From Candidatus Sysuiplasma superficiale (GTDB lineage: Archaea > Thermoplasmatota > Thermoplasmata > Sysuiplasmatales > Sysuiplasmataceae), in NCBI GenBank assembly GCA_019720975.1, contig JAGVSJ010000004.1, forward strand, positions 1-64,000: a DNA stretch of 64,000 nucleotides, read 5' to 3'. Shown in pieces: positions 1 through 64,000 of this stretch. The notes under the pieces are model-generated. The model had not been told where the DNA came from and searched no databases. It saw only the letters and a program-made list of their open reading frames with translations. A program made the position numbers and the translations under genes. Within the stretch, counting starts at the first letter, position 1, and each line of letters starts with the position of its first letter.

Positions 1-1175
1 CAGGGCCGCCAGGCGTGGGCAAAACGACAAGTGCGATTGCCCTTGCCCGTGAACTTGGATGGGACTACATTGAGATGAACGCCTCGGACAAGAGAAGTGA
101 GAAGGAAATCAGGAGGATCGTGATTCCAGGATCGGAAACGAATACATTCGCGGCCACTGGCGATTATTACTCTCTTGAAAAGGGAAAGAGGCATCTGATA
201 ATACTCGACGAGGCAGATAACATACACAGCAGAGAAGATAAGGGAGGTATCGCAGCCATATCCGATCTCATAAGAAATACGCTTCAGCCTGTTGTTCTGA
301 TTGTTAACGATCTTTATGAACTCACAAGGAGGAGCGAGTATATCAAAAGGGCATCCAAGATAGTTAAGTTCGAGAATGTAAGCTCTTACGATATCGCGTC
401 AGTGCTGCACAAGATAGCCCGGTCGGAGGGTATAAGCTTGAGCAAGGAGGCAGCACTGAGGCTTATCGGCCAGTCAGAAGGCGACGTCAGAGCTGCGATA
501 AATGATCTTCAGGCGATTTCAATAAAGAAGACGCTTACGGTGGAAGATGTAATTTCGGTCAAGAAGAGGGAAAAGACAATTGAAATGAGGGACGGTATAA
601 TTCAGCTGTTCAGATCCAGGGACAGGGGAGAGGCGCGCGCGATAATGTCAAGATTTGATGAGGATCCTGAGCACGTATCACTGTGGCTTGACGAGAATTT
701 GCCCTACTTTGTTGACAGCTATGAAAAACTTGCCGCCGGTTATGACATGCTTGCACGCTCATCTGAATTTCTGAACAGGGCAGGAAAGCTGAGCTATTAT
801 AAATTCTGGTCATATGCCTCTGACCTGATGGCCATAGGGTCTGGTCATTCGGCAAGGGAAAGTACGGCTAAAGCTACAGCTACGGCAAGGTTTCCTGCGA
901 TACTCACACGAATGGGATATCGTAATTCTGTAATCAGATCCAGGGCTTCTTTGATGACCAGGATAGGCGAGTACTGTCACACATCGCCCCGCAATGCCGA
1001 AAAGCTGATGCTCCCGATGATGCAGAGAATCTTTGCTGTATCCGAAGAATTCGCCCTTTCAATGATGAAGAGACTCTCTCTCAGCGCTGAGGATCTGTCT
1101 ATAATTTTGAACGAGCCCGAGGATTCCGAAATTGTTCGCAACCTGATAGAGAAGGCAAGGAGTTCGTTGAGTTGA
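1..1175 (+). CDS. rfcL: Replication factor C large subunit (5' truncated)
   Basis: Clamp-loader ATPase subunit that, with RFC small subunits, opens PCNA and loads it on primed DNA. The window opens inside the gene: bases 3-26 already encode the Walker A motif GPPGVGKT, so the start codon lies upstream. Walker B (LIILDEADN) follows about 60 residues later, then a lid region with SEGDVRAAINDLQ (sensor 2 type) and an all-helical C-terminal collar. The protein ends at TGA 1175 without the lysine-rich PCNA-binding tail seen in some archaeal RFC-L proteins. The next gene, taw1, is on the same strand 277 bases downstream with its own promoter. Family assignment is secure; the missing N-terminus is a window-edge effect. 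Confidence 0.93.
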   Translation, partial: GPPGVGKTTSAIALARELGWDYIEMNASDKRSEKEIRRIVIPGSETNTFAATGDYYSLEKGKRHLIILDEADNIHSREDKGGIAAISDLIRNTLQPVVLIVNDLYELTRRSEYIKRASKIVKFENVSSYDIASVLHKIARSEGISLSKEAALRLIGQSEGDVRAAINDLQAISIKKTLTVEDVISVKKREKTIEMRDGIIQLFRSRDRGEARAIMSRFDEDPEHVSLWLDENLPYFVDSYEKLAAGYDMLARSSEFLNRAGKLSYYKFWSYASDLMAIGSGHSARESTAKATATARFPAILTRMGYRNSVIRSRASLMTRIGEYCHTSPRNAEKLMLPMMQRIFAVSEEFALSMMKRLSLSAEDLSIILNEPEDSEIVRNLIEKARSSLS

Positions 1176-1452
1176 ATAGGGGCCAGTAATCTACCTGCAA
1201 AAAGTTGAAGAGATGAATGAAATTGATCGCACTTCGGAAGTTTTTCTGGATCACAAGGAAGCAGGCTGTCGGATCGGTCCGCTATTGCAGTTGCGAAAGA
1301 AGCGCCTCCACAAAGCGACCGTTCTCCGCCATTGTGTTGCGGTGTATATGAGCGTACCTCGGACATCCGCCCTTTGCTGACTGAAGCAAGGAACCTTAAG
1401 CTCCCGCGTACCGGGGAATAATTAACTTAAAGGACTTCAAAAATCTCTAATA

Positions 1453-2466
1453 TTGAAAACAGATGTCATCCTTATGGATCCCCAGAGAAAAGCTGTCCTT
1501 GAAAAGCAGCATTACAAGGTGATTGGAGAACATTCCGCAGTGAAGATCTGCCACTGGACCAGGGAGAGCATGCTTCGGGACAGGGGATGCTATAAGCAGA
1601 GTTTTTACGGCATAGAGTCGCACAGATGCATGCAGATGACACCAGCCGTGAATCAATGCTCCGAAAACTGCCAGTTCTGCTGGCGTTTTCAGGACTTTCA
1701 GGAAGATCATATCGAAGTTGAGGACGATCCTGAATTCATTCTGGAACAGTCAATCCAGGCACAGAAAAGGCTGATGAGCGGATACAAGGGGGATGCGAGA
1801 TGCTCCGCTGAAAAATGGGAGGAATCACAGAAACCCAAACATGTTGCGATTTCGCTTACCGGTGAACCTACTGCTTACTCAAGACTCGGGGAGTACATAG
1901 AATTGTGCCACAGGAACGGCATGACCACTTTCCTTGTTACGAACGGTACGAATCCGGATGTGCTGAGGAAGCTTGAGCCGCTCCCAACCCAGCTGTATGT
2001 GACGGTAGCTGCACCAACGAAGGAGATATTCACAAAGATCTGTGCGCCAATAAGATCCAATGCATGGGAACAGCTTATGGAAACGCTGTCTATTCTGCCT
2101 TCGCTTGATACCAGGAAGGTTATCAGACACACACTCGTCAGGGACTGGACACTTGGCTTTGAAGAAACTTATTCAAAACTTGACGCCATCGCCGAACCGC
2201 ATTTCATTGAATCAAAGGGCTATGTGCATGTGGGTTATTCCAGAGAGAGACTGTCGATCAGCAATATGCCCAGCCACGCGGAGATAAGGCATTTCGCTGA
2301 AAGGCTTGGCGGTTTACTGGGAAACTATGAAATACAGAGCGAGAGGGAAGATTCGCGCGTCGTTCTGCTTGTAAGGAAGGGTGTAGACCGTTGGCTTCCC
2401 GGACTCAAGAGACCGCTCGATGAGGAGATAAGGTACAACAGATCGGCAAACGCTGTTACGGTTTGA
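1453..2466 (+). CDS. taw1: tRNA 4-demethylwyosine synthase (Taw1/TYW1)
   Basis: Radical SAM enzyme that joins pyruvate carbons to N1-methylguanosine-37 of tRNA-Phe to make the tricyclic imG-14, the first ring-forming step of wyosine synthesis. The radical SAM cluster motif CSENCQFCW sits near residue 73, with the TYW1-typical HRCMQMTPAVNQC segment just before it and SLTGEPTAYSRL later. The length of 337 residues fits the archaeal form, which lacks the flavodoxin domain of eukaryotic TYW1. A TATA-like box attaacttaa at 1421-1430 is centred 27 bases before TTG 1453, suggesting a leaderless TTG start. ATG 1474 is the alternative. The neighbour fttA is convergent, 88 bases away. Confidence 0.9.
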   Translation: MKTDVILMDPQRKAVLEKQHYKVIGEHSAVKICHWTRESMLRDRGCYKQSFYGIESHRCMQMTPAVNQCSENCQFCWRFQDFQEDHIEVEDDPEFILEQSIQAQKRLMSGYKGDARCSAEKWEESQKPKHVAISLTGEPTAYSRLGEYIELCHRNGMTTFLVTNGTNPDVLRKLEPLPTQLYVTVAAPTKEIFTKICAPIRSNAWEQLMETLSILPSLDTRKVIRHTLVRDWTLGFEETYSKLDAIAEPHFIESKGYVHVGYSRERLSISNMPSHAEIRHFAERLGGLLGNYEIQSEREDSRVVLLVRKGVDRWLPGLKRPLDEEIRYNRSANAVTV

Positions 2467-2554
2467 GCGACACCGCCAGGAACACTGCAAACACTGCAGC
2501 AAGAGCTCTCACATATCAAGGTGAAACAACAGGAACACTGATGATTTCCGTGGG

Positions 2555-4480
2555 TCATTTCAGCCGGACAGTCTCGAGATTCATTGGAGCTTTTGTATCG
2601 ATACCGAATTTCTTGTGTATCGTGCTAGCGAGCTCAAGACATTTGTGTTCCTCACCATGACCTAGGAATATTCTTGATGGTTTGGGATCCATGCTTGCCA
2701 CGAAATTCAGCAGCTGCCTTCTGTCCGAATGTCCGCTAAAACCATCCACTGTCTCTATATTCAGGTTGATCGGGACGCCAATCTGCTGGCCGCGCTCGCT
2801 AATCTGAAGTTCCTTGGCACCCCTCTGTATTCTCCTTCCAAGAGTACCCTCTGCCTGATAACCCACGAATATCAGTGTGTTCTTTGGATCGTCGGCCCAG
2901 TGTTTCATATACTCAAGAACCGGACCTCCGTTCATCATACCGGAGGTTGCCAGGACGATGCACGGTTCGGTGTCGTTCAATATTCTGGATCTGGTCTCAC
3001 TGCTGTCCACACGCCTGAAGATGGGCGACAGGAAGGGATTCTCGCCATTCTGGAATATCTGCGTCCTCAGCTGGCTGTTCAGATATTCTGGGTACGCCGT
3101 GTGAATGGCTGTCGCCTCCCAGATCATACCGTCAAGCCAGACCGGTATTGTTGGTACCTGCCCTGTTCTCATCAGTTCTTCAAGGACAAGCATTATCTCC
3201 TGCGACCTGCCGACAGCAAACACCGGAATGATGACCTTTCCCTGCCTCCCCAGGACCCTTTCTACGATCTCCTTCAGTCCGATTGATGCTTCCTGTCTGG
3301 ATGCCTGTATGTCTTTGTACCCGCCGTAAGTCGCTTCAAGAACGAGAGCCTCCAGCCTCGGAAATTTGTTGTTTGCCGGATTGAAGAGCCATGTCTTCTC
3401 ATATTTGATATCGCCGCTGAAAGCAATGTTGTAAAGACCGTCTCCGATGTGGAAATGACAGACGGCCGAACCCAGTATATGGCCGGCATTCTGGAACGTG
3501 AGCCTTATGTCAGGCGCAATATCCGTTGTCTCACCATATTTGAGTGTGATGCAGTTGGCCACCTCCTTCCGGATGTGTGAAGACTCGTACGGCGGTTTTT
3601 TCCCCTCGCCGAATGCGACCTTGATCATATCGAGTTGAAGCATTGACATCATGTCACGCGTTGGAGGGGTGCAGTAGACAGGACCGTCATAACCGTACTT
3701 GAAAAGTGCAGGGAGCAGACCGGTGTGGTCCAGATGGGCATGCGTTATGACCACAGCATCTAATGATTCTATGGGCTGGAGCTCGGGCGCATTGAGATAA
3801 GGAGCCGGGACATTGGGACCTCCGCTGTCCTGGTCGGATGTACCCAGGCCGCAATCTATCAGAACCTTGCTTTCCCTGGTGCTCAGCAGCGTGGAGCTCC
3901 TCCCTACTTCGCGGAAACCGCCGAGGGAGGTAATCCTTATCCACCCTTCCCCCTCCATCCTCGAACGGTAAAGCCGCCTTCCAACTCTCCGGAGGAAATC
4001 CTTGCGCTCGTTTGAGATGGTCCTCATGTAAGTACGGATATCACCGATCGTCTTTGAAGGGATTGGAGGAGCCCTTACGACTTTGGGAGCCCAGCCTGTT
4101 TCCCTTTTTATCTCGTTCAGAACCGAGCCCTGCTTGCCTATAACTGTTCCGGGGCTTATAGCCTCAATTATGACTTCTCCTGTTTCATCCTCGAAGAATA
4201 TATCGACTACCTGTGCCTCTTCCGGAATTATTGACCTGATTTTCTTCTCAACCTCGTCCTTGTTCGCGAGAAGAGAGGGATCCGGTCTGATGTCAACACG
4301 TCTCTTGAGCACCTGTGCAAGCTGCCTTATGATCTCCGTATTCTGGGAAAATGTCTCAAAATTCTTTATGTAAACAACCACGACAGATGCTTCAAAATCT
4401 ATGTTGGTTACTTCCATCTCAGCCGGGAAAATCTTCTTTACCGTTTCTGTGACTTCTTCAAGCATTCTTTCCAGACTCAT
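2555..4480 (-). CDS. fttA: aCPSF1/FttA, KH-domain beta-CASP ribonuclease (transcription termination factor)
   Basis: Archaeal CPSF73-like endo/5'-3' exoribonuclease known to mediate factor-dependent transcription termination (FttA). The order is two N-terminal KH-like domains (about residues 1-135, with the second carrying GTVIGKQGS at 111-119), a metallo-beta-lactamase domain starting near 180 with the zinc motif HAHLDH at 247-252, an inserted beta-CASP domain, and a C-terminal motif LGHGEEHKC. The 641 residues match the usual family size. All metal-binding motifs I looked for are present. It probably acts on the nascent RNA behind RNA polymerase, which is relevant to the many overlapping convergent genes in this window. 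psmB lies about 90 bases upstream on the same strand. Confidence 0.95.
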   Translation of the reverse strand: MSLERMLEEVTETVKKIFPAEMEVTNIDFEASVVVVYIKNFETFSQNTEIIRQLAQVLKRRVDIRPDPSLLANKDEVEKKIRSIIPEEAQVVDIFFEDETGEVIIEAISPGTVIGKQGSVLNEIKRETGWAPKVVRAPPIPSKTIGDIRTYMRTISNERKDFLRRVGRRLYRSRMEGEGWIRITSLGGFREVGRSSTLLSTRESKVLIDCGLGTSDQDSGGPNVPAPYLNAPELQPIESLDAVVITHAHLDHTGLLPALFKYGYDGPVYCTPPTRDMMSMLQLDMIKVAFGEGKKPPYESSHIRKEVANCITLKYGETTDIAPDIRLTFQNAGHILGSAVCHFHIGDGLYNIAFSGDIKYEKTWLFNPANNKFPRLEALVLEATYGGYKDIQASRQEASIGLKEIVERVLGRQGKVIIPVFAVGRSQEIMLVLEELMRTGQVPTIPVWLDGMIWEATAIHTAYPEYLNSQLRTQIFQNGENPFLSPIFRRVDSSETRSRILNDTEPCIVLATSGMMNGGPVLEYMKHWADDPKNTLIFVGYQAEGTLGRRIQRGAKELQISERGQQIGVPINLNIETVDGFSGHSDRRQLLNFVASMDPKPSRIFLGHGEEHKCLELASTIHKKFGIDTKAPMNLETVRLK

Positions 4481-4570
4481 GTGTATTTTACCTTCCCTGT
4501 CGACTTGGATTGAACTGTTAACTGCGTCCCAATGCAGTCGTAATCAGGAAAATTTCATCGTTAAGTGGTT

Positions 4571-5212
4571 TTAGATGGATGCCTTCGCTATCTTTGACCA
4601 TCTTTTGTCGATTTCCCTGTCTTCCAGTTTCACGTAGCCCTTCGGGGTGATATTCACCACGACAGCTTTGCCGCCACTGGCGGAATCCCTTTCCATGGAG
4701 GAATGAAGAGCCCTGATTGCGAGATCTGTTGCCTCACTGACTGTGATGCCTGAGTCAAAATGGTCTTCCAGGACACCAAGAGCGAAGGGTGAGCCTGAAC
4801 CGATTGAGACGTATTTATCATCCGTCATTCCGCCCGCAGCATCAAGCCCATAAACGCTGGAACCACCAGAATCGATTCCGCCAATTATCAAACCGACGAA
4901 AAACGGCATGAACCTGTTGGACTGGAGAATATTGGCCGTCAAGGTGGCAGCACCCCGGGCACTCATCGGAGAACCTGTCTTGAGCCGGTGTATTTCAACC
5001 TCAGCCCTCACGTATCTGGCAAGGGCCTGATCGTCGCCTACCAGGCCGGCAGTAGTCATGCCAATGTTGTTGTCGAGCTTGTATATCTTATCGGCATGCT
5101 TGTGGGCAATGAGATTCCCCATTGTCGCCCTTGTTTCAGAAGCCAGGACGGTTCCGTCCTTGCACGCTATACCTATGGTTGTTGTTCCTTTCTTTAATTC
5201 TGAAAGTTCCAT
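4571..5212 (-). CDS. psmB: Proteasome beta subunit precursor
   Basis: Catalytic subunit of the archaeal 20S proteasome. The first nine residues, MELSELKKG, form a short propeptide; autocleavage after Gly9 would expose Thr10 of TTTIGIACKDG as the N-terminal nucleophile. The following segment ETRATMGNLIAHKHADKI is the usual S1-pocket region, and SGSGSPFALG supplies the conserved Ser/Gly loop later on. At 213 residues it has normal length. No alpha subunit gene is adjacent. A TATA-like element at 5241-5250 gives a short leader before ATG 5212. Confidence 0.96.
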   Translation of the reverse strand: MELSELKKGTTTIGIACKDGTVLASETRATMGNLIAHKHADKIYKLDNNIGMTTAGLVGDDQALARYVRAEVEIHRLKTGSPMSARGAATLTANILQSNRFMPFFVGLIIGGIDSGGSSVYGLDAAGGMTDDKYVSIGSGSPFALGVLEDHFDSGITVSEATDLAIRALHSSMERDSASGGKAVVVNITPKGYVKLEDREIDKRWSKIAKASI

Positions 5213-5240
5213 CAGATGATCCCTGCCGAGCTTAAAAAAG

Positions 5241-5250
5241 GCTATTTATC
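5241..5250 (-). promoter_or_regulatory. TATA-like box of psmB
   Basis: On the minus strand the sequence reads GATAAATAGC, centred 33 bases upstream of ATG 5212. A second AT-rich element (CTTTTTTAAG, 5231-5240) lies closer to the start, so the exact transcription start is uncertain. Confidence 0.5.
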
Positions 5251-5484
5251 GATCTTTTAATCTTATTTAAGTATTTAAGCCTATAGAGGAGAATCCCGGG
5301 TGGCAATGCAAACAAACACCTCCGCACGGAAAGTGCGATTATCATGGCCGGGACCAGGTGAATGGGAATCGTTTTCGGCGAGGGCAGGACCTTTTCGGGG
5401 ATAGCTGTCGGGGCGGTACAGGCACACATTCGGAGAGATAAGCTTCAAAGACAATTAAGTACATGAAATAGGATTGAAGATATC

Positions 5485-5781
5485 ATGTTGCCCCCCGTCA
5501 TTGCACCATATGCCCCGTTGATAATCATAGTGCTTGTCTTTCTGGACGGACTTTTCTTTGGTCTGGCATTCAAAAAGGGAGTGACTGCATTCGTGTTTGT
5601 CGTTGTCGCATTCGCCATAGCTGATTTCATAGGCCTTTATTTCATACCTCATATCCCGATGTCTGCCATCATTTCGCAGGCAATGTTAGACCTCTCCCTG
5701 TTGCATCTTGGCCTCATTACGATCACAGCGACTTTCATCTTCTTTCTTGTTGGCATTGCGATAGGCGTTGCAAAAGGCTGA
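5485..5781 (+). CDS. Small integral membrane protein, unknown function
   Basis: A 98-residue very hydrophobic protein with three predicted membrane segments, roughly residues 8-28, 34-56 and 70-96, separated by short loops (FKKG; PHIPMS). I do not recognise a family. A box containing caattaagta is centred about 27 bases before ATG 5485, which supports a leaderless transcript and a real gene. It is followed by an intergenic stretch holding a structured element and then srp54 on the same strand. No catalytic or metal-binding motif is visible. Confidence 0.65.
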   Translation: MLPPVIAPYAPLIIIVLVFLDGLFFGLAFKKGVTAFVFVVVAFAIADFIGLYFIPHIPMSAIISQAMLDLSLLHLGLITITATFIFFLVGIAIGVAKG

Positions 5782-5890
5782 TTATGAATTGCCACGCATT
5801 CACGGAGGCGAATGCCCGATAGCCACCTGCTGCAGCGGGAACGCAGACACAATTGAATTGCAGAGGATTAGAAATGTTTTAATACTAGGC

Positions 5891-5962
5891 ACCCTATCGT
5901 AATAGATAGGGTTTTGGGCTGGTTGTTAGAGTGCATCCCATCCCTTCTGACAAAACTGGCCC
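5891..5962 (+). ncRNA. Candidate structured RNA: two stem-loops upstream of srp54
   Basis: A TATA-like gttttaatac at 5876-5885 is followed by an 8-bp perfect hairpin (5891-5898 with 5905-5912, loop GTAATA). A longer stem follows: 5916-5924 pairs with 5954-5962 (nine pairs, two of them G-U), continuing with 5925-5930 against 5946-5951 across a two-base bulge. It lies between the small membrane protein and the srp54 promoter. It is too short for the SRP RNA and does not fold as a tRNA. It could be a small RNA, a terminator of the upstream gene or a leader element. Expression is not known. Confidence 0.4.
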
Positions 5963-5991
5963 ATCCCTTTCTAAGTCACCATTTAATGTAA

Positions 5992-6003
5992 AGTTAAAAA
6001 TAG
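5992..6003 (+). promoter_or_regulatory. TATA-like box of srp54
   Basis: The sequence agttaaaaatag would place a transcription start near 6025. The leader then carries GGTGGT just before the TTG start at 6049, a ribosome-binding site that supports this unusual start codon. Confidence 0.45.
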
Positions 6004-6048
6004 TGTAGGACATAAGCTTCTGTTACATCTGTTTCGAATGGTGGTATT

Positions 6049-7386
6049 TTGGTACTGGATGCACTTGGTGAGTCGCTCAGATCTGTGATAAAGAGGATCA
6101 CCGGTTCTGCAAATATTGACGAGAAATTTTTGAAGGAAATAGTCAGGGATATTCAGCGCGCACTTCTGCAGGCCGATGTTAATGTCAATCTTGTAATGTC
6201 CCTCACAAAGAAACTTGAGCAGCGGGCGCTCAATGAAAAGGTACCCGCCGGCGGGAGCCTCAGGGAACATGTTATAAAGATCATTTACGAAGAGCTCGCA
6301 TCCATTCTTGGTGAATCCCGGCAGCTTCCCAAGGAAAAGCAGACCATAATGCTTGTTGGTCTGTACGGTCAGGGCAAGACAACAACTGCAGGAAAACTTG
6401 CCAGGTTCCTTTCAAAGAGAGGGCTTTCAGTGGGGCTGATCGCAGCAGACGTGCACAGACCGGCAGCATACGACCAGCTTGAGCAGATTGGGAAGGAGAT
6501 CAAGGTTCCTGTGTTCGGGATAAGGGAAGAGAGGGACCCTCTCAGGATTGTCAGCGACGGGATGAAACAGTTTTCTGCTCTTGACGTCAAGATCATTGAC
6601 ACTAGCGGAAGGCATTCGCTGGAGCCTGATCTGATAGATGAGATAAAGAGGATAGAGGGCCTCGCCAAACCTGAACAGCGTATACTCGTTCTCGACGCTT
6701 CAGTAGGACAGCAGGCAGGCTCTCAGGCAAAGGCATTCCATGAGGCGGTCAATGTAAACGGTGTCATATTGACGAAACTCGACGGTTCCGCAAAGGGCGG
6801 CGGCGCTCTGAGTGCAGTGGGCCATACTGGCGCACCCATTATTTTCATAGGGACTGGTGAACACCTGGAGGATCTGGAAACATTCGATACAGAGCGCTTT
6901 ATCTCAAGATTGCTTGGAATGGGGGATCTCCATGCTCTGCTGGAAAAGATGAAGGAGAACATTGACGAGGGCAGAGCCGAAGAAACAGCTAGGAAGATAA
7001 TGTCTGGGCACTTCACACTGAGGGAGATGTACGAACAGATGGAAATGATGGCTGATGTCGGGCCGCTTAAGAAGATAATGTCGATGCTTCCTGGCATGCC
7101 CGGCATGAGAACAGACATCGATCCAGAGGAGCTGCAGGCAAGATTGCACCGATTCAGGGTAATAATGGATTCCATGACAGATGATGAAATGGAAAATCCT
7201 AAGATAATCAAGTCCAGCAGGATAATGAGGATCGCAAGAGGTGCAGGCACTGAACAGAAGAACGTCAGGGAACTGCTGAAACAGTACAATCTTTCGCGGA
7301 GAGCAGTAAAAGGCTTCCTCGGCAACCGGAAGCTGAGAAGGCAGCTGATGAAGCAGATGAGAGAGCAGAAGGCATCTGATGAATGA
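6049..7386 (+). CDS. srp54: Signal recognition particle 54 kDa protein
   Basis: SRP GTPase that binds signal sequences and SRP RNA and targets ribosomes to the membrane receptor. It has an N-terminal four-helix N domain (residues 1-85), then the G domain with G1 GLYGQGKTT at 104-112, DTSGRH (G3) near 184 and TKLDGSAKGGG (G4) near 240. A methionine-rich M domain from about 300 contains the GMPGM loop and a basic RNA-binding helix. Length 445 is typical. TTG at 6049 is preferred because it gives the usual N-terminus and is preceded by GGTGGT. trmY overlaps the last eight bases, so the two are probably cotranscribed. SRP RNA is not in this window. Confidence 0.96.
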   Translation: MVLDALGESLRSVIKRITGSANIDEKFLKEIVRDIQRALLQADVNVNLVMSLTKKLEQRALNEKVPAGGSLREHVIKIIYEELASILGESRQLPKEKQTIMLVGLYGQGKTTTAGKLARFLSKRGLSVGLIAADVHRPAAYDQLEQIGKEIKVPVFGIREERDPLRIVSDGMKQFSALDVKIIDTSGRHSLEPDLIDEIKRIEGLAKPEQRILVLDASVGQQAGSQAKAFHEAVNVNGVILTKLDGSAKGGGALSAVGHTGAPIIFIGTGEHLEDLETFDTERFISRLLGMGDLHALLEKMKENIDEGRAEETARKIMSGHFTLREMYEQMEMMADVGPLKKIMSMLPGMPGMRTDIDPEELQARLHRFRVIMDSMTDDEMENPKIIKSSRIMRIARGAGTEQKNVRELLKQYNLSRRAVKGFLGNRKLRRQLMKQMREQKASDE

Positions 7387-7987
7387 TGTTCTCCCGTTTG
7401 GTCTCCGACGTTTTGTTGTATTCCTCCATGCTGTTCCAACGGATGGCAGTTTCAGCCTAAATGATCTGCCGGGAAGCGGAGGAAGGGTGGACGTTGCGGC
7501 CAGATGCGTCGGGGCAGCACTCCTTGTTTCGAACGGAATACGCAAGGATGCTTCAGTAACATTCATATTTGAGGGTAGGGCTGAAAGAGCACTCTCTGTG
7601 TCGGTTTTCGGCCAGACTGTAAGGTATCTGAATCCGGACGAGAGGACCACGGCCGCACTGATCAAAAATGCACTGCAGAAGGCCAGAAAGACAGAATCGG
7701 GCTTTTCCAGCCCTGGCATTTACTTCAGAAGAGACAGAACACGAAGCATTCTGGAAGGTGTTTCAGAGAATACGAAGAGATATTATCTGAAGGAGGACGG
7801 GCAGAGAATCGGTGCCATCAGGCAGCCGGCCACCTTTTTCCTCGGAGACAACAAGGATCTTGATGAGTCGGAAGAGATGATGATGGACGACCTCGGATCG
7901 GAGAGGGTATCCATATCCGGGAGAAGTATTCACTCAGACCAGTGTATCGTGATTTCAAACTGGATTATGGATAACGGCACCTGCTGA
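7379..7987 (+). CDS. trmY: tRNA (pseudouridine-54-N1)-methyltransferase TrmY
   Basis: SPOUT-family methyltransferase (former DUF358) that makes N1-methylpseudouridine at position 54 of the archaeal tRNA T-loop, using SAM. Recognisable are the N-terminal FVVFLHAVPTDGSF, the segment RVDVAARCVGAALLVSNGIR, and the C-terminal knot region FFLGDNKDLDESEE followed by SIHSDQCIVISNW. The 202 residues match the family. Its ATG overlaps the end of srp54 by eight bases. Because it acts on the T-loop, the intron at 59/60 in the tRNA-Arg gene of this window must be removed before, or tolerated during, its action; that is an inference. Confidence 0.9.
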   Translation: MNDVLPFGLRRFVVFLHAVPTDGSFSLNDLPGSGGRVDVAARCVGAALLVSNGIRKDASVTFIFEGRAERALSVSVFGQTVRYLNPDERTTAALIKNALQKARKTESGFSSPGIYFRRDRTRSILEGVSENTKRYYLKEDGQRIGAIRQPATFFLGDNKDLDESEEMMMDDLGSERVSISGRSIHSDQCIVISNWIMDNGTC

Positions 7988-8184
7988 ATTTCCGGACCTG
8001 AACGCAATGCGCCCTTCGGGTCAGAGCCGCTTTTTCAGCAACGGCGCACCGATTCCCTGCAATAACCTGCTGCAATATGCGAAATTTGCGAAAGGCCAGG
8101 GTTGGTATCTGCACAATATAGTATCATTTATTTAGAGCCAGTACGATAGCGGGCAGAGAGGACCAGAGAAGGGGAAGACATCTG

Positions 8185-8763
8185 ATGAGCGCAAATCAGG
8201 CGACTGGTGAAAGTGGACAGGGAGAGAATGCGGGGAGTTCTGGCGGACCACCCCGGGACAAGAAGGAGGGGGACGAAGCAATCTATGCAATGGCGCAGGC
8301 AAAGCATGACGCTGACATTCACCGGCAGATCGCAAAACTGAGATCAAAGGGCATGAAGCACAGGAATAAAGCATCCAAATTTCTGCTTAAATCCAAGAAG
8401 GCCGAAAAGCGGGCAGCAGTAATGCTCCAGAAGGCCAATCAGCTCAGAAATGAAGCAGCGGCAATCCTTGAACAGGCGAAGACAAAGGGAAGGGCTGCCG
8501 CCGACATGAAGAATGGCACTCAGCCCCAGCCCAACGGTCAGAATAATAACGACGACAGGGAAATCAGGATTGCCAGACTTGAGCATGATGAGGCAAGGCT
8601 TCAGAAACAGGCCAACAGTTACCTTGCGAAGGCAGCCTCCCTTACAGAAAAGGCGACCAGGCTGAAACAGAAATCGATTTCGTATCTTCAGAAACAGAGA
8701 AGCCATGAAGTAGATTCATCACATTATATGAAAAGGGCAGAGGATATCGAGCGGAGCAGATGA
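8185..8763 (+). CDS. Coiled-coil protein, unknown function
   Basis: A 192-residue charged protein rich in Ala, Lys, Gln and Arg. After a Gly/Ser-rich N-terminus (1-25) two long helical coiled-coil stretches are evident, about 30-108 and 125-190, separated by an Asn/Gln/Pro-rich hinge (NGTQPQPNGQNNN). No enzymatic motif is present. A TATA-like ATCATTTATTTAG near 8124-8136 predicts a leader of about 28 bases with AAGGGGAAG before ATG 8185. It lies near another coiled-coil gene (9362-10258), so the two may form a structural pair. That is a guess from position. Confidence 0.65.
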   Translation: MSANQATGESGQGENAGSSGGPPRDKKEGDEAIYAMAQAKHDADIHRQIAKLRSKGMKHRNKASKFLLKSKKAEKRAAVMLQKANQLRNEAAAILEQAKTKGRAAADMKNGTQPQPNGQNNNDDREIRIARLEHDEARLQKQANSYLAKAASLTEKATRLKQKSISYLQKQRSHEVDSSHYMKRAEDIERSR

Positions 8764-9361
8764 CCCTTTTCTGCCGTGCAGCTTCAGTAATGCCGGCTGA
8801 ATGCACTCCGCTCAGCCGTTATATTTCCTGCGTTTTACGAACGGCGGGATGCACTAACTCCAACACCTTCCCCACAGAACATTGATTCCCCTCATGAATA
8901 TACAGTGACACTCGAAAATATCTCTATTGAAGATACTGCAACGCAGGTTACATTAATGGCCGGAGAAATGTGGCTGCCTTCCAGGAATCCCTTCAAACAG
9001 AGGCAGCATCAGACCGGGAGCTGTCGGCAGCGAACACAGTATTTCGCCTGCTGCCTTCCGATCCCCTGTCTGGCCACGGACTATGTTTCCCCCGAGAAAG
9101 CATTACCCGCAGGTGATGCCGGAGGACAGATGTGAAGCTGCTTACTCAAGTATGTGGAATCCGCACGGTTTGTTATAGTGCAGTTCTATACGCGAGGATT
9201 TGTGATGATCTGACACCGCTGCCGGTCATGGAACCGCTCTTTCCTTCTTCATTACATATCCCTGCTGCAACATGACGGGAACATATAAAGAGGAAACAAT
9301 GGACTGGACTTTGGGCAAATCTTATTTATAAGTGAATATTAGACGTTTGTCAGTGCCCTGA
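8764..9361 (+). other. Gene-poor interval between two coiled-coil genes
   Basis: About 600 bases with no convincing protein gene. The only sizeable open frame on the + strand (8905-9135, 76 codons) has the composition of random sequence. Visible items are a GGAGGACAGATG motif at 9121-9132 that recurs twice in another gene-poor region, and the promoter of the next gene (cttatttata, 9321-9330). Confidence 0.6.
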
Positions 9362-10258
9362 GTGCAAGGGAGTGTATTGTTGGAAGCTGAAGAGATTTCT
9401 GTTGAGGAGATTGAACAGAAGAGGGATCTGCTGAACCTTGAGGCGGAGCGGAGAAGGAAGAGCAGGGATGAACTTAATGAAATCACGAGGCAATTTGCCG
9501 ATCTGAGGGACAAGCACAACGCCGAGGTTCGCAGACTCATTGAAGAAGCAAGCGAGCACAAGAGGTTGAGAGACGAATACAACGAAAAGGTGAAGGAGAC
9601 CAAGGAACAGCGTGAGGTCTGGAACAGGAAATACACCGATCTCGCTGCGGAACTCGTTGAACTAAGAAGAAGTCTCTCAACAAAGACAAGCACTCCCATA
9701 TCAAAATTGAAGAGAGATCTGAAGGCGCTTGAATTCAAACAGATGACGAGTGTTCTCACACCGGAAAAGGAGAAGGAAATAGTAGAGCAGATGTCAAAGA
9801 TCCAGGCAGAGATCAGGAAGAGGGAAAGTTCTCTTCAGACAAACCCGCGCTATTCTGAGTTGTACAGGCAGGTGAATGAGGCAAAAGAGAAGGCCGAAAC
9901 GTATCACAGACTCGTCTCAGAACTTGCCGAGACAGCCCAGAAGGAACATGACAGGATGATGGAGCTCTACGACAAGGCGGACGAGGTGCGGAAACAGGCA
10001 GACGACTTTCAGGCCAAATTCGTTGAAGCCAAGATAAAGGCAGATGAAGAGCACAGGAAGCACATAGAGGCGATCCACCAGGTTCACGACTACGACAAAC
10101 TTCTGTACGGTATCAGACAGAAGCAGAAGCGTCCGTACGGTATGGAAGACATGGAGAAGGTAAATCGCCAGGCCCAGGAAGTGTTTGAGCGCTTCAAGAA
10201 GGGCGAAAAACTGAGCACAGAGGACATAATGCTGCTCCAGAAATCAGGCTACCTGTGA
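9362..10258 (+). CDS. Archaeal coiled-coil protein (COG1340-like)
   Basis: A 298-residue protein that is coiled coil almost throughout (about residues 10-240), ending in a short globular part with the pattern GEKLSTEDIMLLQKSGYL. It resembles the archaeal COG1340 proteins, a widespread group of unknown role sometimes suggested to act with the cell envelope or chromosome. GTG 9362 follows a TATA-like box (9321-9330) by about 35 bases. TTG 9377 or 9380, preceded by AAGGGAG, are equally plausible starts and remove only five or six residues. A 57-codon membrane protein and FEN1 follow on the same strand with short gaps, so one transcript is likely. Confidence 0.75.
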   Translation: MQGSVLLEAEEISVEEIEQKRDLLNLEAERRRKSRDELNEITRQFADLRDKHNAEVRRLIEEASEHKRLRDEYNEKVKETKEQREVWNRKYTDLAAELVELRRSLSTKTSTPISKLKRDLKALEFKQMTSVLTPEKEKEIVEQMSKIQAEIRKRESSLQTNPRYSELYRQVNEAKEKAETYHRLVSELAETAQKEHDRMMELYDKADEVRKQADDFQAKFVEAKIKADEEHRKHIEAIHQVHDYDKLLYGIRQKQKRPYGMEDMEKVNRQAQEVFERFKKGEKLSTEDIMLLQKSGYL

Positions 10259-10306
10259 TTGAAATAGTATTATGGAGAGGCAAAACATATACGGGGTATT
10301 GATGAG

Positions 10307-10480
10307 ATGAGCAAGAAATCGGAGAATGTGCTGTATCTGCTGCTTGGAGTCATACTTCCTGCTCTCCTGCTTGTCATATTCGTGTACTATCGAGTGAACA
10401 TATTCTTCATTATCGTTCTTCTGACGTATGCGCTCACCGTTGTCCTCACCTTTTACGGTACCGAAACGAAGACACAGTGA
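10307..10480 (+). CDS. Small two-helix membrane protein (57 aa)
   Basis: ATG 10307 to TGA 10480 encodes 57 residues beginning MSKKSENVLY and ending GTETKTQ. Two hydrophobic segments (about 9-27 and 31-50) flank the short polar turn YYRVN, giving a helical hairpin. It lies 48 bases after the coiled-coil gene and 18 bases before the FEN1 start, in the same direction. The hydrophobicity pattern, codon usage and tight spacing argue for a real gene although it is short. No family recognised. Confidence 0.6.
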   Translation: MSKKSENVLYLLLGVILPALLLVIFVYYRVNIFFIIVLLTYALTVVLTFYGTETKTQ

Positions 10481-10498
10481 GAACGAAGTGAACGAGCT

Positions 10499-11515
10499 TT
10501 GGGAGTGAACATTGCACCTATCCTTGAAAAGGATTCGATAGAACTGGAATCGCTTGCCGGAAGGGTAATTGCCATAGATGCCTACAATGCGATATACCAG
10601 TTCGTTTCGGCGATCAGGCAGCCTGATGGCAGGCCACTTTCGGACACCGGCGGCAGACCCACATCTCACCTGATGGGGCTGCTGCACAGAAACAGCCGTC
10701 TGATGCTTGCAGGAATTAGGCCAGTGTACGTATTTGACGGGATACCCAACATTTTGAAGTCGGGGACACTGGAAAAGAGGAAGGAGGCAAAGATCAGGGC
10801 CGAGGCAAAATATGCGGAAGCAATCGAGAAAAAGGACATGGAAAAGGCACACAGCTATGCAATGCAGACAAGCAGACTGACAGAGGAAATCATAACAGAG
10901 TCAATGAGGATGCTTGACCTGCTTGGCATCCCGTACCTCACTGCACCGGAGGACGGGGAGGCTCAGGCGAGCGTCATGGCTGCACGTGGCGATGTGTGGG
11001 CAATTGGTTCCCAGGATTTCGACAGCCTGCTCTTCGGGGCACCCAGATGCGTAAGGAACCTAACGCTTTCCTCAAGGCGGAAGATGCCTGGCAGCAGAAC
11101 ATACAGGGAGATAGGAGTTGAGATGGTTTCACTCGATGCAAATCTCAGACGACTTGAAATAACAAGGGAGCAGCTCGTGGATCTGGCGATACTCGTTGGC
11201 ACAGATTTCAATGAGGGGGCCGAAGGCATAGGCCCGAAGAAGGCACTGAAGATCGTCAGGGAAAAGGGGAAAATAGAGAACACACCGTATCTTGCAGAAA
11301 TAGGTGAGAAGACAGTTGAAGAGGTGCGCTCAATTTTTCTGAGACCGAAGTTTATAGAGGAGTACAGACTTGAATGGAAGAAACCGCAGCGCGAAGAACT
11401 TATTGAATTTCTCTGCAGAGAACACGATTTTTCTGTTGAAACAGTTTCGAAGGTTGTCGACAGCCTTTCCGCAGTTGACATAGTGTCCCAGCAGAGCCTT
11501 GACAAATGGTCATGA
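10499..11515 (+). CDS. fen: Flap endonuclease 1
   Basis: Structure-specific 5' nuclease that removes flaps at Okazaki fragments and in repair, acting with PCNA. The TTG start gives the family-typical MGVN N-terminus, whose second-residue glycine is part of the active site. N and I nuclease blocks carry the acidic metal ligands: AIDAYNAI, YVFDGIP, PEDGEAQAS, GSQDFDSLLFG and GTDFNEGAEGIGPKKAL (helix-hairpin-helix). The C-terminus ends QQSLDKWS, resembling a PCNA-interacting peptide but lacking the usual double aromatic. The 338 residues are normal. Confidence 0.95.
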   Translation: MGVNIAPILEKDSIELESLAGRVIAIDAYNAIYQFVSAIRQPDGRPLSDTGGRPTSHLMGLLHRNSRLMLAGIRPVYVFDGIPNILKSGTLEKRKEAKIRAEAKYAEAIEKKDMEKAHSYAMQTSRLTEEIITESMRMLDLLGIPYLTAPEDGEAQASVMAARGDVWAIGSQDFDSLLFGAPRCVRNLTLSSRRKMPGSRTYREIGVEMVSLDANLRRLEITREQLVDLAILVGTDFNEGAEGIGPKKALKIVREKGKIENTPYLAEIGEKTVEEVRSIFLRPKFIEEYRLEWKKPQREELIEFLCREHDFSVETVSKVVDSLSAVDIVSQQSLDKWS

Positions 11516-11582
11516 ACATCACGCAAGACAAACTGATCAGGGACAATTAAATATGCATGCCATGTAGGGTAGGGAGAATACG

Positions 11583-14500
11583 GTGCTTTCGATGATAAAG
11601 AAAGCTGAAGGCAGCTATAACCCCGCAAAACTGGAGAATGAGGTTTCGCAGTACTGGAGCGCGAACGACATTTACGGTAAGCTGCGAAGCATGCGTAGCG
11701 AGGGGCCGAAGATATACTTCCTCGACGGGCCGCCGTACACCACGGGAGACATACACCTCGGCACCGCCCTGAACAAATCACTGAAGGATCTGAGAATAAG
11801 ATACTGGCGAATGAATGGATACAACGTGCGCGACCAGCCGGGATGGGACATGCACGGATTGCCCATAGAGGTGAACGTCGAGCGGTCCTTCGGCATCAAG
11901 TCGAAGAAGGAAATAGAGAAGGTGGGTATCGACAAGTTTGTTTCTGAATGCAAGAAGTTCGCACTTAAGAACCTGAACAATATGACACAGCAGTTCATCA
12001 GGCTGGGTGTCTGGATGGACTGGCAGAAACCGTACATGACAATAGAACAGTCTTTCACCCTGACAACCTGGCTCGCACTGGAGAAAGCAAGGGAGAACGG
12101 CCTGCTCTTCCAGGGAGAAAGAAGCACACAGTGGTGTTACAGGTGCGGAACCGCTCTGGCCGAAGCTGAGATTGAATATGTCGAAAGGGAGGATCCCAGC
12201 GTATACGTGAAGATGCCCGTAATTGACAGTGAATTCTCACTGCTTATCTGGACGACTACCCCCTGGACCATACCGGCAAACATGGCAGTGGCGGTACACC
12301 CCGAAAAGAATTACGCCGAGGTGGAATACAGGAAGAGCGGCAATGTGACAGAGAAGCTAATTGTTCTTGAGGAGAAGGCTGAGGAGATAGGCGCGCTCAC
12401 TGACCAGGAAGAGTATGAAATAATCAGGGTCATCAGGGGAAGCGATCTGGTCGGGACAGCCTACAGATTCCCGCTTGAGGGTTTTGCAAACAGCGGCAGG
12501 AGGAGCGAGTGGAGCTGGAAGGTCATACCTTCTGAAAGCGTGGAGATGGAATATACAGGGCTTGTGCACACCGCACCGGGGCATGGACCTGAGGATTTTG
12601 AGCTGGGGAAGAAATTCGGGATCGAGATATACTGCCCCGTTGCGGATGACGGAACATACACCGAGGAAGCCGGCAGAGCGCTGAGAGGCAGGAAGGTAAC
12701 ACAGTGCAACGAAACAATCCTTGAAGAGCTTTCAAAGAGGGGACTTCTCTACCATTCAGAGAGAATTGAGCACAGATACGGGACCTGCTGGCGCTGCAAG
12801 ACACCCGTAATATACAGATCAACGAAGCAGTGGTACATCAGAGCGACAGAACTGAAGGCCAGAATGCTCGAAGAGATTGACAGAATCAAGTGGATACCCG
12901 ACTGGGCCGGATCCTCAAGACAGGCGGAGTGGGCCAGGAATCTCAAGGACTGGTGCATATCGAGGCAGAGATTCTGGGGTACACCCATTCCCATATGGAA
13001 ATGCTCCGGATGTGAGAGCGAAAAACTGGTGTCTACAATCGCTGAGCTCTCCGAAGGAAGGAATTACACAAAGGGAATGGATCTTCACAGGCCCGATATA
13101 GATGCCGTGACGTTTGAATGCAGCAAATGCCATGGCGAGATGAGAAGGGTTCCTGATGTTCTCGACGTGTGGTTCGATTCCGGCGTCTGTTCATGGGCAT
13201 CACTTAATTACCCCGGCGACAGAAAGGATTTTGAAAAATGGTGGCCGGGGAAGTGGATAACAGAGGCGGGAGACCAGACCAGGGGGTGGTTTAACTCCCA
13301 GATAACCACATCACTGATAATGTTCAACAGGGCACCCTTCGAATCCGCAATGCTGCACGGCTGGGTCAATGATGCGCGCGGGAGACAGATGCATAAGAGC
13401 CTGGGCAATGTCGTTGATCCAATGAAGATCATAGAAACAGAGGGTGCCGATCCGCTTCGTTTCTACCTTCTGAGTTCGAAGGCTCCGTGGGACGACCTTT
13501 CCTTTCAGCCGGATGGGCCGAAGAATGCCAGGAGAACGCTGAACATACTCTGGAATGTCTACAATTTCGCATCTACCTACATGTCCCTTGATGAATTCAA
13601 ACCGTCTGATGTCGACTGGAAGAAATTATACGCGGACATGAAGACAGAAGACAGATGGATACTTTCAGAAACGCAGCACGTGATAAAGGAGGCGACGTCG
13701 TATATGGAGACATATGAGTTCCACAAGGCGCTGCGTTCCATCGAGAAATTCCTTGTGGACGATCTGTCGCACCTTTATGTGAGGATGGTCAGAGACAAGA
13801 CCTGGACGGAGGAGGAGGATCCGGAGAAGGAGGCAACCTACACAATACTTCATTACGTTCTCACTGTTATTACAAAGCTTCTCGCACCTTTCACCCCTTT
13901 CATATCCGAAGAGATTTTCCGCGCTATGAACCCGGAGGCAATGTCTGTGCATCTGTCCACATGGCCCTCACCCATGGACGAACTGAGGGACGAAAAACTT
14001 GAAGGGGACATGGCGCTCGCAAGGGAGATCATAGAAAGCGTTCTCAAGGCGCGGCAGGAAACAGGGATGAAGCTGAGATGGCCTCTTCCCAGGATCATAA
14101 TCAAGCCTGCAGACGATGAGAGCAGAAGGAGCATAGGGAGGATGCTCGATATAATAGAAAAGCAGACAAATGCGAAAAGCAGCAGGCTGCTGCAGGTGGG
14201 CCAGGAATGGGAAGAGCTGGTGCTTACCGTCGTGCCAAACCCTAACGCGATTGGAAAGGTGTACAGGCAGTGGTCAGGGAAGATAGCCATGATGCTTCGC
14301 GCCAGACCGGCGGCTGAGGTCATATCTGGAATAAAGAAGGGCTCCTACACCCTTGGAATCGAGGGGCAGACGATAAAGATAGAGGAGGACATGGTTTCCT
14401 TTAGTTACACCCTCCCGAGAAACGTCGCGCAGATAGATGTGAAATCGGCGACGCTCTATGTGGATTTCAACATGGACAGGAAGCTTGAGCTTGAGTCTCT

Positions 14501-15296
14501 TTCGAGGGAAGTGATGCGTAGGATCCAGAAAATGAGAAAGGATCTTGGCCTGAATGTCGATGAGTTCGTCATCGCGCAGATATCAACCTCCGGTTCGCTT
14601 CTTGAAGCAATAATCGAATGGAACTCCACAATTGCGTCAGAGTGCAGAATCAGATCGCTCAATATCGTTGACAGGGCTGAGGGGGAGATAAGGGAGGCCT
14701 GGAGGATTGACCAGAACGAGCTTGTGATTGCGCTCTCCAGGGAGAACGCAATCAGGAAGGAAGCCCCCGAACACCCCGAAATTGAGGCGGCGCAGGCAGC
14801 TGTCCCGGAGGAAACGGCGAATGATGGAGCGGAAGAGGAAACTATGGAGATAGAAACAGGGGAGACATATGCCATATTCGAAGACAGGGCAGACAAGGCA
14901 ATGGCGATCTTCAGATCAGTATTGGAGGGAGGTGTTCCGGGCTTCCTTCTCACAAGGGAATATCCGGACAAGATAAAGAAGAAATACGGCGTCGCTGACT
15001 GCACTGTAAAGTGGCTGACTGGCGTTGGCGGAGAGAACACCGTCAAGCCCAACGACCTTGAAACAATATCGCTTCAGGTCAACAGTTTCTTCTCAAAGGA
15101 GGCTGGAGTGGCACTCATTGACGGAATTGAGTACCTGATATCAAACAACAGCTTTTCCACTGTTGTCAGGCTTCTGCAGTACCTGAGAGATGCTGCTGCA
15201 AAGACAGGATCGATACTGCTGCTTTCAGTGAATCCGCAGTCGATGAATGAAAAGGACCTCACAGTTCTGCAGAAAGAGGTTGACAGAATCATTTAG
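11583..15296 (+). CDS. ileS: Isoleucyl-tRNA synthetase with C-terminal DUF835 domain
   Basis: Charges tRNA-Ile. Residues 1 to about 1045 form a standard archaeal/eukaryal-type class I IleRS: HIGH variant HLGT near 58, CP1 editing domain, KMSKS variant MHKS near 603-606, anticodon-binding and C-terminal domains. The chain then runs through an acidic, Ala/Glu-rich linker (about 1050-1092) into an extra 145-residue domain (about 1094-1237; bases from 14862) containing GFLLTREYPDKIKKKYG, VKWLT, LIDGIEYLISNNSF and LLSVNPQSMNEKDL. Those blocks are the hallmarks of DUF835, a domain otherwise attached to archaeal PAS or membrane signalling proteins. No stop or frameshift separates the parts. A box around 11543-11555 and AGGGAG precede GTG 11583; ATG 11592 is possible. 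Confidence 0.93.
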   Translation: MLSMIKKAEGSYNPAKLENEVSQYWSANDIYGKLRSMRSEGPKIYFLDGPPYTTGDIHLGTALNKSLKDLRIRYWRMNGYNVRDQPGWDMHGLPIEVNVERSFGIKSKKEIEKVGIDKFVSECKKFALKNLNNMTQQFIRLGVWMDWQKPYMTIEQSFTLTTWLALEKARENGLLFQGERSTQWCYRCGTALAEAEIEYVEREDPSVYVKMPVIDSEFSLLIWTTTPWTIPANMAVAVHPEKNYAEVEYRKSGNVTEKLIVLEEKAEEIGALTDQEEYEIIRVIRGSDLVGTAYRFPLEGFANSGRRSEWSWKVIPSESVEMEYTGLVHTAPGHGPEDFELGKKFGIEIYCPVADDGTYTEEAGRALRGRKVTQCNETILEELSKRGLLYHSERIEHRYGTCWRCKTPVIYRSTKQWYIRATELKARMLEEIDRIKWIPDWAGSSRQAEWARNLKDWCISRQRFWGTPIPIWKCSGCESEKLVSTIAELSEGRNYTKGMDLHRPDIDAVTFECSKCHGEMRRVPDVLDVWFDSGVCSWASLNYPGDRKDFEKWWPGKWITEAGDQTRGWFNSQITTSLIMFNRAPFESAMLHGWVNDARGRQMHKSLGNVVDPMKIIETEGADPLRFYLLSSKAPWDDLSFQPDGPKNARRTLNILWNVYNFASTYMSLDEFKPSDVDWKKLYADMKTEDRWILSETQHVIKEATSYMETYEFHKALRSIEKFLVDDLSHLYVRMVRDKTWTEEEDPEKEATYTILHYVLTVITKLLAPFTPFISEEIFRAMNPEAMSVHLSTWPSPMDELRDEKLEGDMALAREIIESVLKARQETGMKLRWPLPRIIIKPADDESRRSIGRMLDIIEKQTNAKSSRLLQVGQEWEELVLTVVPNPNAIGKVYRQWSGKIAMMLRARPAAEVISGIKKGSYTLGIEGQTIKIEEDMVSFSYTLPRNVAQIDVKSATLYVDFNMDRKLELESLSREVMRRIQKMRKDLGLNVDEFVIAQISTSGSLLEAIIEWNSTIASECRIRSLNIVDRAEGEIREAWRIDQNELVIALSRENAIRKEAPEHPEIEAAQAAVPEETANDGAEEETMEIETGETYAIFEDRADKAMAIFRSVLEGGVPGFLLTREYPDKIKKKYGVADCTVKWLTGVGGENTVKPNDLETISLQVNSFFSKEAGVALIDGIEYLISNNSFSTVVRLLQYLRDAAAKTGSILLLSVNPQSMNEKDLTVLQKEVDRII

Positions 15297-16035
15297 CCCG
15301 GCCTGAAATACCGAGAGAATGGAGGCTGCCCAGGAGGCCCGGAACAGTTTCAAATTCGCCCATTTCCTGCGGCAGAACCCATCTGTACTCAGTGTGTTCC
15401 CAGTCAAGGGATATGTCCTCCTTCCCGCCATGCACGTCAAAGAGGAAAGGATACGATATCCATGCAGTCGTTCCCTTTCTGGTCACCACCGGATCGCCCT
15501 TCTTCAGCAAAAGCGGCTCGCTTAGTGATATTTCCTCCTTCAGCTCCCTGTATGCTGTGATCTCAGGCGATTCGCCCTCCTCAACATAACCGCTGACAGC
15601 GGCCCACTTGCCCTGAAATGAACCGACCCTGTCGCTTCTCTTAAGCAGAAGGAATTTTTCGCCTGACTTCACTATGCAGTTTACAACCCTCCTTCCGGTT
15701 ACATCGCTCAGTGTGACGTTGCCGAGGTCTCCTTCAACAACGACCCTGTCCCCGTTCTCAAAAAAACTGCTCCTGAGCCCGCAGACAGCCGGTATCTCTG
15801 CCGAAGAAAGCATGTCTGATATCCCCTCAAGGGGATCGTCGCAGAATATAAGGACGGCGCATCCCGGCACCTGACCCGATTTCAGCCTGTCGGCAAATGC
15901 CTTCTGCATGCCGGCTCGCACACCAAACACCGGATGTTCTCCGCAATCCGCAACAGGTATCCCCCTTTCAGAAACGAGGACAATTGTCCCTGAATAGTGG
16001 CCCGAAGCAAGACTCCTGCCTCTAAGATTCAGCAT
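15289..16035 (-). CDS. Nudix hydrolase with N-terminal swivelling domain
   Basis: The C-terminal half (about 110-248) holds a Nudix box GYVEEGES...RELKEEIS, with the essential REx2EE intact and the last glycine replaced by serine. It would hydrolyse a nucleoside diphosphate-linked substrate that I cannot name. The N-terminal 110 residues resemble the swivelling phosphohistidine domain of PEP-utilising enzymes (ASGHYSGTIVLV; IPAVCGL; NGDRVVVEGDLGNVTL), but the catalytic Gly-Gly-x-Thr-Ser-His segment is absent, so a phosphotransfer role is unlikely. Its 3' end overlaps ileS by eight bases in convergent orientation. A box CTAAAATTG (16057-16065) 26 bases upstream indicates a leaderless ATG at 16035. 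Confidence 0.75.
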   Translation of the reverse strand: MLNLRGRSLASGHYSGTIVLVSERGIPVADCGEHPVFGVRAGMQKAFADRLKSGQVPGCAVLIFCDDPLEGISDMLSSAEIPAVCGLRSSFFENGDRVVVEGDLGNVTLSDVTGRRVVNCIVKSGEKFLLLKRSDRVGSFQGKWAAVSGYVEEGESPEITAYRELKEEISLSEPLLLKKGDPVVTRKGTTAWISYPFLFDVHGGKEDISLDWEHTEYRWVLPQEMGEFETVPGLLGSLHSLGISGRAK

Positions 16036-16110
16036 CGCTACTGGAGTGACAAGCTACAATTTTAGCTTAACTAAATCCAACCAGGACGAGAAGGGACGGA
16101 ATGGGTTTGA

Positions 16111-16217
16111 CGGGCCTGCCGGGACTTTCAAAACATGATGTTTTTTTGAACCCGGGTCCGGGGCTTTCCACTGGTTAACCGGAGGCCCCTGTGATATCCA
16201 TGCTACACTACAGGCCC
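16111..16217 (-). tRNA. tRNA-Arg(CCG) with two introns (37/38 and 59/60)
   Basis: Minus strand, 5' end at 16217. The acceptor stem GGGCCTG pairs with CAGGCCC (16112-16118), with discriminator G at 16111 and no encoded CCA. The D stem is GTG/CAC. The anticodon stem is GGGGC/GCCCC, with loop CT-CCG-G, then 13 extra bases (16066-16078), then A38. The variable loop is GGAC and the T stem is CCGGG/CCCGG. The T-loop is interrupted by 20 bases. These form a strict bulge-helix-bulge: TTCA pairs with TGAA, AAA and AGT are the three-base bulges, and AAACA/TGTTT with loop TCA is the inner helix. Cutting after the second base of each bulge restores TTCAAAT. The anticodon intron has the same geometry with a mismatch at position 34. 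Confidence 0.9.
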
Positions 16218-16239
16218 GATTGATGTGTCATTGGGCAGT

Positions 16240-16251
16240 TGTATAATATAT
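16240..16251 (-). promoter_or_regulatory. TATA-like box of tRNA-Arg(CCG)
   Basis: Reads CATATATTATAC on the minus strand, centred about 28 bases upstream of the tRNA 5' end at 16217. The spacing matches the other tRNA promoter in the window (tRNA-Ile) and supports this locus being an expressed tRNA gene. Confidence 0.65.
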
Positions 16252-16278
16252 GATTCCCCCGTGAAATTTCAGAAGATT

Positions 16279-16449
16279 TCACTTCTTCTCGAATTCTGCA
16301 TAACCGCACTTCCCGCATGACAGCCTGTCCTTGTGGCGTGCCAGGAAAACACCGGGTCCGCACTTGGGACAGCTCCTTCTGGTACGAACAAGTTTTCCAT
16401 CCCTGACTTCGTAGAGATTGTTTCCGGACTTTGTTTTAGCCAAATACAT
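16279..16449 (-). CDS. rps27ae: Ribosomal protein S27ae
   Basis: A 56-residue zinc-ribbon protein of the small subunit, related to the S27a part of the eukaryal ubiquitin fusion. It contains two CxxC pairs, CPKC at 27-30 and CGKC at 45-48, in the order typical of the family, with the N-terminus [10 protein letters not shown]. Its ATG shares one base with the stop codon of rps24e (TGATG), so translation is coupled. The tRNA-Arg gene and its promoter lie immediately downstream on the same strand. Confidence 0.93.
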
Positions 16450-16772
16450 CACTTCTGCTGCTTCGGCGCCTTCTGCGCTGCCTGCTTCTTCTCTGCCAGT
16501 CCATTCCTTACAAGTATGTGTCTCCTCTCAACGCGGGAGGCCTGCTCACTGGCAGCGTATACCTTGGCAAAGACAACAGTCTCATGCCTCCCGAACTGGC
16601 TCTTCATGGAATCTATAATGACGTTCTCCTTCTTTTCCCCGAGGGATTTGGAGATAGTTTCCCTCGCTTCGTTACGGCTTGGAGTGGAGGAGTTGAGATG
16701 CTTCAGAACAGCTATGACCTCGGTTCTCTGCAAAAGTGGGTTTTCCTTTCTTGACGTGATTTCAATGTCCAT
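16449..16772 (-). CDS. rps24e: Ribosomal protein S24e
   Basis: Small-subunit ribosomal protein, 107 residues when started at ATG 16772 ([16 protein letters not shown]), which is the normal archaeal N-terminus. The open frame continues upstream to 16823, but that extension overlaps the promoter box and is not conserved in type. The central [14 protein letters not shown] and [15 protein letters not shown]-like segments identify the family. The basic C-terminal tail ends [19 protein letters not shown] lies about nine bases before the start. It is cotranscribed with rps27ae. Confidence 0.93.
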
Positions 16773-16820
16773 ATTTCTATCCCTTGACTGTATATTCTGG
16801 GGTTCACTACATGTAACTTG

Positions 16821-16830
16821 CATTTAAAAT
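16821..16830 (-). promoter_or_regulatory. TATA-like box of rps24e-rps27ae
   Basis: Reads ATTTTAAATG on the minus strand. A start about 25 bases downstream (near 16800) would give a 28-base leader containing AAGGGA before ATG 16772. This indicates the ribosomal pair can be transcribed independently of the rpo7-spt4-coaE genes upstream. Confidence 0.55.
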
Positions 16831-16943
16831 CTGCGCATTCCCGGGGGACTGGAAGGGCGCACCCATAAAGTTCGCATCAGATATGGAGGGTGACGGGTGC
16901 ATCACACGGATGTGTCGGGAGACGCAGGCGCAGACGCCCTCAT

Positions 16944-17498
16944 CTACCTGACACTGGAAACGGGGACCATTCCTGAAAGTATTGACAGGGCGATTTTCCT
17001 TGAGTTTTCATCCGAACGAATGGCCGTCATGCCAAGACCGGGAAGCCCGTAAACGACACAGGCCCCCTTCATCAGATATATGGAGGCCAGACCAGCCAGA
17101 TCCTCTTCGCCCCTGACTACGATCTTTGTCCTGCCGGGGAACTCCCATGCCCTTCGGAGAGCATTCCAGAGAGCGACGGACAGAACACCCTGGGGGTTCT
17201 CAACTGTGAGCTGCGCTCCGGGAACCGATAGAAGGACTGAAATCCAGTCCCTGTCAACCTCAGAACGCCTGGTGTGAAAATCGAACACCGCAATTCTGGG
17301 CAGGAAGCCGGATGATATGAGCGAATAACACACCATATCCCCAACGGCCACAACCTCGTTTTCGTCGCAGAGTGCTCGTATCTCCTCTACGGTCACTAGT
17401 GGACGATACTGTTTAGACAGTTCCCTCCTCAGACTTTCGGGTAAAATGAGGTCTTCCCTCAGGTCAAACTCATCTGACTCTGAGTGCGAATTTGCCAT
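16944..17498 (-). CDS. GTP-dependent dephospho-CoA kinase (DUF359)
   Basis: Archaeal enzyme for the last step of CoA synthesis, phosphorylating dephospho-CoA with GTP; it is unrelated to bacterial CoaE. The DUF359 pattern is clear: VVAVGDMVCYSL, then IAVFDFHTRR, NPQGVLS, VVRGEEDLAGL and VVYGLPGLGM, in order along 184 residues. The start overlaps the end of spt4 by 29 bases, so a later start is possible, but no better ATG precedes the first motif. It is part of the rpo7-spt4 cluster, an arrangement common in archaea. A second CoA-synthesis gene (coaD fusion) occurs at 36 kb. Confidence 0.88.
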   Translation of the reverse strand: MANSHSESDEFDLREDLILPESLRRELSKQYRPLVTVEEIRALCDENEVVAVGDMVCYSLISSGFLPRIAVFDFHTRRSEVDRDWISVLLSVPGAQLTVENPQGVLSVALWNALRRAWEFPGRTKIVVRGEEDLAGLASIYLMKGACVVYGLPGLGMTAIRSDENSRKIALSILSGMVPVSSVR

Positions 17499-17664
17499 TA
17501 ACCTTTATCCCCATCTGTTTCGCGATTGCTGATTTTTCGTGATCGACAACGATGAGATAACCCTGAAACTCCTTCGAAGTCTGGCCACCACAGAGAGGGC
17601 ACGTATCCTCTTCAGAAATATAGCTGCAGTTCTTGCACGCCCTGAGTTGCTTTGTATTTGCCAT
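17470..17664 (-). CDS. spt4: Transcription elongation factor Spt4 (RpoE'')
   Basis: A 64-residue zinc-ribbon protein that pairs with Spt5 to clamp RNA polymerase onto DNA. Two CxxC pairs, CKNC near residue 9 and CPLC near 22, are followed by the conserved hydrophobic YLIVVDHEKSAIAKQMGI. ATG 17664 (MANTKQLRACKNC) gives the standard N-terminus; the open frame runs further upstream into rpo7 but that extension is not typical. It lies 10 bases after rpo7 and overlaps the next gene by 29 bases, indicating one operon. Confidence 0.93.
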   Translation of the reverse strand: MANTKQLRACKNCSYISEEDTCPLCGGQTSKEFQGYLIVVDHEKSAIAKQMGIKVNGKFALRVR

Positions 17665-17674
17665 TTCGACACCA

Positions 17675-18256
17675 CTATGCTGCGATCTCGCCTTTCTCCT
17701 TCTTTGCCTTCTTGCTTCTGTCTTCCTCAATCCATTCCAGCTTTCCCAGACCTGGCTGTCTCATCGTGAGTCCTATCTTGCTCTCCTTGACATTCTTGTC
17801 ATTGAGGCTCACTGAAATTATTCTTGCACGGACGCTGTCACCGACTTTCAGTTCCCTCTTGGTTTCCTTACCTATTATCCTCTTTCCGCCTTCATCGACG
17901 TCCAGCTTGTCGTCCATTATCTGGCTTATGTGGAGCAGACCATCCATCGGCCCGAATCTGACAAACGCGCCAAATTTGATAACGTCGACAACCGAGCCTT
18001 CAACTACTTCCTGTAGAAGCGGCTGAAACAGAAGAGCGTCGTAATAGACCGCCTGGAATACTCCGCCGTCCCCATGGACAACGCGGCCGTTGCCATCAGG
18101 TTCTATGTTCGATACCATAACGACTAGCTTTCCTTCAGAGTCCAGCCTTCCTTCAAAGGTTGATCTGGCAAGTTCAGATATCAGCTTGCCGTATTCCTCT
18201 CCAAGTCTCTCCGGCGGAGCCCTGATAACACCGTGTCTCTTTTGAATCTGATACAC
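17675..18256 (-). CDS. rpo7: RNA polymerase subunit Rpo7 (RpoE')
   Basis: Stalk subunit of archaeal RNA polymerase, partner of Rpo4, which binds nascent RNA and helps open-complex formation. An N-terminal tip domain is followed by an S1 domain with FGAFVRFGPMDGLLHISQI, and a lysine-rich tail. The 193 residues are normal. spt4 follows after 10 bases. A weak TATA-like AGTAAACAATT lies about 35 bases upstream (18286-18296). A 66-codon open frame immediately upstream is not convincing as a gene. Confidence 0.95.
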   Translation of the reverse strand: MYQIQKRHGVIRAPPERLGEEYGKLISELARSTFEGRLDSEGKLVVMVSNIEPDGNGRVVHGDGGVFQAVYYDALLFQPLLQEVVEGSVVDVIKFGAFVRFGPMDGLLHISQIMDDKLDVDEGGKRIIGKETKRELKVGDSVRARIISVSLNDKNVKESKIGLTMRQPGLGKLEWIEEDRSKKAKKEKGEIAA

Positions 18257-18867
18257 TTCAGCTACCTTCCCGATTGAGTTTCCCTGAATTGTTTACTTTG
18301 GCGAGATCCGAATGGCCGGACCAGTCAATCCTGGCCAGAACCATGGGCACACGCCTTCGTTCAGCGTTCATACGGTTCTGGCTCAGAATTTCGCAGACAT
18401 ATTGCATCAACATTGACCGGTTAATAAGCCTTTTGCACTTTTCGGCATGCTCCTTCATTAGTGATAACGGAGTGTATTTGGTCTTTCGTGATATCTTTCA
18501 CCCCGATGAGGTGCTGAATCACTCCGTCCGGATGGTTTCCTTCGCTGGTTACCGACTTCAGGGATACGGTAAATGTTGCAATTGATACACCCTGGGACGG
18601 GGTTGCATGCGCAACAGACCCCCAAGTGCCGACTCCGGTCAGTTGAGTAGGAAGTACCGGGTATACAGCCATTATCGTGTTGATGCAATCTGCGTTGTCG
18701 CCACGGCACCGAAGAACTGCGGGAAGGCATTGAATAGGAGGACAGATGCACGCACTCCGCCTCAGGAGGCCTTTCTAACCAAATACATTAGCTTCAAAGT
18801 AACTGGCCTGGTGCTTCTCATTCCGGCCAGCCAGGAACAGTGAATGGGAGAAAGTGCCTTTTAACGA

Positions 18868-18893
18868 TTACATCGGGTCGAGACCCGATGTAA
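18868..18893. repeat. Perfect 12-bp inverted repeat
   Basis: The left arm TTACATCGGGTC and the right arm GACCCGATGTAA are exact complements around a two-base centre. As DNA it is a near-perfect palindrome suited to a dimeric binding protein. As RNA it would form a hairpin once a few central pairs open. It is not followed by a T-run on either strand. Confidence 0.7.
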
Positions 18894-19581
18894 AGACGGA
18901 AGCGCATTCATTCTCATTGAGTGCTAGCGCACTCTGCCTGACCACATGGGGAGAGCTTTCGGGTATTGAATGCGTCACTACGTCTGTCATCAACCGAAAG
19001 CCGTACAACGGAAACACTGTCTGCCATTCAGCCAGGCATAATGCAGACAAGGGAGACAGGCGTCCTTTGCCCTGTGTACGGGCGGGATACACATTTGCAA
19101 GTCCGGGACACATGCTCCTGCGCATATTCGGCTGGCAGCGCGCTGACCGCGGTGCAGGTGTCTGACATGGGCGGAACCGTTCATTCCGGAAGGAGGACAG
19201 ATGAAGACGTGACGCGAAACCCTGTCCGTATGAGCCTGCAGGCAATCCGGAGAGCAGATGGTATGAAGCACGGGAATTCATTTGAAAGCTGATGAATTGA
19301 GGTGTCGGGTAGCATTTTACTCCTGTGGCGACTTTGCCGCAATCAAGTGGCAAAATAACGGACGTGGGGACGTTTTCGTCCGGCGTAGCCGTTGTGAACA
19401 GCGGAACCTGCATTGCAGCGGGATCGATGTTCTGTAGCATGGAATGGTTGCATGATCGCTCTCCTCAGACTGTGGAACGAAAACAGTCCCATTTTCTCTC
19501 ACGAAACGAGCTTCATGTGATGAAGACATGAAGAGCATGAAGCTTTCCTGTATTCGGATTAGGCCTGTATCCGTCATAGGA

Positions 19582-19594
19582 AAATTATTTAATC
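19582..19594 (+). promoter_or_regulatory. TATA-like box of hppA
   Basis: The sequence aaattatttaatc is centred about 29 bases before GTG 19617 and 41 before ATG 19629. It overlaps the upstream end of the longest open frame (19596), which rules out that far start. Confidence 0.55.
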
Positions 19595-19616
19595 AGTGCC
19601 CAATTTCCTTCGTTTG

Positions 19617-21680
19617 GTGCCTTTGCCGATGTTGAACTTCATATATTTCGTGATAGCTGCAGCTGTGATTGCACTCCTGTATTCGGTTGTCCAGACTGTT
19701 TCGATATTGAGAAAGGAGGAAGGGACGGACAGGATGATCGAGATTGCAAGAGCGATCCAGTCAGGCTCCAGGGCTTTTCTCAACAGGCAGTATTCAACAG
19801 TTGCCATGTTTGCCATCATAATCACTGCTGTGATAGCGCTTGTTCCACAGCTTGGATGGAAGGAAGCCGTGGGTTTTGCAGTCGGAGCTGCGAGTTCTGC
19901 CGTCGCCGGTTATGCGAGTATGAATGTTTCAATTAGGGCGAACGTCAGAACGGCCAATGCTGCACGCCGTTCGCTGAAAGACGGCCTTTCAGTGGCCTTC
20001 AGAGGCGGAAGCGTGACAGGAATTACAATAGTAGGATTCGCCGTGGTCGGCCTCTCTGTTCTTTTCATCTTCTACAATGGAAATCCGGTTGATATGCTCG
20101 GCTATATCTTCGGTGCCTCCCTCGTCAGCCTTTTCGCAAGGGTCGGAGGTGGCATTTACACAAAAGGCGCAGATGTGGGCGCGGACCTTATAGGAAAGGT
20201 GGAAGTGGGGATTCCGGAGGATGACCCGAGAAACCCTGCTGTCATTGCAGATAACGTTGGTGACAACGTTGGTGACTGCGCGGGAATGGGTGCCGATGTC
20301 TTCGAATCTTATGTCGTGACGCTGGTCGCGACAATGGTGCTTGCCTACTCTCTGCCAGCTGTGTTCTCATTGCTCGGATCCCGTGGAGTGATCTATCCGC
20401 TGGGCATTGCTGCCGTTTCAATAATAGCATCAATAATTGGTGTTTTCTTCGTCAGGCTTGGTAGGTCACAGAAAATAATGAATGCGCTTTACAGAGGAAT
20501 ATTCGTTACTGCAGTCATTGCAGCAGTTGGATTCTATTTTGTCACAAGCTACCTTCTTCCCGCAAGGTACGTTCTGGATTTCTTTGTTGACGCCATAATA
20601 GGAATAATTGTTGTTGGCCTCATTATGGGAATAACTGATTACTACACCGACACCCCTTTCAGACCAGTCAAGTCGATCGCAAGAGCATCAACGACGGGTT
20701 CAGGGACAAACATAATCACAGGGCTCGGATGGGGACTCCAGTCTTCCTTTCTTCAGACGTTCACGATAGTGGGTGCGCTGCTCATCTCATATTCAATCAC
20801 AGCAGGGGGTATAGGTTCTGCCATCTCGGATTTCGGCCTCTTCGGTATTGGAGTAACGGCTGCAGCAATGCTTTCGCTAACGGGCATGATAATATCAGTG
20901 GATGCGTTCGGACCTATAACAGACAATGCAGGCGGAATAGCGGAGATGGCCGGGCTGCCTGACGAGGTAAGGCAGAGGACAGATCCTCTTGATGCTGTAG
21001 GCAACACGACAAAGGCAGTGACCAAGGGATACGCCGTTGGGTCGGCCGCTCTTGGTGCACTTGCGCTGTTTGCTGCTTACTACGCGTACATTTCCAGCCA
21101 TGGATTCACTTCCCTGCAGATCAACAATCCGCTTGTTCTGACCGGTCTTCTTATTGGCGCCACCCTTCCGTTCTTCTTCACCTCTTTCCTCATGGGGGCG
21201 GTGGGAAAGGCTGCCCAGGCGATCGTGATAGAGGTCAGGAACCAGTTCAAGAGGAAACCAGGAATACTCCAGGGAACTGAGAAACCGGATTACGGCAAGT
21301 GTGTTGACGTTGTGACAAAGGAGGCTCTCAGGCAGCTTGCTGTTCCTGCCACAATAGGTGTACTTTCGCCGCTCCTTGTTGGTTTCATTCTAGGTCCGCT
21401 TGCGCTGGGAGGGCTTCTCATTGGTGTTGTTCTGAGCGGATTCAGTCTTGCAATAATGATGACTGTTGGCGGGGCCGCGTGGGACAACGCAAAGAAACTG
21501 ATTGAACAGGGACAGTATGGGGGCAAGGGTTCGGATGCACACAAATCGGCTGTTGTTGGAGACACTGTAGGAGACGCGACGAAGGATACAGCCGGACCGG
21601 CGATTAACCCGCTGATCAAGGTTGTCAACACCGTTTCCATTCTGTTCATAGCAATAATAATCAGTTTCCACCTGCTCTGA
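19617..21680 (+). CDS. hppA: Membrane-bound proton-translocating pyrophosphatase (K+-independent type)
   Basis: Couples hydrolysis of pyrophosphate to ion, here most likely proton, transport across the cytoplasmic membrane. About 16 membrane segments alternate with conserved cytoplasmic loops: DVGADLIGKVE, the substrate-binding DNVGDNVGDCAGMGAD, and near the C-terminus VVGDTVGDATKDTAGP. The diagnostic loop reads GNTTKAVTKG; lysine at this site, with threonine three residues later, marks the K+-independent subfamily. The start is chosen at GTG 19617 from promoter spacing; ATG 19629 is equally possible. Length near 687 is normal. The gene stands alone after a gene-poor interval and before sua5. 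It may recycle pyrophosphate from aminoacylation and nucleotide synthesis. Confidence 0.95.
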   Translation: MPLPMLNFIYFVIAAAVIALLYSVVQTVSILRKEEGTDRMIEIARAIQSGSRAFLNRQYSTVAMFAIIITAVIALVPQLGWKEAVGFAVGAASSAVAGYASMNVSIRANVRTANAARRSLKDGLSVAFRGGSVTGITIVGFAVVGLSVLFIFYNGNPVDMLGYIFGASLVSLFARVGGGIYTKGADVGADLIGKVEVGIPEDDPRNPAVIADNVGDNVGDCAGMGADVFESYVVTLVATMVLAYSLPAVFSLLGSRGVIYPLGIAAVSIIASIIGVFFVRLGRSQKIMNALYRGIFVTAVIAAVGFYFVTSYLLPARYVLDFFVDAIIGIIVVGLIMGITDYYTDTPFRPVKSIARASTTGSGTNIITGLGWGLQSSFLQTFTIVGALLISYSITAGGIGSAISDFGLFGIGVTAAAMLSLTGMIISVDAFGPITDNAGGIAEMAGLPDEVRQRTDPLDAVGNTTKAVTKGYAVGSAALGALALFAAYYAYISSHGFTSLQINNPLVLTGLLIGATLPFFFTSFLMGAVGKAAQAIVIEVRNQFKRKPGILQGTEKPDYGKCVDVVTKEALRQLAVPATIGVLSPLLVGFILGPLALGGLLIGVVLSGFSLAIMMTVGGAAWDNAKKLIEQGQYGGKGSDAHKSAVVGDTVGDATKDTAGPAINPLIKVVNTVSILFIAIIISFHLL

Positions 21681-21735
21681 CGCACTGTTTCGATGTCAAA
21701 CCTTTTAAGCGCCGTTCCTCTTTGTTCAGCACACC

Positions 21736-22812
21736 ATGAAGAAAACCAGATTCATAACGGGCGGCAGAGGACGCCGTTTCGATCTGGAAATCAGGGAAGC
21801 CGGGCGTTGCATCTCCAGTGGAGGTCTTGTGGTTTTCCCAACCGAAACAGTATATGGACTGGGAACAAACGCCCTGTCGGCTGAAGCAGTATCCGGTATC
21901 TTCAGGGTCAAGATGAGACCGGCAGACAATCCGTTGATCGTTCACGTCGGAACCGAGGCTGATGTGGATCGGCTCGTCACACACATCCCCCGGATCGCTG
22001 TCAGCCTCATGAAGAGGTTCTGGCCAGGACCTCTTACACTTGTAATGCGCAGGAGCAGGATAATTCCTGATAACGTCACTGCCGGACTCGACACCGTATC
22101 AGTCAGAATGCCTTCAAACCGGATAGCCCTGAAGCTAATTGCAGAGGCAGGCGTTCCGGTAGCTGCGCCCAGCGCGAACATATCCGGAAGGCCTAGCATC
22201 ACAAATGCTTCTCAGGCTGTAAAGGAGCTGAATGGCCTTGTAGACTACATAGTAGACGGCGGGCAGGCAAAATTCGGGCTTGAATCCACTGTGCTCGATG
22301 TAACGAAGGAGGTGCCGGTTATACTGAGACCGGGCGCGGTAACGCTGGAGCAGCTCAGAAGGCACATAGGAAATGTCAGAGTGCACAGAGCTGCCATATC
22401 GCCTTCAGATATTGTCGGCAATCCCCCGTCGCCGGGAATGAAGCACAGGCACTACGCGCCTGTCAACGCCTTTCTGTTCCTTGTTGAAAATGAAGGGGAA
22501 GGTCATGAAATTGATGAAGATATACAGGAGAGGGTGAGGTCCTTTGAGATGAGAGGTTTGAGGGTGGCAGCCATGGTCTCCGACGAATGCGAGGTCAGGG
22601 CCTGGAAGGTGGCCAGGCTCGGGAGCAGGCATGATCTGAGGAAGGTGGCTAGAAACCTGTTCCGCACCATCAGGCAGCTCGACGAAGAAGGTGCTGACGT
22701 GATTGTAGCAGAGGGATTCGACAGCAGGGGCATCGGGATGGCGTTGATGAACAGGCTCAGAAGAGCCTCCCTTCCGATGCCTGATGATGATGCTTTTCAG
22801 GGAAGAAAGTAG
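21736..22812 (+). CDS. sua5: Threonylcarbamoyl-AMP synthase Sua5
   Basis: Makes threonylcarbamoyl-AMP from threonine, bicarbonate and ATP, the first step of t6A-37 synthesis in ANN-decoding tRNAs. The YrdC domain occupies residues 10-210 (VVFPTETVYGLG, KMRPADNPLIVHV, VAAPSANISGRPS, GLESTVLDV). The Sua5-specific C-terminal domain follows, linked by SPGMKHRHYAP. The 358 residues are normal for the long form. A box cttttaagcg about 30 bases upstream suggests a nearly leaderless ATG at 21736. The last 16 bases overlap convergent purK. Confidence 0.94.
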   Translation: MKKTRFITGGRGRRFDLEIREAGRCISSGGLVVFPTETVYGLGTNALSAEAVSGIFRVKMRPADNPLIVHVGTEADVDRLVTHIPRIAVSLMKRFWPGPLTLVMRRSRIIPDNVTAGLDTVSVRMPSNRIALKLIAEAGVPVAAPSANISGRPSITNASQAVKELNGLVDYIVDGGQAKFGLESTVLDVTKEVPVILRPGAVTLEQLRRHIGNVRVHRAAISPSDIVGNPPSPGMKHRHYAPVNAFLFLVENEGEGHEIDEDIQERVRSFEMRGLRVAAMVSDECEVRAWKVARLGSRHDLRKVARNLFRTIRQLDEEGADVIVAEGFDSRGIGMALMNRLRRASLPMPDDDAFQGRK

Positions 22813-23891
22813 GCTTCAGGCTCGGAACCATAGAGTATCTCTATCACCCTTCTTCTACGCTCCCTCAATTCCCGAACGGTGTGTGCATTTACATTCACAT
22901 GTCCCATCTTCCTTCGCCTTCTCAATTCTCCCTTACCATAAGGATAGGAATGTGTTTCCGGAATACGCATGAGTCTCTCCTCCTTTTCCCTTGTGATTTC
23001 CACCCCGACGGCGTTCACTATGCCGCTCGGTTTGTACAGCAAAGGTTCCGGAACAGGTAGGCCGGTGATGGTTCTCAGATGCTGTTCAAACTGCGATATG
23101 GATGAGCCATGCAGAGTATGATGACCGGTGTTGTGCACTCTGGGTGCTATCTCATTGACTATACACCTGCCTCCTCTGATGAAGAACTCCACTCCCATCA
23201 CGCCCACGTATTCGAGTGCGTCAAGTATCTTCGACGCTACATCCCTCATGCCATAATCCCTGAACGGGGCCTCGTTGAAAAAAAGTATGCCGCCGACATT
23301 TCTGTTAAACGAGGGTATGTGAAACCTCTTGGTGCCGTCCTCACCCCGTGATGCGATAACTGACGCCTCAAAATCAAAATCAATGAATTCCTCAACGACA
23401 AATCTCTCGCCGGCGGGGAGCCGTATTTTGCCTCCCTTTCCCAAAGCATTATAATAGAACTGCCCCTTGCCATCATATCCGCCTCTCGAGCTCTTTATAA
23501 CTGCCTTCCCGAATGCTCTTGCGGATTTCAGGGCGTCTTCGCGCGAGTCTGAAATTGAATATTCTGCGACTGGAATTCCATTGGCGCTCAGGAATTCCTT
23601 TTCGGCTGCCCTATCCCTCTTTAGTGAGACAGAATCGATGCCAGGTCTGAGCTTGTCCTTCTTTTCAGCATAGAGCAGGGCCTGTTCGCTCACATGCTCG
23701 AACTCGAAGGTCACAATATCGCATGCATCAACGAACTTTTTGTATTCCGAGACGGGAATATAGGAATCGGCGAGCCTTGCCGCCGGTCCGGGCTTATCGT
23801 CAAGGACGTAATAACTGTTCTGAAGTTTCCTTCCTTCAATGATCATCATCCAGCCGAGCTGGCCCGATCCAATGATTCCCACTTTCATCAA
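22797..23891 (-). CDS. purK: N5-carboxyaminoimidazole ribonucleotide synthase PurK
   Basis: ATP-grasp enzyme of purine synthesis that carboxylates AIR to N5-CAIR with bicarbonate and ATP. The N-terminus MMKVGIIGSGQLGWMM, the ATP-grasp segment VIKSSRGGYDGKGQ, and the C-terminal NEIAPRVHNTGHHT with HGSSISQFEQHLR are family signatures. It is 364 residues long and lies nine bases after purE, which supplies the next enzyme. The pair forms a two-gene operon. Its 3' end overlaps sua5 by 16 bases. Confidence 0.95.
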   Translation of the reverse strand: MMKVGIIGSGQLGWMMIIEGRKLQNSYYVLDDKPGPAARLADSYIPVSEYKKFVDACDIVTFEFEHVSEQALLYAEKKDKLRPGIDSVSLKRDRAAEKEFLSANGIPVAEYSISDSREDALKSARAFGKAVIKSSRGGYDGKGQFYYNALGKGGKIRLPAGERFVVEEFIDFDFEASVIASRGEDGTKRFHIPSFNRNVGGILFFNEAPFRDYGMRDVASKILDALEYVGVMGVEFFIRGGRCIVNEIAPRVHNTGHHTLHGSSISQFEQHLRTITGLPVPEPLLYKPSGIVNAVGVEITREKEERLMRIPETHSYPYGKGELRRRRKMGHVNVNAHTVRELRERRRRVIEILYGSEPEAYFLP

Positions 23892-23900
23892 ATTCGCTCT

Positions 23901-24374
23901 TCACTCAAGCTTCTCGGCAGCAACTTCGGCCGTCTGCTTCTTCATGAAATTCATGACTCTCTTCTCAATTTCCTTGTGTTTAATGCCCAGGATTCTTGCG
24001 GCAAGCAGGGCCGCGTTTCTTGCGTTTCCTATCGCAACTGCTGCAACAGGCACCCCCTTTGGCATCTGGACAATCGACAGAAGCGAATCAAGACCGTTAA
24101 GATGTTTTGACGGCACAGGAACACCTATGACCGGTATATGGGTCAGAGATGCAACCATTCCAGGCAGATGGGCCGCACCGCCTGCACCTGCAATTATCAC
24201 CTCAATGCCGCGGCCCGAAGCACCCCTCGCATATTCAAACATAATCTCTGGTGTTCTGTGTGCCGAAACTATCTTCACCTCAAAGTCAATATCAAACTCC
24301 CTGAGCTGATCAGACGCAGCAGACATGTATTCAAAATCAGATTTGCTGCCCATTATGATTCCGACAAGTGGCAT
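23901..24374 (-). CDS. purE: N5-CAIR mutase PurE
   Basis: Class I PurE that rearranges N5-CAIR to CAIR. Recognisable motifs are the N-terminal [16 protein letters not shown] near residue 40, and [14 protein letters not shown] with [16 protein letters not shown] 24374 gives the usual start ([13 protein letters not shown]) and lies 27 bases from the TATA-like box centred at 24402; the open frame extends five codons further to ATG 24389. Presence of purK next door agrees with the class I route rather than direct CO2-using class II PurE. About 157 residues. Confidence 0.95.
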
Positions 24375-24396
24375 GGTTGAAGTATCCATGTGAGGA

Positions 24397-24410
24397 TATT
24401 ATAATTATTC
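24397..24410 (-). promoter_or_regulatory. TATA-like box of purE-purK
   Basis: An AT-only core (+ strand atattataattatt) centred about 27 bases from ATG 24374. The spacing supports leaderless purE. A tandem GCGCAACAG pair lies further upstream at 24481-24499 and has no known role. Confidence 0.5.
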
Positions 24411-24530
24411 TGTCATCGTGGATTACAGGCCGGACATCGGAATACGGCAGCAGCGCGGTGCCTGTGAACATACCGGCTCTGCGCAACAGCGCGCAACAGT
24501 CATGTTGAGTGTTTCAAGCACGTACCGCAA

Positions 24531-25034
24531 CTAGCGCCAGTCCGGATTCTGATTCGAACCGAAATAACGTTTCTCCAGCTCCAGCAGCTTCAGCTTTGTC
24601 CTCATCCCGCCAAAGGCCGAGAAGCCGCCTATTCCGGATACGGAAACAACACGATGGCACGGGACAACTATGAGAAGATTGTTCCTTGCAACAGCTCTGC
24701 CCACAGCTCTTGCGGCGCCTTTGGCACCTGCCATCCTTGCGAGATCCCCGTATGTAACGACATTACCGGGCCGTACGGTCCTCAGTCTCCGCCAGACAAG
24801 TTTCTGGAAGGGGGTCCCGGTCATTGTTACAGGTAAATCCGTCAATGTGTCCCTTCCTCTGTCCAGAAAGTCTACTATTGCAGATGAACCTGAGGAATGC
24901 GACTCGGCGGAAAGGGGTCTGGAGGTCAGACTTACCTTTGACAGCACGCCATCACTTTCAGTGCAATTGACGTACAATCCAAGTGCATGGCTGAAGGAAG
25001 AGTATACCTGCTGCAATTCTCTTTTCACCGCCAT
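24531..25034 (-). CDS. ogt: Methylated-DNA--protein-cysteine methyltransferase
   Basis: Suicide repair protein that removes alkyl groups from O6-alkylguanine onto its own cysteine. The active-site block reads VVPCHRVVS, preceded by the helix-turn-helix region with TYGDLARMAGAKGAARAVGRA and followed by GGFSAFGGM. The N-terminal domain is short, giving 167 residues, normal for archaeal forms. A TATA-like box at 25060-25068 is about 30 bases before ATG 25034. It stands as a single gene between purE and the membrane histidine kinase. Confidence 0.94.
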   Translation of the reverse strand: MAVKRELQQVYSSFSHALGLYVNCTESDGVLSKVSLTSRPLSAESHSSGSSAIVDFLDRGRDTLTDLPVTMTGTPFQKLVWRRLRTVRPGNVVTYGDLARMAGAKGAARAVGRAVARNNLLIVVPCHRVVSVSGIGGFSAFGGMRTKLKLLELEKRYFGSNQNPDWR

Positions 25035-25154
25035 CGAACTGGGTTAAATGATGCTGCGGATAAATACATTTGTGAGTATTGCATTCAAACTTCACATCAG
25101 GCACGGTTAGTTCTCATTCCGCATGACAGCACACAATGACACACTTTAAGAAGG

Positions 25155-27740
25155 TCATTTTGCGATTACCTTCTCGATTTGCGAGACCGGGCTGACAAAG
25201 GTAAGCACAAATGTCGTTCCACTGCCTGTTCCCTCTGTGGAAGTCTCCTTTATGCTGATGTCGCCGTCGGCACTTCTCATTATTGCCCTGACAAGAGAAA
25301 GCCCGAGACCGGTTCCCTTTGCAGCTGTATTGAAACGATCAAAAATTGCGTCAGGATCGCTGGAGTCTATTCCCGTACCGTTGTCCCTGATTTCAACGCC
25401 CACGAGGCGACGTTCTCCGTTTTCAACAGGATATGATCTCAGTACCAGTTTCACAACGTCGTTCCTGTTATATTTGCAGGAATTTGTGAAGAGGTTGATG
25501 AATACCTGCTCAACCATTTTGGACGCGGTGATCTCTGCCGCACGGGGATCGATATCCGTTTCAAGTTCGATCTTTCTTGGATACATTGATGCCCGGACGT
25601 TTGAGATTGCCGAACTCACTACAGAATAAAGGCTGTAATTTTCCCTGACGGTCTCCCTCTTGTAACTGAGTTTCAACAGTTCCATAACTGTATTTGCAAA
25701 ATTATTGCCCTTCGATAAGCCTGCACTTACGTTTTCGATGAGCCTGATATCCGAATCTGTAATCTGTCTCGTCTGAAATGATCTCTTCTTGAAGAGCTCA
25801 AGATTCAGTGTAATTGACTGGAAAAGGTTCTTTATGTCATGTATCAGCATCTGGGAGCGCAATTCTGTGAGTCTCTCATTTTCTTCAATGCTGCGATACA
25901 ATTCTATATTTTTCAACGACATTGACATGATGTTGGAAAGTATGACAATTATATCGCAGTCGTAACTGTCAAACGAGTTGACGTCAGGTGACTCTATGTC
26001 AAGAACTGCGATGCAACGCCCGTTCATAAGCACCGGAACAGCGAACTCGCTTCTGGCATCTGATATGTTCAAATCAGTGAAAAATGGATCCCTTGAAACG
26101 TCGTTTGCGAGATAGGGTCTTCCCGAGAGTGCCACTGTCCCTATAATTCCTTTCCCCTTTTCCAGATACAGTTCTGTGCTGAGCAGGTGCTGCATCTCCT
26201 CGGGCCAGTCCCAGGAGCGCAGATGCACCCTTTCATCCTTGCCCACCTCCCATATGGAAACATACATGAATCCGAGTTTATCAGTGATTTCTCTGCAGAT
26301 CGAAGTATAGATGGCGCTCTCTTCCTTCACATCTATCAGTTTTCTCACCATTTCTATTACGGCGAGGAGCCGCAGGTTCATGCGCTCACGTCTTTCACTC
26401 TCGAGCATACCTTTCAGCTGTGCCGCCAGGGATGCTGTCACCTTTTCAAGCTTCCGAATCTCATCGTTGAGTGTGATCCTGCTGCCTTCTGTTGAAAAAC
26501 CCATCATCAGGTACACGCTTTCCTCCACCTTGTGTAAACAGAGTGTGCAGTTCTGACCAAAGATTTTGCTGAATTGGGGAACCATACTGTTTACTTTTGA
26601 AAGTGTCACGAAGTCGTTGCCTGATGGAATGAGCGCCCTGACGTCGAATGTTAAGGCCTCCCTGACCGCGGGAGGCGCATGATCTCCGGACGATACACCC
26701 CTAATCTTCCAGTTGATCCCATCATTTGATGTATAGATGAAAACAGTCGCGCTTGCAATATAACTGCCAAGGATTGCAGTTCCCATGTTCATCGCATCTG
26801 TGCTCATCCGTGAAACAGATACCACCGGTGAATTGTACCCCCATGACATCAGCCCTGAAAGCTGACGCTCAAACTGGATGTCATGTTCAGAATCTGCTTT
26901 GAAATCGAGGAGTATTCCCCACAGCGGAAACAATGCGGCCATCCATACAAAAGTGTATGAATAATAGATGGGAGCAGAGCCTGCGTAGTCGGATAAGAGG
27001 GCGATGAGGCTGCTGAGAAGTATAAGCACAGAGAATGCGGAGAGGCCTAAAACGCTCCAGCGTGTTCGCTCGGTCGTGGAAAACCTGGAAAGTACTGCAT
27101 AAAACACAACCAGTGGGATGAGGGAGAATAAAAATACAAAAGAAATGGAGGGGAGCCGGTTGCCGCTAAGAGGTGTTCCGGCTCCTGTCCCAAAAATTAC
27201 CCAGAGTATGGAGAACGATGTCACCAGGACGGTTGTTCCAACAACTATTGCCGACAGAAGGTTTGATGTTTTCCTTTCTATGACTCTCTCCATGAACAGG
27301 CCCGCGTATAAGAGGAGCATTATCGTCAGCAATCTGAGAGACTCAAGGATGAAAAGTGTAGCGGATGCGTTGTATGCGGCAACGCTGTTGAAACGTATCA
27401 TTGTGTAAAGCGATGCGGCCACGAACATTATTGATGCCAGAAGTGCTGACGCGACGAAGAGATCCTGAAGGTACTGGGTTCTTCTGAATCTGTCGTAGTA
27501 GAGGAATAAGGCGGCAAGCGTAAGGATGAAGACGAGTGATGAGCCGAAATAGCCGGAAAGGACGTTGCCTGCTACGGATCCGCTGATGGATGGCAGGATC
27601 CCAATCACAACCGCAAACAGGAGTATCGTAGCCGGGGGGATAAAGCCATGAAGAGGCTGTTTCCAGTAGGCTCTGAGCCTTTCAACCGTATGCTGTAGAC
27701 TCCATCTCTTGGAAACCAACTGTTTCGCCTCAAATCGCAT
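25155..27740 (-). CDS. Membrane sensor histidine kinase with GAF domain
   Basis: A predicted signalling kinase of 861 residues. About eight membrane helices occupy residues 35-285, followed by a linker domain, a GAF domain (about 455-600, with VHLRSWDWPEE and SGRPYLANDVSRDPFF) and a kinase core. The H-box is LIHDIKNLFQS near 633, the N-box NLFTNSCKYN near 750, then IRDNGTGID and GLGLSLVRAIM. All catalytic boxes look intact. I chose ATG 27740 because the box TCTTTAAATA at 27761-27770 lies 26 bases upstream; the open frame reaches 27797. No response regulator is adjacent, so its target is unknown. Confidence 0.88.
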   Translation of the reverse strand: MRFEAKQLVSKRWSLQHTVERLRAYWKQPLHGFIPPATILLFAVVIGILPSISGSVAGNVLSGYFGSSLVFILTLAALFLYYDRFRRTQYLQDLFVASALLASIMFVAASLYTMIRFNSVAAYNASATLFILESLRLLTIMLLLYAGLFMERVIERKTSNLLSAIVVGTTVLVTSFSILWVIFGTGAGTPLSGNRLPSISFVFLFSLIPLVVFYAVLSRFSTTERTRWSVLGLSAFSVLILLSSLIALLSDYAGSAPIYYSYTFVWMAALFPLWGILLDFKADSEHDIQFERQLSGLMSWGYNSPVVSVSRMSTDAMNMGTAILGSYIASATVFIYTSNDGINWKIRGVSSGDHAPPAVREALTFDVRALIPSGNDFVTLSKVNSMVPQFSKIFGQNCTLCLHKVEESVYLMMGFSTEGSRITLNDEIRKLEKVTASLAAQLKGMLESERRERMNLRLLAVIEMVRKLIDVKEESAIYTSICREITDKLGFMYVSIWEVGKDERVHLRSWDWPEEMQHLLSTELYLEKGKGIIGTVALSGRPYLANDVSRDPFFTDLNISDARSEFAVPVLMNGRCIAVLDIESPDVNSFDSYDCDIIVILSNIMSMSLKNIELYRSIEENERLTELRSQMLIHDIKNLFQSITLNLELFKKRSFQTRQITDSDIRLIENVSAGLSKGNNFANTVMELLKLSYKRETVRENYSLYSVVSSAISNVRASMYPRKIELETDIDPRAAEITASKMVEQVFINLFTNSCKYNRNDVVKLVLRSYPVENGERRLVGVEIRDNGTGIDSSDPDAIFDRFNTAAKGTGLGLSLVRAIMRSADGDISIKETSTEGTGSGTTFVLTFVSPVSQIEKVIAK

Positions 27741-27760
27741 CTGACTTTCGGGTTTGTCAG

Positions 27761-27770
27761 TATTTAAAGA
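27761..27770 (-). promoter_or_regulatory. TATA-like box of the histidine kinase gene
   Basis: Reads TCTTTAAATA on the minus strand, centred 26 bases before ATG 27740. It decides the start: the upstream ATG at 27797 would lie before the transcription start. The rest of the interval up to 28107 shows nothing recognisable. Confidence 0.6.
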
Positions 27771-28107
27771 ATGGTTCACAATTTTCAAAGTGCGCAATCC
27801 TCTGCATATGCCGGGCGGGCGGAAAGGGCCATGGAAGGCTGAACCCTGCCAGATTGAACGGCAATTCCGTCAGTTTTGAATGCCGGGGGAACGGAAGCAG
27901 CTGTCGCCTGCAGGGACAATCGTCATGGCACAGCTCTCCATGCGCCTTCCCGCAGCCCCTTCATTCATGCTCCGCTTCCTGCCTTTGTCGCACTTTCCGC
28001 ATTACTGTCGTGTGTTTCCGCGTTGCCTATGTTGATTTTCTCTGGCGTAAGCAGGGCAACTCCCATACGCCCGATATGTGCAGGCGGCCTTCAGACGCGA
28101 AGAAAGA

Positions 28108-29064
28108 ATGATTAATTATTACCAATCTGTCCACCGGTACATGGGAGACTTCGAGCCCGGTGACAAGGACAGTGGAATTGTCTTCAGACAAATCGAGACG
28201 AGTCAAATAAGGGAATCGGCTGACACCGGCAGACTCATATTCTGCGGTGACAACATGGAGCTCATGAAAACACTCAGCCCAGAATCCATTGATCTCATTT
28301 ATGCTGATCCGCCATTCTTTTCCAACAGAAATCATTCGGCCGGCGCTGGCAATGGCGAACCAGGCTCTTTCGGCGATAAGTGGAACGGCGGACTCTCAGA
28401 GTACCTCGAATGGCTTGAGCCAAGATTCGTTGAAATGAAAAGGCTGCTAAGGATGACAGGCTCCATCTACGTGCATCTCGACTGGCACGCGTCGCATTAC
28501 GTAAAAATTCTCCTTGACAGGATCTTTGGATACGGAAATTTCAGAAACGAGATCATATGGTATTACAAAACAGGGGGAACAAGCTCAAGACATTTTGGCA
28601 GAAAACACGATACAATACTGTTCTATACAAAAACCGGGAACTATTTCTTCAGGAAGACAAAGGAGATATCGTACCTGATGCACAGATACGGTTTCAGCAA
28701 CATCGAGATCATGAACGATGGAAAGGGATATTACACGCTGGTCGGAATGAGGGATGTGTGGGATATTCCTGCGCTCAGGGGGAATCAGCCTGAGAGGGTC
28801 AATTACCCTGCCCAGAAGCCTGAAGCGCTGCTCAGAAGAATAATAGATGCATCTTCAAGAGAGGGTGAGACCGTGGCCGATTTCTTCGCAGGGAGCGGAA
28901 CGGCAGCAGTAGTGGCGGAGGAACTGAAGAGAAGATGGATTTTATGTGATGTTTCAAGAACAGCTATAGACCTTATACAGCGTAGGCTCAGCCGTAGGTT
29001 TGCTTCTTTTCGGCGCGATTCACTGCCTCAAATAGACGTCTGTCACAGTGACTCCTGCGAATAG
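28108..29064 (+). CDS. Site-specific DNA methyltransferase (beta class, likely N6-adenine)
   Basis: Amino-group DNA methyltransferase. Motif IV LIYADPPFFSN appears near residue 68, a central variable region with IIWYYKTGG and KHDTILFYTK follows, and the SAM-binding motif DFFAGSGTAA comes near the C-terminus; that order defines the beta class. The DPPF form favours adenine N6, but cytosine N4 cannot be excluded. ATG 28108 (MINYYQSVHRY) is preferred to GTG 28078. No restriction endonuclease gene is adjacent, so it is an orphan by position. A second methyltransferase lies 3 kb away. Confidence 0.88.
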   Translation: MINYYQSVHRYMGDFEPGDKDSGIVFRQIETSQIRESADTGRLIFCGDNMELMKTLSPESIDLIYADPPFFSNRNHSAGAGNGEPGSFGDKWNGGLSEYLEWLEPRFVEMKRLLRMTGSIYVHLDWHASHYVKILLDRIFGYGNFRNEIIWYYKTGGTSSRHFGRKHDTILFYTKTGNYFFRKTKEISYLMHRYGFSNIEIMNDGKGYYTLVGMRDVWDIPALRGNQPERVNYPAQKPEALLRRIIDASSREGETVADFFAGSGTAAVVAEELKRRWILCDVSRTAIDLIQRRLSRRFASFRRDSLPQIDVCHSDSCE

Positions 29065-29620
29065 GCGAAGTAAGATGAGAATTGGAAAAACACACAGATA
29101 GTCTGAACTGCAGTAAACTGAGGATGATTGCATCTAACCGGCAGTGTCATGAATACTGAGTGAGCACAGGGCACCTCGCGTCAAGCATTTCCTACGCCTC
29201 TTCACCGCATGGAGCGAATTGACTCAGCATCCTGTTAGAGCAGCTGCTGTTCAACTCAATAACGCCTGAGCATGACTTTAATGTCGCTGCCCCCGATCGG
29301 GAGGGAATCAATGAGCTTGATTCTCCTCAGCTCATTGTTCATCTTCTCGATGATGTTTGTGCCAGGTATGGACATCCTGACTGCCTCAGGATAGCCGCAA
29401 TCGTTTTCATTTGTCCACAAATATAATGTATCTATAGTTATATCAACATATGAATTTAAATGTAAGTCAACGTAAAATTCACACTCATTTGTCAAGAAGC
29501 CGACTCTTACTCAATATGATGCCCGTATCCTGTATATCCCAGTATTCTCATTCTGCCAATAATGTGTGACAACTGTCTGACTGTCATGAAATGTCAGACA
29601 CCTTTCTCTCACTGCAACAG
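29065..29620 (+). other. Interval between methyltransferase and tRNA-Ile
   Basis: Contains no certain gene. A minus-strand frame of 79 codons (29256-29495, TTG start) has a protein-like composition, for example a Tyr/Asn/Asp-rich start and KMNNELRRIKLIDSLP, but no promoter, ribosome site or family match, so it is left uncalled. An AT-rich patch at 29417-29467 falls inside that frame. A hairpin follows the tRNA 3' end (29574-29600). Confidence 0.5.
29574..29600 (-). terminator. Hairpin downstream of tRNA-Ile
   Basis: An 8-bp perfect inverted repeat, TGTCTGAC (29574-29581) with GTCAGACA (29593-29600), separated by 11 bases. It starts 21 bases beyond the tRNA 3' end in the direction of tRNA transcription. 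Its position suggests a role in 3'-end formation; no strong T-run follows, so this is tentative. Confidence 0.35.
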
Positions 29621-29695
29621 TGGGCCCGAAGAGATTTGGACTCTTGACCTCCCGGTTATCAGCCGGGCGCTCCAGCCAGGCTAAGCTACGGGCCC
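29621..29695 (-). tRNA. tRNA-Ile(GAT)
   Basis: Complete cloverleaf on the minus strand without intron: acceptor GGGCCCG/CGGGCCC, discriminator A at 29621, D arm GCTTAGCCTGGCTGGAGC, anticodon stem CCCGG/CCGGG with loop CTGATAA (anticodon GAT), variable loop AGGTC, and T arm AAGAG-TCCAAAT-CTCTT. CCA is not encoded. The promoter box lies 27 bases upstream of the 5' end and is shared divergently with the HMG-CoA reductase gene. The cognate synthetase, in its fused form, is encoded at 11.6 kb. Confidence 0.97.
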
Positions 29696-29715
29696 TTGGA
29701 AGTGAAAAGGGGGCC

Positions 29716-29729
29716 TTTATTAAAATATT
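29716..29729. promoter_or_regulatory. Shared divergent TATA-like box (tRNA-Ile and HMG-CoA reductase)
   Basis: The 14-base TTTATTAAAATATT is centred at about 29722, 27 bases from the tRNA-Ile 5' end (29695) on one side and 27 from ATG 29749 on the other. A single AT-rich element could therefore drive both strands. Confidence 0.6.
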
Positions 29730-29748
29730 GCCGAATCGGGAATCATCT

Positions 29749-30939
29749 ATGCTTATTATATCCGTTAAACCATCCTGCTCCATAGAGACAATGAAAATTT
29801 CATCTCTCCCGCATGGTAAGACAAGAAAGGATGCAGAGGAACGTAGAAGGATAGTTGAAAATGCAGCCGGCTTTACACCCGAACATCTTTACAGGCATTC
29901 CTTCGAACCTGAGATTGCCTCACACAATATTGAAAATTTCATAGGCGTTACACAGATCCCTCTGGGCATTGCCGGGCCCCTCAAAGTAAGGGGGAAAAAG
30001 GCCAGGGGAAGCTTTTTTGTCCCGCTGGCAACAACCGAAGGGGCTTTGGTTGCCACAATCAACAGAGGATGCAGTGTGATAACTGAGGCAGGAGGAGCTT
30101 ATGCGAGGGTGATGAAGGATGAGATGACCAGGGCGCCAGTATTCAGGACAGAGGGGCTGGAACATGGACTCCGTATATCCAGGTGGATCAACGATAATTT
30201 TCATCTTCTGGCGAAAGAGACTGGAAAGGTGACAAGACACGGAAAAATCATCTCAGCAGTTCCGTATATCTGTGGCAGAACAATGTTCATACGTCTCTCA
30301 TTTGAAACAGGAGATGCAATGGGAATGAATATTGCGACTTTTGCATCACAGAAGATTTGCGAACTCATTGAAAGAGAGACCGGTGCGGTGACAATCTCCG
30401 TATCCGGAAATATGTGTACGGACAAGAAACCGTCTGCTATCAACTACATACTCGGGAGGGGAAAGACAGTGATAGCTGAGGCGACAATTCCTGAAGTGCT
30501 TGTGAAGCAAAGACTCCATTCGTCCCCAGCGGAGATCGCAGAAACCGCGCTCAGGAAGAATCTTATAGGCAGCGCAATGGCGCTTTCCATGGGTTACAAC
30601 TCTCATTTTGCCAACATGGCGGCAGCTCTTTTCATCGCGACCGGTCAGGACGCGGCGCAGGTGGTGGAGGCAAGTATGGGAATCTCGACTGCGGAGACCA
30701 CTGACCGCGGGTTGTATGTTTCCGTCAGGATACCCGCCCTTGAACTGGGCACTGTAGGGGGAGGCACAGCCTTGCCGTCGCAGAGCGAAGCGCTGAAACT
30801 CATGGGTTGCAGCGGTACGGGGAAGTCGGTGAAATTTGCTGAAATTGCAGCCTCAACGATACTGGCAGGAGAGCTTTCCACAATGGCGGCACAGGTAAAG
30901 GGAGAACTTGCGCTGGCGCACATGAAACTGGCAAGATGA
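29749..30939 (+). CDS. hmgA: 3-hydroxy-3-methylglutaryl-CoA reductase
   Basis: NADPH-dependent enzyme that makes mevalonate for archaeal isoprenoid lipids. Class I features are ENFIGVTQIPLGIAGPL, the catalytic glutamate in PLATTEGALVA, DAMGMNI, the catalytic lysine in CTDKKPSAIN, aspartate in GQDAAQ, GTVGGGT and the C-terminal histidine in LALAHMKLAR. The open frame begins upstream at 29620 but runs through the tRNA-Ile gene, so that start is impossible. ATG 29749, leaderless from the shared box, or ATG 29791 are the candidates. gckA overlaps its stop (ATGA), so the two are translated from one message. Confidence 0.95.
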   Translation: MLIISVKPSCSIETMKISSLPHGKTRKDAEERRRIVENAAGFTPEHLYRHSFEPEIASHNIENFIGVTQIPLGIAGPLKVRGKKARGSFFVPLATTEGALVATINRGCSVITEAGGAYARVMKDEMTRAPVFRTEGLEHGLRISRWINDNFHLLAKETGKVTRHGKIISAVPYICGRTMFIRLSFETGDAMGMNIATFASQKICELIERETGAVTISVSGNMCTDKKPSAINYILGRGKTVIAEATIPEVLVKQRLHSSPAEIAETALRKNLIGSAMALSMGYNSHFANMAAALFIATGQDAAQVVEASMGISTAETTDRGLYVSVRIPALELGTVGGGTALPSQSEALKLMGCSGTGKSVKFAEIAASTILAGELSTMAAQVKGELALAHMKLAR

Positions 30940-32249
30940 CGGAAGTTCGCCTTATTAGTAACAGGAGACAACTCCTGCGATCACTGGGACCAGAAACGGC
31001 ATGCGTTGTGGATGCATGTTACAGAAATGCCATTTATTCAGCGAGCCCAGACCGTTGCATTCCTGCATTCCTGCGTTCGCCGGCGGGAAGGACGCTCCTC
31101 AGAAGAATCTCTCTGAAGAGTGAGGACTTCTATTGTTTCGGCGCCGGAAAGGCTTCTGCCGAAATGCTCAAAGCTCTCATAAACGAAGGTCTTGACCCTG
31201 CTGGCGGCATTGTCAGCAGCGTTGGAAGCGGAAAACTGGGAAAGGTCAGGCTGGAAAGATGTCCTCACCCACTTCCGGACGGAGATTCGGTAAAACACAC
31301 GCTTGAAATAATGGATGAATTGTCTTCTCTCCCACGTGATTCAAACATTCTGTTTCTCCTCAGCGGGGGAGCGTCGTCAATGCTTGCACTTCCACTGGAC
31401 TTCATTGAGCTGGAGGAGAAGAGAAGAATCATAGGATTGATGCTTCTGTCGGGAGCGAATATAGGTGACATAAACTGCGTCAGAAGGCACCTGTCAAAGG
31501 TAAAAGGAGGGAATCTGGCCCGCATCTACTATCCGAGGAGAGTGTTTACGCTCGCCATATCCGATGTACCGGGAAACCGGCCTGAGGATATTGGTTCCGG
31601 GCCAACTTGCCCCGATCCCACGACCTCTGCTGACGCCATATCCATCATGAAGAGATATGGAGCGCTTGGATTGATTGGCAGGGACAAGGTCGGGCGTCTC
31701 AATTCTGGAAGATACGAGACGCTCAAACCGGGAGATGAATTACTTTCCACAACCTCCTACAGAATCATTGCAGACAACAGAATTGCCATGCGGGGAGTCA
31801 GCAGGGCGCTTGAATCACTGGGTCTGCAAGCTGTAACGGACAGAAAAACCATAATGAGCAGTTCGCCGAGAGAGATCCGGTCGTTTTTGGGAAGGGCGAG
31901 AAATGCCGCCGGTAAGCACGGCGCATTCGTTGCAGGCGGTGAAGCTGCAGTGGCGGTCAGGGGGGAGGGGTATGGTGGGAGATGCCAGCATTTTGCGCTT
32001 ACAGCTGCTTCAATGCTTGAAGAAGGAGAATTCATAGTGGCTATAGCCACCGATGGCAAGGATGGCAATACATCCAGTGCCGGTGCTGCAACTGGCCCGG
32101 TAGAGCCGGCGGTTGCTATAAAATACCTGAATGAATTCAATTCAGGAATATACTTCGAGAGGGCCGGAACAAACATTGTTGGTCCGGCAACGGGTACAAA
32201 CGTTTCAGACATATACATATACCTGAAAACAGGAGTGCCAAATCACTGA
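30936..32249 (+). CDS. gckA: Glycerate 2-kinase (MOFRL family)
   Basis: Phosphorylates glycerate to 2-phosphoglycerate, the last step feeding the non-phosphorylative Entner-Doudoroff pathway of several archaea into glycolysis. Signatures are YCFGAGKASAEM near residue 65, LLSGGASSML near 143, SDVPGNRPEDIGSGPT and the C-terminal MOFRL-type block IATDGKDGNTSSAGA. The length of 437 is normal. The start ATG overlaps the hmgA stop by four bases. The pairing with HMG-CoA reductase has no obvious metabolic logic. The last seven bases overlap the convergent methyltransferase. Confidence 0.92.
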   Translation: MTEVRLISNRRQLLRSLGPETACVVDACYRNAIYSASPDRCIPAFLRSPAGRTLLRRISLKSEDFYCFGAGKASAEMLKALINEGLDPAGGIVSSVGSGKLGKVRLERCPHPLPDGDSVKHTLEIMDELSSLPRDSNILFLLSGGASSMLALPLDFIELEEKRRIIGLMLLSGANIGDINCVRRHLSKVKGGNLARIYYPRRVFTLAISDVPGNRPEDIGSGPTCPDPTTSADAISIMKRYGALGLIGRDKVGRLNSGRYETLKPGDELLSTTSYRIIADNRIAMRGVSRALESLGLQAVTDRKTIMSSSPREIRSFLGRARNAAGKHGAFVAGGEAAVAVRGEGYGGRCQHFALTAASMLEEGEFIVAIATDGKDGNTSSAGAATGPVEPAVAIKYLNEFNSGIYFERAGTNIVGPATGTNVSDIYIYLKTGVPNH

Positions 32250-33172
32250 GCTGTATCCTGCACAGAACGGTCTTTGCGGAGCAGACTGAGCACGCGATTG
32301 AAGGAATATTCCAGATAATGACTGTCCATGTCAATTCCGGCGAAGGATTTCTGGAGGGACGCGCATGCCAGTGCACTGTTTCCTATCCCGTTGAACGGGT
32401 CGAGAACCAGTTCTGTCTTCTCCAAGCCATGCAGTCTGATGCAGAATTCCGGCAACCTTCTCGGAAATGTGGCCGGATGAGGTCTCTGCCTTGAATTCTG
32501 AATTGTCTCATAGGGGATGTACCACACATTTCCCCTGTCCCGTATGTCGCGCTGATTCCCCTTCCACCTGCGTATGTTGGATTTGTCCTTGAATGGAACA
32601 CCGATCGACTGTTTGTCCAGTTTCACGTCGCCCTTCTTTGTGAAATGAAAAATATACTCGTGCTGGTCATAGAGATACCTGCTGCTGCTCACCGGTTTCA
32701 CATGACCTGTCGTGTCGATTGAGATCAATGTTCCTGACGAATCGAATTTTTCGACTGTAACCGATTTTATCCAGTGGATGGTATTCTGCAGACGGTAATG
32801 TTTTCCGATAGAGAGAGCGATCTCCATCGGAAGAAGCTGATCTCTGGGCCTGCATCCCATATTCAGGAAGAACGAACCGCCGTCGCTGAGAACATCCCTG
32901 AGAGCAAGTGAAACATTCTCCATCCATTCAATGTACCTGCTGCGGGGAAGTGTGTCGCTGTACGACCTGTATTTCGTGCCTATGTTGTAAGGGGGCGAAG
33001 TGACAATCACATCGGCACATCCTCTGTTGAATTTTCCGAGCATGTCCAGCACGTCCCCTCTGTAAAACGAAATGAAAAACTTCCCTAAGTCCAGGCTCCT
33101 GAACGGATGTGCAGAGGCGCAGGGGGAAGTGTCAGGGCGGTTCATGCACATTCTCTCCGATGCGTAAGACAC
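32243..33172 (-). CDS. Site-specific DNA methyltransferase (beta class, TSPPY type)
   Basis: A second amino-group DNA methyltransferase. Motif IV DVIVTSPPYNIGTKY lies near residue 55 and the SAM-binding motif LDPFNGIGNSALAC near 255, again the beta-class order. SPPY is common among N4-cytosine and some N6-adenine enzymes, so the product is undecided. The start at 33172 is uncertain; ATG codons at residues 8 and 10 could serve. There is no adjacent nuclease. It shares little sequence with the methyltransferase at 28.1 kb beyond motifs, so it is not a recent duplicate. Confidence 0.87.
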   Translation of the reverse strand: MSYASERMCMNRPDTSPCASAHPFRSLDLGKFFISFYRGDVLDMLGKFNRGCADVIVTSPPYNIGTKYRSYSDTLPRSRYIEWMENVSLALRDVLSDGGSFFLNMGCRPRDQLLPMEIALSIGKHYRLQNTIHWIKSVTVEKFDSSGTLISIDTTGHVKPVSSSRYLYDQHEYIFHFTKKGDVKLDKQSIGVPFKDKSNIRRWKGNQRDIRDRGNVWYIPYETIQNSRQRPHPATFPRRLPEFCIRLHGLEKTELVLDPFNGIGNSALACASLQKSFAGIDMDSHYLEYSFNRVLSLLRKDRSVQDTAQ

Positions 33173-33220
33173 GGCAAATGTCCGGGACAGGCATTCCTGC
33201 AGAACAGGCAGAGTCTGGCA

Positions 33221-34033
33221 TCAGCTGTTCAGTTCCTCCTCGAATCGCATCGCCACGCTCCTTGACGCCTCCGTCGCAGCCTCAACAGCATTCATGATAG
33301 CTGTCCTGACTGCGCCCTTTTCGAGCTCGTAAATACCTGCTATTGTTGTGCCTGCAGGTGTTGTTACGGTGTCACGAAGTTCGGCAGGGTGCATCGGATG
33401 GGAGCTAAGCATATTTGCGGTGCCTGTCAGCGTTTTGGTCACAAGCCTGAAAGAAATATCCCTCGGGAGGCCGACCTTGAGTCCCGCACTTATCATCGCA
33501 TCGATGATTATTGCTATGTATGCGGGACCGCTGCCGGAAAGTGCCGTGACTGCATCCATTTGGGATTCCTTTACCCGAACAGTCTCGCCAAACGTGGACA
33601 GTATCTCCTTTACAGATGAGATATCATTCTGAGTCATTTCCTCCTCCGCACAGAAGGCTGTTATTGATTCACCAATCGATGCAGCAATGTTTGGCATTGC
33701 CCTGACAATCTTTGCATTCGGAAGAAAGCGCTTCAGTTTTGATATGCTGACGGCCGCCATGACGGATATGACAAGCTTGCCTGTGGTGTGTGGCTCAATC
33801 TGTTTCAGAAGCTTCCTCGCATCCCCTGCCTTTACAGCGATTATGATCACTTCAGATCTCTCCGCCGCCTCATCGTTTCTGTCGCTTACAGTAATGATTG
33901 CGTTATCGAAGCTTACAGTTGAAATGTTCCTCTTCGTCACAATTACAGAGTCTGCTGCCGGTGATGATGCCAGGCATCTCGCTATTGCTTCACCTATCTT
34001 TCCTGCGCCCAGAACGGCGACCTTCCTGCCCAT
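33221..34033 (-). CDS. proC: Pyrroline-5-carboxylate reductase
   Basis: Final enzyme of proline synthesis, reducing pyrroline-5-carboxylate with NAD(P)H. The N-terminal Rossmann motif is VAVLGAGKIGEAIARCL. The C-terminal signature includes AVTALSGSGPAYIAI, PRDISFRLVTKTLTGTANML and LRDTVTTPAGTTIAGI. It has 270 residues. It is followed downstream, 48 bases away, by the second methyltransferase on the same strand. No proA or proB is visible nearby. Confidence 0.95.
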   Translation of the reverse strand: MGRKVAVLGAGKIGEAIARCLASSPAADSVIVTKRNISTVSFDNAIITVSDRNDEAAERSEVIIIAVKAGDARKLLKQIEPHTTGKLVISVMAAVSISKLKRFLPNAKIVRAMPNIAASIGESITAFCAEEEMTQNDISSVKEILSTFGETVRVKESQMDAVTALSGSGPAYIAIIIDAMISAGLKVGLPRDISFRLVTKTLTGTANMLSSHPMHPAELRDTVTTPAGTTIAGIYELEKGAVRTAIMNAVEAATEASRSVAMRFEEELNS

Positions 34034-34155
34034 TTATATCATCGGGCCAGAATCGCTACCACAATTTCAATGTAATGCAGTCAGCCACGCCTGCAGGGGG
34101 CGGCGCATCCGTCTCGCTTTAGTTTAAAATAGGACAAAGGTCTGATGGTCAGCTG

Positions 34156-35784
34156 ATGCCGGTAATAGAAATCAGAAGGGAAGACCTCGTTGGCCTTTCG
34201 GGGCTTGACAGAAGCGACGACTGGTTTGAATCTGTCATTCCCATGATAGGGGCAAGCTATGAAGGTTCAGAAAATGGCAGGCTGAGGTTTGAATTCTTCC
34301 CCAACAGGCCGGATCATTACTCCGTCGAGGGTATTGCAAGATCACTCAGACACCTCTACGCAGGGTCTCCTCCAGAGGATTACGGCGTCGGTTACAGCGG
34401 ACTGATGATTGAGGTAGACAAATCGATAAAGGCAGTTCGACCCGTGATGGTATGCGCGGCTGTGAAGGGCATTCATATGACGCAGGCGCTGATGGAATCC
34501 ATAATTGATTTCCAGGAAAAACTGCATTTGACTGTTGGAAGGAAGAGAAGAAAGGTTTCGATAGGGCTGCATGACCTGGACAGCGTCACTCCGCCTTTCA
34601 GCTACAGAGCCTATCGGCCGGATGAGATCAGTTTCGTTCCGCTCGGCAAGACAGTTGAGATGACTCCGGCCGAAATAGTGAGCGGACATGAAAAGGGAAA
34701 GGAATACGGACACATACTCGGTAGCGGGCCGTATCCTGTCATAACGGACTCCGCAGGCAACGTCCTTTCGATGCCCCCTGTAATTAACGGTAACGTATCT
34801 GCTATCACACTCGATACAGAGAACATTTTCATAGATGTCAGTGGAACGGTGCGGGGAACCTGCGCAGCTGTACTTCGCATACTCTGTGCCGCTCTCGCGG
34901 ACAGGGGCGGCAGGATAGAGTCTGTCAGGATAAGGGAAGGGGATGCGGAATTTGCCGAACCGGATATGGCTTACAGGCCGATGGCCATTGCCAAAGGATA
35001 TGTAAACAGAATGATCGGAGTCGAAATGAAGGCTGAAGAGATACAGCAGCATCTCCTTGGAATGGGTTACAGGGCATCCCTGGCCGGGGATGGCATTACC
35101 GCCTGGATCCCTCCTTACAGGATGGATGTGCTTCATGCGGTGGATATCGTGGAGGACATAGCAATTGCACACGGCTACGACAGGTTTGGAAAGAGGATGC
35201 CGTTCTGTCAGAGTGTCGGCAGCCTTTTACCTGTCACTGAATTCTCAGAGCTTGTATTCGAGGCGATGAACGGTTACGGTTACACCCAGGTACTTACATT
35301 TGTCCTGTCCTCCAGGAAGATGCAAACCGAAATGATGTCCATGGAGGAAGGCGAAACAGTTGTACTGCTGAATCCGGTGAGTGAGGACACTGAGATCCTC
35401 AGGCGTTCGCTGCTGCCCGGACTGATGCGCCTGCTTGAGGCAAACAGGCACAACGAGTTGCCGCAGAAGGTTTATGAAATTGGGGAAGTTCATCTGCCGG
35501 AAAGAAGGAAGCACCTCGCCGGCGTAAGCATCCATCCGAGGGCGACATTCTCGGAGGTGAAATCCGTTGTGGATGCTCTTTCAAGGGATCTCAGACTAGA
35601 TTTGAGATATGAAGAATCGGCAGACAGCAGATTTATATCGGGCAGACAGGCGACGGTCAGCGGCAGATACGGTATCACAGGACATCTTGGTGAAATATAT
35701 CCCGGCACAATAACAAACTTTAATCTTTCAAACCCCGTAGTGGGATTTGAGATTGACATAACAGACATAAAAGTGCTGAGGTAG
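34156..35784 (+). CDS. pheT: Phenylalanyl-tRNA synthetase beta subunit
   Basis: Partner of the alpha subunit in the heterotetrameric enzyme that charges tRNA-Phe; it carries the B3/B4 editing and B5 domains and an inactive catalytic-like core. The archaeal/eukaryal-type N-terminus (MPVIEIRREDLVGL), FFPNRPDHYS and RKVSIGLHDLD are typical, and the length of 542 fits. A box agtttaaaat about 30 bases before ATG 34156 suggests a leaderless message. The stop codon TAG (35782-35784) lies inside the downstream tRNA-Ser gene. pheS is not in this window. Confidence 0.95.
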   Translation: MPVIEIRREDLVGLSGLDRSDDWFESVIPMIGASYEGSENGRLRFEFFPNRPDHYSVEGIARSLRHLYAGSPPEDYGVGYSGLMIEVDKSIKAVRPVMVCAAVKGIHMTQALMESIIDFQEKLHLTVGRKRRKVSIGLHDLDSVTPPFSYRAYRPDEISFVPLGKTVEMTPAEIVSGHEKGKEYGHILGSGPYPVITDSAGNVLSMPPVINGNVSAITLDTENIFIDVSGTVRGTCAAVLRILCAALADRGGRIESVRIREGDAEFAEPDMAYRPMAIAKGYVNRMIGVEMKAEEIQQHLLGMGYRASLAGDGITAWIPPYRMDVLHAVDIVEDIAIAHGYDRFGKRMPFCQSVGSLLPVTEFSELVFEAMNGYGYTQVLTFVLSSRKMQTEMMSMEEGETVVLLNPVSEDTEILRRSLLPGLMRLLEANRHNELPQKVYEIGEVHLPERRKHLAGVSIHPRATFSEVKSVVDALSRDLRLDLRYEESADSRFISGRQATVSGRYGITGHLGEIYPGTITNFNLSNPVVGFEIDITDIKVLR

Positions 35785-35878
35785 CTAAGCCCGGTTCAAG
35801 GCGCCGGCCTTGAGAATAACCTCCGGAAAGCCGGTGTCGCTCTGCGACTCGGGAGTTCAAATCTCCCCCTCAGCGCCA
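35775..35878 (+). tRNA. tRNA-Ser(TGA) with 14-base intron, overlapping pheT
   Basis: Class II tRNA: acceptor GCTGAGG/CCTCAGC, discriminator G, encoded CCA (35876-35878), D arm with short stem GCT/GGC, anticodon stem CCGGC/GCCGG, long variable arm GTCGC-TCT-GCGAC and T arm GGGAG-TTCAAAT-CTCCC. Twenty-one bases separate the anticodon stem halves, so 14 (35815-35828) must be an intron, fitting position 37/38 after CT-TGA-G. A relaxed bulge-helix-bulge can be drawn with bulges AGA and AAA and one mismatch at position 34. The first ten bases coincide with the last codons and stop of pheT. No promoter box is seen at the usual distance, so it is probably processed from the pheT transcript. Confidence 0.92.
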
Positions 35879-35978
35879 GAACTGCTGCCCGACATCATAA
35901 CTTACCGGCCGGGTGCGGGGCCGTCTGCATTGCTGCACGCTGCAAAACATGCAGGAGGACGGCGGGAATGATTGCGTT

Positions 35979-36974
35979 TCAGGTTCTTTCGAGATAAAGC
36001 TCTCTGTTAAGTCTAGGTATCAGTGCGGCGATAACTGCATCGCGTGTTATCTGTCTGCGGGTAAGCCTGCGCTTTGAAAGGAAGCCTACGGCACCAATCC
36101 CGCTGCCTACGTTCCGGAGCCCCGAAATGTCGGAAACAATGTCGCCTACCGTCCTTCCCTCCCTCTCCATCCTTTCCAGCACTATGGGTGGATATGAGAA
36201 GCCTATTCCCTGACCGTAGGTAAATCTGCCCGAGCGGTCGGCAATTGCACAGAACTGAACATCAAATCTTGTACCGGGCAGCAAGCCATCGATCAGACCT
36301 GCCTCAATGCCCACACCGAGATCGTTGCCGCGCAGCGCTTCCCTGGCTCTTGATATCGCACCCCTTGCAATCTCATCACCCACCGGCTGTTCCGGCACTC
36401 CCGATTCGGTACTCTTACAGTGGAAAGAGACCCTTCTGAATTCCGTTCGGTACAGGCGGAACGCGTCCCTGACCCCGCTTACCTTTGAACTGTTCTCTGA
36501 ACCTATGCCTATATTCAGCACCCTCAGAATGTTGCCGTGCCTGTCACATTCACCGCTGAGAATCCTCGTTGAACTGATTGGCAGCCCGTCCGCAGCAGCG
36601 ATCAGGGGCACGGTTGTGATTTCAAGCGCCTTCAACCCATTGCTCTCCCGTATTCTGTTTATTTCTGAAGCGGTTGACTTTGTACCGGATGAGACGACAA
36701 TATGCCTCAGGCCGGGCAGCTCCACAGAAGGGCCGTACGGATCGTTCAGTTCCACAATACGGAAGCTCCTCCCGACTTTCAGGCAGTAATTCCTCAGCGT
36801 TCTGTACCTGTCTGCATAGTTACGGACCCTCTCACGGTGCTCCATAGCCATCCTGTCTGAAGTGAGGCCGATTATAACAGGCTCCCCCATTCCGAAAGCT
36901 GTCCTGAGAAGCAGTTTGTGGCCGTCGTGAAGGACATTGAACGTGCCGCCAAGGCAGACTCCGAATTCGGTCAT
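35979..36974 (-). CDS. coaD: Phosphopantetheine adenylyltransferase fused to DUF84 (ITPase/XTPase-like) domain
   Basis: Residues 1-155 are an archaeal-type phosphopantetheine adenylyltransferase (GGTFNVLHDGHKLLL, the nucleotidyltransferase HxGH motif; GLTSDRM; ISSTRIL), which makes dephospho-CoA. Residues 160-331 match DUF84, the family of non-canonical purine triphosphate phosphatases (LNIGIGSENSSKVSGV; GVGIEAGLIDG; GFSYPPIVLERM). Both halves look complete. ATG 36974 gives the normal N-terminus and overlaps the upstream gene as ATGA; the frame extends further upstream without conserved features. A bifunctional CoA-synthesis and house-cleaning enzyme is inferred. Confidence 0.88.
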   Translation of the reverse strand: MTEFGVCLGGTFNVLHDGHKLLLRTAFGMGEPVIIGLTSDRMAMEHRERVRNYADRYRTLRNYCLKVGRSFRIVELNDPYGPSVELPGLRHIVVSSGTKSTASEINRIRESNGLKALEITTVPLIAAADGLPISSTRILSGECDRHGNILRVLNIGIGSENSSKVSGVRDAFRLYRTEFRRVSFHCKSTESGVPEQPVGDEIARGAISRAREALRGNDLGVGIEAGLIDGLLPGTRFDVQFCAIADRSGRFTYGQGIGFSYPPIVLERMEREGRTVGDIVSDISGLRNVGSGIGAVGFLSKRRLTRRQITRDAVIAALIPRLNRELYLERT

Positions 36975-37168
36975 AGTTTGCTCACGTACGAAAGAGCAAG
37001 AATGAGAAGTACAACGAGCAGGAGGTAATAAAGGTAAAGCTGCCTCTTCTTGCGCCTCAGCCCTGCCCTGTAACCGTCTCTGCATGAATCAGAGCAGAAT
37101 GTACTGTCTGGAGAAATGGCGTTGCCGCACTGTCTGCAGTGCTTGTGTGGCGGTATGCGTTCGGTCAA
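36971..37168 (-). CDS. DUF2116-type zinc-ribbon membrane protein
   Basis: A 65-residue protein with an N-terminal zinc ribbon, HCRQCG near residue 10 and CSDSCRDGY near 25, followed by a basic stretch (RRKKRQ) and one membrane helix at the C-terminus (about 43-62). It resembles the DUF2116 zinc-ribbon group found in Thermoplasmata and other archaea, of unknown role. Its stop overlaps the coaD start by four bases, so the two are cotranslated. It is divergent from the deoxyhypusine synthase gene. Confidence 0.75.
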   Translation of the reverse strand: MTERIPPHKHCRQCGNAISPDSTFCSDSCRDGYRAGLRRKKRQLYLYYLLLVVLLILALSYVSKL

Positions 37169-37272
37169 AAGCCGTCCTCAGACGGCTGAGAAGGTTCATG
37201 GTAAATCAATTTTTGGAAAACCTGCTGCACAACAGGTATATTATTTCTATCCGCTCACCATCCGGAGTTCAT

Positions 37273-38229
37273 ATGAAAGGACTGAGGGCTGAAACGGTCA
37301 GGGACATGGATCTCGGGAGCTGTAAGGATATACACGACCTTACAGAACAGATGTACATGTCGGGCGGATTCACAGCGAAGAAGCTTGGTCAGGCCGTGCG
37401 CATACTTGAAAGGATGGTAGAAGATCATGCCCACATCTTCCTGTCATTTCCGGCGGACATTGTTTCCACGGGAACCCGGGGAGTGCTCCTTGAACTCATC
37501 AGGAGCGGCGTTGTCTCATCTGTGATAACAACATGCGGCACTCTGGACCATGACATAGCAAGGAGCTGGCGGAGATACTACCACGGCGATTTCAACCTGG
37601 ACGACGCGGAACTCAGGAGGCATGGCATGAACAGGCTGGGCAATATTCTGGTACCTGACTCTTCCTACGGCAAGATAATTGAGAGCAGGATGCAAGTTTT
37701 CCTCAGCCGGATCTACAGATCAGGGAGAAGGAACATGTCCACTGCTGATTTATGTGATGAGATCGGAAGGTTCATAGGCAGGGAGGACAGCCTTCTGTAC
37801 TGGGCCCACAGGAAACACATACCGGTGTTTGTCCCGGGCATCACGGACGGAGCTGTCGGCTCCCAGATATGGCTCTTCTGGCAGGAGCACAGGGATTTTT
37901 CCATAGATCTGCTCAGAGACGAACACCGCCTTTCGGACATAGTCTTCGGTGCGAAGAAAACTGGTGCACTGATGATCGGGGGCGGAATATCGAAACACCA
38001 CACAATCTGGTGGAATCAGTTCAGGGGAGGTCTGGACTATGCTGTGTACCTTACAACAGCACAGGAATTTGATGGCAGCCTCTCCGGGGCGCAGACGAGG
38101 GAGGCAATATCATGGGGGAAGGTCAAACCGCAGGCAAAGCATGTGACTGTGGAAGGTGACGCTACAATCACGCTTCCGATCCTCACCTGGTCATTGATGT
38201 GCGGGAGGAGAAGGAATGGAGAACACTGA
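37273..38229 (+). CDS. dys: Deoxyhypusine synthase
   Basis: Transfers the aminobutyl group of spermidine to a lysine of aIF5A. Conserved parts are MYMSGGFTAKKLGQA near residue 32, TTCGTLDHDIARSW, LPV-like PVFVPGITDGAVGSQIW, and GGGISKHHTIWWNQFRGGLDYAVY, which contains the active-site lysine. ATG 37273, with GGAG shortly before it, gives 318 residues; the open frame extends 63 codons upstream through sequence that is the reverse of the zinc-ribbon gene and is not part of the protein. The next gene overlaps its end by 14 bases. Confidence 0.94.
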   Translation: MKGLRAETVRDMDLGSCKDIHDLTEQMYMSGGFTAKKLGQAVRILERMVEDHAHIFLSFPADIVSTGTRGVLLELIRSGVVSSVITTCGTLDHDIARSWRRYYHGDFNLDDAELRRHGMNRLGNILVPDSSYGKIIESRMQVFLSRIYRSGRRNMSTADLCDEIGRFIGREDSLLYWAHRKHIPVFVPGITDGAVGSQIWLFWQEHRDFSIDLLRDEHRLSDIVFGAKKTGALMIGGGISKHHTIWWNQFRGGLDYAVYLTTAQEFDGSLSGAQTREAISWGKVKPQAKHVTVEGDATITLPILTWSLMCGRRRNGEH

Positions 38230-38695
38230 GTTTGAGAAGAGGGCAGCGGAGCTGATGAGAAGGCTGAACGATCCTTCGATAGTTACTGCGGAGGAGCTGG
38301 AGGATGCTGCCGTTGAAGGGCTCTACCGACTCTTCCCCCACTACTCATGGGTTGGAATATACTGGCTGGAGGGAGAGATGCTGAAACTCGGAAAATGGAG
38401 GGGCAGATCTCCGACAGAGCATGTGGCAATACCTCTGGGGAAGGGCATATGCGGAGCCGCCGCGGCGTCAGGCAAAATAGAGAACATACCCGATGTGGGA
38501 GCGGACAGCAGGTACATCTCCTGTTTTATCACAACAAAATCTGAGATTGTGGTGCCGATAGAAGGTGCGCACGGTTTCATCGGCGAAATAGACATCGACA
38601 GCGAGACCCCTTCCGCCTTCGGCGCCCGGGATGAGGAGCTGCTCACGCGAATCGCTTCCCAGTTCAGAAGATTCGAGGGGAAGAAGCTACGGTAG
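38216..38695 (+). CDS. GAF-domain free methionine-(R)-sulfoxide reductase-like protein
   Basis: A single GAF domain of 159 residues similar to fRMsr, which reduces free methionine-R-sulfoxide. The motif order is SWVGIYWLEG, IPLGKGICGAAAASG, IPDVGADSRYISCFITTKSEIVVPI and GEIDIDSETPSAFGARDEE. Cysteines at GICG and YISC match two of the redox cysteines of the family; I could not verify a third resolving cysteine. The start overlaps dys by 14 bases and is preceded by the strong ribosome site GGAGGAG, so translation is coupled. Confidence 0.82.
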   Translation: MENTEFEKRAAELMRRLNDPSIVTAEELEDAAVEGLYRLFPHYSWVGIYWLEGEMLKLGKWRGRSPTEHVAIPLGKGICGAAAASGKIENIPDVGADSRYISCFITTKSEIVVPIEGAHGFIGEIDIDSETPSAFGARDEELLTRIASQFRRFEGKKLR

Positions 38696-38776
38696 ACAGC
38701 AGAACAGCCTCGCTGGAGATGAGGAATGGCCGCCTTTCCGTCAGAATATCGCCTTCCGCAATCGAGGGGTGAGGGG

Positions 38777-39910
38777 ATGAAGATAGCACAGATTTCTCCG
38801 TTTTATGCGCCGCATCACGGCGGTGTGGAATCGTTCGTGAGGGACATGGCGGAGGAGATGACAAGGAGAGGCCATGATGTCACAGTCATAACATCCCTGC
38901 ACGACAGGTCTCTGCCCGAGGAGGAAAGTATCAGGAACGTGAGGGTCCTGAGGGTTCCGCTGCGCATGACAGTATTGAGGACGCCCATACCAAAGCACCT
39001 CCAGTCCTATCTGGATGCGGATTACGACATAATACACACCCATACGCCTCCGCCAAGCTTTGCCTACATCGCCTCACGGCACTATGGCAGCGGGCCGAAG
39101 CATGTGGTGACATATCACTGTGATTCAGACATACCGTCCAGACTGCTTTCGCCTGTCATCAGGGTTCTCGACAGGCGGACGAGCGCGAGGATACTCCGGA
39201 GCGCGGACAGGGTCATTGTGACCACAGAAACATATGCTTCAACATCACTGAATACATGGGATATAAGACCTGAAATAGTGCCTGTGAGCGCAAACACAAG
39301 GCGCTTCTTTCCGGATCCTGAAGACAGGATAAGGACAAGGCGGAGGCTCTCGCTCGACGGGAAGAGGATTGTGCTCTTTGTAGGCAGACTTGTCAGGCAC
39401 AAGGGTGTGCACTACCTCATTGACGCGATGCGCTTTCTCGATGACGGCTATGTGCTCATTATCGCCGGTGCAGGTGACTATGCGCAGCCGCTGAGGCGCG
39501 CCATCAGGGTCAGGGGGCTTGAGAAGCGGGTGAGCATGATAGGGGACGTCCCCGACACAGTGCTGCCTTCACTCTACAGGGCGGCAGACGTGCTCGTTGT
39601 TCCTTCCACCTCCAGGCTTGAGGCATTCGGCATATCTGCAGTGGAGGCGATGGCAAGCGGAACACCTGTCATTGTCAGCGACATACCGGGCGTGCGTGAA
39701 ATAATAGATGACGGTGTACAGGGGCTGAGGGCCGAGCCGATGAATCCGGAAGACATAGCAGCCAGGATCAGAACAGTCCTTGAGGATAGAAAGAGGAGAG
39801 ACGCCATGGGGAAGGAGGCAGTCTCGCGCGCAAAGGTGTTTTCCAGCGGGATCGTTGCTGAAAGGATGCTCCGGGTGTACAGCGATATTCTATCCTCAGA
39901 CAACGCGTAA
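38777..39910 (+). CDS. Glycosyltransferase family 4 protein
   Basis: A GT-B fold retaining glycosyltransferase of 377 residues. The N-terminal acceptor half begins MKIAQISPFYAPHHGGVESF, with the glycine-rich loop of GT4 enzymes. The C-terminal donor half carries LFVGRLVRHKGVHYLI, the E-x7-E motif in PSTSRLEAFGISAVEAMASG and the following TPVIVSDIPGVREI. The sugar and acceptor cannot be inferred. ATG 38777 is chosen because GGTGAGGGG precedes it; the frame is open 17 codons further upstream. Its end overlaps the convergent JAMM gene by 15 bases. Confidence 0.9.
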   Translation: MKIAQISPFYAPHHGGVESFVRDMAEEMTRRGHDVTVITSLHDRSLPEEESIRNVRVLRVPLRMTVLRTPIPKHLQSYLDADYDIIHTHTPPPSFAYIASRHYGSGPKHVVTYHCDSDIPSRLLSPVIRVLDRRTSARILRSADRVIVTTETYASTSLNTWDIRPEIVPVSANTRRFFPDPEDRIRTRRRLSLDGKRIVLFVGRLVRHKGVHYLIDAMRFLDDGYVLIIAGAGDYAQPLRRAIRVRGLEKRVSMIGDVPDTVLPSLYRAADVLVVPSTSRLEAFGISAVEAMASGTPVIVSDIPGVREIIDDGVQGLRAEPMNPEDIAARIRTVLEDRKRRDAMGKEAVSRAKVFSSGIVAERMLRVYSDILSSDNA

Positions 39911-40306
39911 TTCAGTTCTTGTTCCATCCTTCCTGAATGCGGCCCAGCTGTCTTCACCGAAAGGATAGCCGACAATTATGTGTACCCTTCCCACAGAGCT
40001 GAAGAGCCTGAGATCAGGTGCACTCGGTATTATGTAGCCGGAAGGGTGAGAATGGACTGTCCCAACTGCGGAAAAGCTGCCGAGTATGGAGTGGTAGTTG
40101 AATGATGCCGAATGGAAATTGCTCCTTGTTGCAGGTATTATTATCATTTCGGTTATTGTATCCCCCCTTGCCGCCAGTCCTGCGGCAAATTCATTTGGAA
40201 GTGAATGACGCGATGCCTCCATCACAGATTCGAGCAGCTCCCTCCTTATGCAGCATATGTTCGAGGAGGCGCGCCTGCTGACCCGTCTTCTGCTGAACAT
40301 CGGCAT
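39896..40306 (-). CDS. JAMM/MPN-domain metalloprotease
   Basis: Small (136-residue) Rpn11/JAMM-type zinc peptidase likely to cleave isopeptide bonds of ubiquitin-like modifiers. The zinc motif is intact: glutamate in PNEFAAGL near residue 38 and HSHPSGYIIPSAPD, that is H-x-H-x10-D with the conserved serine. The C-terminus is short. It lies five bases downstream of nadK in the same direction. In archaea such proteins act on SAMP conjugates; no SAMP or E1 gene is in this window, so the substrate is unproven. Confidence 0.85.
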   Translation of the reverse strand: MPMFSRRRVSRRASSNICCIRRELLESVMEASRHSLPNEFAAGLAARGDTITEMIIIPATRSNFHSASFNYHSILGSFSAVGTVHSHPSGYIIPSAPDLRLFSSVGRVHIIVGYPFGEDSWAAFRKDGTRTELRVV

Positions 40307-40310
40307 GGGA

Positions 40311-41108
40311 TCAGCCGGTCAGTTTTGTCCTTATTCTTCTGTAGAAATCATGGTCCAGGCTCACGAAGCTTGCCTTCTTCTCTGAAAGGGAGAATGTGAC
40401 TGTTTCCCTGCCGGAGAGAGCATGTCTCACCTGGCCGTCTATGACGAGAATGCACCTCCTTTCACCCTCAACCGTAAGTTCTATGACAGATCCGTTTCCT
40501 GTCACTATGGGTCTGGAGGAGATGCCGTAAGGAGCAACAGGTGATATGACAAAGACGGACGCAGAAGGATCCACTATCGGCCCGCCTGCGGCAAGCGAAT
40601 AGGATGTTGAGCCTGTGGGAGTGGAAACAATTATACCGTCGGATTTTACCAGTCCCACGGGATAACCTGATATTGAAAGGTTGAAATGTCTTACCTTACC
40701 AGGATCTGCGCTTGTTACAAGCGCCTCGTTGACAGCGTCATCCATCCTCCTGCCGCTCACGACTGTCTTGAGTTTGATCTTCTCCTCAACCGTGTACCTG
40801 CCCTCCCGGAGCATCCGGACGGCCCTTGCAATGCCCTTTCTTCCGACTTCGGTCAGGAAGCCGACATCACCTGCATTGACGCCGAGCACCGGGCCTTCGT
40901 ATCTCATCAGCGTCTTCAGCATTGTTCCGTCGCCTCCGACTACGATGAGCACGTCCGAAGCGATCCTTCCCAGAGGCACTCCCTTTCTGCCGAGGATGGC
41001 GGCGGTCTCGGCTTCGAGCGTGACGTTTCCGTCGAGAAGGCTGTAGATCTCTGACGCTATCTCTGCTGCGGCTGAAAGCGATGAGTTGGCGTATAGGGCA
41101 ATTTTCAA
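40311..41108 (-). CDS. nadK: NAD kinase
   Basis: Phosphorylates NAD to NADP. The signature VVGGDGTMLKTLMRYEGPVLGVN near residue 55 provides the GGDG catalytic loop. Also seen are NEALVT, the glycine/serine-rich STPTGSTSYSLAAGGPIV and ISPVAPYGIS. At 265 residues the length is normal. It overlaps the upstream phosphatase gene as ATGA. In some archaea these two activities are fused in one protein, so the coupled pair here is an unfused equivalent. Confidence 0.95.
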   Translation of the reverse strand: MKIALYANSSLSAAAEIASEIYSLLDGNVTLEAETAAILGRKGVPLGRIASDVLIVVGGDGTMLKTLMRYEGPVLGVNAGDVGFLTEVGRKGIARAVRMLREGRYTVEEKIKLKTVVSGRRMDDAVNEALVTSADPGKVRHFNLSISGYPVGLVKSDGIIVSTPTGSTSYSLAAGGPIVDPSASVFVISPVAPYGISSRPIVTGNGSVIELTVEGERRCILVIDGQVRHALSGRETVTFSLSEKKASFVSLDHDFYRRIRTKLTG

Positions 41109-41878
41109 AGTGCGAGCCTCCGCAGTGATTTGTCACCCACTGCAATCAGCGATTTTCTGTCGTTTATGTCAAAATTCATGTCGAGCAGATTGCCCGTCAT
41201 GTCAAATACCTCTCCGCCTGCCTCCCTGAGTATCAGAGTGGACGCGGCTATATCCACTATCCTCAGAGCGTGCGCGTTGTCTACAGAACGCAGATAGAAC
41301 AGGTCTGCCTTCCCCATGGCCACCTGGCACATCTCCAGTGCTGCGGATCCAAGCGATCTGACCATACCGCTCTTCCTGGATATGTCATAGGCGTTATTGG
41401 ACGCGTTTGCGCCCATGTAGACGAAGAAAAGTGAGTCCTTCTCACTGAATTTCTTCACGTGTATGAGTTCATCGTTGCGGAATGCTCCCTTACCCTTCTC
41501 GGCATAGAATGTGTCTCCCGTGACCAGGTTCATCACAAGACCGTACTGAACACCTGAAAGTGAACGGGAACCGATGGCGATCGATACCGAATAGAATGGA
41601 ATGCCTCTTATCAGGTTATGGCTTCCGTCAAGCGGATCAAGCACGATTGTCTGCCCGGACTTATTGTCAACGTAGGGGGACTCTTCGCTCAGTATGTTCA
41701 GACCAAGGCCGAGCTCATCTATCTTCCTTTTCGCCGCCTGCTCCGCAACGGCATCAGCATTGTAGCTCGGTGCGCCGTCTACACCCTTTCCGACCACTTC
41801 ACCGGCTTTCGGACTTCCCGAAATGGAGGCGACTGCCTCTCTCACACTGGACGCTATTTCTGTAAGCTCCTTCTTCAC
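41105..41878 (-). CDS. suhB: Inositol monophosphatase-family phosphatase (IMPase/FBPase IV)
   Basis: Mg-dependent, lithium-sensitive type sugar phosphatase of 257 residues. Motifs are the metal-binding ILSEESPY near residue 60, LDPLDGSHNLIRGIPFYSVSIA near 80, and a C-terminal VDIAASTLILREAGGEVFD in which the usual Trp-Asp is Val-Asp. Archaeal members hydrolyse both inositol-1-phosphate and fructose-1,6-bisphosphate, so gluconeogenesis is a plausible role. It is translated together with nadK (4-base overlap). Confidence 0.9.
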   Translation of the reverse strand: MKKELTEIASSVREAVASISGSPKAGEVVGKGVDGAPSYNADAVAEQAAKRKIDELGLGLNILSEESPYVDNKSGQTIVLDPLDGSHNLIRGIPFYSVSIAIGSRSLSGVQYGLVMNLVTGDTFYAEKGKGAFRNDELIHVKKFSEKDSLFFVYMGANASNNAYDISRKSGMVRSLGSAALEMCQVAMGKADLFYLRSVDNAHALRIVDIAASTLILREAGGEVFDMTGNLLDMNFDINDRKSLIAVGDKSLRRLAL

Positions 41879-41980
41879 ACCGTTACATTACCGGCAATAG
41901 TTAAATCCTTTGCACATCGTAGCGGGAAGGCACATCAGTGTCAAATACATGCGCTGGCTCTGAGATAGACTGGTGAGCTG

Positions 41981-42634
41981 ATGGCGTTGCAGGAAAGAAG
42001 GGTTCTGCGCCATGAGGGTAGATTGTTCACGGCTAACAGCAGACCCGGATGGTCTCTGAACAGGGAAAAGCTGATATCTGTGGAAGGCACGGAGTACAGG
42101 GAATGGAGCCCTTACAGGAGCAAGCTCGCAGCATATATCGTGTGTGGAGGCACTCTTTTCCCCTTCGGCAGCGCGACAAGAACACTCTATCTTGGCGCAG
42201 CCTCCGGGACAACGGCAAGCCATATTGCGGACATATCTGTCTCCGGAAAGGTGTACTGCATCGAAAAGGCGTTCGCCCCATACTCCAGGCTTCTTGAGGT
42301 GTGTTCTGTCCATGGCAACATGGTTCCGGTCATGGCAGACGCGTCGCATCCGCTCGACTACTCGGTTGTCGTCGAGGAGCCGGAAGTGCTGTACCAGGAC
42401 ATTGCGCAGAAGGACATGGTGGACATATTTCTGAAGAACATACGTGCTTTTCCTGCACTCAGATTCTGTTTCCTCGTGGTCAAGAGCAGGAGCATAGATT
42501 CAACCGCCCGCCCTGCTTCAGTCTTTTCAGATGCCATGAGAAGGCTTGAGGGAGAACTATGCTGCCGGCCGGAGATGGTTGACATCTCTGTTTTCGAGAA
42601 GGACCATGCAATCGTAGCATTCAGACTGCGCTGA
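41981..42634 (+). CDS. flpA: Fibrillarin-like rRNA/tRNA 2'-O-methyltransferase
   Basis: Catalytic protein of box C/D ribonucleoproteins. The SAM-binding block is RTLYLGAASGTTASHIADI near residue 67, with EYREWSPYRSKLAAYI before it and YQDIAQKDMVDIF later, the Nop5-contacting side. It has 217 residues, close to the archaeal norm. GGTGA directly precedes ATG 41981. Unusually the partner gene nop5 is not next to it; the following gene is a short coiled-coil protein. Confidence 0.94.
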   Translation: MALQERRVLRHEGRLFTANSRPGWSLNREKLISVEGTEYREWSPYRSKLAAYIVCGGTLFPFGSATRTLYLGAASGTTASHIADISVSGKVYCIEKAFAPYSRLLEVCSVHGNMVPVMADASHPLDYSVVVEEPEVLYQDIAQKDMVDIFLKNIRAFPALRFCFLVVKSRSIDSTARPASVFSDAMRRLEGELCCRPEMVDISVFEKDHAIVAFRLR

Positions 42635-42743
42635 GAAGGGGAACATTTTTGGTGGAGCAGCCGATTGTGCCTTCAGGGTAGTATCCGGAGGCATTGGATA
42701 TTATAAGGGTACTGCATTCAGTACAGCGTAGCGGTGACGCAGG

Positions 42744-42965
42744 ATGCTGGGCTCGAACGACGACAGAATTGAGAGAAAGATCAAGCGGCTGAATGCGATC
42801 AGGGCGGAATACGAGTCTGATCTTGCTGACCTGAAAAAGAGGCTGAAGGAAGACAGGATCAGCCGTGAGCGGTACGAGAGGCTTAGTGCCCTCACGCAGA
42901 TTAAGATCGACAGGCTGGTTTCAAAGGTTAAGGAACTGAGGCAGAAGAAAGAAAGGATGGGATGA
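42744..42965 (+). CDS. Short coiled-coil protein (73 aa)
   Basis: A 73-residue, highly charged and entirely helical protein (heptad pattern from about residue 8 to 70, DRIERKIKRLNAIRAEYESD onwards). No family recognised. A TATA-like gatattataaggg (42696-42708) is about 42 bases upstream of ATG 42744, indicating its own promoter. It ends three bases before the convergent hemD gene. It could be a small scaffold or nucleic-acid-associated protein. Confidence 0.6.
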   Translation: MLGSNDDRIERKIKRLNAIRAEYESDLADLKKRLKEDRISRERYERLSALTQIKIDRLVSKVKELRQKKERMG

Positions 42966-42968
42966 AGC

Positions 42969-43715
42969 TCAAAGGAGGCGCATTGCCGCCCTCAGCATTT
43001 CGGTGAAGTCCGTATCCGCTGATTCAGTGAACGGTACGTCCCTCCTTCTGAGCTCTGCCGATGTTTCACGTCCGATGGACAGGACGATGCATCCTTCCAG
43101 CCCCGCAATCAACCGTTCCGTCAGTCCCATTGATGCTGCCCTTGCGAAAACACTCTTCACAACATTGCTGCTTGTGAACGGAACGATGTACCTCTTCCCC
43201 TCAGAAATGTCCCTGATTGCAGCAGAGAGCCTGGCCGTGTCAGCTGCCGGAACCGTGTCGTAAAGACATATCTCCTTCACTGATATGCCTGAGGACGCGA
43301 GTTTTTCACGCAGAACGCTGCTGCCGGAGGCACTCCTGAATACAGCAACACCTCCGGCATCACGGTAATCAGAGAGGATCATATCAGCGACGCCGGATGA
43401 GGAGTGTACTGCCGGAAGAACCGAAGCGACGCCATGGCGCTCAAGTTCCGACCGTGTCGCTTTCCCTACCGATATTACTGTTCTTCCACTGAAAGAGCGG
43501 AAGGTGCCGATGACCCGCACGAGTAGCCTAACCGAACGGCTGCTCAGGAACACAAGCAGGCCGGACGATTCAATGGAGTGCACTATCTCATCAGCACTGA
43601 CAGGCAATATTCTGATAGAAACTGCAGGAACAATCACCGGCTCAAGGCCCAGCTCCTGCGCTGCCCTTGCAGACTCCGCACATTCCTCCTCCGGCCGGAG
43701 AATCAGCACCTTCAT
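42969..43715 (-). CDS. hemD: Uroporphyrinogen-III synthase
   Basis: Cyclises and inverts ring D of hydroxymethylbilane to give uroporphyrinogen III. The sequence of the family is weakly conserved, but the two-lobed pattern is clear: VLILRPEEEC at the start, VFLSSRSVRLL, TVISVGKATRSELERHG, then FRSASGSS, ICLYDTVP, VPFTSSNVVKSV and VLSIGRETSAELRRR. It has 248 residues. The start overlaps cobA by four bases (ATGA), last gene of the hemB-hemC-cobA-hemD operon. Confidence 0.88.
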   Translation of the reverse strand: MKVLILRPEEECAESARAAQELGLEPVIVPAVSIRILPVSADEIVHSIESSGLLVFLSSRSVRLLVRVIGTFRSFSGRTVISVGKATRSELERHGVASVLPAVHSSSGVADMILSDYRDAGGVAVFRSASGSSVLREKLASSGISVKEICLYDTVPAADTARLSAAIRDISEGKRYIVPFTSSNVVKSVFARAASMGLTERLIAGLEGCIVLSIGRETSAELRRRDVPFTESADTDFTEMLRAAMRLL

Positions 43716-44470
43716 GAACCATCAGCCAGCCTTGTCATGTAGTTGACCGTCTCGCCTACAACAATCAGGCCTGCCGCATCATCGCCTGCTTCCGCACAGC
43801 TTTTCCCAAGGTTCAGCAGGTCTGTGACTATGACCCTCTGTGTTCCGAGAGATGCGTTGAGTATGATGGCTGCAGGCGTTTCCGGCCTCATTCCCCGCGA
43901 GATCAGGCCGGAGGATATCTCGGCAGCGCTGGATATACCCATCATGAAGACAATAGTCTGACCGCTGACGTTCAGGCAGTCCCAGCTGACTGCTGCGCCC
44001 TCAGCGCCCCTTGCCGACATTATGAGTATCCTGTCGGAAACACCCCTCACCGTCAAAGGAAGCAGTGAAAGCGAGGGGCCGGCAAGTGCGGAGCTCAGTC
44101 CCGGTATTACCTCGAATTCAATGCCAGCACGCCTGAGATGGAGTGCCTCCTCCGCACCGCGCCCGAATACGAACGGGTCCCCGCCCTTCAGCCTTACGAT
44201 ATCCTTCCCCTCGGATGCAAGACGGACAAGAAGATCGTTGATTTCATCCTGTTCCATCCTGTGCTTCCCCCTTCTCTTTCCTGCGTCTATGATTAGCGCC
44301 CCTTCCCTGACCATGGACAGCACCGCACTGCTGACGAGCGCATCATGAACCACGACCGACGCGCCTTCGATGATGCGCCTCGCCCTTACTGTCAGCAGTT
44401 CAGGGTCCCCGGGTCCTGCACCTACGATGTACACCTTCCCCTTAGCCAGGCCCTTCGCCCCCTCAGTCAC
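43712..44470 (-). CDS. cobA: Uroporphyrinogen-III C-methyltransferase (SUMT)
   Basis: SAM-dependent double methylation of uroporphyrinogen III to precorrin-2, the branch point to siroheme, cobalamin and, in many archaea, heme. Motifs are VYIVGAGPGDPELLTVRA near residue 11, VVHDALVS, IVRLKGGDPFVFGRGAEEA near 95 and VIPGLSSALAGP. It has 252 residues. It overlaps hemC by eight bases and hemD by four. Its location inside the heme operon is consistent with precorrin-2 being the common intermediate. Confidence 0.93.
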   Translation of the reverse strand: MTEGAKGLAKGKVYIVGAGPGDPELLTVRARRIIEGASVVVHDALVSSAVLSMVREGALIIDAGKRRGKHRMEQDEINDLLVRLASEGKDIVRLKGGDPFVFGRGAEEALHLRRAGIEFEVIPGLSSALAGPSLSLLPLTVRGVSDRILIMSARGAEGAAVSWDCLNVSGQTIVFMMGISSAAEISSGLISRGMRPETPAAIILNASLGTQRVIVTDLLNLGKSCAEAGDDAAGLIVVGETVNYMTRLADGS

Positions 44471-45347
44471 CGAATTTCACCTTTTCGACAGCGTTGAAAT
44501 CAGACACGACGCGCTCTGCATCATCCAGGGACCGTATGCTCTCCGTGATCCTGGCCTCGATCCTGCCGTCCGGGGAGAGCTTCTGGATCCTGACGGTGTA
44601 ACCGCGCCCGAAAGAGATGGCGGTGATGCCGATGGGGGAATTGCATCCGCCGCTAAGCAGCGAAAGTATCCGTCTTTCAATCTCAACCTCGGACCTGGAC
44701 TCCGGGTGGGAGGCCCTCCGGGCAACCTCGCTCTCGATGAAACCCTTCCTGGATACGATTGCAATTGCGCCCTGACCCGCAGACGGAACGAAGTAGTCAA
44801 CCGGCAGAGGATACAGTCCGTAACCTTCAGGCGGAACGAAATTCAGCCGCTCAAGCCCCGCCATGGCAAGTATGACTGCGTCAACACCTCCCGGCCTGAC
44901 AAGCGATGCCCTTGTCCCCACATTCCCGCGCACGGCGACAGTCTTCAGATCCGGGCGCATGTGCAGTGCCTGTGCCCTCCTCCTTGCACTGGATGTTCCG
45001 ACGGTTGAGCCTGTGGGCAGCCTCGCGAGCATTGAGGGGCCGAGGACACAGTCAAACCTGCTCCCCCTCTCCAGGACTGCAGATATCTCCAGTCCCGCGG
45101 GAAGCTCTGGCGGCAGATCCTTCATGCTGTGGACGCCGATATCCATTTCACCCGATGAAACCAGCTCGTTTATCCTGTCGACGAAAGAACCGACGGCAGG
45201 GTTGAAGGGTCCCTTCCCTGAATCCCCGCTGGTGCTGACCGTTCTCAGCTGCATTCTCTCTCCCATTCCTGCGCCGGAGAGGGCTGCAATGGCCATCTCT
45301 GCCTGGATCCTGGCAAGTTCACTCTTCCTGCTCGCTACGAGTATGAT
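44463..45347 (-). CDS. hemC: Hydroxymethylbilane synthase, start codon non-standard
   Basis: Porphobilinogen deaminase polymerising four porphobilinogens. Conserved parts are HSMKDLPPELP near residue 85, GTSSARRRAQ, RGNVGTR and the cofactor-binding SGGCNSPIG. The first ATG in frame (45296) would remove the conserved N-terminal motif SRKSELARIQAE, which is encoded just upstream. Between that motif and the in-frame TGA of hemB (45348-45350) there is no ATG, GTG or TTG; the codons are ATC ATA CTC GTA GCG AGC. Aligned to the family, ATC 45347 occupies the position of the initiator methionine. It may use ATC or ATA by reinitiation, or be made by readthrough of the hemB stop. Confidence 0.88.
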   Translation of the reverse strand: MILVASRKSELARIQAEMAIAALSGAGMGERMQLRTVSTSGDSGKGPFNPAVGSFVDRINELVSSGEMDIGVHSMKDLPPELPAGLEISAVLERGSRFDCVLGPSMLARLPTGSTVGTSSARRRAQALHMRPDLKTVAVRGNVGTRASLVRPGGVDAVILAMAGLERLNFVPPEGYGLYPLPVDYFVPSAGQGAIAIVSRKGFIESEVARRASHPESRSEVEIERRILSLLSGGCNSPIGITAISFGRGYTVRIQKLSPDGRIEARITESIRSLDDAERVVSDFNAVEKVKFGD

Positions 45348-46334
45348 TCAAACCACTTCTCCCTTCATCCACCCGGCGACCTCAAGTGCATGGTACGTGA
45401 CCACCATATCCGCACCGGCCCTGAAGATGGAAGTAAGTATCTCCGTTACAGCACCGCGGTAGTCTATCCATCCGTTGAGTGCGGCTGCCTTCACCATTGA
45501 ATATTCCCCGCTAACATTGTATGCCGCCACCGGCACATTGAAGAGCTCCCTTGCGCGGCGCACCATGTCAAGTGCCGTAAGCGCGGGCTTGACCATCACG
45601 ATATCCGCCCCTTCGGCTATGTCGAGTTCGATCTCCCTGATGTGTTCGGTCCCTGATGCGAAGTTCAGCTGATATGTTCTCCTGTCACCGAAAGACGGGG
45701 AGCTCTCCGCGGCTTCCCTGAAGGGTCCGTAGAATGATGAGGCTGCCTTTGCCGAATAGGCAAGTATCGCGGTATCGGTGAAACCCTCGGCATCGAGCGC
45801 CTTCCTTATGGAAGCAACCTGCCCGTCCATCATGCCGCTCGGTGCCACGATATCAGCGCCGGCAGCAGCCTGCGATACAGCTATCCTGCCATAAATCTCC
45901 AGGGTGGCGTCATTATCCACGCTCCCTCCCTTAACGATGCCGCAGTGACCATGCGGCGTGTATTCGCACATGCACAGATCGGTTGCGACGGCGATGCTGC
46001 TGTTCTCCTTTATTGCCCTGACCGCCTTCTGCACTATGCCGTCCTTCCCGTATGCACCCGAGCCGCTGTCGTCCTTTGTTTCCGGAAGTCCGAAAACCAT
46101 TGCTGCACCTATGCCGCACCGCTCCATCTCCTCGCAGAGCGCCGGAATGTCACCTATCGAGTATCGGAACTGCCCGGGCATGGACTGAATGGGCTGTTTC
46201 TCCCTGAGTCTTTCATCCACAAAGACAGGATACATCAGTGAGGACGGGCGGACACTGACAGACGAGAGCAACTGCCTGATCCCTTCCCTGCGGAGCCTTC
46301 TCATCCTGACATAAGGAAACTGTCCCGCTGACAT
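45348..46334 (-). CDS. hemB: Delta-aminolevulinic acid dehydratase
   Basis: Condenses two aminolevulinates to porphobilinogen. The zinc cysteines are present in LCMCEYTPHGHCG near residue 120, the Schiff-base lysines in YSAKAASSFYGPF and DIVMVKPALTALD, and SGEYSMVKAAA follows. It has 328 residues. A TATA-like box at 46355-46368 is 27 bases from ATG 46334, so the operon message starts at or next to this codon. No glutamyl-tRNA reductase or aminotransferase genes are in the window. The stop codon directly abuts the hemC coding frame. Confidence 0.96.
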   Translation of the reverse strand: MSAGQFPYVRMRRLRREGIRQLLSSVSVRPSSLMYPVFVDERLREKQPIQSMPGQFRYSIGDIPALCEEMERCGIGAAMVFGLPETKDDSGSGAYGKDGIVQKAVRAIKENSSIAVATDLCMCEYTPHGHCGIVKGGSVDNDATLEIYGRIAVSQAAAGADIVAPSGMMDGQVASIRKALDAEGFTDTAILAYSAKAASSFYGPFREAAESSPSFGDRRTYQLNFASGTEHIREIELDIAEGADIVMVKPALTALDMVRRARELFNVPVAAYNVSGEYSMVKAAALNGWIDYRGAVTEILTSIFRAGADMVVTYHALEVAGWMKGEVV

Positions 46335-46354
46335 CGCCTGTGCTAAGCTTCAAT

Positions 46355-46368
46355 GAAGATATATAGAT
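46355..46368 (-). promoter_or_regulatory. TATA-like box of the hemB operon
   Basis: Reads ATCTATATATCTTC on the minus strand and is centred 27 bases from ATG 46334, implying a leaderless hemB message. Confidence 0.6.
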
Positions 46369-46385
46369 GTCCTGCCGCCGTCAAT

Positions 46386-46396
46386 GATTTAATATC
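46386..46396 (+). promoter_or_regulatory. TATA-like box of the LarE-like gene
   Basis: Reads gatttaatatc and is centred 27 bases before GTG 46418, supporting that GTG as a leaderless start. It lies back to back with the hemB promoter. Confidence 0.6.
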
Positions 46397-46417
46397 AAGA
46401 GACACTCACTCATCACT

Positions 46418-47272
46418 GTGAACGGAGAACACGCCGGACAGGAGTTGCCTGTATGTGATGCAAAGCTTCAGAGGCTCAGGGAACGCGTCAGGTCTGCGGG
46501 TTCGGCTGTGGTGGGCCTCTCCGGAGGGGTTGACAGCGCCCTCCTCGCTTTTGTGGCAAATCAGGAACTTGGCAGGAGATGTGTCGCTGTCACTGCAGTA
46601 TCGCCTTCGCTCGCATCCGAAGAACTCAGATGCGCTGAAGGCGTTGCAGCCGAAATCGGAATTAGGCACATCAGCATCAGAACTGATGAGATGGATCTCG
46701 AGGACTATGTTTCAAACGGACTTATGCGCTGCTTTCACTGCAAGACCGAACTTTCCTCCAAACTCAGGGAGGTTGCTTCCTGCCTTGGCTTCAGAGAGAT
46801 ATTCATAGGTGTCAACAGCTCCGATTTTTCCGATTTCCGCCCCGGCATTGATGCTGCAAGAAGGGAAGGCATAGCATTCCCTCTCGCGGAAGCAGGTATT
46901 GCGAAGCAGGAGGTGAGGCAACTTGCAAGGTTCTTCGGCATAAGTGTTTCCGAAAGGCCGTCAAACGCCTGCCTCTCCTCCAGGATCCAGTACGGGCAGC
47001 GGATTGACGCGCACCTCCTCAGCGCAGTGGAGCAGGCCGAGAGTTATCTCAGGGGACTCGGCGCCGGGACTGTCAGGGTGAGGGTTCACGGTGACATAGC
47101 GAGGATTGAGACCGATCCTTCAAGTATCCATCTATTCCTCTCGGCTGATTCAAGGGGGAAGATTGTGGCAAGGCTGAAGCAGCTCAATTTCCGTTACATA
47201 GTGCTTGACCTTGAAGGATACAGGAGCGGCAGCATGAACCCCGGGAATGCGGCCTTCAGGAACAGCCGGTAG
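46418..47272 (+). CDS. larE: LarE/ExsB-family ATP-dependent sulfur transferase
   Basis: PP-loop ATPase related to LarE, which adenylates and sulfurates the nickel-pincer cofactor precursor. The PP-loop is VGLSGGVDSALLAF near residue 30. The cysteine pair RCFHCK lies near 107, and the third conserved cysteine is in SNACLSSRIQYG near 188, the position of the sacrificial or cluster-binding cysteine of LarE. At 284 residues it is the normal size. No larB, larC or lactate racemase gene is nearby, so a role in another thiolation is possible. Its end overlaps nrdJ by 17 bases. Confidence 0.85.
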   Translation: MNGEHAGQELPVCDAKLQRLRERVRSAGSAVVGLSGGVDSALLAFVANQELGRRCVAVTAVSPSLASEELRCAEGVAAEIGIRHISIRTDEMDLEDYVSNGLMRCFHCKTELSSKLREVASCLGFREIFIGVNSSDFSDFRPGIDAARREGIAFPLAEAGIAKQEVRQLARFFGISVSERPSNACLSSRIQYGQRIDAHLLSAVEQAESYLRGLGAGTVRVRVHGDIARIETDPSSIHLFLSADSRGKIVARLKQLNFRYIVLDLEGYRSGSMNPGNAAFRNSR

Positions 47273-50200
47273 TGCTGCCGCAGTTCAGGCACTTGTAGCA
47301 GCTCCCGTTCCTTACTGTCACATATCCGCAGACCGGGCAGAGAGGCGCATCCTGGTCAGGCGTCAGGCCGCTCCCCATAACTTCCGCGCTGCCCTTCTCC
47401 TGTGCAAATTCATCGAGCGATTTTGTTGCAGGATGGACAAAGGCTGGCTTCATCTCCCTGCCTGAATCCTTCTCATCCACAGACGGCTTCACCTGGAGGA
47501 AATCGGTTCTTCCGAGATATTCCATCCCAAGTATCCTGAATATGAAATCCAGGGGGGAGGTGCATGTCCTTACATTAGGGTGGTCTGTGAAGCCCTGTGG
47601 TTCGAAACGGGTGAATGTAAAGGCGTTGACGTACTTTTCAAGCGGCACGCCGTACTGGAGGCCGATGGATACCGCAATCGCGAAGCCGTTGAGTATGCTC
47701 CTGTAGGATGACCCTTCCTTGTACATGTCGATGAATATCTCGCCAAGCGTGCCGTCTTCGTACTCTCCCGTGCGCAGGAAAAGTTTGTGTCCTGCAATGG
47801 TCGATTCAAGCGTGAAGCCGCCGCGCTTCTTCGGAAGCTCGCGCCTTACACCTCTTGCTATCTCCTGTCCCGCGCCCTTCAGTTCCTTCGAAGAACTCAG
47901 AGGCTGCGATGCCTTTGAGCCGTCGCGGTAAACAGCAATGGCCTTCAGCCCCATCTTCCACGCCTCGACGTATATCTGCTGTATCTCCTCCCATGTGGTC
48001 TCGGCAGGCAGATTGACCGTCTTGGAAATGGCACCGGATATGAAGGGCTGTACTGCTGCCATCATCTTCACGTGACCCATTGGAGCGATAAACCTTGTGC
48101 CCCTTCCGCTTTTGTTTGCACAGTCAAAAACCGGCACATGCTCCCTCCTAACCTCCGGCACAAGTTCGACAGACTGCACGCCGTTCACATAGTCGCGCGC
48201 CGCCTGTATCTGTTCCCTGTCAAAGCCCATCGCAAGCAGCTCCTTCTCGGAAAGATGCGGTGTGAAATCATCTAGGGAATGCGACCTCGCTATGTACTCA
48301 GTTGCGGCCTCTATTTCTTCGGCAGGCATTCCCTTTGCGGCAAGGCTTTCGGGGTTGATAAAAGGGGCACCTGAAAGGGTTCCGCTCCCTGTCAGCGACA
48401 GTATTATCCTTTTGACCTGCTCATCGGTGTAGCCCAGCCTCCTGAGCGCCACCTCGACAGATCTGTTGACTATCTTGAAGTACCCGCCGCCTGCGAGTTT
48501 CTTCCACTTCACAACAGCAAAATCAGGTTCAATCCCCGTTGTGTCGCAGTCCATGAGAAGACCTATCGTCCCGGTCGGTGCGACGTTGGAAGCCTGAGCA
48601 TTCCTGAAACCGTATGCTGAGCCAAGTTTCAGGCTCTCCTCCCAGTCATCCATCGCTGCACGGAGCAGTGACATGTCCACGTTCGATGAATCTATGCCGA
48701 AGAGCGCGTCACGATGCATTGATATCACCTTCAGCATTGCCTCCCTGTTCTCACTGAAGGCGGCAAACGGTCCCTTCGCTGCCGCGATCTCCGCCGACGT
48801 CCTGTAGCAGTGACCTGTGATGATTGCAGAAACAGCGGCGGCAAATGCCCTTGCCCTCTCGCTGTCATAAGGGTAGCCCAGGAGCATCACGGCAGTCCCA
48901 AGGTTCGCGAAGCCGAGTCCGAGCGTCCTGTATATATGGCTGTTCCTTGCAATAACCTCCGTCGGATACGATGCGAAATCCACTATGATGTCCATTGCAA
49001 TGGTGAAGGTACGTATGACATGCCTGAACCCCTCGATGTCAAAGCTTCCGTTCTCGTCAATGAATTTGACTATGTTGATCGATGCGAGATTGCAGGCTGT
49101 ATTGTCGAGAAACATATACTCGGAACATGGATTGGATGCGTTTATCCTGCCCGAATTGGGGCACGTGTGCCATCTGTTGATTGTAGTATCAAACTGCAGC
49201 CCGGGGTCCGCAGATGCCCATGCGGCCCTGGATATTGCTTCCATGAGCTCGGAGGCCTTGTACGTGTGGGCTATCTCGCCAGTTGTACGGTAGGTGGTAT
49301 CCCATGTTCCACCATTCAGGAATGCGTTCATGAATTCATCAGTTACACGGACAGAATTGTTCGAATTCTGGCCCGAGACCGTGAGATAGGCCTCGCCGTT
49401 GAAATCGGCGGGATATCCTTCCCTTATTAGCGCCCTCACCTTCTCTTCCTCTCTCGCCTTCCAGTTTATGAACTGAAGTATTTCCGGGTGGTCGATGTTC
49501 AGTATGACCATCTTGGCTGCCCTTCTCGTTGTCCCTCCTGATTTGGTCGCGCCGGCACCGGCATCAAGAACCTTCAGAAAGGACATCAGGCCTGAGGAGG
49601 TACCGCCACCTGAAAGCTTCTCCTCCCCCGAGCGTATCTTTGAAAAGTTCGTGCCCGTACCTGAACCGTATTTGAAAAGCCTTGCTTCGTTCTTCACGAG
49701 CTCGAATATAGACATCAGGTCATCCTCAACGGACTGTATGAAGCATGCCGAACATTGAGGCCTGGAATAAGCATCCTCTGTCGGGACCGCTCTCTGGGAA
49801 CCGAAATCCCAGGCGAAGCTTCCGCCGCTTCCCCTTATGCCGTACTCGTGGAACAGACCCACATTGAACCAGACGGGTGAATTGAATGCCGCCATCTGGT
49901 GCAGCAGCATGTACGTGAGTTCTGCTTCAAAATTCTCTGCGTCAACACCGCTGAAATATCCAAACTCCTCTCCCGCGATACGAAGCGTGTGCGCCACCCT
50001 GTGGATGAGCTGGCGGACGCTCGTTTCGCCCGCACCGTTGACGCCTGCCTTGCGGAAATACTTCGAGGCAGCAATGTCCACCGCAAGCTGGCTCCATTCC
50101 TCGGGTGCCTCCACCCCGTCCATCTGGAACACAACCCTTCCGTCCGGTTCAGCAATCTTTGAACTGCGCTTTGTCCATTTCACCGTGCTGTAAGGGTCCT

Positions 50201-50381
50201 CGCCATCTGAGGTGAAGCGCCTCTGGAACTTCAGCGATCCTTGTTTACTGTTACCGCTTCTTGAGCCCGTATCCATCATCGTCATCCTATCATCCCTGCC
50301 CGTTTCCTTCCGTTCACGAGCTGCCTTCTCTTCAGACACTGCCTTTCTGACATGTCTAACCGTTCCTTTTCCACTCATCAT
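47256..50381 (-). CDS. nrdJ: Adenosylcobalamin-dependent ribonucleotide reductase (class II)
   Basis: Reduces ribonucleotides to deoxyribonucleotides using a radical from adenosylcobalamin. The large subunit core shows AFNSPVWFNVG, CSACFIQSVEDDL, YGSGTGTNFSKIR, the catalytic NPCSEYMFLDNTACNL and ASNVAPTGTIGLLMDCDTTG. After a linker comes a TSCPD-type domain and a C-terminal cysteine cluster (CPVCG, CYKCLNCGSTTGC) for disulfide relay. The 1041 residues match the long archaeal form. ATG 50378 or 50381 follows the box GGTTAAGTTTAAGCG by about 25 bases. It sits beside the corrinoid branch-point gene cobA. Confidence 0.95.
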   Translation of the reverse strand: MMSGKGTVRHVRKAVSEEKAARERKETGRDDRMTMMDTGSRSGNSKQGSLKFQRRFTSDGEDPYSTVKWTKRSSKIAEPDGRVVFQMDGVEAPEEWSQLAVDIAASKYFRKAGVNGAGETSVRQLIHRVAHTLRIAGEEFGYFSGVDAENFEAELTYMLLHQMAAFNSPVWFNVGLFHEYGIRGSGGSFAWDFGSQRAVPTEDAYSRPQCSACFIQSVEDDLMSIFELVKNEARLFKYGSGTGTNFSKIRSGEEKLSGGGTSSGLMSFLKVLDAGAGATKSGGTTRRAAKMVILNIDHPEILQFINWKAREEEKVRALIREGYPADFNGEAYLTVSGQNSNNSVRVTDEFMNAFLNGGTWDTTYRTTGEIAHTYKASELMEAISRAAWASADPGLQFDTTINRWHTCPNSGRINASNPCSEYMFLDNTACNLASINIVKFIDENGSFDIEGFRHVIRTFTIAMDIIVDFASYPTEVIARNSHIYRTLGLGFANLGTAVMLLGYPYDSERARAFAAAVSAIITGHCYRTSAEIAAAKGPFAAFSENREAMLKVISMHRDALFGIDSSNVDMSLLRAAMDDWEESLKLGSAYGFRNAQASNVAPTGTIGLLMDCDTTGIEPDFAVVKWKKLAGGGYFKIVNRSVEVALRRLGYTDEQVKRIILSLTGSGTLSGAPFINPESLAAKGMPAEEIEAATEYIARSHSLDDFTPHLSEKELLAMGFDREQIQAARDYVNGVQSVELVPEVRREHVPVFDCANKSGRGTRFIAPMGHVKMMAAVQPFISGAISKTVNLPAETTWEEIQQIYVEAWKMGLKAIAVYRDGSKASQPLSSSKELKGAGQEIARGVRRELPKKRGGFTLESTIAGHKLFLRTGEYEDGTLGEIFIDMYKEGSSYRSILNGFAIAVSIGLQYGVPLEKYVNAFTFTRFEPQGFTDHPNVRTCTSPLDFIFRILGMEYLGRTDFLQVKPSVDEKDSGREMKPAFVHPATKSLDEFAQEKGSAEVMGSGLTPDQDAPLCPVCGYVTVRNGSCYKCLNCGSTTGCS

Positions 50382-50713
50382 TACACTTCCCGATACGCTT
50401 AAACTTAACCACCTATTGGCCGAAAGACGTTATTCTTGAGCATTAAAGCTCAGTGATGGATCCGATGCCACGGTATTTTTTAACACGCCACTCTCCCCTT
50501 GTGTTTCGCTGCATGAGAAAGATGGCTGTGCATCCCCTGCTGTGGGTGAGTGGACCGTCAGTGTTCAATCCATATAAGTTATTTTTTGGACCGGATATTG
50601 AATCCATACTGATTGCAATCACTGAATTGATTTGAATATGATATAGTATTCTATATTGTATTCAGATATTAAATCATATTTGTATTCAGATGATATACCG
50701 AGACGGGCCGCAC
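50382..50713 (-). other. AT-rich interval upstream of nrdJ with a 12-base direct repeat
   Basis: No gene seen. The nrdJ promoter (GGTTAAGTTTAAGCG, 50397-50411) lies at one end. The other end, 50585-50700, is strikingly AT-rich and contains TTGTATTCAGAT twice (50656-50667 and 50680-50691, exactly 24 bases apart), plus a GAATA/TATTC inverted pair. The repeats could be operator sites or part of the 3' region of the SAM hydrolase gene, which ends at 50714 after transcription from the other side. Confidence 0.5.
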
Positions 50714-51556
50714 TCAGAATCTCAGCTTCCTGAAGGACACCTCAGTCATGGGGGAGAAGCCAAGCAATATGCTGGCGCTGCCGCCTGACACGGCAAGCTC
50801 CACATTTCCGTGGGAACCAATAAGCACTGAAAGAACACCAGGGCGGGAATCACCGTATGCCCTGCAGAATTCGGCAACCCTGTGAACATCCCTGATGTCC
50901 ACGGACAGTTTTTCGCCTATGCGGAAGACCCGCGAAAACTGCCCTCCGTCAATATTTGTCACAATGTTGCCGAATGTATCGGAATACATGCACATACCGT
51001 ATACCTGATCCGCTGTTTTCCGGTAGGTGCCAAAATTCAGATCGACATACCTGTTCAGCTTGCGTCCCAGCCCGCTGAAATCATTCCCGGCGGCAATGAA
51101 GGCGGCTGCCGGCGCAAAGACGTCCCTTCCATGGAAGGTGTTTGATACAGCGGGAACCGAAAGCCTTGTTACGTCTATCTCCCTCACCTCGGATATGCCG
51201 CTCTTCCTGGCAGCAGGTATGAGCAGGCCGTTGTCCGGCCCGACGAAATAGTATTTCCCTGCCTTGACAGCGATTGCACGTCTTGCCGTTCCCACTCCAG
51301 GGTCGACGACAGCAAGATGGACTGTTCCCGACGGAAAATAACCACACACGCTGTTCAGGACAAAAGCTCCCTCGACAACTGATTGCGGCGTTATATCATT
51401 TGATATGTCAACAATGTCTGCATTGACCCTCGAAAGTATAACGGCTTTGACAGCGCCAACATACCCTCCCTTTGACCCGAAATCAGTCAGAAGAGAAATA
51501 ACCGGTCTGCCATGGTTCTGAGTCTCCCCCTTATCCTTCTTTGCTGTCAGAGCCAT
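50714..51556 (-). CDS. SAM hydrolase (adenosine-forming), DUF62 family
   Basis: SAM hydroxide adenosyltransferase that splits S-adenosylmethionine into adenosine and methionine. It is related to fluorinase and chlorinase but belongs to the hydrolytic branch. Conserved blocks are SLLTDFGSKGGYVGAVK near residue 23, VDISNDITPQSV, LAVVDPGVGTARRAIAV, VGPDNGLL and FHGRDVFAPAAAF. It has 280 residues. The biological reason for SAM hydrolysis in archaea is not settled. RidA follows upstream on the same strand at a 60-base distance; no halogenase-type insertion loop is seen. Confidence 0.9.
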   Translation of the reverse strand: MALTAKKDKGETQNHGRPVISLLTDFGSKGGYVGAVKAVILSRVNADIVDISNDITPQSVVEGAFVLNSVCGYFPSGTVHLAVVDPGVGTARRAIAVKAGKYYFVGPDNGLLIPAARKSGISEVREIDVTRLSVPAVSNTFHGRDVFAPAAAFIAAGNDFSGLGRKLNRYVDLNFGTYRKTADQVYGMCMYSDTFGNIVTNIDGGQFSRVFRIGEKLSVDIRDVHRVAEFCRAYGDSRPGVLSVLIGSHGNVELAVSGGSASILLGFSPMTEVSFRKLRF

Positions 51557-51616
51557 CGGAGGTAAATCGACTCACGTAAATAAAATAATGGTTACATCCG
51601 AAAAGCAGTGGGACGC

Positions 51617-52015
51617 TCATTCCTGCACAGCAACCGCCTCTATCTCGACGAGAGCCTTGCGCGGCAGCGATGCCACGCCGACGGTCGACCTTGCAGGCCT
51701 CCTTGAACCGAAATGAAGCGAGTAAACCCTATTCACCTTATCGAAATTGCTCATGTCCGTCAGGAATATGGTCGTCTTCACCACGTCCTCCAGTGAAAAA
51801 CCTGCTGATTTCAGGATGGCTTCCATATTCAGTATGCATCTCTCGGTCTGCTCCTCGACGTCATCAGACACAAGTGTGCCTGTTCCCGGCTCAAGGCCAA
51901 GCTGGCCGGAACAGAACAGAAGCTTGCCTGATACCAGTGCCTGCGAATAAGGACCTATCGCCGCTGGCGCATCGGCGGTTGTTATCTGCCGTGCCGTCAT
52001 CTCACCGATCAGCAA
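51617..52015 (-). CDS. ridA: RidA family reactive imine/enamine deaminase
   Basis: Small trimeric enzyme that hydrolyses reactive 2-aminoacrylate-type imines released by PLP enzymes. The pattern IGPYSQALVSGKLLFCSGQLG near residue 20 and the C-terminal RPARSTVGVASLPRKALVEIEAVA, including the catalytic arginine, define the family. It has 132 residues; ATG 52000, five codons later, could be the true start. It is encoded just upstream of the SAM hydrolase, probably in one transcript. Confidence 0.93.
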   Translation of the reverse strand: MLIGEMTARQITTADAPAAIGPYSQALVSGKLLFCSGQLGLEPGTGTLVSDDVEEQTERCILNMEAILKSAGFSLEDVVKTTIFLTDMSNFDKVNRVYSLHFGSRRPARSTVGVASLPRKALVEIEAVAVQE

Positions 52016-52114
52016 TGGACTGCTACAATAAAAATCTCATCCTTCGAAGAAAAGTGTTGACCCCCGTTTCAGGCTGAAAAGGTTTCAGGCTCCTGTGCCG
52101 GAGCCCGTGGACCG

Positions 52115-52282
52115 TCAGAAGTGCATCTTCCTTGCAAACCAGCGGACAAGGTTCCTGGAACCGCCTCCGTTCCTGGAAGCTTTCCTTTCCTTCCTTGTCT
52201 CCTCGATTGCAAGCAGATCAAGGTAATTCCTTCCCTTCTGACTGTTCTGGACATTTGTGGTTAATATCATCAAATCCCACAT
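52115..52282 (-). CDS. Small basic protein (55 aa), divergent from lrp
   Basis: ATG 52282 to TGA 52115 encodes 55 residues, starting MWDLMILTTN and ending WFARKMHF, with a basic middle (ETRKERKASRNGG). AGGAAGTGA, a near-perfect match to an archaeal ribosome site, lies just before the ATG. A TATA-like ACTTAAATAG (52332-52341) predicts a leader of about 28 bases. I do not recognise it. Its promoter shares the AT-rich interval 52283-52423 with the Lrp-type regulator, which could control both. Confidence 0.55.
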   Translation of the reverse strand: MWDLMILTTNVQNSQKGRNYLDLLAIEETRKERKASRNGGGSRNLVRWFARKMHF

Positions 52283-52331
52283 ATTTGCTCACTTCCTTTG
52301 GTATTTTCTTAGTATTACTGAAAATTATTTA

Positions 52332-52341
52332 CTATTTAAGT
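52332..52341 (-). promoter_or_regulatory. TATA-like box of the 55-aa gene
   Basis: ACTTAAATAG on the minus strand. On the opposite strand, aagatttaacc (52399-52409) is suitably placed for lrp. The approximately 140-base AT-rich interval between is a plausible regulator-binding region. Confidence 0.45.
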
Positions 52342-52435
52342 ATATTCCTGAAATTTATTCGCTTGATAGCTTTAATACCCAAAAAATACGAAAAAGGAAA
52401 GATTTAACCGAACAAACAAAGATATGTGCCGTCAG

Positions 52436-52945
52436 ATGGACGAAAAGGATATTATGATTCTCGAAATCCTCCAGAATGATGCTAGAACGCCACTGAAGGA
52501 GATAGGGGAAAGGGTGAAGCTTGCAGCCCCCACCGTTCATGAAAGGATACAGGCAATGATCAAGAACGGCGTGATTAAGGGTTTCACAACGATAGTGGAG
52601 CCCAGGAAGGTTGACCTTGACATAACTGCGTTCATCATGCTTTACTTCAAGACGGGAGGTTCACTGGGCGATGAGAAGGTTATCGAACTGATAAATGAGA
52701 TAGATGACATCCAGGAATGTTTCCATCTGGCAGGCGACGAGGATCTTCTCGTGAAGGTCAAGACAAAGAACATGGCCACACTGGAAAACATAATTTTGAG
52801 GCTTTCCAGATCCGGGCATTTCAGCAGGACCAAGTCAATCATCGCCCTCTCAAATGTCAAGGAGAGCACAAACGTGAATCTTTCACATCTCATGGAAAGG
52901 ATAATGAAGCAGAAGGAAGAAAAGGAAAGACCGCCGGTGCAATGA
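52436..52945 (+). CDS. Lrp/AsnC family transcriptional regulator
   Basis: Feast/famine regulator: an N-terminal winged helix-turn-helix (MDEKDIMILEILQNDARTPL at the start, then KEIGERVKLAAPTVHERIQAM) and a C-terminal RAM/ACT-like ligand domain (about 65-145, with HLAGDEDLLVKVKTKNMATL). The length is about 169 residues from ATG 52436, which matches family N-termini and sits about 32 bases after the likely box; ATG 52424 is also in frame. The ligand is unknown. A divergent small gene and a downstream membrane protease are candidate targets by position. Confidence 0.9.
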   Translation: MDEKDIMILEILQNDARTPLKEIGERVKLAAPTVHERIQAMIKNGVIKGFTTIVEPRKVDLDITAFIMLYFKTGGSLGDEKVIELINEIDDIQECFHLAGDEDLLVKVKTKNMATLENIILRLSRSGHFSRTKSIIALSNVKESTNVNLSHLMERIMKQKEEKERPPVQ

Positions 52946-52981
52946 CTGAAACTCCGGCAAACGAGCTTGGGGATCCAGTGC

Positions 52982-54157
52982 ATGTCGTCTTCGGCAGAGA
53001 GGGAAAGCGCATCTTCCCCTGAAGGGGTTCCCGCTTTCCCGTATGAATTCGACGGTGAGCTCAGGAAGAGGGCAAGAACACTTTCAGACATTAGCTTCCG
53101 GATTTCGGTTCTATCCGCTGCAGCGGGTTTCGCCCTCACTCTCTTTCTCATAGCGAGCGGTGCCGGGGAATGGCTGTCCGTACGCCTGAGGGCCTTTCCT
53201 TCATTCTTCCAGATCCCGCTGTACGTGTGCGCAGTGGTAACACTTTTCTTCCTCACTGGTCTGCCATTCGCCTGGGAGGCTCACAGGAAGAGAAAGGAAT
53301 TCGGCATATCTGTCTCAAGCGGCAGGAGATGGGCTCTCGACGCCGCAAAGGGGTATCTTCTCTCCCTTCTTGTCTCAGCCACAGCGGCTCTCCTGCTGAT
53401 TGAGCTGATAGCGATATCAGCGCAGTGGTGGATTTACGCTGCAACTTTCTTCATACTGTTTTCGGTTGCATATTCGCGATTCTTCCCTCTTCTCGCACCC
53501 AGGCTCTTCTACCGTTTCAGTGAACTGCCTGAGGGAGAGGTGAAAGACAGCATAACCCAACTGCTCAAGTCGGCGGGTCTTGGAGAAATCAGCATATGTG
53601 TTATAAACGAAAGTTCAAGATCCCGCACCGCAAATGCGTTCGTTACAGGTATAGGAAGGGCACGCAGGATTGTTCTGTTTGACAATCTGCTCAAATCCTT
53701 CGCACCCAGTGAGATCAGATGCATAACGGCGCATGAACTCGGCCATTACAGGTCACATGACAGCCTGCGTTCCACACTGCTAATGGCGATTGAGACATAT
53801 CTGTACGCAGCTGTGATGTATGCCGCTCTGCGCTTTGCCCTGCGTTTTCACCTCGTCTACTCCGCAACCGACCCTTACGTTCTTGTCCTCATGTCATTTG
53901 CCGCCATGATGGCGGGTGCTGCGATAGCCCCCCTGAGCAACCTCTACTCCAGGCGGAGGGAGATGAAGGCGGATGAGTTCTCGCTGATGCTGTGCGGGGA
54001 TCCTGTTGCCTTCATATCAAGCGAAAAGAGACTGTGCGACATGAACATGATGCACGAAAATCCGCCGAAGTTAAGGAGGATTTTCTTCGCCACGCACCCC
54101 AGCACCCAGGAGAGGATACGCATGGGGGAGGAATGGATGCGCAGGACGACAGGATGA
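52982..54157 (+). CDS. M48-family membrane zinc metalloprotease (Ste24/HtpX-like)
   Basis: Integral membrane peptidase of about 391 residues. Four N-terminal helices (roughly residues 40-165) precede the catalytic domain with the zinc motif TAHELGHYRSHD near 257 and the third ligand in EMKADEFSLML near 334, with two more helices between them. The arrangement resembles CAAX protease Ste24 and HtpX. It may degrade damaged membrane proteins. ATG 52982 is chosen; an ATG five codons upstream also exists. It lies 36 bases after lrp on the same strand. Confidence 0.87.
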   Translation: MSSSAERESASSPEGVPAFPYEFDGELRKRARTLSDISFRISVLSAAAGFALTLFLIASGAGEWLSVRLRAFPSFFQIPLYVCAVVTLFFLTGLPFAWEAHRKRKEFGISVSSGRRWALDAAKGYLLSLLVSATAALLLIELIAISAQWWIYAATFFILFSVAYSRFFPLLAPRLFYRFSELPEGEVKDSITQLLKSAGLGEISICVINESSRSRTANAFVTGIGRARRIVLFDNLLKSFAPSEIRCITAHELGHYRSHDSLRSTLLMAIETYLYAAVMYAALRFALRFHLVYSATDPYVLVLMSFAAMMAGAAIAPLSNLYSRRREMKADEFSLMLCGDPVAFISSEKRLCDMNMMHENPPKLRRIFFATHPSTQERIRMGEEWMRRTTG

Positions 54158-54171
54158 AGCGAGCTTGAAAT

Positions 54172-54624
54172 ATAGGTGAGACTATCCATGTAACAGGGGA
54201 TCCAACGAAGGAATTTGCTGTCAGGCTTGACGGAAGGGACAGTGGGCTGGCAGAGCTGACGGACAGACTCGGAAGCAGCGGGGTGAACATAATCACGCTG
54301 AGCATGACCTCAGGCAACGGTGAAAGACAGGTCAGGCTGATTACATCAGACGAATCAACCTGCAGGGACATACTGAAACAGGGAAAATACGGCTTTTCCG
54401 AATCGGAGATACTCACCGTCGTCATAGATGACAGGCCGGGATCGCTCGCAAAGCTGCTGCAGAAGCTCAAAAGGTCAGGCATTGCAGTGAACTCCACCTA
54501 CATGATGAACAGGAAAAACGGAAAGGTGGAGTTTGTTCTCGGAGTGGACAGGATAGAAGACGGGAAGGAGCTGCTTTTCAGGAAACTGAGGCTCCCGAGC
54601 ACTCTTCAGGCAGAGAACGACTGA
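54172..54624 (+). CDS. Two-ACT-domain protein, start codon non-standard
   Basis: Reading from about 54172 gives two tandem ACT domains, the first beginning KEFAVRLDGRDSGLAELTD and the second TVVIDDRPGSLAKLLQKLK. Such proteins usually bind amino acids. The first standard start codon in frame (GTG 54283) would cut the first ACT domain in half. Upstream the frame reads TGA AAT ATA GGT GAG ACT ATC CAT GTA ACA, with no ATG, GTG or TTG. Further back an ATG (54154, overlapping the protease stop) is in frame but is interrupted by that TGA after four codons. Possibilities are an ATA or ATC start, readthrough, or a recent mutation. Confidence 0.7.
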   Translation: MGETIHVTGDPTKEFAVRLDGRDSGLAELTDRLGSSGVNIITLSMTSGNGERQVRLITSDESTCRDILKQGKYGFSESEILTVVIDDRPGSLAKLLQKLKRSGIAVNSTYMMNRKNGKVEFVLGVDRIEDGKELLFRKLRLPSTLQAEND

Positions 54625-54935
54625 CCGCAGCTGCAGGTGCTCTTCGCGTTTGGATTGCTGAACGTGAAACCTGATCCCTGCAGGCTGTCCACGTAGTCAA
54701 TTTCCGTTCCTTCAATGTATGCAGCACTCTCCCTGTCAACGACAATCTTGACGCCGCCCTTCTCGAGCTGGAAATCATTGAGGACGTCAACCTTCTCGTC
54801 AAAGGTCATACCGTACTTGAAACCACCGCATCCGCCCCCCGCGACGTAGACCCTCAGGTATGCCTGCTTACCGTTCTGCGGCATGAGCGATTTCACCTTG
54901 CTGATTGCCTTCTCGGTAAATACGACGTCGAACAT
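54606..54935 (-). CDS. iscA: A-type iron-sulfur carrier (IscA/HesB/ErpA)
   Basis: A 109-residue carrier delivering iron-sulfur clusters to apoproteins. The three cluster cysteines are present, one in AGGGCGGFKYG near residue 36 and two in the C-terminal TCSCGQSF. Archaea of this kind often have no IscS/IscU neighbours, and none is seen here. A box ACTTAAATAG at 54967-54976 is about 36 bases upstream of ATG 54935. Its 3' end overlaps the ACT gene by 19 bases in convergent orientation. Confidence 0.94.
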   Translation of the reverse strand: MFDVVFTEKAISKVKSLMPQNGKQAYLRVYVAGGGCGGFKYGMTFDEKVDVLNDFQLEKGGVKIVVDRESAAYIEGTEIDYVDSLQGSGFTFSNPNAKSTCSCGQSFSA

Positions 54936-55077
54936 ATTTGCACCGTACGATTTATTGTCATACTATCTATTTAAGTGTTGTTTAGCTGCGAGAGCGATAT
55001 GAAAACACAACAGATGCCCTGTGAATCCTTTCACTCACTCATTTGCAGCTCAATGCGTCCCCGATACGCCTCCCGAC

Positions 55078-56106
55078 TCATTCTCCGACAACCAGGACAA
55101 TCTTTCCAATGTGCTCGCCCTTCTCCATATGCTGCTGGGCCCTCGCCGCATCCCTGAGGGAGAATACGCTGTCTACAACCGGTTCGAGTTTCCTGTCGAA
55201 GACCAGGCCCATGACAGTGTTGAAATCTGACGGATCACCCATGGTTGAGCCGATTATCTGCAGCTGCTTCCAGAAGATGAAACTGAGATCCGTTGTTATC
55301 AGCCCTCCGGAAGTCCTGCCATAGTTGATGAACCGGCCACCCCTGTCAAGCAGCCTGAAACTGTCCTTCCAGAGTGCGGTACCGACCGAATCCAGGACAA
55401 CATTGAAGAGCTTCCCGTTGGAGCGCATATAGTCCTTTGACCATCCCTCAGCGGATGTTGTGATGACCTCGTCGGCACCTGCCTGCAGGAGCCTCTTCTC
55501 CTTCTCGGGACGCCGAGTTGTTACTGCCACATGGCAGTCAAAGAGCTTCGCGATCTGAATGGCCGCAGTGGAAACGCCGCCACCGCCGCCGGTGATGAGC
55601 ACCCTTTCACCGAAGCCGAGCCTTCCCCTGCTCACAAGCGAATGCCAGGCAGTAATGTAAACAAGGGGTGCCGCGGCAGCTTTGACGACGGGATACGATG
55701 CCGGTACCGCCTTGAGATTTATTTCCGGAACTGAAATGAATTCGGAATATGTTCCGTCCATATGTTCACCGAGTATCCTGAACTCCGGACAGAGCGATGC
55801 CCTGCCGGTGAGACAGCTGACGCACCGTCCGCAGCTCACTCCGGGATTTATCACCACCCTGTCGCCATCCCTGAAGGCAGATCCGGGGGAGGATTCGACC
55901 ACTGTTCCCACAGCATCAGCACCTGGTATGTGCGGCATGCTGATGCTGAGCCCCTGAATCCCGTTCCTTACCGCAATGTCGAGCCTGTTCACTGATGATG
56001 CCTCCACCCTGATGAGTGCACAGCCCTGTCTGCGTTCCGGCATAGGCGCATCCCCGAACTTCAGTACATCTGGGCCTCCATGTTCTGAGAAAAATACAGC
56101 CTTCAT
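55078..56106 (-). CDS. Zinc-type medium-chain alcohol dehydrogenase-like oxidoreductase
   Basis: MDR-family NAD(P)-dependent oxidoreductase of 342 residues. An N-terminal GroES-like domain contains structural-zinc cysteines (CGRCVSCLTGRASLC near residue 94). The usual catalytic-zinc cysteine position reads NRLDIAVRNG, so the active-site zinc is probably absent, as in quinone-reductase-type members. The Rossmann fold follows with ITGGGGGVSTAAIQIAK near 170. The substrate is unknown. It is divergent from the DNA-binding protein gene at 56284. Confidence 0.85.
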   Translation of the reverse strand: MKAVFFSEHGGPDVLKFGDAPMPERRQGCALIRVEASSVNRLDIAVRNGIQGLSISMPHIPGADAVGTVVESSPGSAFRDGDRVVINPGVSCGRCVSCLTGRASLCPEFRILGEHMDGTYSEFISVPEINLKAVPASYPVVKAAAAPLVYITAWHSLVSRGRLGFGERVLITGGGGGVSTAAIQIAKLFDCHVAVTTRRPEKEKRLLQAGADEVITTSAEGWSKDYMRSNGKLFNVVLDSVGTALWKDSFRLLDRGGRFINYGRTSGGLITTDLSFIFWKQLQIIGSTMGDPSDFNTVMGLVFDRKLEPVVDSVFSLRDAARAQQHMEKGEHIGKIVLVVGE

Positions 56107-56253
56107 TCAAACCTCCGCCTTTGCATGTGCCGGGTCGCTCATGCCGCAAAGTGCACTTTTAAGTTTGTGCAGCGGAAGGTAAAGCAAGCGTGTCAAATTT
56201 AAACATGACTGTTCGTAATTCGTTGTGCTGTAAATCACTTGAACCAAAATGTG

Positions 56254-56263
56254 CATATAAAGT
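56254..56263 (+). promoter_or_regulatory. TATA-like box of the small DNA-binding protein gene
   Basis: The sequence catataaagt is centred 26 bases before ATG 56284, implying a leaderless message and excluding the TTG at 56275 as start. Confidence 0.55.
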
Positions 56264-56283
56264 AAATCCGCTGATTGATAGCA

Positions 56284-56625
56284 ATGACAGAAGGAGGCCT
56301 GGACAGCAGGGTAAGAACGTATGGGATGCAGGAAGACGACAAGATCTGGCTTTCGGCCGATTTCAGGACTATGCTGATAGGACAGGCGATAGAGAAGGCC
56401 GGAAGCGTCAATCAGCTTGGCAGGATACTCGGATACAGGTCGAGGGTCCATCCTGGGTGGAGTGTGAGGCAGCTGCTGAATGGAGCACAGCCGTTCACAA
56501 TGGAAAGGCTCCGGGCGCTCTGCGAATTTCTCGGCTACCCGATTTCCGAAATACTGAAATACAGGGTTCCCAGAAGAAGGGCGCTGAACCATATGCACAA
56601 CCAGTTCACCGCGCATGAACTGTAA
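56284..56625 (+). CDS. Putative small helix-turn-helix DNA-binding protein
   Basis: A 113-residue protein whose C-terminal half resembles a Cro/XRE-type helix-turn-helix: SVNQLGRILGYRSRVHPGW followed by SVRQLLNGAQPFTMERLRAL and CEFLGYPISEILKY. The stretch between the second and third helices is longer than usual. A short N-terminal part (MTEGGLDSRVR) and a basic tail follow no known pattern. It sits between a divergent oxidoreductase and thioredoxin reductase 55 bases downstream, and may regulate one of them; this is inferred from position only. Confidence 0.65.
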   Translation: MTEGGLDSRVRTYGMQEDDKIWLSADFRTMLIGQAIEKAGSVNQLGRILGYRSRVHPGWSVRQLLNGAQPFTMERLRALCEFLGYPISEILKYRVPRRRALNHMHNQFTAHEL

Positions 56626-56680
56626 AGAACGCAGAGAAAAACGGGAAATCTTATTAGTGCGGGAACAGTAAACCTGTGCA

Positions 56681-57652
56681 ATGAAAGAGAACTCAGTGAG
56701 AAATCTCATAATCATAGGTTCGGGTCCTGCAGGATTGACGGCGGCGATTTATGCATCCAGGGCCCTTCTTGAACCCCTTGTGGTGGCAGGGAGGACCCCC
56801 GGCGGACAGCTGATGATAACGAGTGAAGTTGAAAATTTTCCCGGCTTCCCGGAAAGCATACTCGGCCCTGAGCTCATGGTGAAGATGAGGGAGCAGGCAA
56901 CCAGGTTTGGAACGGATTTCATTGACGACGACGTCACATCTGTCGATTTCAGCAGAAGACCTTTCGCTGTAACAGTGGGGGAACAGACCTACAGATCCAG
57001 GTCTGTAATAATCGCAACAGGGGCGAGCGCGCTGTGGCTCGGAATAGAGTCGGAGAAGAAATTCATGGGAAAGGGTGTGTCGGGATGCGCGACGTGCGAT
57101 GGTGCTTTTTTCAGGAACGTGCCCGTTGCCGTCATTGGCGGCGGGGACTCCGCACTGGAAGAGGCGCTTTTCCTCACGCGATATGCGTCGCACGTCACCA
57201 TAGTTCACAGGAGGGACAGACTCAGGGCCTCCCCCTACATGCAGAGAAGGGCGGAGACCAATGAGAAGATATCATTCGTCTGGAATTCAGTTGTGAAGGA
57301 GATAACGGGCGACAAAAAGGTGGACGGTGTAATCCTTGAGGATGTCCGGACAGGAGAAGAGAGAAGGCTGAACGTCGGAGGAGTGTTTATCGCAATAGGG
57401 CACAGACCCAACACGGACATTTTCAAAGGACAGATACCACTGGATGAAAAGGGCTACATTATAGTGCATGACGGAAGCAGGACAGGCGTTGAGGGTGTTT
57501 TCGCTTCCGGTGACGTCCATGACCACCGCTACAGGCAGGCGATAACCGCGGCAGGAATGGGATGCATCTCCGCCCTGGATGCCCAGAGATTCCTTGAGGA
57601 AACGGAATCGCACGCTTCAGCAGAGAGGGAGGAGGAGACTCAGAAAGCTTGA
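56681..57652 (+). CDS. trxB: Thioredoxin reductase
   Basis: FAD flavoprotein that reduces thioredoxin. FAD binding is by [15 protein letters not shown] near residue 13, the redox-active pair is in [11 protein letters not shown] near 133, NAD(P) binding is by [14 protein letters not shown], and the C-terminal FAD motif is [21 protein letters not shown]. The nucleotide-specificity loop reads [10 protein letters not shown]; its two arginines favour NADPH. The protein has 323 residues. No thioredoxin gene is adjacent. Its last 36 bases overlap the convergent gene below, the longest such overlap in the window. Confidence 0.95.
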
Positions 57653-58687
57653 GTTCCTTCCCGCATCTTCCACCCTTCCGACAGTAACTGTGCCTCCATA
57701 ACGCCTGCTCAGCATCATGACAGCAAGAACGTCCATGTTGCCTCGCAGCAGAGTATCGATGTCATCCACGCTGGAGAGAATCCTGGGTGCAGCCTTCCTC
57801 GCCATGCCGTCAGGTGAAATTGTTATGAGGGTGGAGGGGTTCAGTCCCTTCTCCTCCCTTGCAGACACGGCATAATGCCTGCACCCTTTCTGGAGGTTGC
57901 TCAGGAGAGAAAGAGAGTATTCGAAAAGATCGGGAAGCTGTGCGTCGCCGGTGACGCGCATGTCACCGGGGCATTCCACCTGCACACTGTAATCGCTTCC
58001 CATGTCACGTATGAACCTTGACACGCCCTGATCCACTGCCTCGCTGAGCGGACGGGCCCTCAGCGTTATGTCCTCGACATTCCCCTTCGCTATCCTTGCA
58101 AGTTTGGAGAATGAGTTTATCAGGTTTCCGACAGTCTTCGACTGTGAAATTATGTTGTCTATCAGCGGCTTTGTCGTTCTGTTCTCACTCCTGTTCAGAA
58201 GCTCTGAAAAGGTGAGTATTGCCTGGTTGAGATCCCCCACGTCATGCTCCATTATCCTGTTGATGCTTTCGAGATACTGTGCATATTCCTTCAGTCGCTT
58301 TTCCAGCACGTCCCTTTCATGTATGATCCGTGCGCCTTCCATTGCATCGGTTATTGCCTTCGGAATGGCGCTCTGATATCCGGGTTCCCTCACAACAAGC
58401 TGCACAGTTCCCCTCCCCAGATACCTGAGATATTTCAGCGGCTCGTCCGTCAGCAGGACAACAGGGATATGCGGAGCCTCAAAAACTATACGGAGGAACT
58501 CCTCCTCGTTCTCATGAAGAAAGGGCAGTTCAATGACCACAACAGTACCGTAATTGATGCTGTTGAGCATGAATGAGACAGGTGTGGTCTCCGAAACAGT
58601 GTAACCGTGAAGGGAGGAGATATATGAACAGTCGCCTCTGTGCTCTGCGCCTGCCTCGCCTACAAGTACAACGCTGATATCTTCCAT
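57617..58687 (-). CDS. Degenerate receiver/histidine-kinase-like protein
   Basis: A 356-residue soluble protein. The first 115 residues follow a receiver-domain pattern, but the phosphate-accepting aspartate position reads VVVIELPF and the lysine position VREPG. A helical segment with [16 protein letters not shown] (His148) resembles the H-box of histidine kinases. The final part resembles an ATPase domain ([21 protein letters not shown]), but the N-box and the glycine-rich ATP-lid motifs are missing. It probably binds partners rather than phosphorylating them. Alternatively it is an unusual kinase of the type common in archaea with unconventional ATP boxes. MFS transporter gene follows upstream on the same strand. 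Confidence 0.65.
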
Positions 58688-58796
58688 CGGAATTTTCCAG
58701 CTTTCCGATTAAATCTTCCAATGTTGCTTATAATTGTTTCTCCGAGGCTGACCTGAATCAGAATCAGCCATGGCAGTCAATAGCATGATGCCTGAC

Positions 58797-60071
58797 TCAC
58801 CTGGGCTTGACGCTGGCGCCGGAAGGCATGCCGGGCTGCTTCAGACGGAAGAGAAGGGAGTAAAGAGTGAACTGTTCCCTTCCTTTCTTCTCCGGTTCCT
58901 TCAGCCTCAGGAAGAGGAATGAAGCAGAGAACCTGCCAACCACTATAACGGAATAAGTCAGAGTGAGCGCATATCTGAGCGGAAAGGCGCCGAGCAGGAA
59001 CTGCAGGAGGTATCCGCCTGTAAGCGCTCCTGCAAAATACACCATGCCGTTGAATCCGTTCATTATGGAGATGTACTCGGCCTTGTTGCCCTCGGGGACA
59101 ATGTCCATCAGATAGGAATTCATGACCACGTTCTGGATGGCCCCGGCAATGCCGCTGTAAAGTTCTAGAAGAATGAATTCATCATATGTGCTGAAGAGGG
59201 CGTAAAAGAGCGGTATGGCGGAAAGCATCAGCCTGTTGCCGAATATCATCGGTGTCCTGTCTATCCTGTCAACGACCCTTCCGATTAAGTACTGGCCGGC
59301 GATTGTGGCAAGAAGGGAAACAGATGTGAGCACTGCAATGGTGGATAGATTGAAATGCATCACAGTGACGATGGTAATGGGGAAGATGGGCCACGCCATC
59401 GACCAGAAAAAGCCCTGTACGTTCATTGCAACGAAATACCTGTAGAAATGGCCGTGCTGTTTTATCCTTGAGAGCGTCTTCCTCATGCTCCCTGTTATCC
59501 TCGTCCTGTGCTCCTTTTCCGCGATCTGTGTTACAAGTATTGCGGAAATGAGATAGGATCCGACCGCTGCAAAGAAAGGTATCTGTATGTCGCTCCTGAC
59601 CTTTCCGTGGAGAAGGAAGATCATGCTCACAACAGCAAAGAGGGTCCCGATGGAGCCTATGTTGTTGAGGACGGAGAGGAAGTGACCTCTCCTGCTGGAT
59701 GCGGTTATGTCTGCTATCAGCGAAAACCAGTTAACTGTGATCATGGCGGATATCAGCGAAAGAGAGGCATAGGCAATTATCAGCTGGACAGGGGAGCGCA
59801 CTTCGGCCATTATGAACCACAGCAGGGCGAGGCAGAGGCTGCCTGCGAATAGAAATGGTTTACGTTTCCCAAATCTGTCGCTCAGCCTCCCCCACAGCAG
59901 CTGTCCGCCGTTGGAAAGGGAATTGGCCGATGACTGGAGCCACCCCATCTCTGATGCCGACGCACCTATCAGCACGCCGTATGCACCGACAAACATCGAG
60001 GCCGCTGTCGCGCCAAGAGATATCACCAGCGTCCTTGCGGAAAGGACGACATCGTTTCTCATCTGCTGCAT
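58797..60071 (-). CDS. Major facilitator superfamily transporter
   Basis: A 424-residue membrane protein with about 12 hydrophobic segments in two six-helix halves. The loop between helices 2 and 3 carries LWGRLSDRFGKRKPF, the MFS motif A, and the matching loop in the second half reads LIGRVVDRIDRTPMIFGNR. The substrate is unknown; the family resembles drug or metabolite exporters. A TATA-like AATTTTTATT (60110-60119) lies about 43 bases upstream of ATG 60071. It is followed in the same direction by the degenerate kinase-like gene. Confidence 0.88.
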   Translation of the reverse strand: MQQMRNDVVLSARTLVISLGATAASMFVGAYGVLIGASASEMGWLQSSANSLSNGGQLLWGRLSDRFGKRKPFLFAGSLCLALLWFIMAEVRSPVQLIIAYASLSLISAMITVNWFSLIADITASSRRGHFLSVLNNIGSIGTLFAVVSMIFLLHGKVRSDIQIPFFAAVGSYLISAILVTQIAEKEHRTRITGSMRKTLSRIKQHGHFYRYFVAMNVQGFFWSMAWPIFPITIVTVMHFNLSTIAVLTSVSLLATIAGQYLIGRVVDRIDRTPMIFGNRLMLSAIPLFYALFSTYDEFILLELYSGIAGAIQNVVMNSYLMDIVPEGNKAEYISIMNGFNGMVYFAGALTGGYLLQFLLGAFPLRYALTLTYSVIVVGRFSASFLFLRLKEPEKKGREQFTLYSLLFRLKQPGMPSGASVKPR

Positions 60072-60129
60072 CCCACGTTTATGGCTTCGATTGACACGGC
60101 AGGCCCCTAATAAAAATTGTGCTCTGACT

Positions 60130-61215
60130 TTACAGAGCTAATGGAGAGTCCCCTAATTTTGCCGATTTCCTGCAGTTCGCAAGTGCAGACAGGAAACCAT
60201 CCTCCGTGGGATATGAAATCCTTCGCTTCACTCCTGAAGCATCATCTGTGACAAGCGGTCTGCCTCTTTCCACCTTCCCGCAAACGCTGCACGGGATATG
60301 ATTTCGCTCCAGTTCGCCAAGCACCGACGATGCTGCACTGCTCCGTGCGGTTATCAGTACCATCCCTTCGCTGCTGCTTTCAAGAGGATCGAATCCGAGT
60401 AGGGATGAAAGGCGGGCGACAGCACTGTCGATATGAAGAGAGGAACTGCGCAGGCTGAAACGTTTTCCGGAGGCAATGGACATCTCGTGGACCGCACCGT
60501 AGAAACCCCTCTCACTCACGTCATGCATTGCTGTTATCCCCTTCGTGCCGGAAAGGACTCTGACCTTGTCAATCACAGACAGTTCAGTCATCCTTTTCCT
60601 GATGCCCTTTATGAAGGAATGACCAGCGGCAGAAGAAATAAGATCTTCCAGTTCATATGAAAGCAGGAAGGCTGTTTCAAGAGCGGGCGTGCCTGCCGCA
60701 ATGAGCACGTCCCCGGGCCTCGAGCTGACAGGCAGTATCAGTCTTCCGGCATCGCCGTATGCGATACATGTCGCGGCGCCGGCGATGGGCAGACGGCACC
60801 CTTCGTACCTTCCTGTGTGCCCCGTCAGTACGGAGATGCCGCATTTAGACGATTCCCTGCCGAAGACACCGCTCACGGTGCGCAGGTCAGAATCGCTGAA
60901 GTCAGGGGGAAGATTCCAGTCAAGAACCATGAAGCTTGGGGGAATGCCGGAAAGCGCAACGTCCGCGACAGCGATGTGGAAGGCAAACCAGGCAGAATCC
61001 CTCAACGCCATCTTTGTGTTCAGGTAAAGAGGGTCTGTGCTTACGGCCATCACAATCCCTCCCTTCAGCGAAACGACACCGAAATCTGCGCCAAACCGCG
61101 GTCCAAGAAGGATGTCCCCGCGCCTTGCACCGAATGAATTGGAGAGGAGCCTGAAGGCCGAATAACCGATCTTGCCCTCGGCGACCCCCCTCCTTTCTCC
61201 CTGACCTGATTTCAT
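60130..61215 (-). CDS. AIR synthase-related (PurM/HypE-fold) protein
   Basis: A 361-residue member of the PurM superfamily (AIR synthase, HypE, ThiL, SelD), which use ATP to activate carbonyl or carbamoyl groups. The N-terminal half has GPRFGADFGVVSL and AVSTDPLY, the Mg-ATP dimer-interface motif. The C-terminal half has ISVLTGHTGRY, PGDVLIAAGTPALETAFLL and GITAMHDVSERGFYGAVHEM. It is not purM itself, nor clearly hypE, as the C-terminal cysteine of HypE is not seen. Function unknown. It lies next to the MFS gene on the same strand. Confidence 0.78.
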   Translation of the reverse strand: MKSGQGERRGVAEGKIGYSAFRLLSNSFGARRGDILLGPRFGADFGVVSLKGGIVMAVSTDPLYLNTKMALRDSAWFAFHIAVADVALSGIPPSFMVLDWNLPPDFSDSDLRTVSGVFGRESSKCGISVLTGHTGRYEGCRLPIAGAATCIAYGDAGRLILPVSSRPGDVLIAAGTPALETAFLLSYELEDLISSAAGHSFIKGIRKRMTELSVIDKVRVLSGTKGITAMHDVSERGFYGAVHEMSIASGKRFSLRSSSLHIDSAVARLSSLLGFDPLESSSEGMVLITARSSAASSVLGELERNHIPCSVCGKVERGRPLVTDDASGVKRRISYPTEDGFLSALANCRKSAKLGDSPLAL

Positions 61216-61305
61216 TGCACCACTTGCACAGGAAGGTGTTTCAGTATAAATCGGGAACGGCGCTGCTGAAACGTTTTTATCGTGAGCTGTAATAGATTGA
61301 GCGAA

Positions 61306-61962
61306 ATGCCTGCAAAGGGTGCAACCTCTGAACTTTCCTTTTTTCTGAAGTCGGCACGCACGGCAGACGTGCCCCTTGAAGTCTACGACGCCCTCTACTA
61401 TTCAGGCAGATTCGACCCGATATTCAGGGTACAGGGAGACATGGTCCTGAATGCTTACTACAGACCCCCCGGATACAGGGAAAGCAGGATAGTAAGGGCG
61501 GGAAGGAGGCTTCTGAAGGAACTGACTGTTGATGTCAAGGAAAAACATGGCGGAGAGGAGGTCAGGATTGAAAACCTCATGCCTGTGTTCGAGGAAGAGA
61601 GGGCTTTCTACAGGGATCCGAGGATAAGGCTGTCCTGCTCGACGCACATCAGGTTTCCCCTCAGGCATGAGGAGATAAGGAGGCAGGAAGAAGTCCTGCA
61701 GGCGACGGAGGATGTGCTGACTGCAATAGAGGGAGTGACTCCGCATGAAGAGGGAAGGATAGTGATAAAACTTCAGAACGGATCCTTCAATACAGAGCGT
61801 GCGGCGGCCCTTTACAGAGAGCAGGTGGACGGGCTCGTGAGGTTCAGCGCAACAAAGCACACGCTGACAGCAGATTTCAGGAGAGAACTGTTCGGGTCCA
61901 GTGTCATCGGATTTTTGGAGAAGACAGTCGGCGAGTGCCTGTCTAATGACCGGCGAGCCTGA
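61306..61962 (+). CDS. Unrecognised protein
   Basis: A 218-residue soluble protein with a balanced composition (many Arg, Glu, Val), no membrane segment and no motif I recognise. It has an N-terminal ELSFFLKSARTADVPLE, a middle LSCSTHIRFPLRHEE, and HEEGRIVIKLQNGSF later. ATG 61306 is 29 bases after a TATA-like gtttttat, so it is probably leaderless; an in-frame GTG 24 bases earlier (61282) is less likely. It is convergent with the oxidoreductase below, with a 20-base overlap. Codon usage is like that of the neighbours. It is likely real and expressed but of unknown function. Confidence 0.7.
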   Translation: MPAKGATSELSFFLKSARTADVPLEVYDALYYSGRFDPIFRVQGDMVLNAYYRPPGYRESRIVRAGRRLLKELTVDVKEKHGGEEVRIENLMPVFEEERAFYRDPRIRLSCSTHIRFPLRHEEIRRQEEVLQATEDVLTAIEGVTPHEEGRIVIKLQNGSFNTERAAALYREQVDGLVRFSATKHTLTADFRRELFGSSVIGFLEKTVGECLSNDRRA

Positions 61963-62842
61963 TTGGAATTGAATGGCCAGGCGCATGCTCCGGCTCAAGG
62001 CTGCCCAGGTCCGAAATTGCGCCACCGTACCGCCCTGACGAAAGGCTTGACTGGGCATCCGCCTCCCATCCGCCGAATGTTCCGGATGACTGTGCTGCAT
62101 ATTTTCGCATATCGCGTCTGCTCAGCGGTTCTGCCTCAACCACCTCATATGTCCGGTTGAGCGCCTGATCGGTGCGGAGGACAGTTGCGAATGCGCTAGC
62201 GAGCGACGATGAGGATGTGACAAACAGTCTTTCGCCTCCCTTTCTTCCAAATAATGGCGAAAAGAGGCCGCGGCTTCCGAGATGCGTGATGAGCGGATAA
62301 TTCCTTTCATCAAGGATGATGCCGGACCTCAGTATTGTAAAAGGCGCCCCGCTGTTGCGCGCAGAGAGTTCCATGCGCCACTTGGAATAAGGCCAGCCGG
62401 CAGATTCATCCTCACTCAGAAAGATTGAACTCAGTGCAACGTATCTCGACACGTGCTTCATGGCACTCCTTGTGATGAGTATGTTTGAAAGCCGCTCGAA
62501 TGCCTGAAAATCATCGGACGGCATGCTGCCTGTATTAAGCGGTGAGACCGCATTTATGACATAACTGACACCCTCAAATGCTGACTCCGGTACATCGCCG
62601 TCCCAGGGATCGCAGTAAAAAAACTCGACTCCCGGTTTCCTGTCTATCCTTTCCTCATCTTCAATGCGCAGGATGCACCTGACGTTGAACTCTGCCTTGA
62701 GCAGTTCGTAAAAAATCCTGCCGCCAAGTATGCCCTCGCCGCCAGCAACAAGGACAAGGTCGGGCATCTTCACTGCCCTGTTACCGAGCATCTGAGGAAC
62801 AGCACACTCTGCCATAGGAGGACCTGCAGGATGACCGCTCAT
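61943..62842 (-). CDS. NAD(P)-binding epimerase/NmrA-like protein
   Basis: A 299-residue atypical short-chain dehydrogenase. The Rossmann motif LVLVAGGEGILGGRIF is near residue 30, followed by VIDxxG-like VSYVINAVSPLN, VALSSIFLSED and a YSKWRME segment at the active-site position. Such proteins bind NAD(P) and act as sugar epimerases, reductases or redox sensors; no substrate is indicated. A box TGTTAAAAAGAAC at 62862-62874 is 26 bases before ATG 62842, a leaderless start. ATG 62767 would give a shorter N-terminus nearer the Rossmann motif. Confidence 0.75.
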   Translation of the reverse strand: MSGHPAGPPMAECAVPQMLGNRAVKMPDLVLVAGGEGILGGRIFYELLKAEFNVRCILRIEDEERIDRKPGVEFFYCDPWDGDVPESAFEGVSYVINAVSPLNTGSMPSDDFQAFERLSNILITRSAMKHVSRYVALSSIFLSEDESAGWPYSKWRMELSARNSGAPFTILRSGIILDERNYPLITHLGSRGLFSPLFGRKGGERLFVTSSSSLASAFATVLRTDQALNRTYEVVEAEPLSRRDMRKYAAQSSGTFGGWEADAQSSLSSGRYGGAISDLGSLEPEHAPGHSIPIRLAGH

Positions 62843-62963
62843 CTGAACACCATAAGTTCCGTTCTTTTTAACACAGCAATAATATATGAAGCTTGTTTAG
62901 CTGCTTCATTGACATTACAGAATTGCAGAGGCCACGGGCTCAGTGAATCGGGAGGAGCCGGGA

Positions 62964-63518
62964 ATGAAGGAGAACAGCCAGGGAAGGGTGTATCAGTCGA
63001 TTTCAAACAGCGACGGAATAACTGTTGTCATATGGAGGAACCCTCCGGCGGGGAAGTATTCGCTGGGAGAGATAGCCCAGGGTATAGAAGAAACCGGTGA
63101 ACTGCGCAGACTCGCAGAGCAACGGGGCAAGAATGGCGACTTCATAACCCGGACTGGAGTCACAGTCGACAGTTCAAGGGATTTCTACATGTACGTTGAC
63201 GACAGCGAAGGCAGGCTGATGATATGTTCAAGGCATCTGAGCGATTCAGACATAAAGACTGTATATCTCGATCTTGTCCACGAAATGGTCCACATGTTCC
63301 AGCTGGATGAAGGAAGGAACCTCTTTGACAGAAGGCACCGTTACGTTAACAGGCCAACTGAAAGGGAAGCTTACAGAATAGCTGTCGCCGAGGGAAGGAA
63401 GGTAGGTATGACGGAGGCCGAACTGTTCGAATACCTGTATGTCGACTGGATCAGTTCATCTGACCACAGGAAACTCGCAGGATATGTTGGAGTGAGGGTG
63501 CCTGACGATTCAGGATGA
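62964..63518 (+). CDS. Putative zinc metallopeptidase of unknown family
   Basis: A 184-residue protein with a gluzincin-like motif VHEMVHMFQLDE near residue 115 and a likely third ligand in NRPTEREAYRIA about 25 residues later. The N-terminal half (ISNSDGITVVIW; DFYMYVDDSEGRLMIC) looks like a beta-rich prodomain or pro-fold. ATG 62964 is chosen because GGGAGGAG lies eight bases before it; GTG 62943 is possible. No signal peptide or membrane helix is present, so it is intracellular. The substrate is unknown. Its end overlaps metE by nine bases. Confidence 0.65.
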   Translation: MKENSQGRVYQSISNSDGITVVIWRNPPAGKYSLGEIAQGIEETGELRRLAEQRGKNGDFITRTGVTVDSSRDFYMYVDDSEGRLMICSRHLSDSDIKTVYLDLVHEMVHMFQLDEGRNLFDRRHRYVNRPTEREAYRIAVAEGRKVGMTEAELFEYLYVDWISSSDHRKLAGYVGVRVPDDSG

Positions 63519-64000
63519 CCTGTTCCTTGCCTGCTGGGCTCCCCTGACCATATTCACCAGCTTCGAATAGGTGACAGACCAGTCCCTTGTTCTAAGACCG
63601 CAGTCAGGATTGACGTAGATGAGCGCCGGGTCACCGAGCAGTTTTGCAGCATACAGTATCCTGTCACGGACTAAACCGGGAGATTCCACTTTGTCGTCAT
63701 GAACATCCACAACCCCGAGACCTATCTCCTTGCCGGCCTTGTATTCTGCGAGGAGTTTCACCACCTCATACCCGCTCCTCCTTGACTCGCCTATCTTGTT
63801 GCTGTCCCTGTTTGCGAATTCAAGGGCGTACTGGCTTATCGACTTCGCTTCCAGGAGTTCGGGGAAGAGCGCTGTGTAGTCCGTTGAATAGCAAACATGA
63901 AGCGAAAACTTGCAGTCGAAGCCCCGGACTGCCTCATTTATTGCCTGTACGAAATTGACTATCTGTTCCTTTCCCGGCTGGGTGCTGAGCGCAGGCTCGT
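63510..64000 (-). CDS. metE: Methionine synthase, MetE C-terminal type (5' truncated)
   Basis: The visible 163 codons encode the C-terminal part of a zinc-dependent methionine synthase. DEPAL-type EPALSTQPGKEQIV is followed by FSLHVCYSTDYTALFPEL (zinc His and Cys), ISQYALEFANRDS (zinc Glu region), VESPGLVRDRI and VNPDCGLRTRDWSV with the third zinc cysteine. The gene runs off the window on its 5' side. Archaea often have a short MetE with only this domain and use methylcorrinoid proteins as methyl donors. Whether that holds here cannot be seen. Confidence 0.9.
   Translation of the reverse strand, partial: EPALSTQPGKEQIVNFVQAINEAVRGFDCKFSLHVCYSTDYTALFPELLEAKSISQYALEFANRDSNKIGESRRSGYEVVKLLAEYKAGKEIGLGVVDVHDDKVESPGLVRDRILYAAKLLGDPALIYVNPDCGLRTRDWSVTYSKLVNMVRGAQQARNRSS

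Follow-up and report, generated by a model that had tools for sequence, protein, structure and literature searches.

The isoleucyl-tRNA synthetase (IleRS) gene of the window, the 64,000-nucleotide stretch of Candidatus Sysuiplasma superficiale DNA analysed here, continues in frame into a C-terminal DUF835 domain, so that the enzyme carries, according to structural models, a flexibly tethered KaiC/ArlH-fold domain that has no P-loop. Comparable tails are found across the class Thermoplasmata, including on IleRS copies that have lost their catalytic motifs. The explanation that we favour, with a probability of about one half, is that the tail connects a body that binds tRNA-Ile with a signalling assembly of the KaiC/DUF835 kind, whose partners and signal we infer.

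The fusion gene and its tail domain

The features of the fusion gene and its two neighbours are as follows (window coordinates).

10499..11515, + strand: FEN1-like nuclease, upstream neighbour (named by eye)
11583..15296, + strand: IleRS-DUF835 fusion gene, 1,237 aa (Pfam and NCBIfam)
11646..13484, + strand: class I catalytic domain with CP1 editing insert, residues 22-634 (Pfam PF00133, tRNA-synt_1)
13650..14093, + strand: anticodon-binding domain (Anticodon_1), residues 690-837 (Pfam PF08264, 129.8 bits)
14148..14741, + strand: IleRS C-terminal domain DUF5915, residues 856-1053 (Pfam PF19302, 56.5 bits)
14742..14843, + strand: acidic disordered linker (composition, low pLDDT, architecture of relatives)
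14844..15293, + strand: DUF835 domain, predicted inactivated KaiC/ArlH (RecA-like) fold without Walker A (Pfam, AlphaFold, structure search)
15289..16035, - strand: Nudix hydrolase, convergent downstream neighbour (Pfam PF00293, synteny)

The 11583-15296 frame is open throughout and the region contains no N or ambiguity codes; it begins with GTG, while comparison with relatives makes an in-frame ATG at 11592 the likelier one. The first-pass annotation had placed DUF835 on the C-terminus of a complete IleRS, and both halves of that assignment exceed the cut-offs of their profiles. TIGR00392 (ileS, NCBIfam) matches over its full length with 936.5 bits against a curated cut-off of 621.4, and the proposed profile search of the tail gives a significant match of PF05763 (DUF835) to residues 1101-1232 (window 14883-15278; E 1.2e-30), with 106.5 bits against a gathering threshold of 33.1 and profile positions 3-135 of 136 covered. 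The interval originally given for the tail, 14862-15296, is correct, with the folded domain beginning slightly earlier, at about 14844, and the linker is acidic as described, with 13 D/E versus 2 K/R in 41 residues.

Motif alignment identifies a HIGH-type motif HLGT (about 11754-11765), a KMSKS-type motif QMHKS in which K605 is kept (about 13386-13400), and the editing motifs WTTTPWT and HTAPGHGPEDF, both intact. The source genome is a 2.06 Mb metagenome-assembled genome (MAG) of 100 contigs, 95% complete, and only one IleRS was found in it; the tail therefore sits on a housekeeping enzyme. Because no other IleRS was found in this 95% complete genome, the window protein is probably the isoleucine-charging enzyme for tRNA-Ile.

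AlphaFold models the DUF835 tail with high confidence (25 tails; pLDDT 95.1, pTM 0.90), and the structure prediction that had been suggested for it yields an ArlH/KaiC fold. The best solved structural match is the archaellum ATPase ArlH/FlaH (4yds; Z 15.9 over 142 residues, 2.4 Å), and KaiC (8dba; Z 15.2) and yeast Elp456 (Z 14.0) also match. In the 25 aligned tails, the stretch that joins strand 1 to helix 1 contains no Walker A motif (GxxxxGK[ST]) or glycine-rich P-loop; as modelled, the tail is an inactivated RecA-like core of the KaiC/ArlH type. A prediction spanning residues 851-1237 is poor for the C-domain (mean pLDDT 68, 7 sequences) and gives low pLDDT over about residues 1056-1087, where the linker is modelled as disordered.

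Conservation and distribution of the tail

The relatives in the window's family, f1, bear directly on whether the fusion is genuine. All five that are fully covered (66-77% identical) carry the tail in frame, which answers the survey of related genomes called for by the first-pass annotation; a sixth relative is cut at its start with the tail visible, and a seventh is cut before the tail. The five fully covered relatives also share the gene order DUF7121 - FEN1 - IleRS - Nudix. The Nudix gene is conserved beside live tailed IleRS; in f3, f19 and named Methanomassiliicoccales loci, too, the tailed gene has FEN1 and/or Nudix as neighbours. A separate tail gene joined to IleRS by a sequence error is accordingly refuted, as the f1 relatives share the tail, its frame and the gene order. 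The source genome is a 100-contig MAG, which would leave some room for an assembly or sequencing artefact, but the same frame recurs in each relative with full coverage and in numerous independent assemblies, some of them single-contig chromosomes, and we give the artefact a negligible chance.

A tail-only alignment scan of about 85,000 species genomes returned 80 loci. An IleRS core precedes the tail in at least 73 of them: in 71 core and tail share one frame, and in two the core is broken up by frameshifts. The remaining seven lie at contig ends. Nearly all carry the label Thermoplasmatota, Methanomassiliicoccales or Euryarchaeota. The sole bacterium-labelled locus, L142 ('Terrabacteria group bacterium ANGP1'), is probably on a misbinned archaeal contig. 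Two candidate stand-alone DUF835 genes, L107 and L137, were rejected, each having a frameshift-split IleRS just upstream.

IleRS frames of at least 1,200 aa occur in about 58 of 110 Thermoplasmata-class genomes, a length count in which DUF835 is confirmed in part only. The long f9 open frames G079 and G072 are not counted as tails; G079 has no DUF835. Outside the class, nearly all IleRS frames in 59 genomes drawn from the phylum are shorter than 1,160 aa; three frames there (G127, G132 and G152) are long, and DUF835 is absent from the six native-type IleRS checked. Two unusual IleRS candidates proved spurious: the split IleRS of G021, two genes 840 kb apart, is a scaffold-gap artefact in which both ends run into N, and the 1,438-aa 'long IleRS' of G015 is a ValRS-like ORF (by eye) with an accidental upstream open frame.

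In a tree rooted on type-2 IleRS, the native IleRS of other classes fall outside the class clade (support 93). According to tree and distribution together, the tail was acquired close to the root of the class Thermoplasmata, in the form HhH - zinc ribbon - DUF835. Families f6 and f21 are without a tail; f6, probably Methanomethylophilaceae, nests inside the tailed clade in the same tree and has therefore lost it.

In most families the tail is longer than that of the window protein: DUF835 follows a variable number of HhH domains and zinc ribbons and, in some cases, TPR-like repeats. Family f1 has lost its HhH domains and zinc ribbons, and an acidic disordered linker of about 32-40 residues stands in their place, so that the f1 tail is a remnant of the longer HhH - zinc ribbon - DUF835 tail. 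DUF835 is also the least conserved domain within f1 (58% versus 73% for the catalytic part). Because of this, and of the missing HhH and zinc ribbon, the ancestral role of the tail may be reduced in f1. The same observations, together with the tail-less state of f6 and f21, could be taken to mean that the tail is decaying in f1 and retains little function. We consider this quite improbable, given that every f1 genome covering the 3' end of the gene encodes an intact domain of roughly 145 residues with invariant core positions.

Tailed copies without catalytic motifs

Tailed IleRS lacking HIGH and/or KMSKS occur in f4, f7, f11, f16, f22 and f25 (motif alignment), with the long reading frame retained. 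A seventh family, f13, is represented by a remnant on the single-contig 1.49-Mb chromosome of G019 (presumably Aciduliprofundum boonei), comprising the anticodon domain, C-domain, HhH, zinc ribbon and a diverged DUF835, with no Pfam match to tRNA-synt_1. We refer to the tailed IleRS of these seven families as dead, their inactivity being read from motifs. A second, type-2 (MupA/B-like) IleRS was found in all seven, and in the five families aligned (f4, f7, f11, f13 and f16) it has both HIGH and KMSKS. The reverse case is seen in f3 (L066, L067, L072), where the tailed IleRS is intact and KMSKS of the type-2 IleRS is degraded.

In the type-2-rooted tree all 17 dead copies group together (SH-aLRT 99), in a clade that spans six families and is embedded in the live tailed copies. 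In a first tree they formed two groups, which became one after native outgroups and more dead copies were added; both trees are quick searches without bootstrap, so that a single loss of catalysis, as opposed to two, is a provisional reading. The dead clade keeps the anticodon domain, the C-domain and the tail. Mean identity across live families is 56% for the catalytic part, 47% for the anticodon domain, 45% for the C-domain and 51% for DUF835, and across dead families the corresponding values are 32%, 33%, 37% and 57%. In these alignments, constraint has shifted from the enzyme to the tail in the dead copies, of which DUF835 is the most conserved part, although in some f4 members it is weak (65 bits) or undetected, with HhH and zinc ribbon still there. 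As the dead clade lost its catalytic motifs yet kept the tail, the role of the tail is separable from charging, and the sequences indicate that the tail is selected for something other than charging. The dead clade with its surviving tail thus constitutes a natural experiment that parts the two. The pattern suggests a second job for tailed IleRS, perhaps to report on isoleucine supply.

HhH domains and zinc ribbons typically bind nucleic acids. Their presence in most families raises the alternative that the tail does so too and assists in recognising or releasing tRNA-Ile; the dead copies would then be trans-acting tRNA-Ile chaperones or editing deacylases. Part of the editing motifs is indeed kept in dead f11 and f16, and Elp456, the RecA-like ring that matches the tail fold, binds tRNA (PMC10018365). 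However, the f1 tail has neither HhH nor zinc ribbon and its linker is acidic, and in f4 and f7 the editing motifs are gone. This alternative appears improbable to us.

Several neighbouring genes were recorded at tailed loci. A class II AspRS/AsnRS-like gene adjoins the dead tailed IleRS in f7 (L056, L057) and f13 (L173), and a winged-helix regulator of roughly 360 aa lies beside it in f11 (L052:3121-4245) and f16 (L054:8821-9891). In f14 and f18, tailed IleRS is immediately preceded by a gene that ends in a DUF5915 copy behind CARDB-like repeats (L045:1-4053, L047:8741-12499, L050:9423-13499); in f15 (L192) this gene is located elsewhere.

The KaiC/DUF835 network and known systems

The source genome encodes nine DUF835 domains over the cut-off, the IleRS tail included; the other carriers include GAF-like-repeat, exported membrane and DnaA-like proteins. 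Two of these (L079:5215-7260, - strand; L080:1090-3228, + strand) fuse a bacterial-type DnaA ATPase domain to DUF835 (Bac_DnaA, 157 bits, tested on L079), and bacterial-type DnaA is not expected in archaea. A further DUF835 lies in a 474-aa protein (L003:943-2367, + strand) whose N-terminal repeats are bactofilin-like by eye. Exported single-pass membrane proteins whose outer domain is large and whose DUF835 is cytosolic (topology by eye) are encoded at L077:3610-6057 (- strand) and, in relatives, at L190 and L191.

A DUF835 tree pairs the f1 IleRS tail with the cytosolic DUF835 of the family's exported membrane protein as sisters (100/99), which implies that the module was copied or moved between IleRS and the membrane protein. 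This relationship, the flexible linker and the precedent of CAAD, which anchors cyanobacterial synthetases to thylakoids (PMC4893482), fit the main rival to our explanation, a localisation or docking arm that would hold IleRS at a membrane, the ribosome or a multi-synthetase site and channel Ile-tRNA, with no information passed. The tail itself, modelled as a soluble alpha/beta fold, contains no membrane segment, and an arm serving charging alone should not outlive catalysis, whereas the tail is best conserved in the dead copies. Docking covers the live copies and not the dead ones, since the tail persists without catalytic motifs, and we rate it as rather unlikely. Sensory coupling of charging and a docking arm, both raised in the first-pass annotation, are each kept as candidate explanations.

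Genomes with tailed IleRS encode 4-15 DUF835 and 4-25 KaiC-like (PF06745) genes. The f6 genomes, in which the tail was lost, have 0/0/1 DUF835 and 0/0/0 KaiC-like, and the f17 genomes, also without a tail, have 0/0 and 2/2, respectively; in f9, several DUF835 are kept without tailed IleRS. The joint loss of the tail, DUF835 (almost) and KaiC-like genes is a correlation over few independent events. Under the signalling-assembly explanation, DUF835 would be an interaction module joining IleRS to KaiC-like ATPases and other DUF835 proteins, and occupancy of the synthetase by charged or uncharged tRNA-Ile would be reported to, or controlled by, the KaiC/DUF835 network. More speculatively, the partner in f1 could be the exported single-pass membrane protein with the sister cytosolic DUF835.

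Taken a step further, tailed IleRS might be an archaeal amino-acid-starvation sensor, in which a KaiC-like hub would read out what state tRNA-Ile is in on a synthetase or pseudo-synthetase body; we offer this as a tentative possibility. Were it true, archaea would have in this sensor an IleRS-based equivalent of GCN2 or RelA. To our knowledge, amino-acid shortage sensing in archaea is poorly known and no RelA-type or GCN2 pathway has been established there, and tailed IleRS provides a concrete candidate with a testable partner set. For DUF835, whose function has so far been obscure, attachment to an enzyme of known ligand supplies a biochemical handle.

Appended-domain synthetases and dead synthetase paralogues are already known. 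The IleRS fusion with an inactivated KaiC domain extends class-wide, an unusually broad appended-domain case with a built-in separability test. The first-pass annotation knew of no described case of an IleRS-DUF835 fusion, and that statement stands within our limited search of 5.4 million papers, only one of which mentions DUF835, in the passages retrieved not together with IleRS; the search likewise returned nothing relevant on IleRS with HhH or a zinc ribbon. PMC5847659, citing Makarova et al. 2017 mBio, describes DUF835 as an inactivated KaiC (iKaiC) domain of response regulators, which, together with the other DUF835 proteins of the source genome, agrees with the earlier view that DUF835 is otherwise attached to archaeal signalling modules. 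These iKaiC proteins share the Pfam family and the inactivated KaiC fold with the IleRS tail, and Thermoplasmata are among the hosts listed in that paper; the domain is there borne by response regulators with REC and PAS, whereas here it is borne by a housekeeping synthetase in most of a class.

The CAAD-tailed cyanobacterial synthetases (PMC4893482) likewise bear a recurrently acquired appended domain, one that alters enzyme location. CAAD, however, is a membrane-targeting domain, whereas the DUF835 tail is predicted to be a soluble KaiC-like fold, and nothing membrane-spanning appears in the modelled window tail. The dead copies resemble synthetase paralogues without aminoacylation, namely Sulfolobaceae LeuRS-I, which does not aminoacylate but retains binding of its tRNA and plays a critical part in optimal growth, and bacterial HisZ, a non-aminoacylating regulatory subunit (PMC9437257), to the extent that their own inactivity can be judged from motifs. 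Unlike LeuRS-I and HisZ, tailed IleRS is the sole enzyme in many families, and its dead clade bears a signalling-fold tail. GCN2 is a HisRS-like domain on a kinase. Tailed IleRS has no kinase, its DUF835 is without Walker A and a sensing role is here conjectural, but it shares with GCN2 the attachment of a synthetase-derived tRNA-binding body to a signalling module.

Follow-up and report, generated by a model that had tools for sequence, protein, structure and literature searches.

Whether a tRNA gene that is interrupted within its T-loop can be functional in a member of the Thermoplasmata, and which enzyme would remove such an interruption, is the question raised by a locus in Candidatus Sysuiplasma superficiale. 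The DNA analyzed is a stretch of 64,000 nucleotides (the window) belonging to contig 35 of a 2.06-Mb MAG. The locus, on the minus strand at 16111-16217, is a tRNA-Arg(CCG) gene into which 13 nt are inserted at 37/38 and 20 nt at 59/60. It is very probably a functional gene whose primary transcript would carry two protein-spliced introns. Its features are the following:

16111..16217, minus strand: whole tRNA-Arg(CCG) gene, 107 nt with both introns and 74 nt after splicing (ARAGORN on the spliced form)
16179..16217, minus strand: exon 1, tRNA positions 1-37, with the acceptor 5' strand, D-arm and anticodon CCG (sequence reading)
16166..16178, minus strand: intron 1, 13 nt, TTAACCAGTGGAA, canonical 37/38 site, relaxed bulge-helix-loop (central helix CTCC/GTGG, 3/4 pairs)
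16145..16165, minus strand: exon 2, positions 38-59, with the anticodon stem 3' strand, variable loop, T-stem 5' strand and TTCAAA
16125..16144, minus strand: intron 2, 20 nt, AAAACATCATGTTTTGAAAG, non-canonical 59/60 site in the T-loop, predicted strict bulge-helix-bulge (BHB)
16111..16124, minus strand: exon 3, with position 60, the T-stem 3' strand, acceptor 3' strand and discriminator G73
16242..16250, minus strand: TATATTATA, resembling a TATA box and lying about 25-33 nt upstream of where the mature tRNA begins (placed by sequence)

Gene Structure and Detection

Read along the minus strand from 16217 to 16111, with the insertions marked by inner brackets, the gene is GGGCCTG TA GTGTAGCATGGATATCAC A GGGGC CTCCGG [TTAACCAGTGGAA] A GCCCC GGAC CCGGG TTCAAA [AAAACATCATGTTTTGAAAG] T CCCGG CAGGCCC G. 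ARAGORN calls tRNA-Arg(ccg) solely when both insertions are removed in silico (74 nt), in agreement to the base with a preliminary description which had placed the 13 and 20 bases at these two sites. When both insertions are kept, or the anticodon insertion alone is removed, the program reports nothing; when the T-loop insertion alone is removed, it proposes an incorrect tRNA-Trp that has a spurious intron. The unspliced gene has no ARAGORN or Rfam RF00005 match in the window and is missed by RF00005 genome-wide, even at E up to 10, so that the gene could easily drop out of automatic annotation. The box TATATTATA is a putative promoter for the gene, and comparable A/T boxes are seen at about equal upstream distance in the six family relatives.

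The preliminary description had named an intact intron-free tRNA-Arg(CCG) elsewhere as grounds for doubt, and none was found in the genome: BLAST with the gene returned one place, and no such copy is among the 49 Rfam tRNA hits. As the MAG is 95% complete with an estimated contamination of 5.6%, an unseen intron-free copy is possible. The rest of the Arg set in the genome includes tRNA-Arg(TCG) and tRNA-Arg(GCG), both ordinary Rfam hits, and searching for hidden Arg tRNAs with a degenerate D-arm pattern yielded no more than background-level hits.

Splice Motifs of the Two Introns

The 59/60 insertion is predicted to form a BHB in which the T-stem serves as the outer helix and exon positions 54-57 (TTCA) pair with TGAA of the intron in the central helix (4/4 pairs). 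The bulges are AAA and AGT, divided as AA-A and AG-T, the inner helix is AAACA/TGTTT (5 bp), and excision gives back the T-loop TTCAAAT. The central helix, bulges, inner helix and restored loop had been given in the preliminary description, and all are present. With two 3-nt bulges, a 4-bp central helix and flanking helices, the insertion is by its sequence a strict BHB. The 37/38 insertion has a central helix, CTCC/GTGG, with one C x U mismatch (3/4 pairs) and no inner helix, meaning that intron 1 in the source genome falls short of a strict BHB and is a relaxed bulge-helix-loop at the canonical site. The non-canonical intron does have the better motif, as had been claimed. The six relatives in the family show GGAG or GGGG in the 37/38 central helix with 4/4 pairs, and some Arg(CCG) anticodon introns in other genomes are likewise short of central-helix pairs.

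In RNAfold, the minimum for the T-arm is -11.6 kcal/mol, a fold that leaves the 4-bp central helix open, compared to -10.0 kcal/mol for the BHB form, which is 1.6 kcal/mol weaker. As the central-helix pairs have a probability of only about 0.3, folding alone is insufficient proof of the BHB.

Conservation of the tRNA-Arg(CCG) Introns

A BLAST search of 150 relatives with the gene gave matches in six further family MAGs, and both introns are carried at identical positions in 6/6 of them, varying in sequence and length (13-15 nt and 16-21 nt, respectively) while the exons are intact. This recurrence, together with a motif frequency far above that in shuffled sequences, implies that the insertions are not due to chance. 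Across the class Thermoplasmata, about 13 families have the 59/60 intron; outside the family of the source genome it is found in f2, f3, f7, f12, f14, f15, f19, f21, f25, f27 and f28, and it is absent in the genomes read from f4, f6, f9, f10, f13, f17, f22, f23 and f24. Sister lineages have a plain TTCGAAT T-loop at the corresponding place. The D-loop of tRNA-Arg(CCG) is also interrupted in f2, f7, f14, f15, f21 and f28, and two genomes, G136 (L238) and G021 (L245), have three introns in this gene (D-loop, 37/38 and T-loop). The preliminary description had considered such introns unusual for a Thermoplasmata-like euryarchaeon; this is not supported for the class, in which the 59/60 intron is widespread and tRNA-Lys(UUU) has the same kind plus a D-loop intron. 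The T-loop intron is unusual relative to the literature and to model genomes such as Thermoplasma and Aciduliprofundum.

The splice helix is retained throughout this variation. Parsed T-loop insertions span 13-34 nt, and a single one is far longer; 42 of 45 distinct tRNA-Arg(CCG) T-loop introns have 4/4 central-helix pairs. Exon position 57 and its intron partner form G:C in 26, A:U in 16 and a mismatch in 3 (n = 45), the A:U form being found in separate families (f1, f14, f15, f28 and two Methanomassiliicoccales), and 0/100000 shuffles, made with no correction for relatedness, match the observed pairing. When Arg and Lys are pooled, 74/78 distinct T-loop introns have the full 4-bp central helix, whereas 2000 runs of intron-letter shuffling, again uncorrected for relatedness, gave 2.6 on average and never more than 8. 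The 59/60 intron is, as judged from these alignments, conserved in position with exon-intron covariation across relatives.

The unusually long insertion, of about 145 nt, is in the tRNA-Arg(CCG) T-loop of one f11 genome (G080, locus L235) and terminates in the usual CGAA motif. Family f20 has the 59/60 intron in 1/3 genomes, all of one genus (G042, not G070 or G077), and tRNA-Lys keeps both of its introns in all three; the Arg(CCG) pattern is read as a recent gain or loss. A phylum-wide BLAST with the spliced consensus gave full-length, intron-free-like matches in other classes, at the level of BLAST only.

Introns in tRNA-Lys(UUU)

A second gene of the source genome has the same kind of interruption. 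The tRNA-Lys(UUU) gene (G000:C11:113-218, minus strand, locus L349) is interrupted by one intron in the D-loop and by another, of 15 nt, at 59/60, and is missed by the Rfam tRNA model; it was located via its anticodon loop, after isotypes lacking from the Rfam list had been checked. A scan of the source genome for T-loop BHB patterns recovered tRNA-Arg(CCG) as the sole tRNA, as the pattern required GTTCRAA and thereby missed the Lys T-loop GTCCGAA. The D-loop and T-loop intron pair of tRNA-Lys(UUU) recurs across the class. Among distinct T-loop introns of tRNA-Lys, 32/33 have 4/4 pairs, with the compensated TCCG/CGGA in the gene's own family as opposed to TTCG/CGAA elsewhere, and all 31 distinct D-loop introns pair 4/4, including the compensating forms TAGG/CCTA, CAGG/CCTG and CCGG/CCGG.

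Intron-free tRNA-Lys is found in one f6 genome and in the presumed Thermoplasma and Aciduliprofundum genomes (G074, G081 and G019, which we take to be Thermoplasma volcanium, T. acidophilum and Aciduliprofundum boonei). The missing introns in Thermoplasma and Aciduliprofundum probably hid the class-wide pattern. Interrupted genes would also account for tRNAs which seem to be missing, as Arg(CCG) and Lys(UUU) do to the Rfam tRNA model in the source genome. An intron-interrupted gene may also be the reason that PMC4153887 reports no tRNA-Lys for Methanomassiliicoccus luminyensis.

Splicing Endonuclease and Proposed Pathway

The source genome has a single EndA gene (G000:C11) encoding one 353-aa chain with two tRNA_int_endo domains. 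Of the types which the preliminary description had listed for inspection, it is neither alpha-beta nor epsilon; the domain arrangement identifies it as the single-chain tandem alpha'2 type, with the predicted Tyr/His/Lys catalytic residues in the second domain. A third PF01974 hit (C46:64177) was discarded, as it scored 13.7 bits, has an internal stop and overlaps other reading frames. The protein aligns along Archaeoglobus alpha'2 EndA with no insertion at the site of the Crenarchaea-specific loop (CSL) grafted in 3p1y. The ASL site is analogous to that of the CSL (PMC12397907), which is the sole basis for judging it in the source EndA. The enzyme thus appears to have none of the marks of broad specificity, with no CSL insertion, no second EndA gene that could supply a beta subunit, and two domains in place of a three-unit chain. 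An EndA match is present in 138/150 relatives, nearly always with two domains and one gene per relative; Thermoplasmatales EndA usually has just one domain above cut-off, and no inserted loop was seen in the aligned EndA of class members. The backbone of an EndA tree (52 sequences) is without resolution, and the tree does not decide between a single ancient gain with losses and repeated gains. An RtcB gene is also present in the source genome (E 4e-171).

With these components, the tRNA would be transcribed from its own TATA promoter, and the EndA homodimer would bind the 59/60 BHB through the T-stem as outer helix and the TTCA/TGAA central helix, cleaving each 3-nt bulge 3' of its second base. 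The same enzyme would also cleave the weaker 37/38 bulge-helix-loop, probably aided by the tRNA body, and ligation of the exons by RtcB would yield a normal 74-nt tRNA reading CGG. Excision and exon ligation are expected to take place in vivo. The weakest step in this proposal is the handling of the relaxed 37/38 intron. Alpha'2 EndA is deemed narrow in substrate, with only the (alpha-beta)2 and epsilon2 enzymes being broad (PMC6379350), and intron 1 is relaxed and holds a C x U mismatch. A precedent which would cover this case is Archaeoglobus alpha'2 EndA, which removes a 37/38 bulge-helix-loop intron from full-length pre-tRNA (PMC6379350).

Alternative Explanations

The locus could instead be a decaying pseudogene whose anticodon loop and T-loop have taken up insertions, with CGG left to tRNA-Arg(TCG), a gene for which exists at C1:225505. 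The scarcity of CGG in the main ORFs of the window (10/3912 codons) would fit with this. Decay would be expected to lose the features that are retained here, however, as the spliced form has every stem intact, six other genomes share both insertions at the same sites, and exon and intron covary, making a pseudogene very improbable. Less probable still is that the T-loop insertion is never spliced and that the mature tRNA has an extended T-loop. The minimum-energy fold, in which the T-stem and inner helix form around an open central loop, would suit such a tRNA, but a retained insertion would cost the T-loop/D-loop contacts, and it would be difficult to see why the splice helix is kept over such a range of lengths or why sister lineages have a plain loop at the equivalent site.

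Another reading accepts splicing of the tRNA, with the T-loop intron removed by an activity other than alpha'2, for example through an unseen second endonuclease subunit. Reviews do call alpha'2 narrow and associate (alpha-beta)2 and epsilon2 enzymes with non-canonical introns. The genome nevertheless has one EndA gene, as do nearly all relatives, and most of the T-loop motifs are strict BHBs, a substrate of all EndA types (PMC8707768); a separate activity is therefore highly unlikely. Splicing of both introns by the alpha'2 enzyme remains the preferred explanation.

Intron Position and Motif in Relation to Known Systems

Non-canonical BHB tRNA introns, including those at the 59/60 site, are already known (PMC4090602). 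The 59/60 introns of Crenarchaeota (Marck & Grosjean 2003 and Sugahara 2008, via PMC4090602) resemble the present one in site, BHB motif, shortness and frequent position beside a canonical intron, but are accompanied by a heterotetrameric EndA with the CSL, whereas the host here is a member of Thermoplasmata with an alpha'2 enzyme and no loop. Several BHB introns per tRNA are also found outside Crenarchaeota in Methanopyrus kandleri, Methanothermobacter and ARMAN-1/2 (PMC4033280); ARMAN has epsilon2 EndA and M. kandleri (alpha-beta)2 (PMC6379350), unlike the alpha'2 type here. Euryarchaeota with alpha4 or alpha2 EndA share the enzyme class and strict BHB with the present case and have single introns at the canonical 37/38, from which it has been inferred that enzyme architecture sets intron position (PMC4090602); Thermoplasmata differ in having as many as three introns in one gene, spread over the D-loop, anticodon loop and T-loop. 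In the permuted tRNAs of Thermofilum pendens and Cyanidioschyzon (PMC3218864) the 59/60 T-loop junction is a splice site as it is here, although the exons of tRNA-Arg(CCG) are in normal order. Thermoplasmata are missing from the lists of PMC4033280 and PMC3218864, and among the open-access papers searched none was found on non-canonical tRNA introns in Thermoplasmata; entries in databases such as GtRNAdb may already contain some of these introns unremarked. Heavily interrupted tRNAs were recently reported in Asgard Atabeyarchaeia and Freyarchaeia (PMC11291895).

It is likely that, in Thermoplasmata broadly, non-canonical and often multiple tRNA introns (Arg-CCG in the D-loop, 37/38 and T-loop; Lys-UUU in the D-loop and T-loop) are excised by a plain alpha'2 EndA without a specificity loop. 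Were this true, the currently accepted tie of intron position to EndA architecture would be wrong, and only the strictness of the motif would depend on the enzyme. Nearly all T-loop and D-loop introns across the class have the full central helix; that non-canonical introns are mostly strict BHB fits with alpha'2 being strict about motif and contradicts its being strict about position. A class with alpha'2 enzymes would thereby separate position tolerance from motif tolerance, two properties formerly merged.

Other Interrupted tRNAs in the Source Genome

Within the window, tRNA-Ser(TGA) at 35775-35875 (plus strand) has an ordinary anticodon-loop intron, and the gene is found by Rfam and missed by ARAGORN. 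Elsewhere in the genome, D-loop insertions resembling strict BHB introns, with the helix AGTG/CACT and the motif judged by eye, are seen in tRNA-Ala(CGC) (G000:C17:9858-9949, plus strand) and tRNA-Thr(GGT) (G000:C68:23067-23171, minus strand). The tRNA-Trp(CCA) gene (G000:C38, around 4950-5130, minus strand, locus L083), which is missed by Rfam, has an anticodon-loop intron of about 100 nt that is probably the known box C/D guide intron. At G000:C32:11994 (plus strand, locus L091), a 22-bp duplicate of the tRNA-Ala(GGC) 3' end stands apart from the gene and resembles the attachment-site scar of an integrated element.
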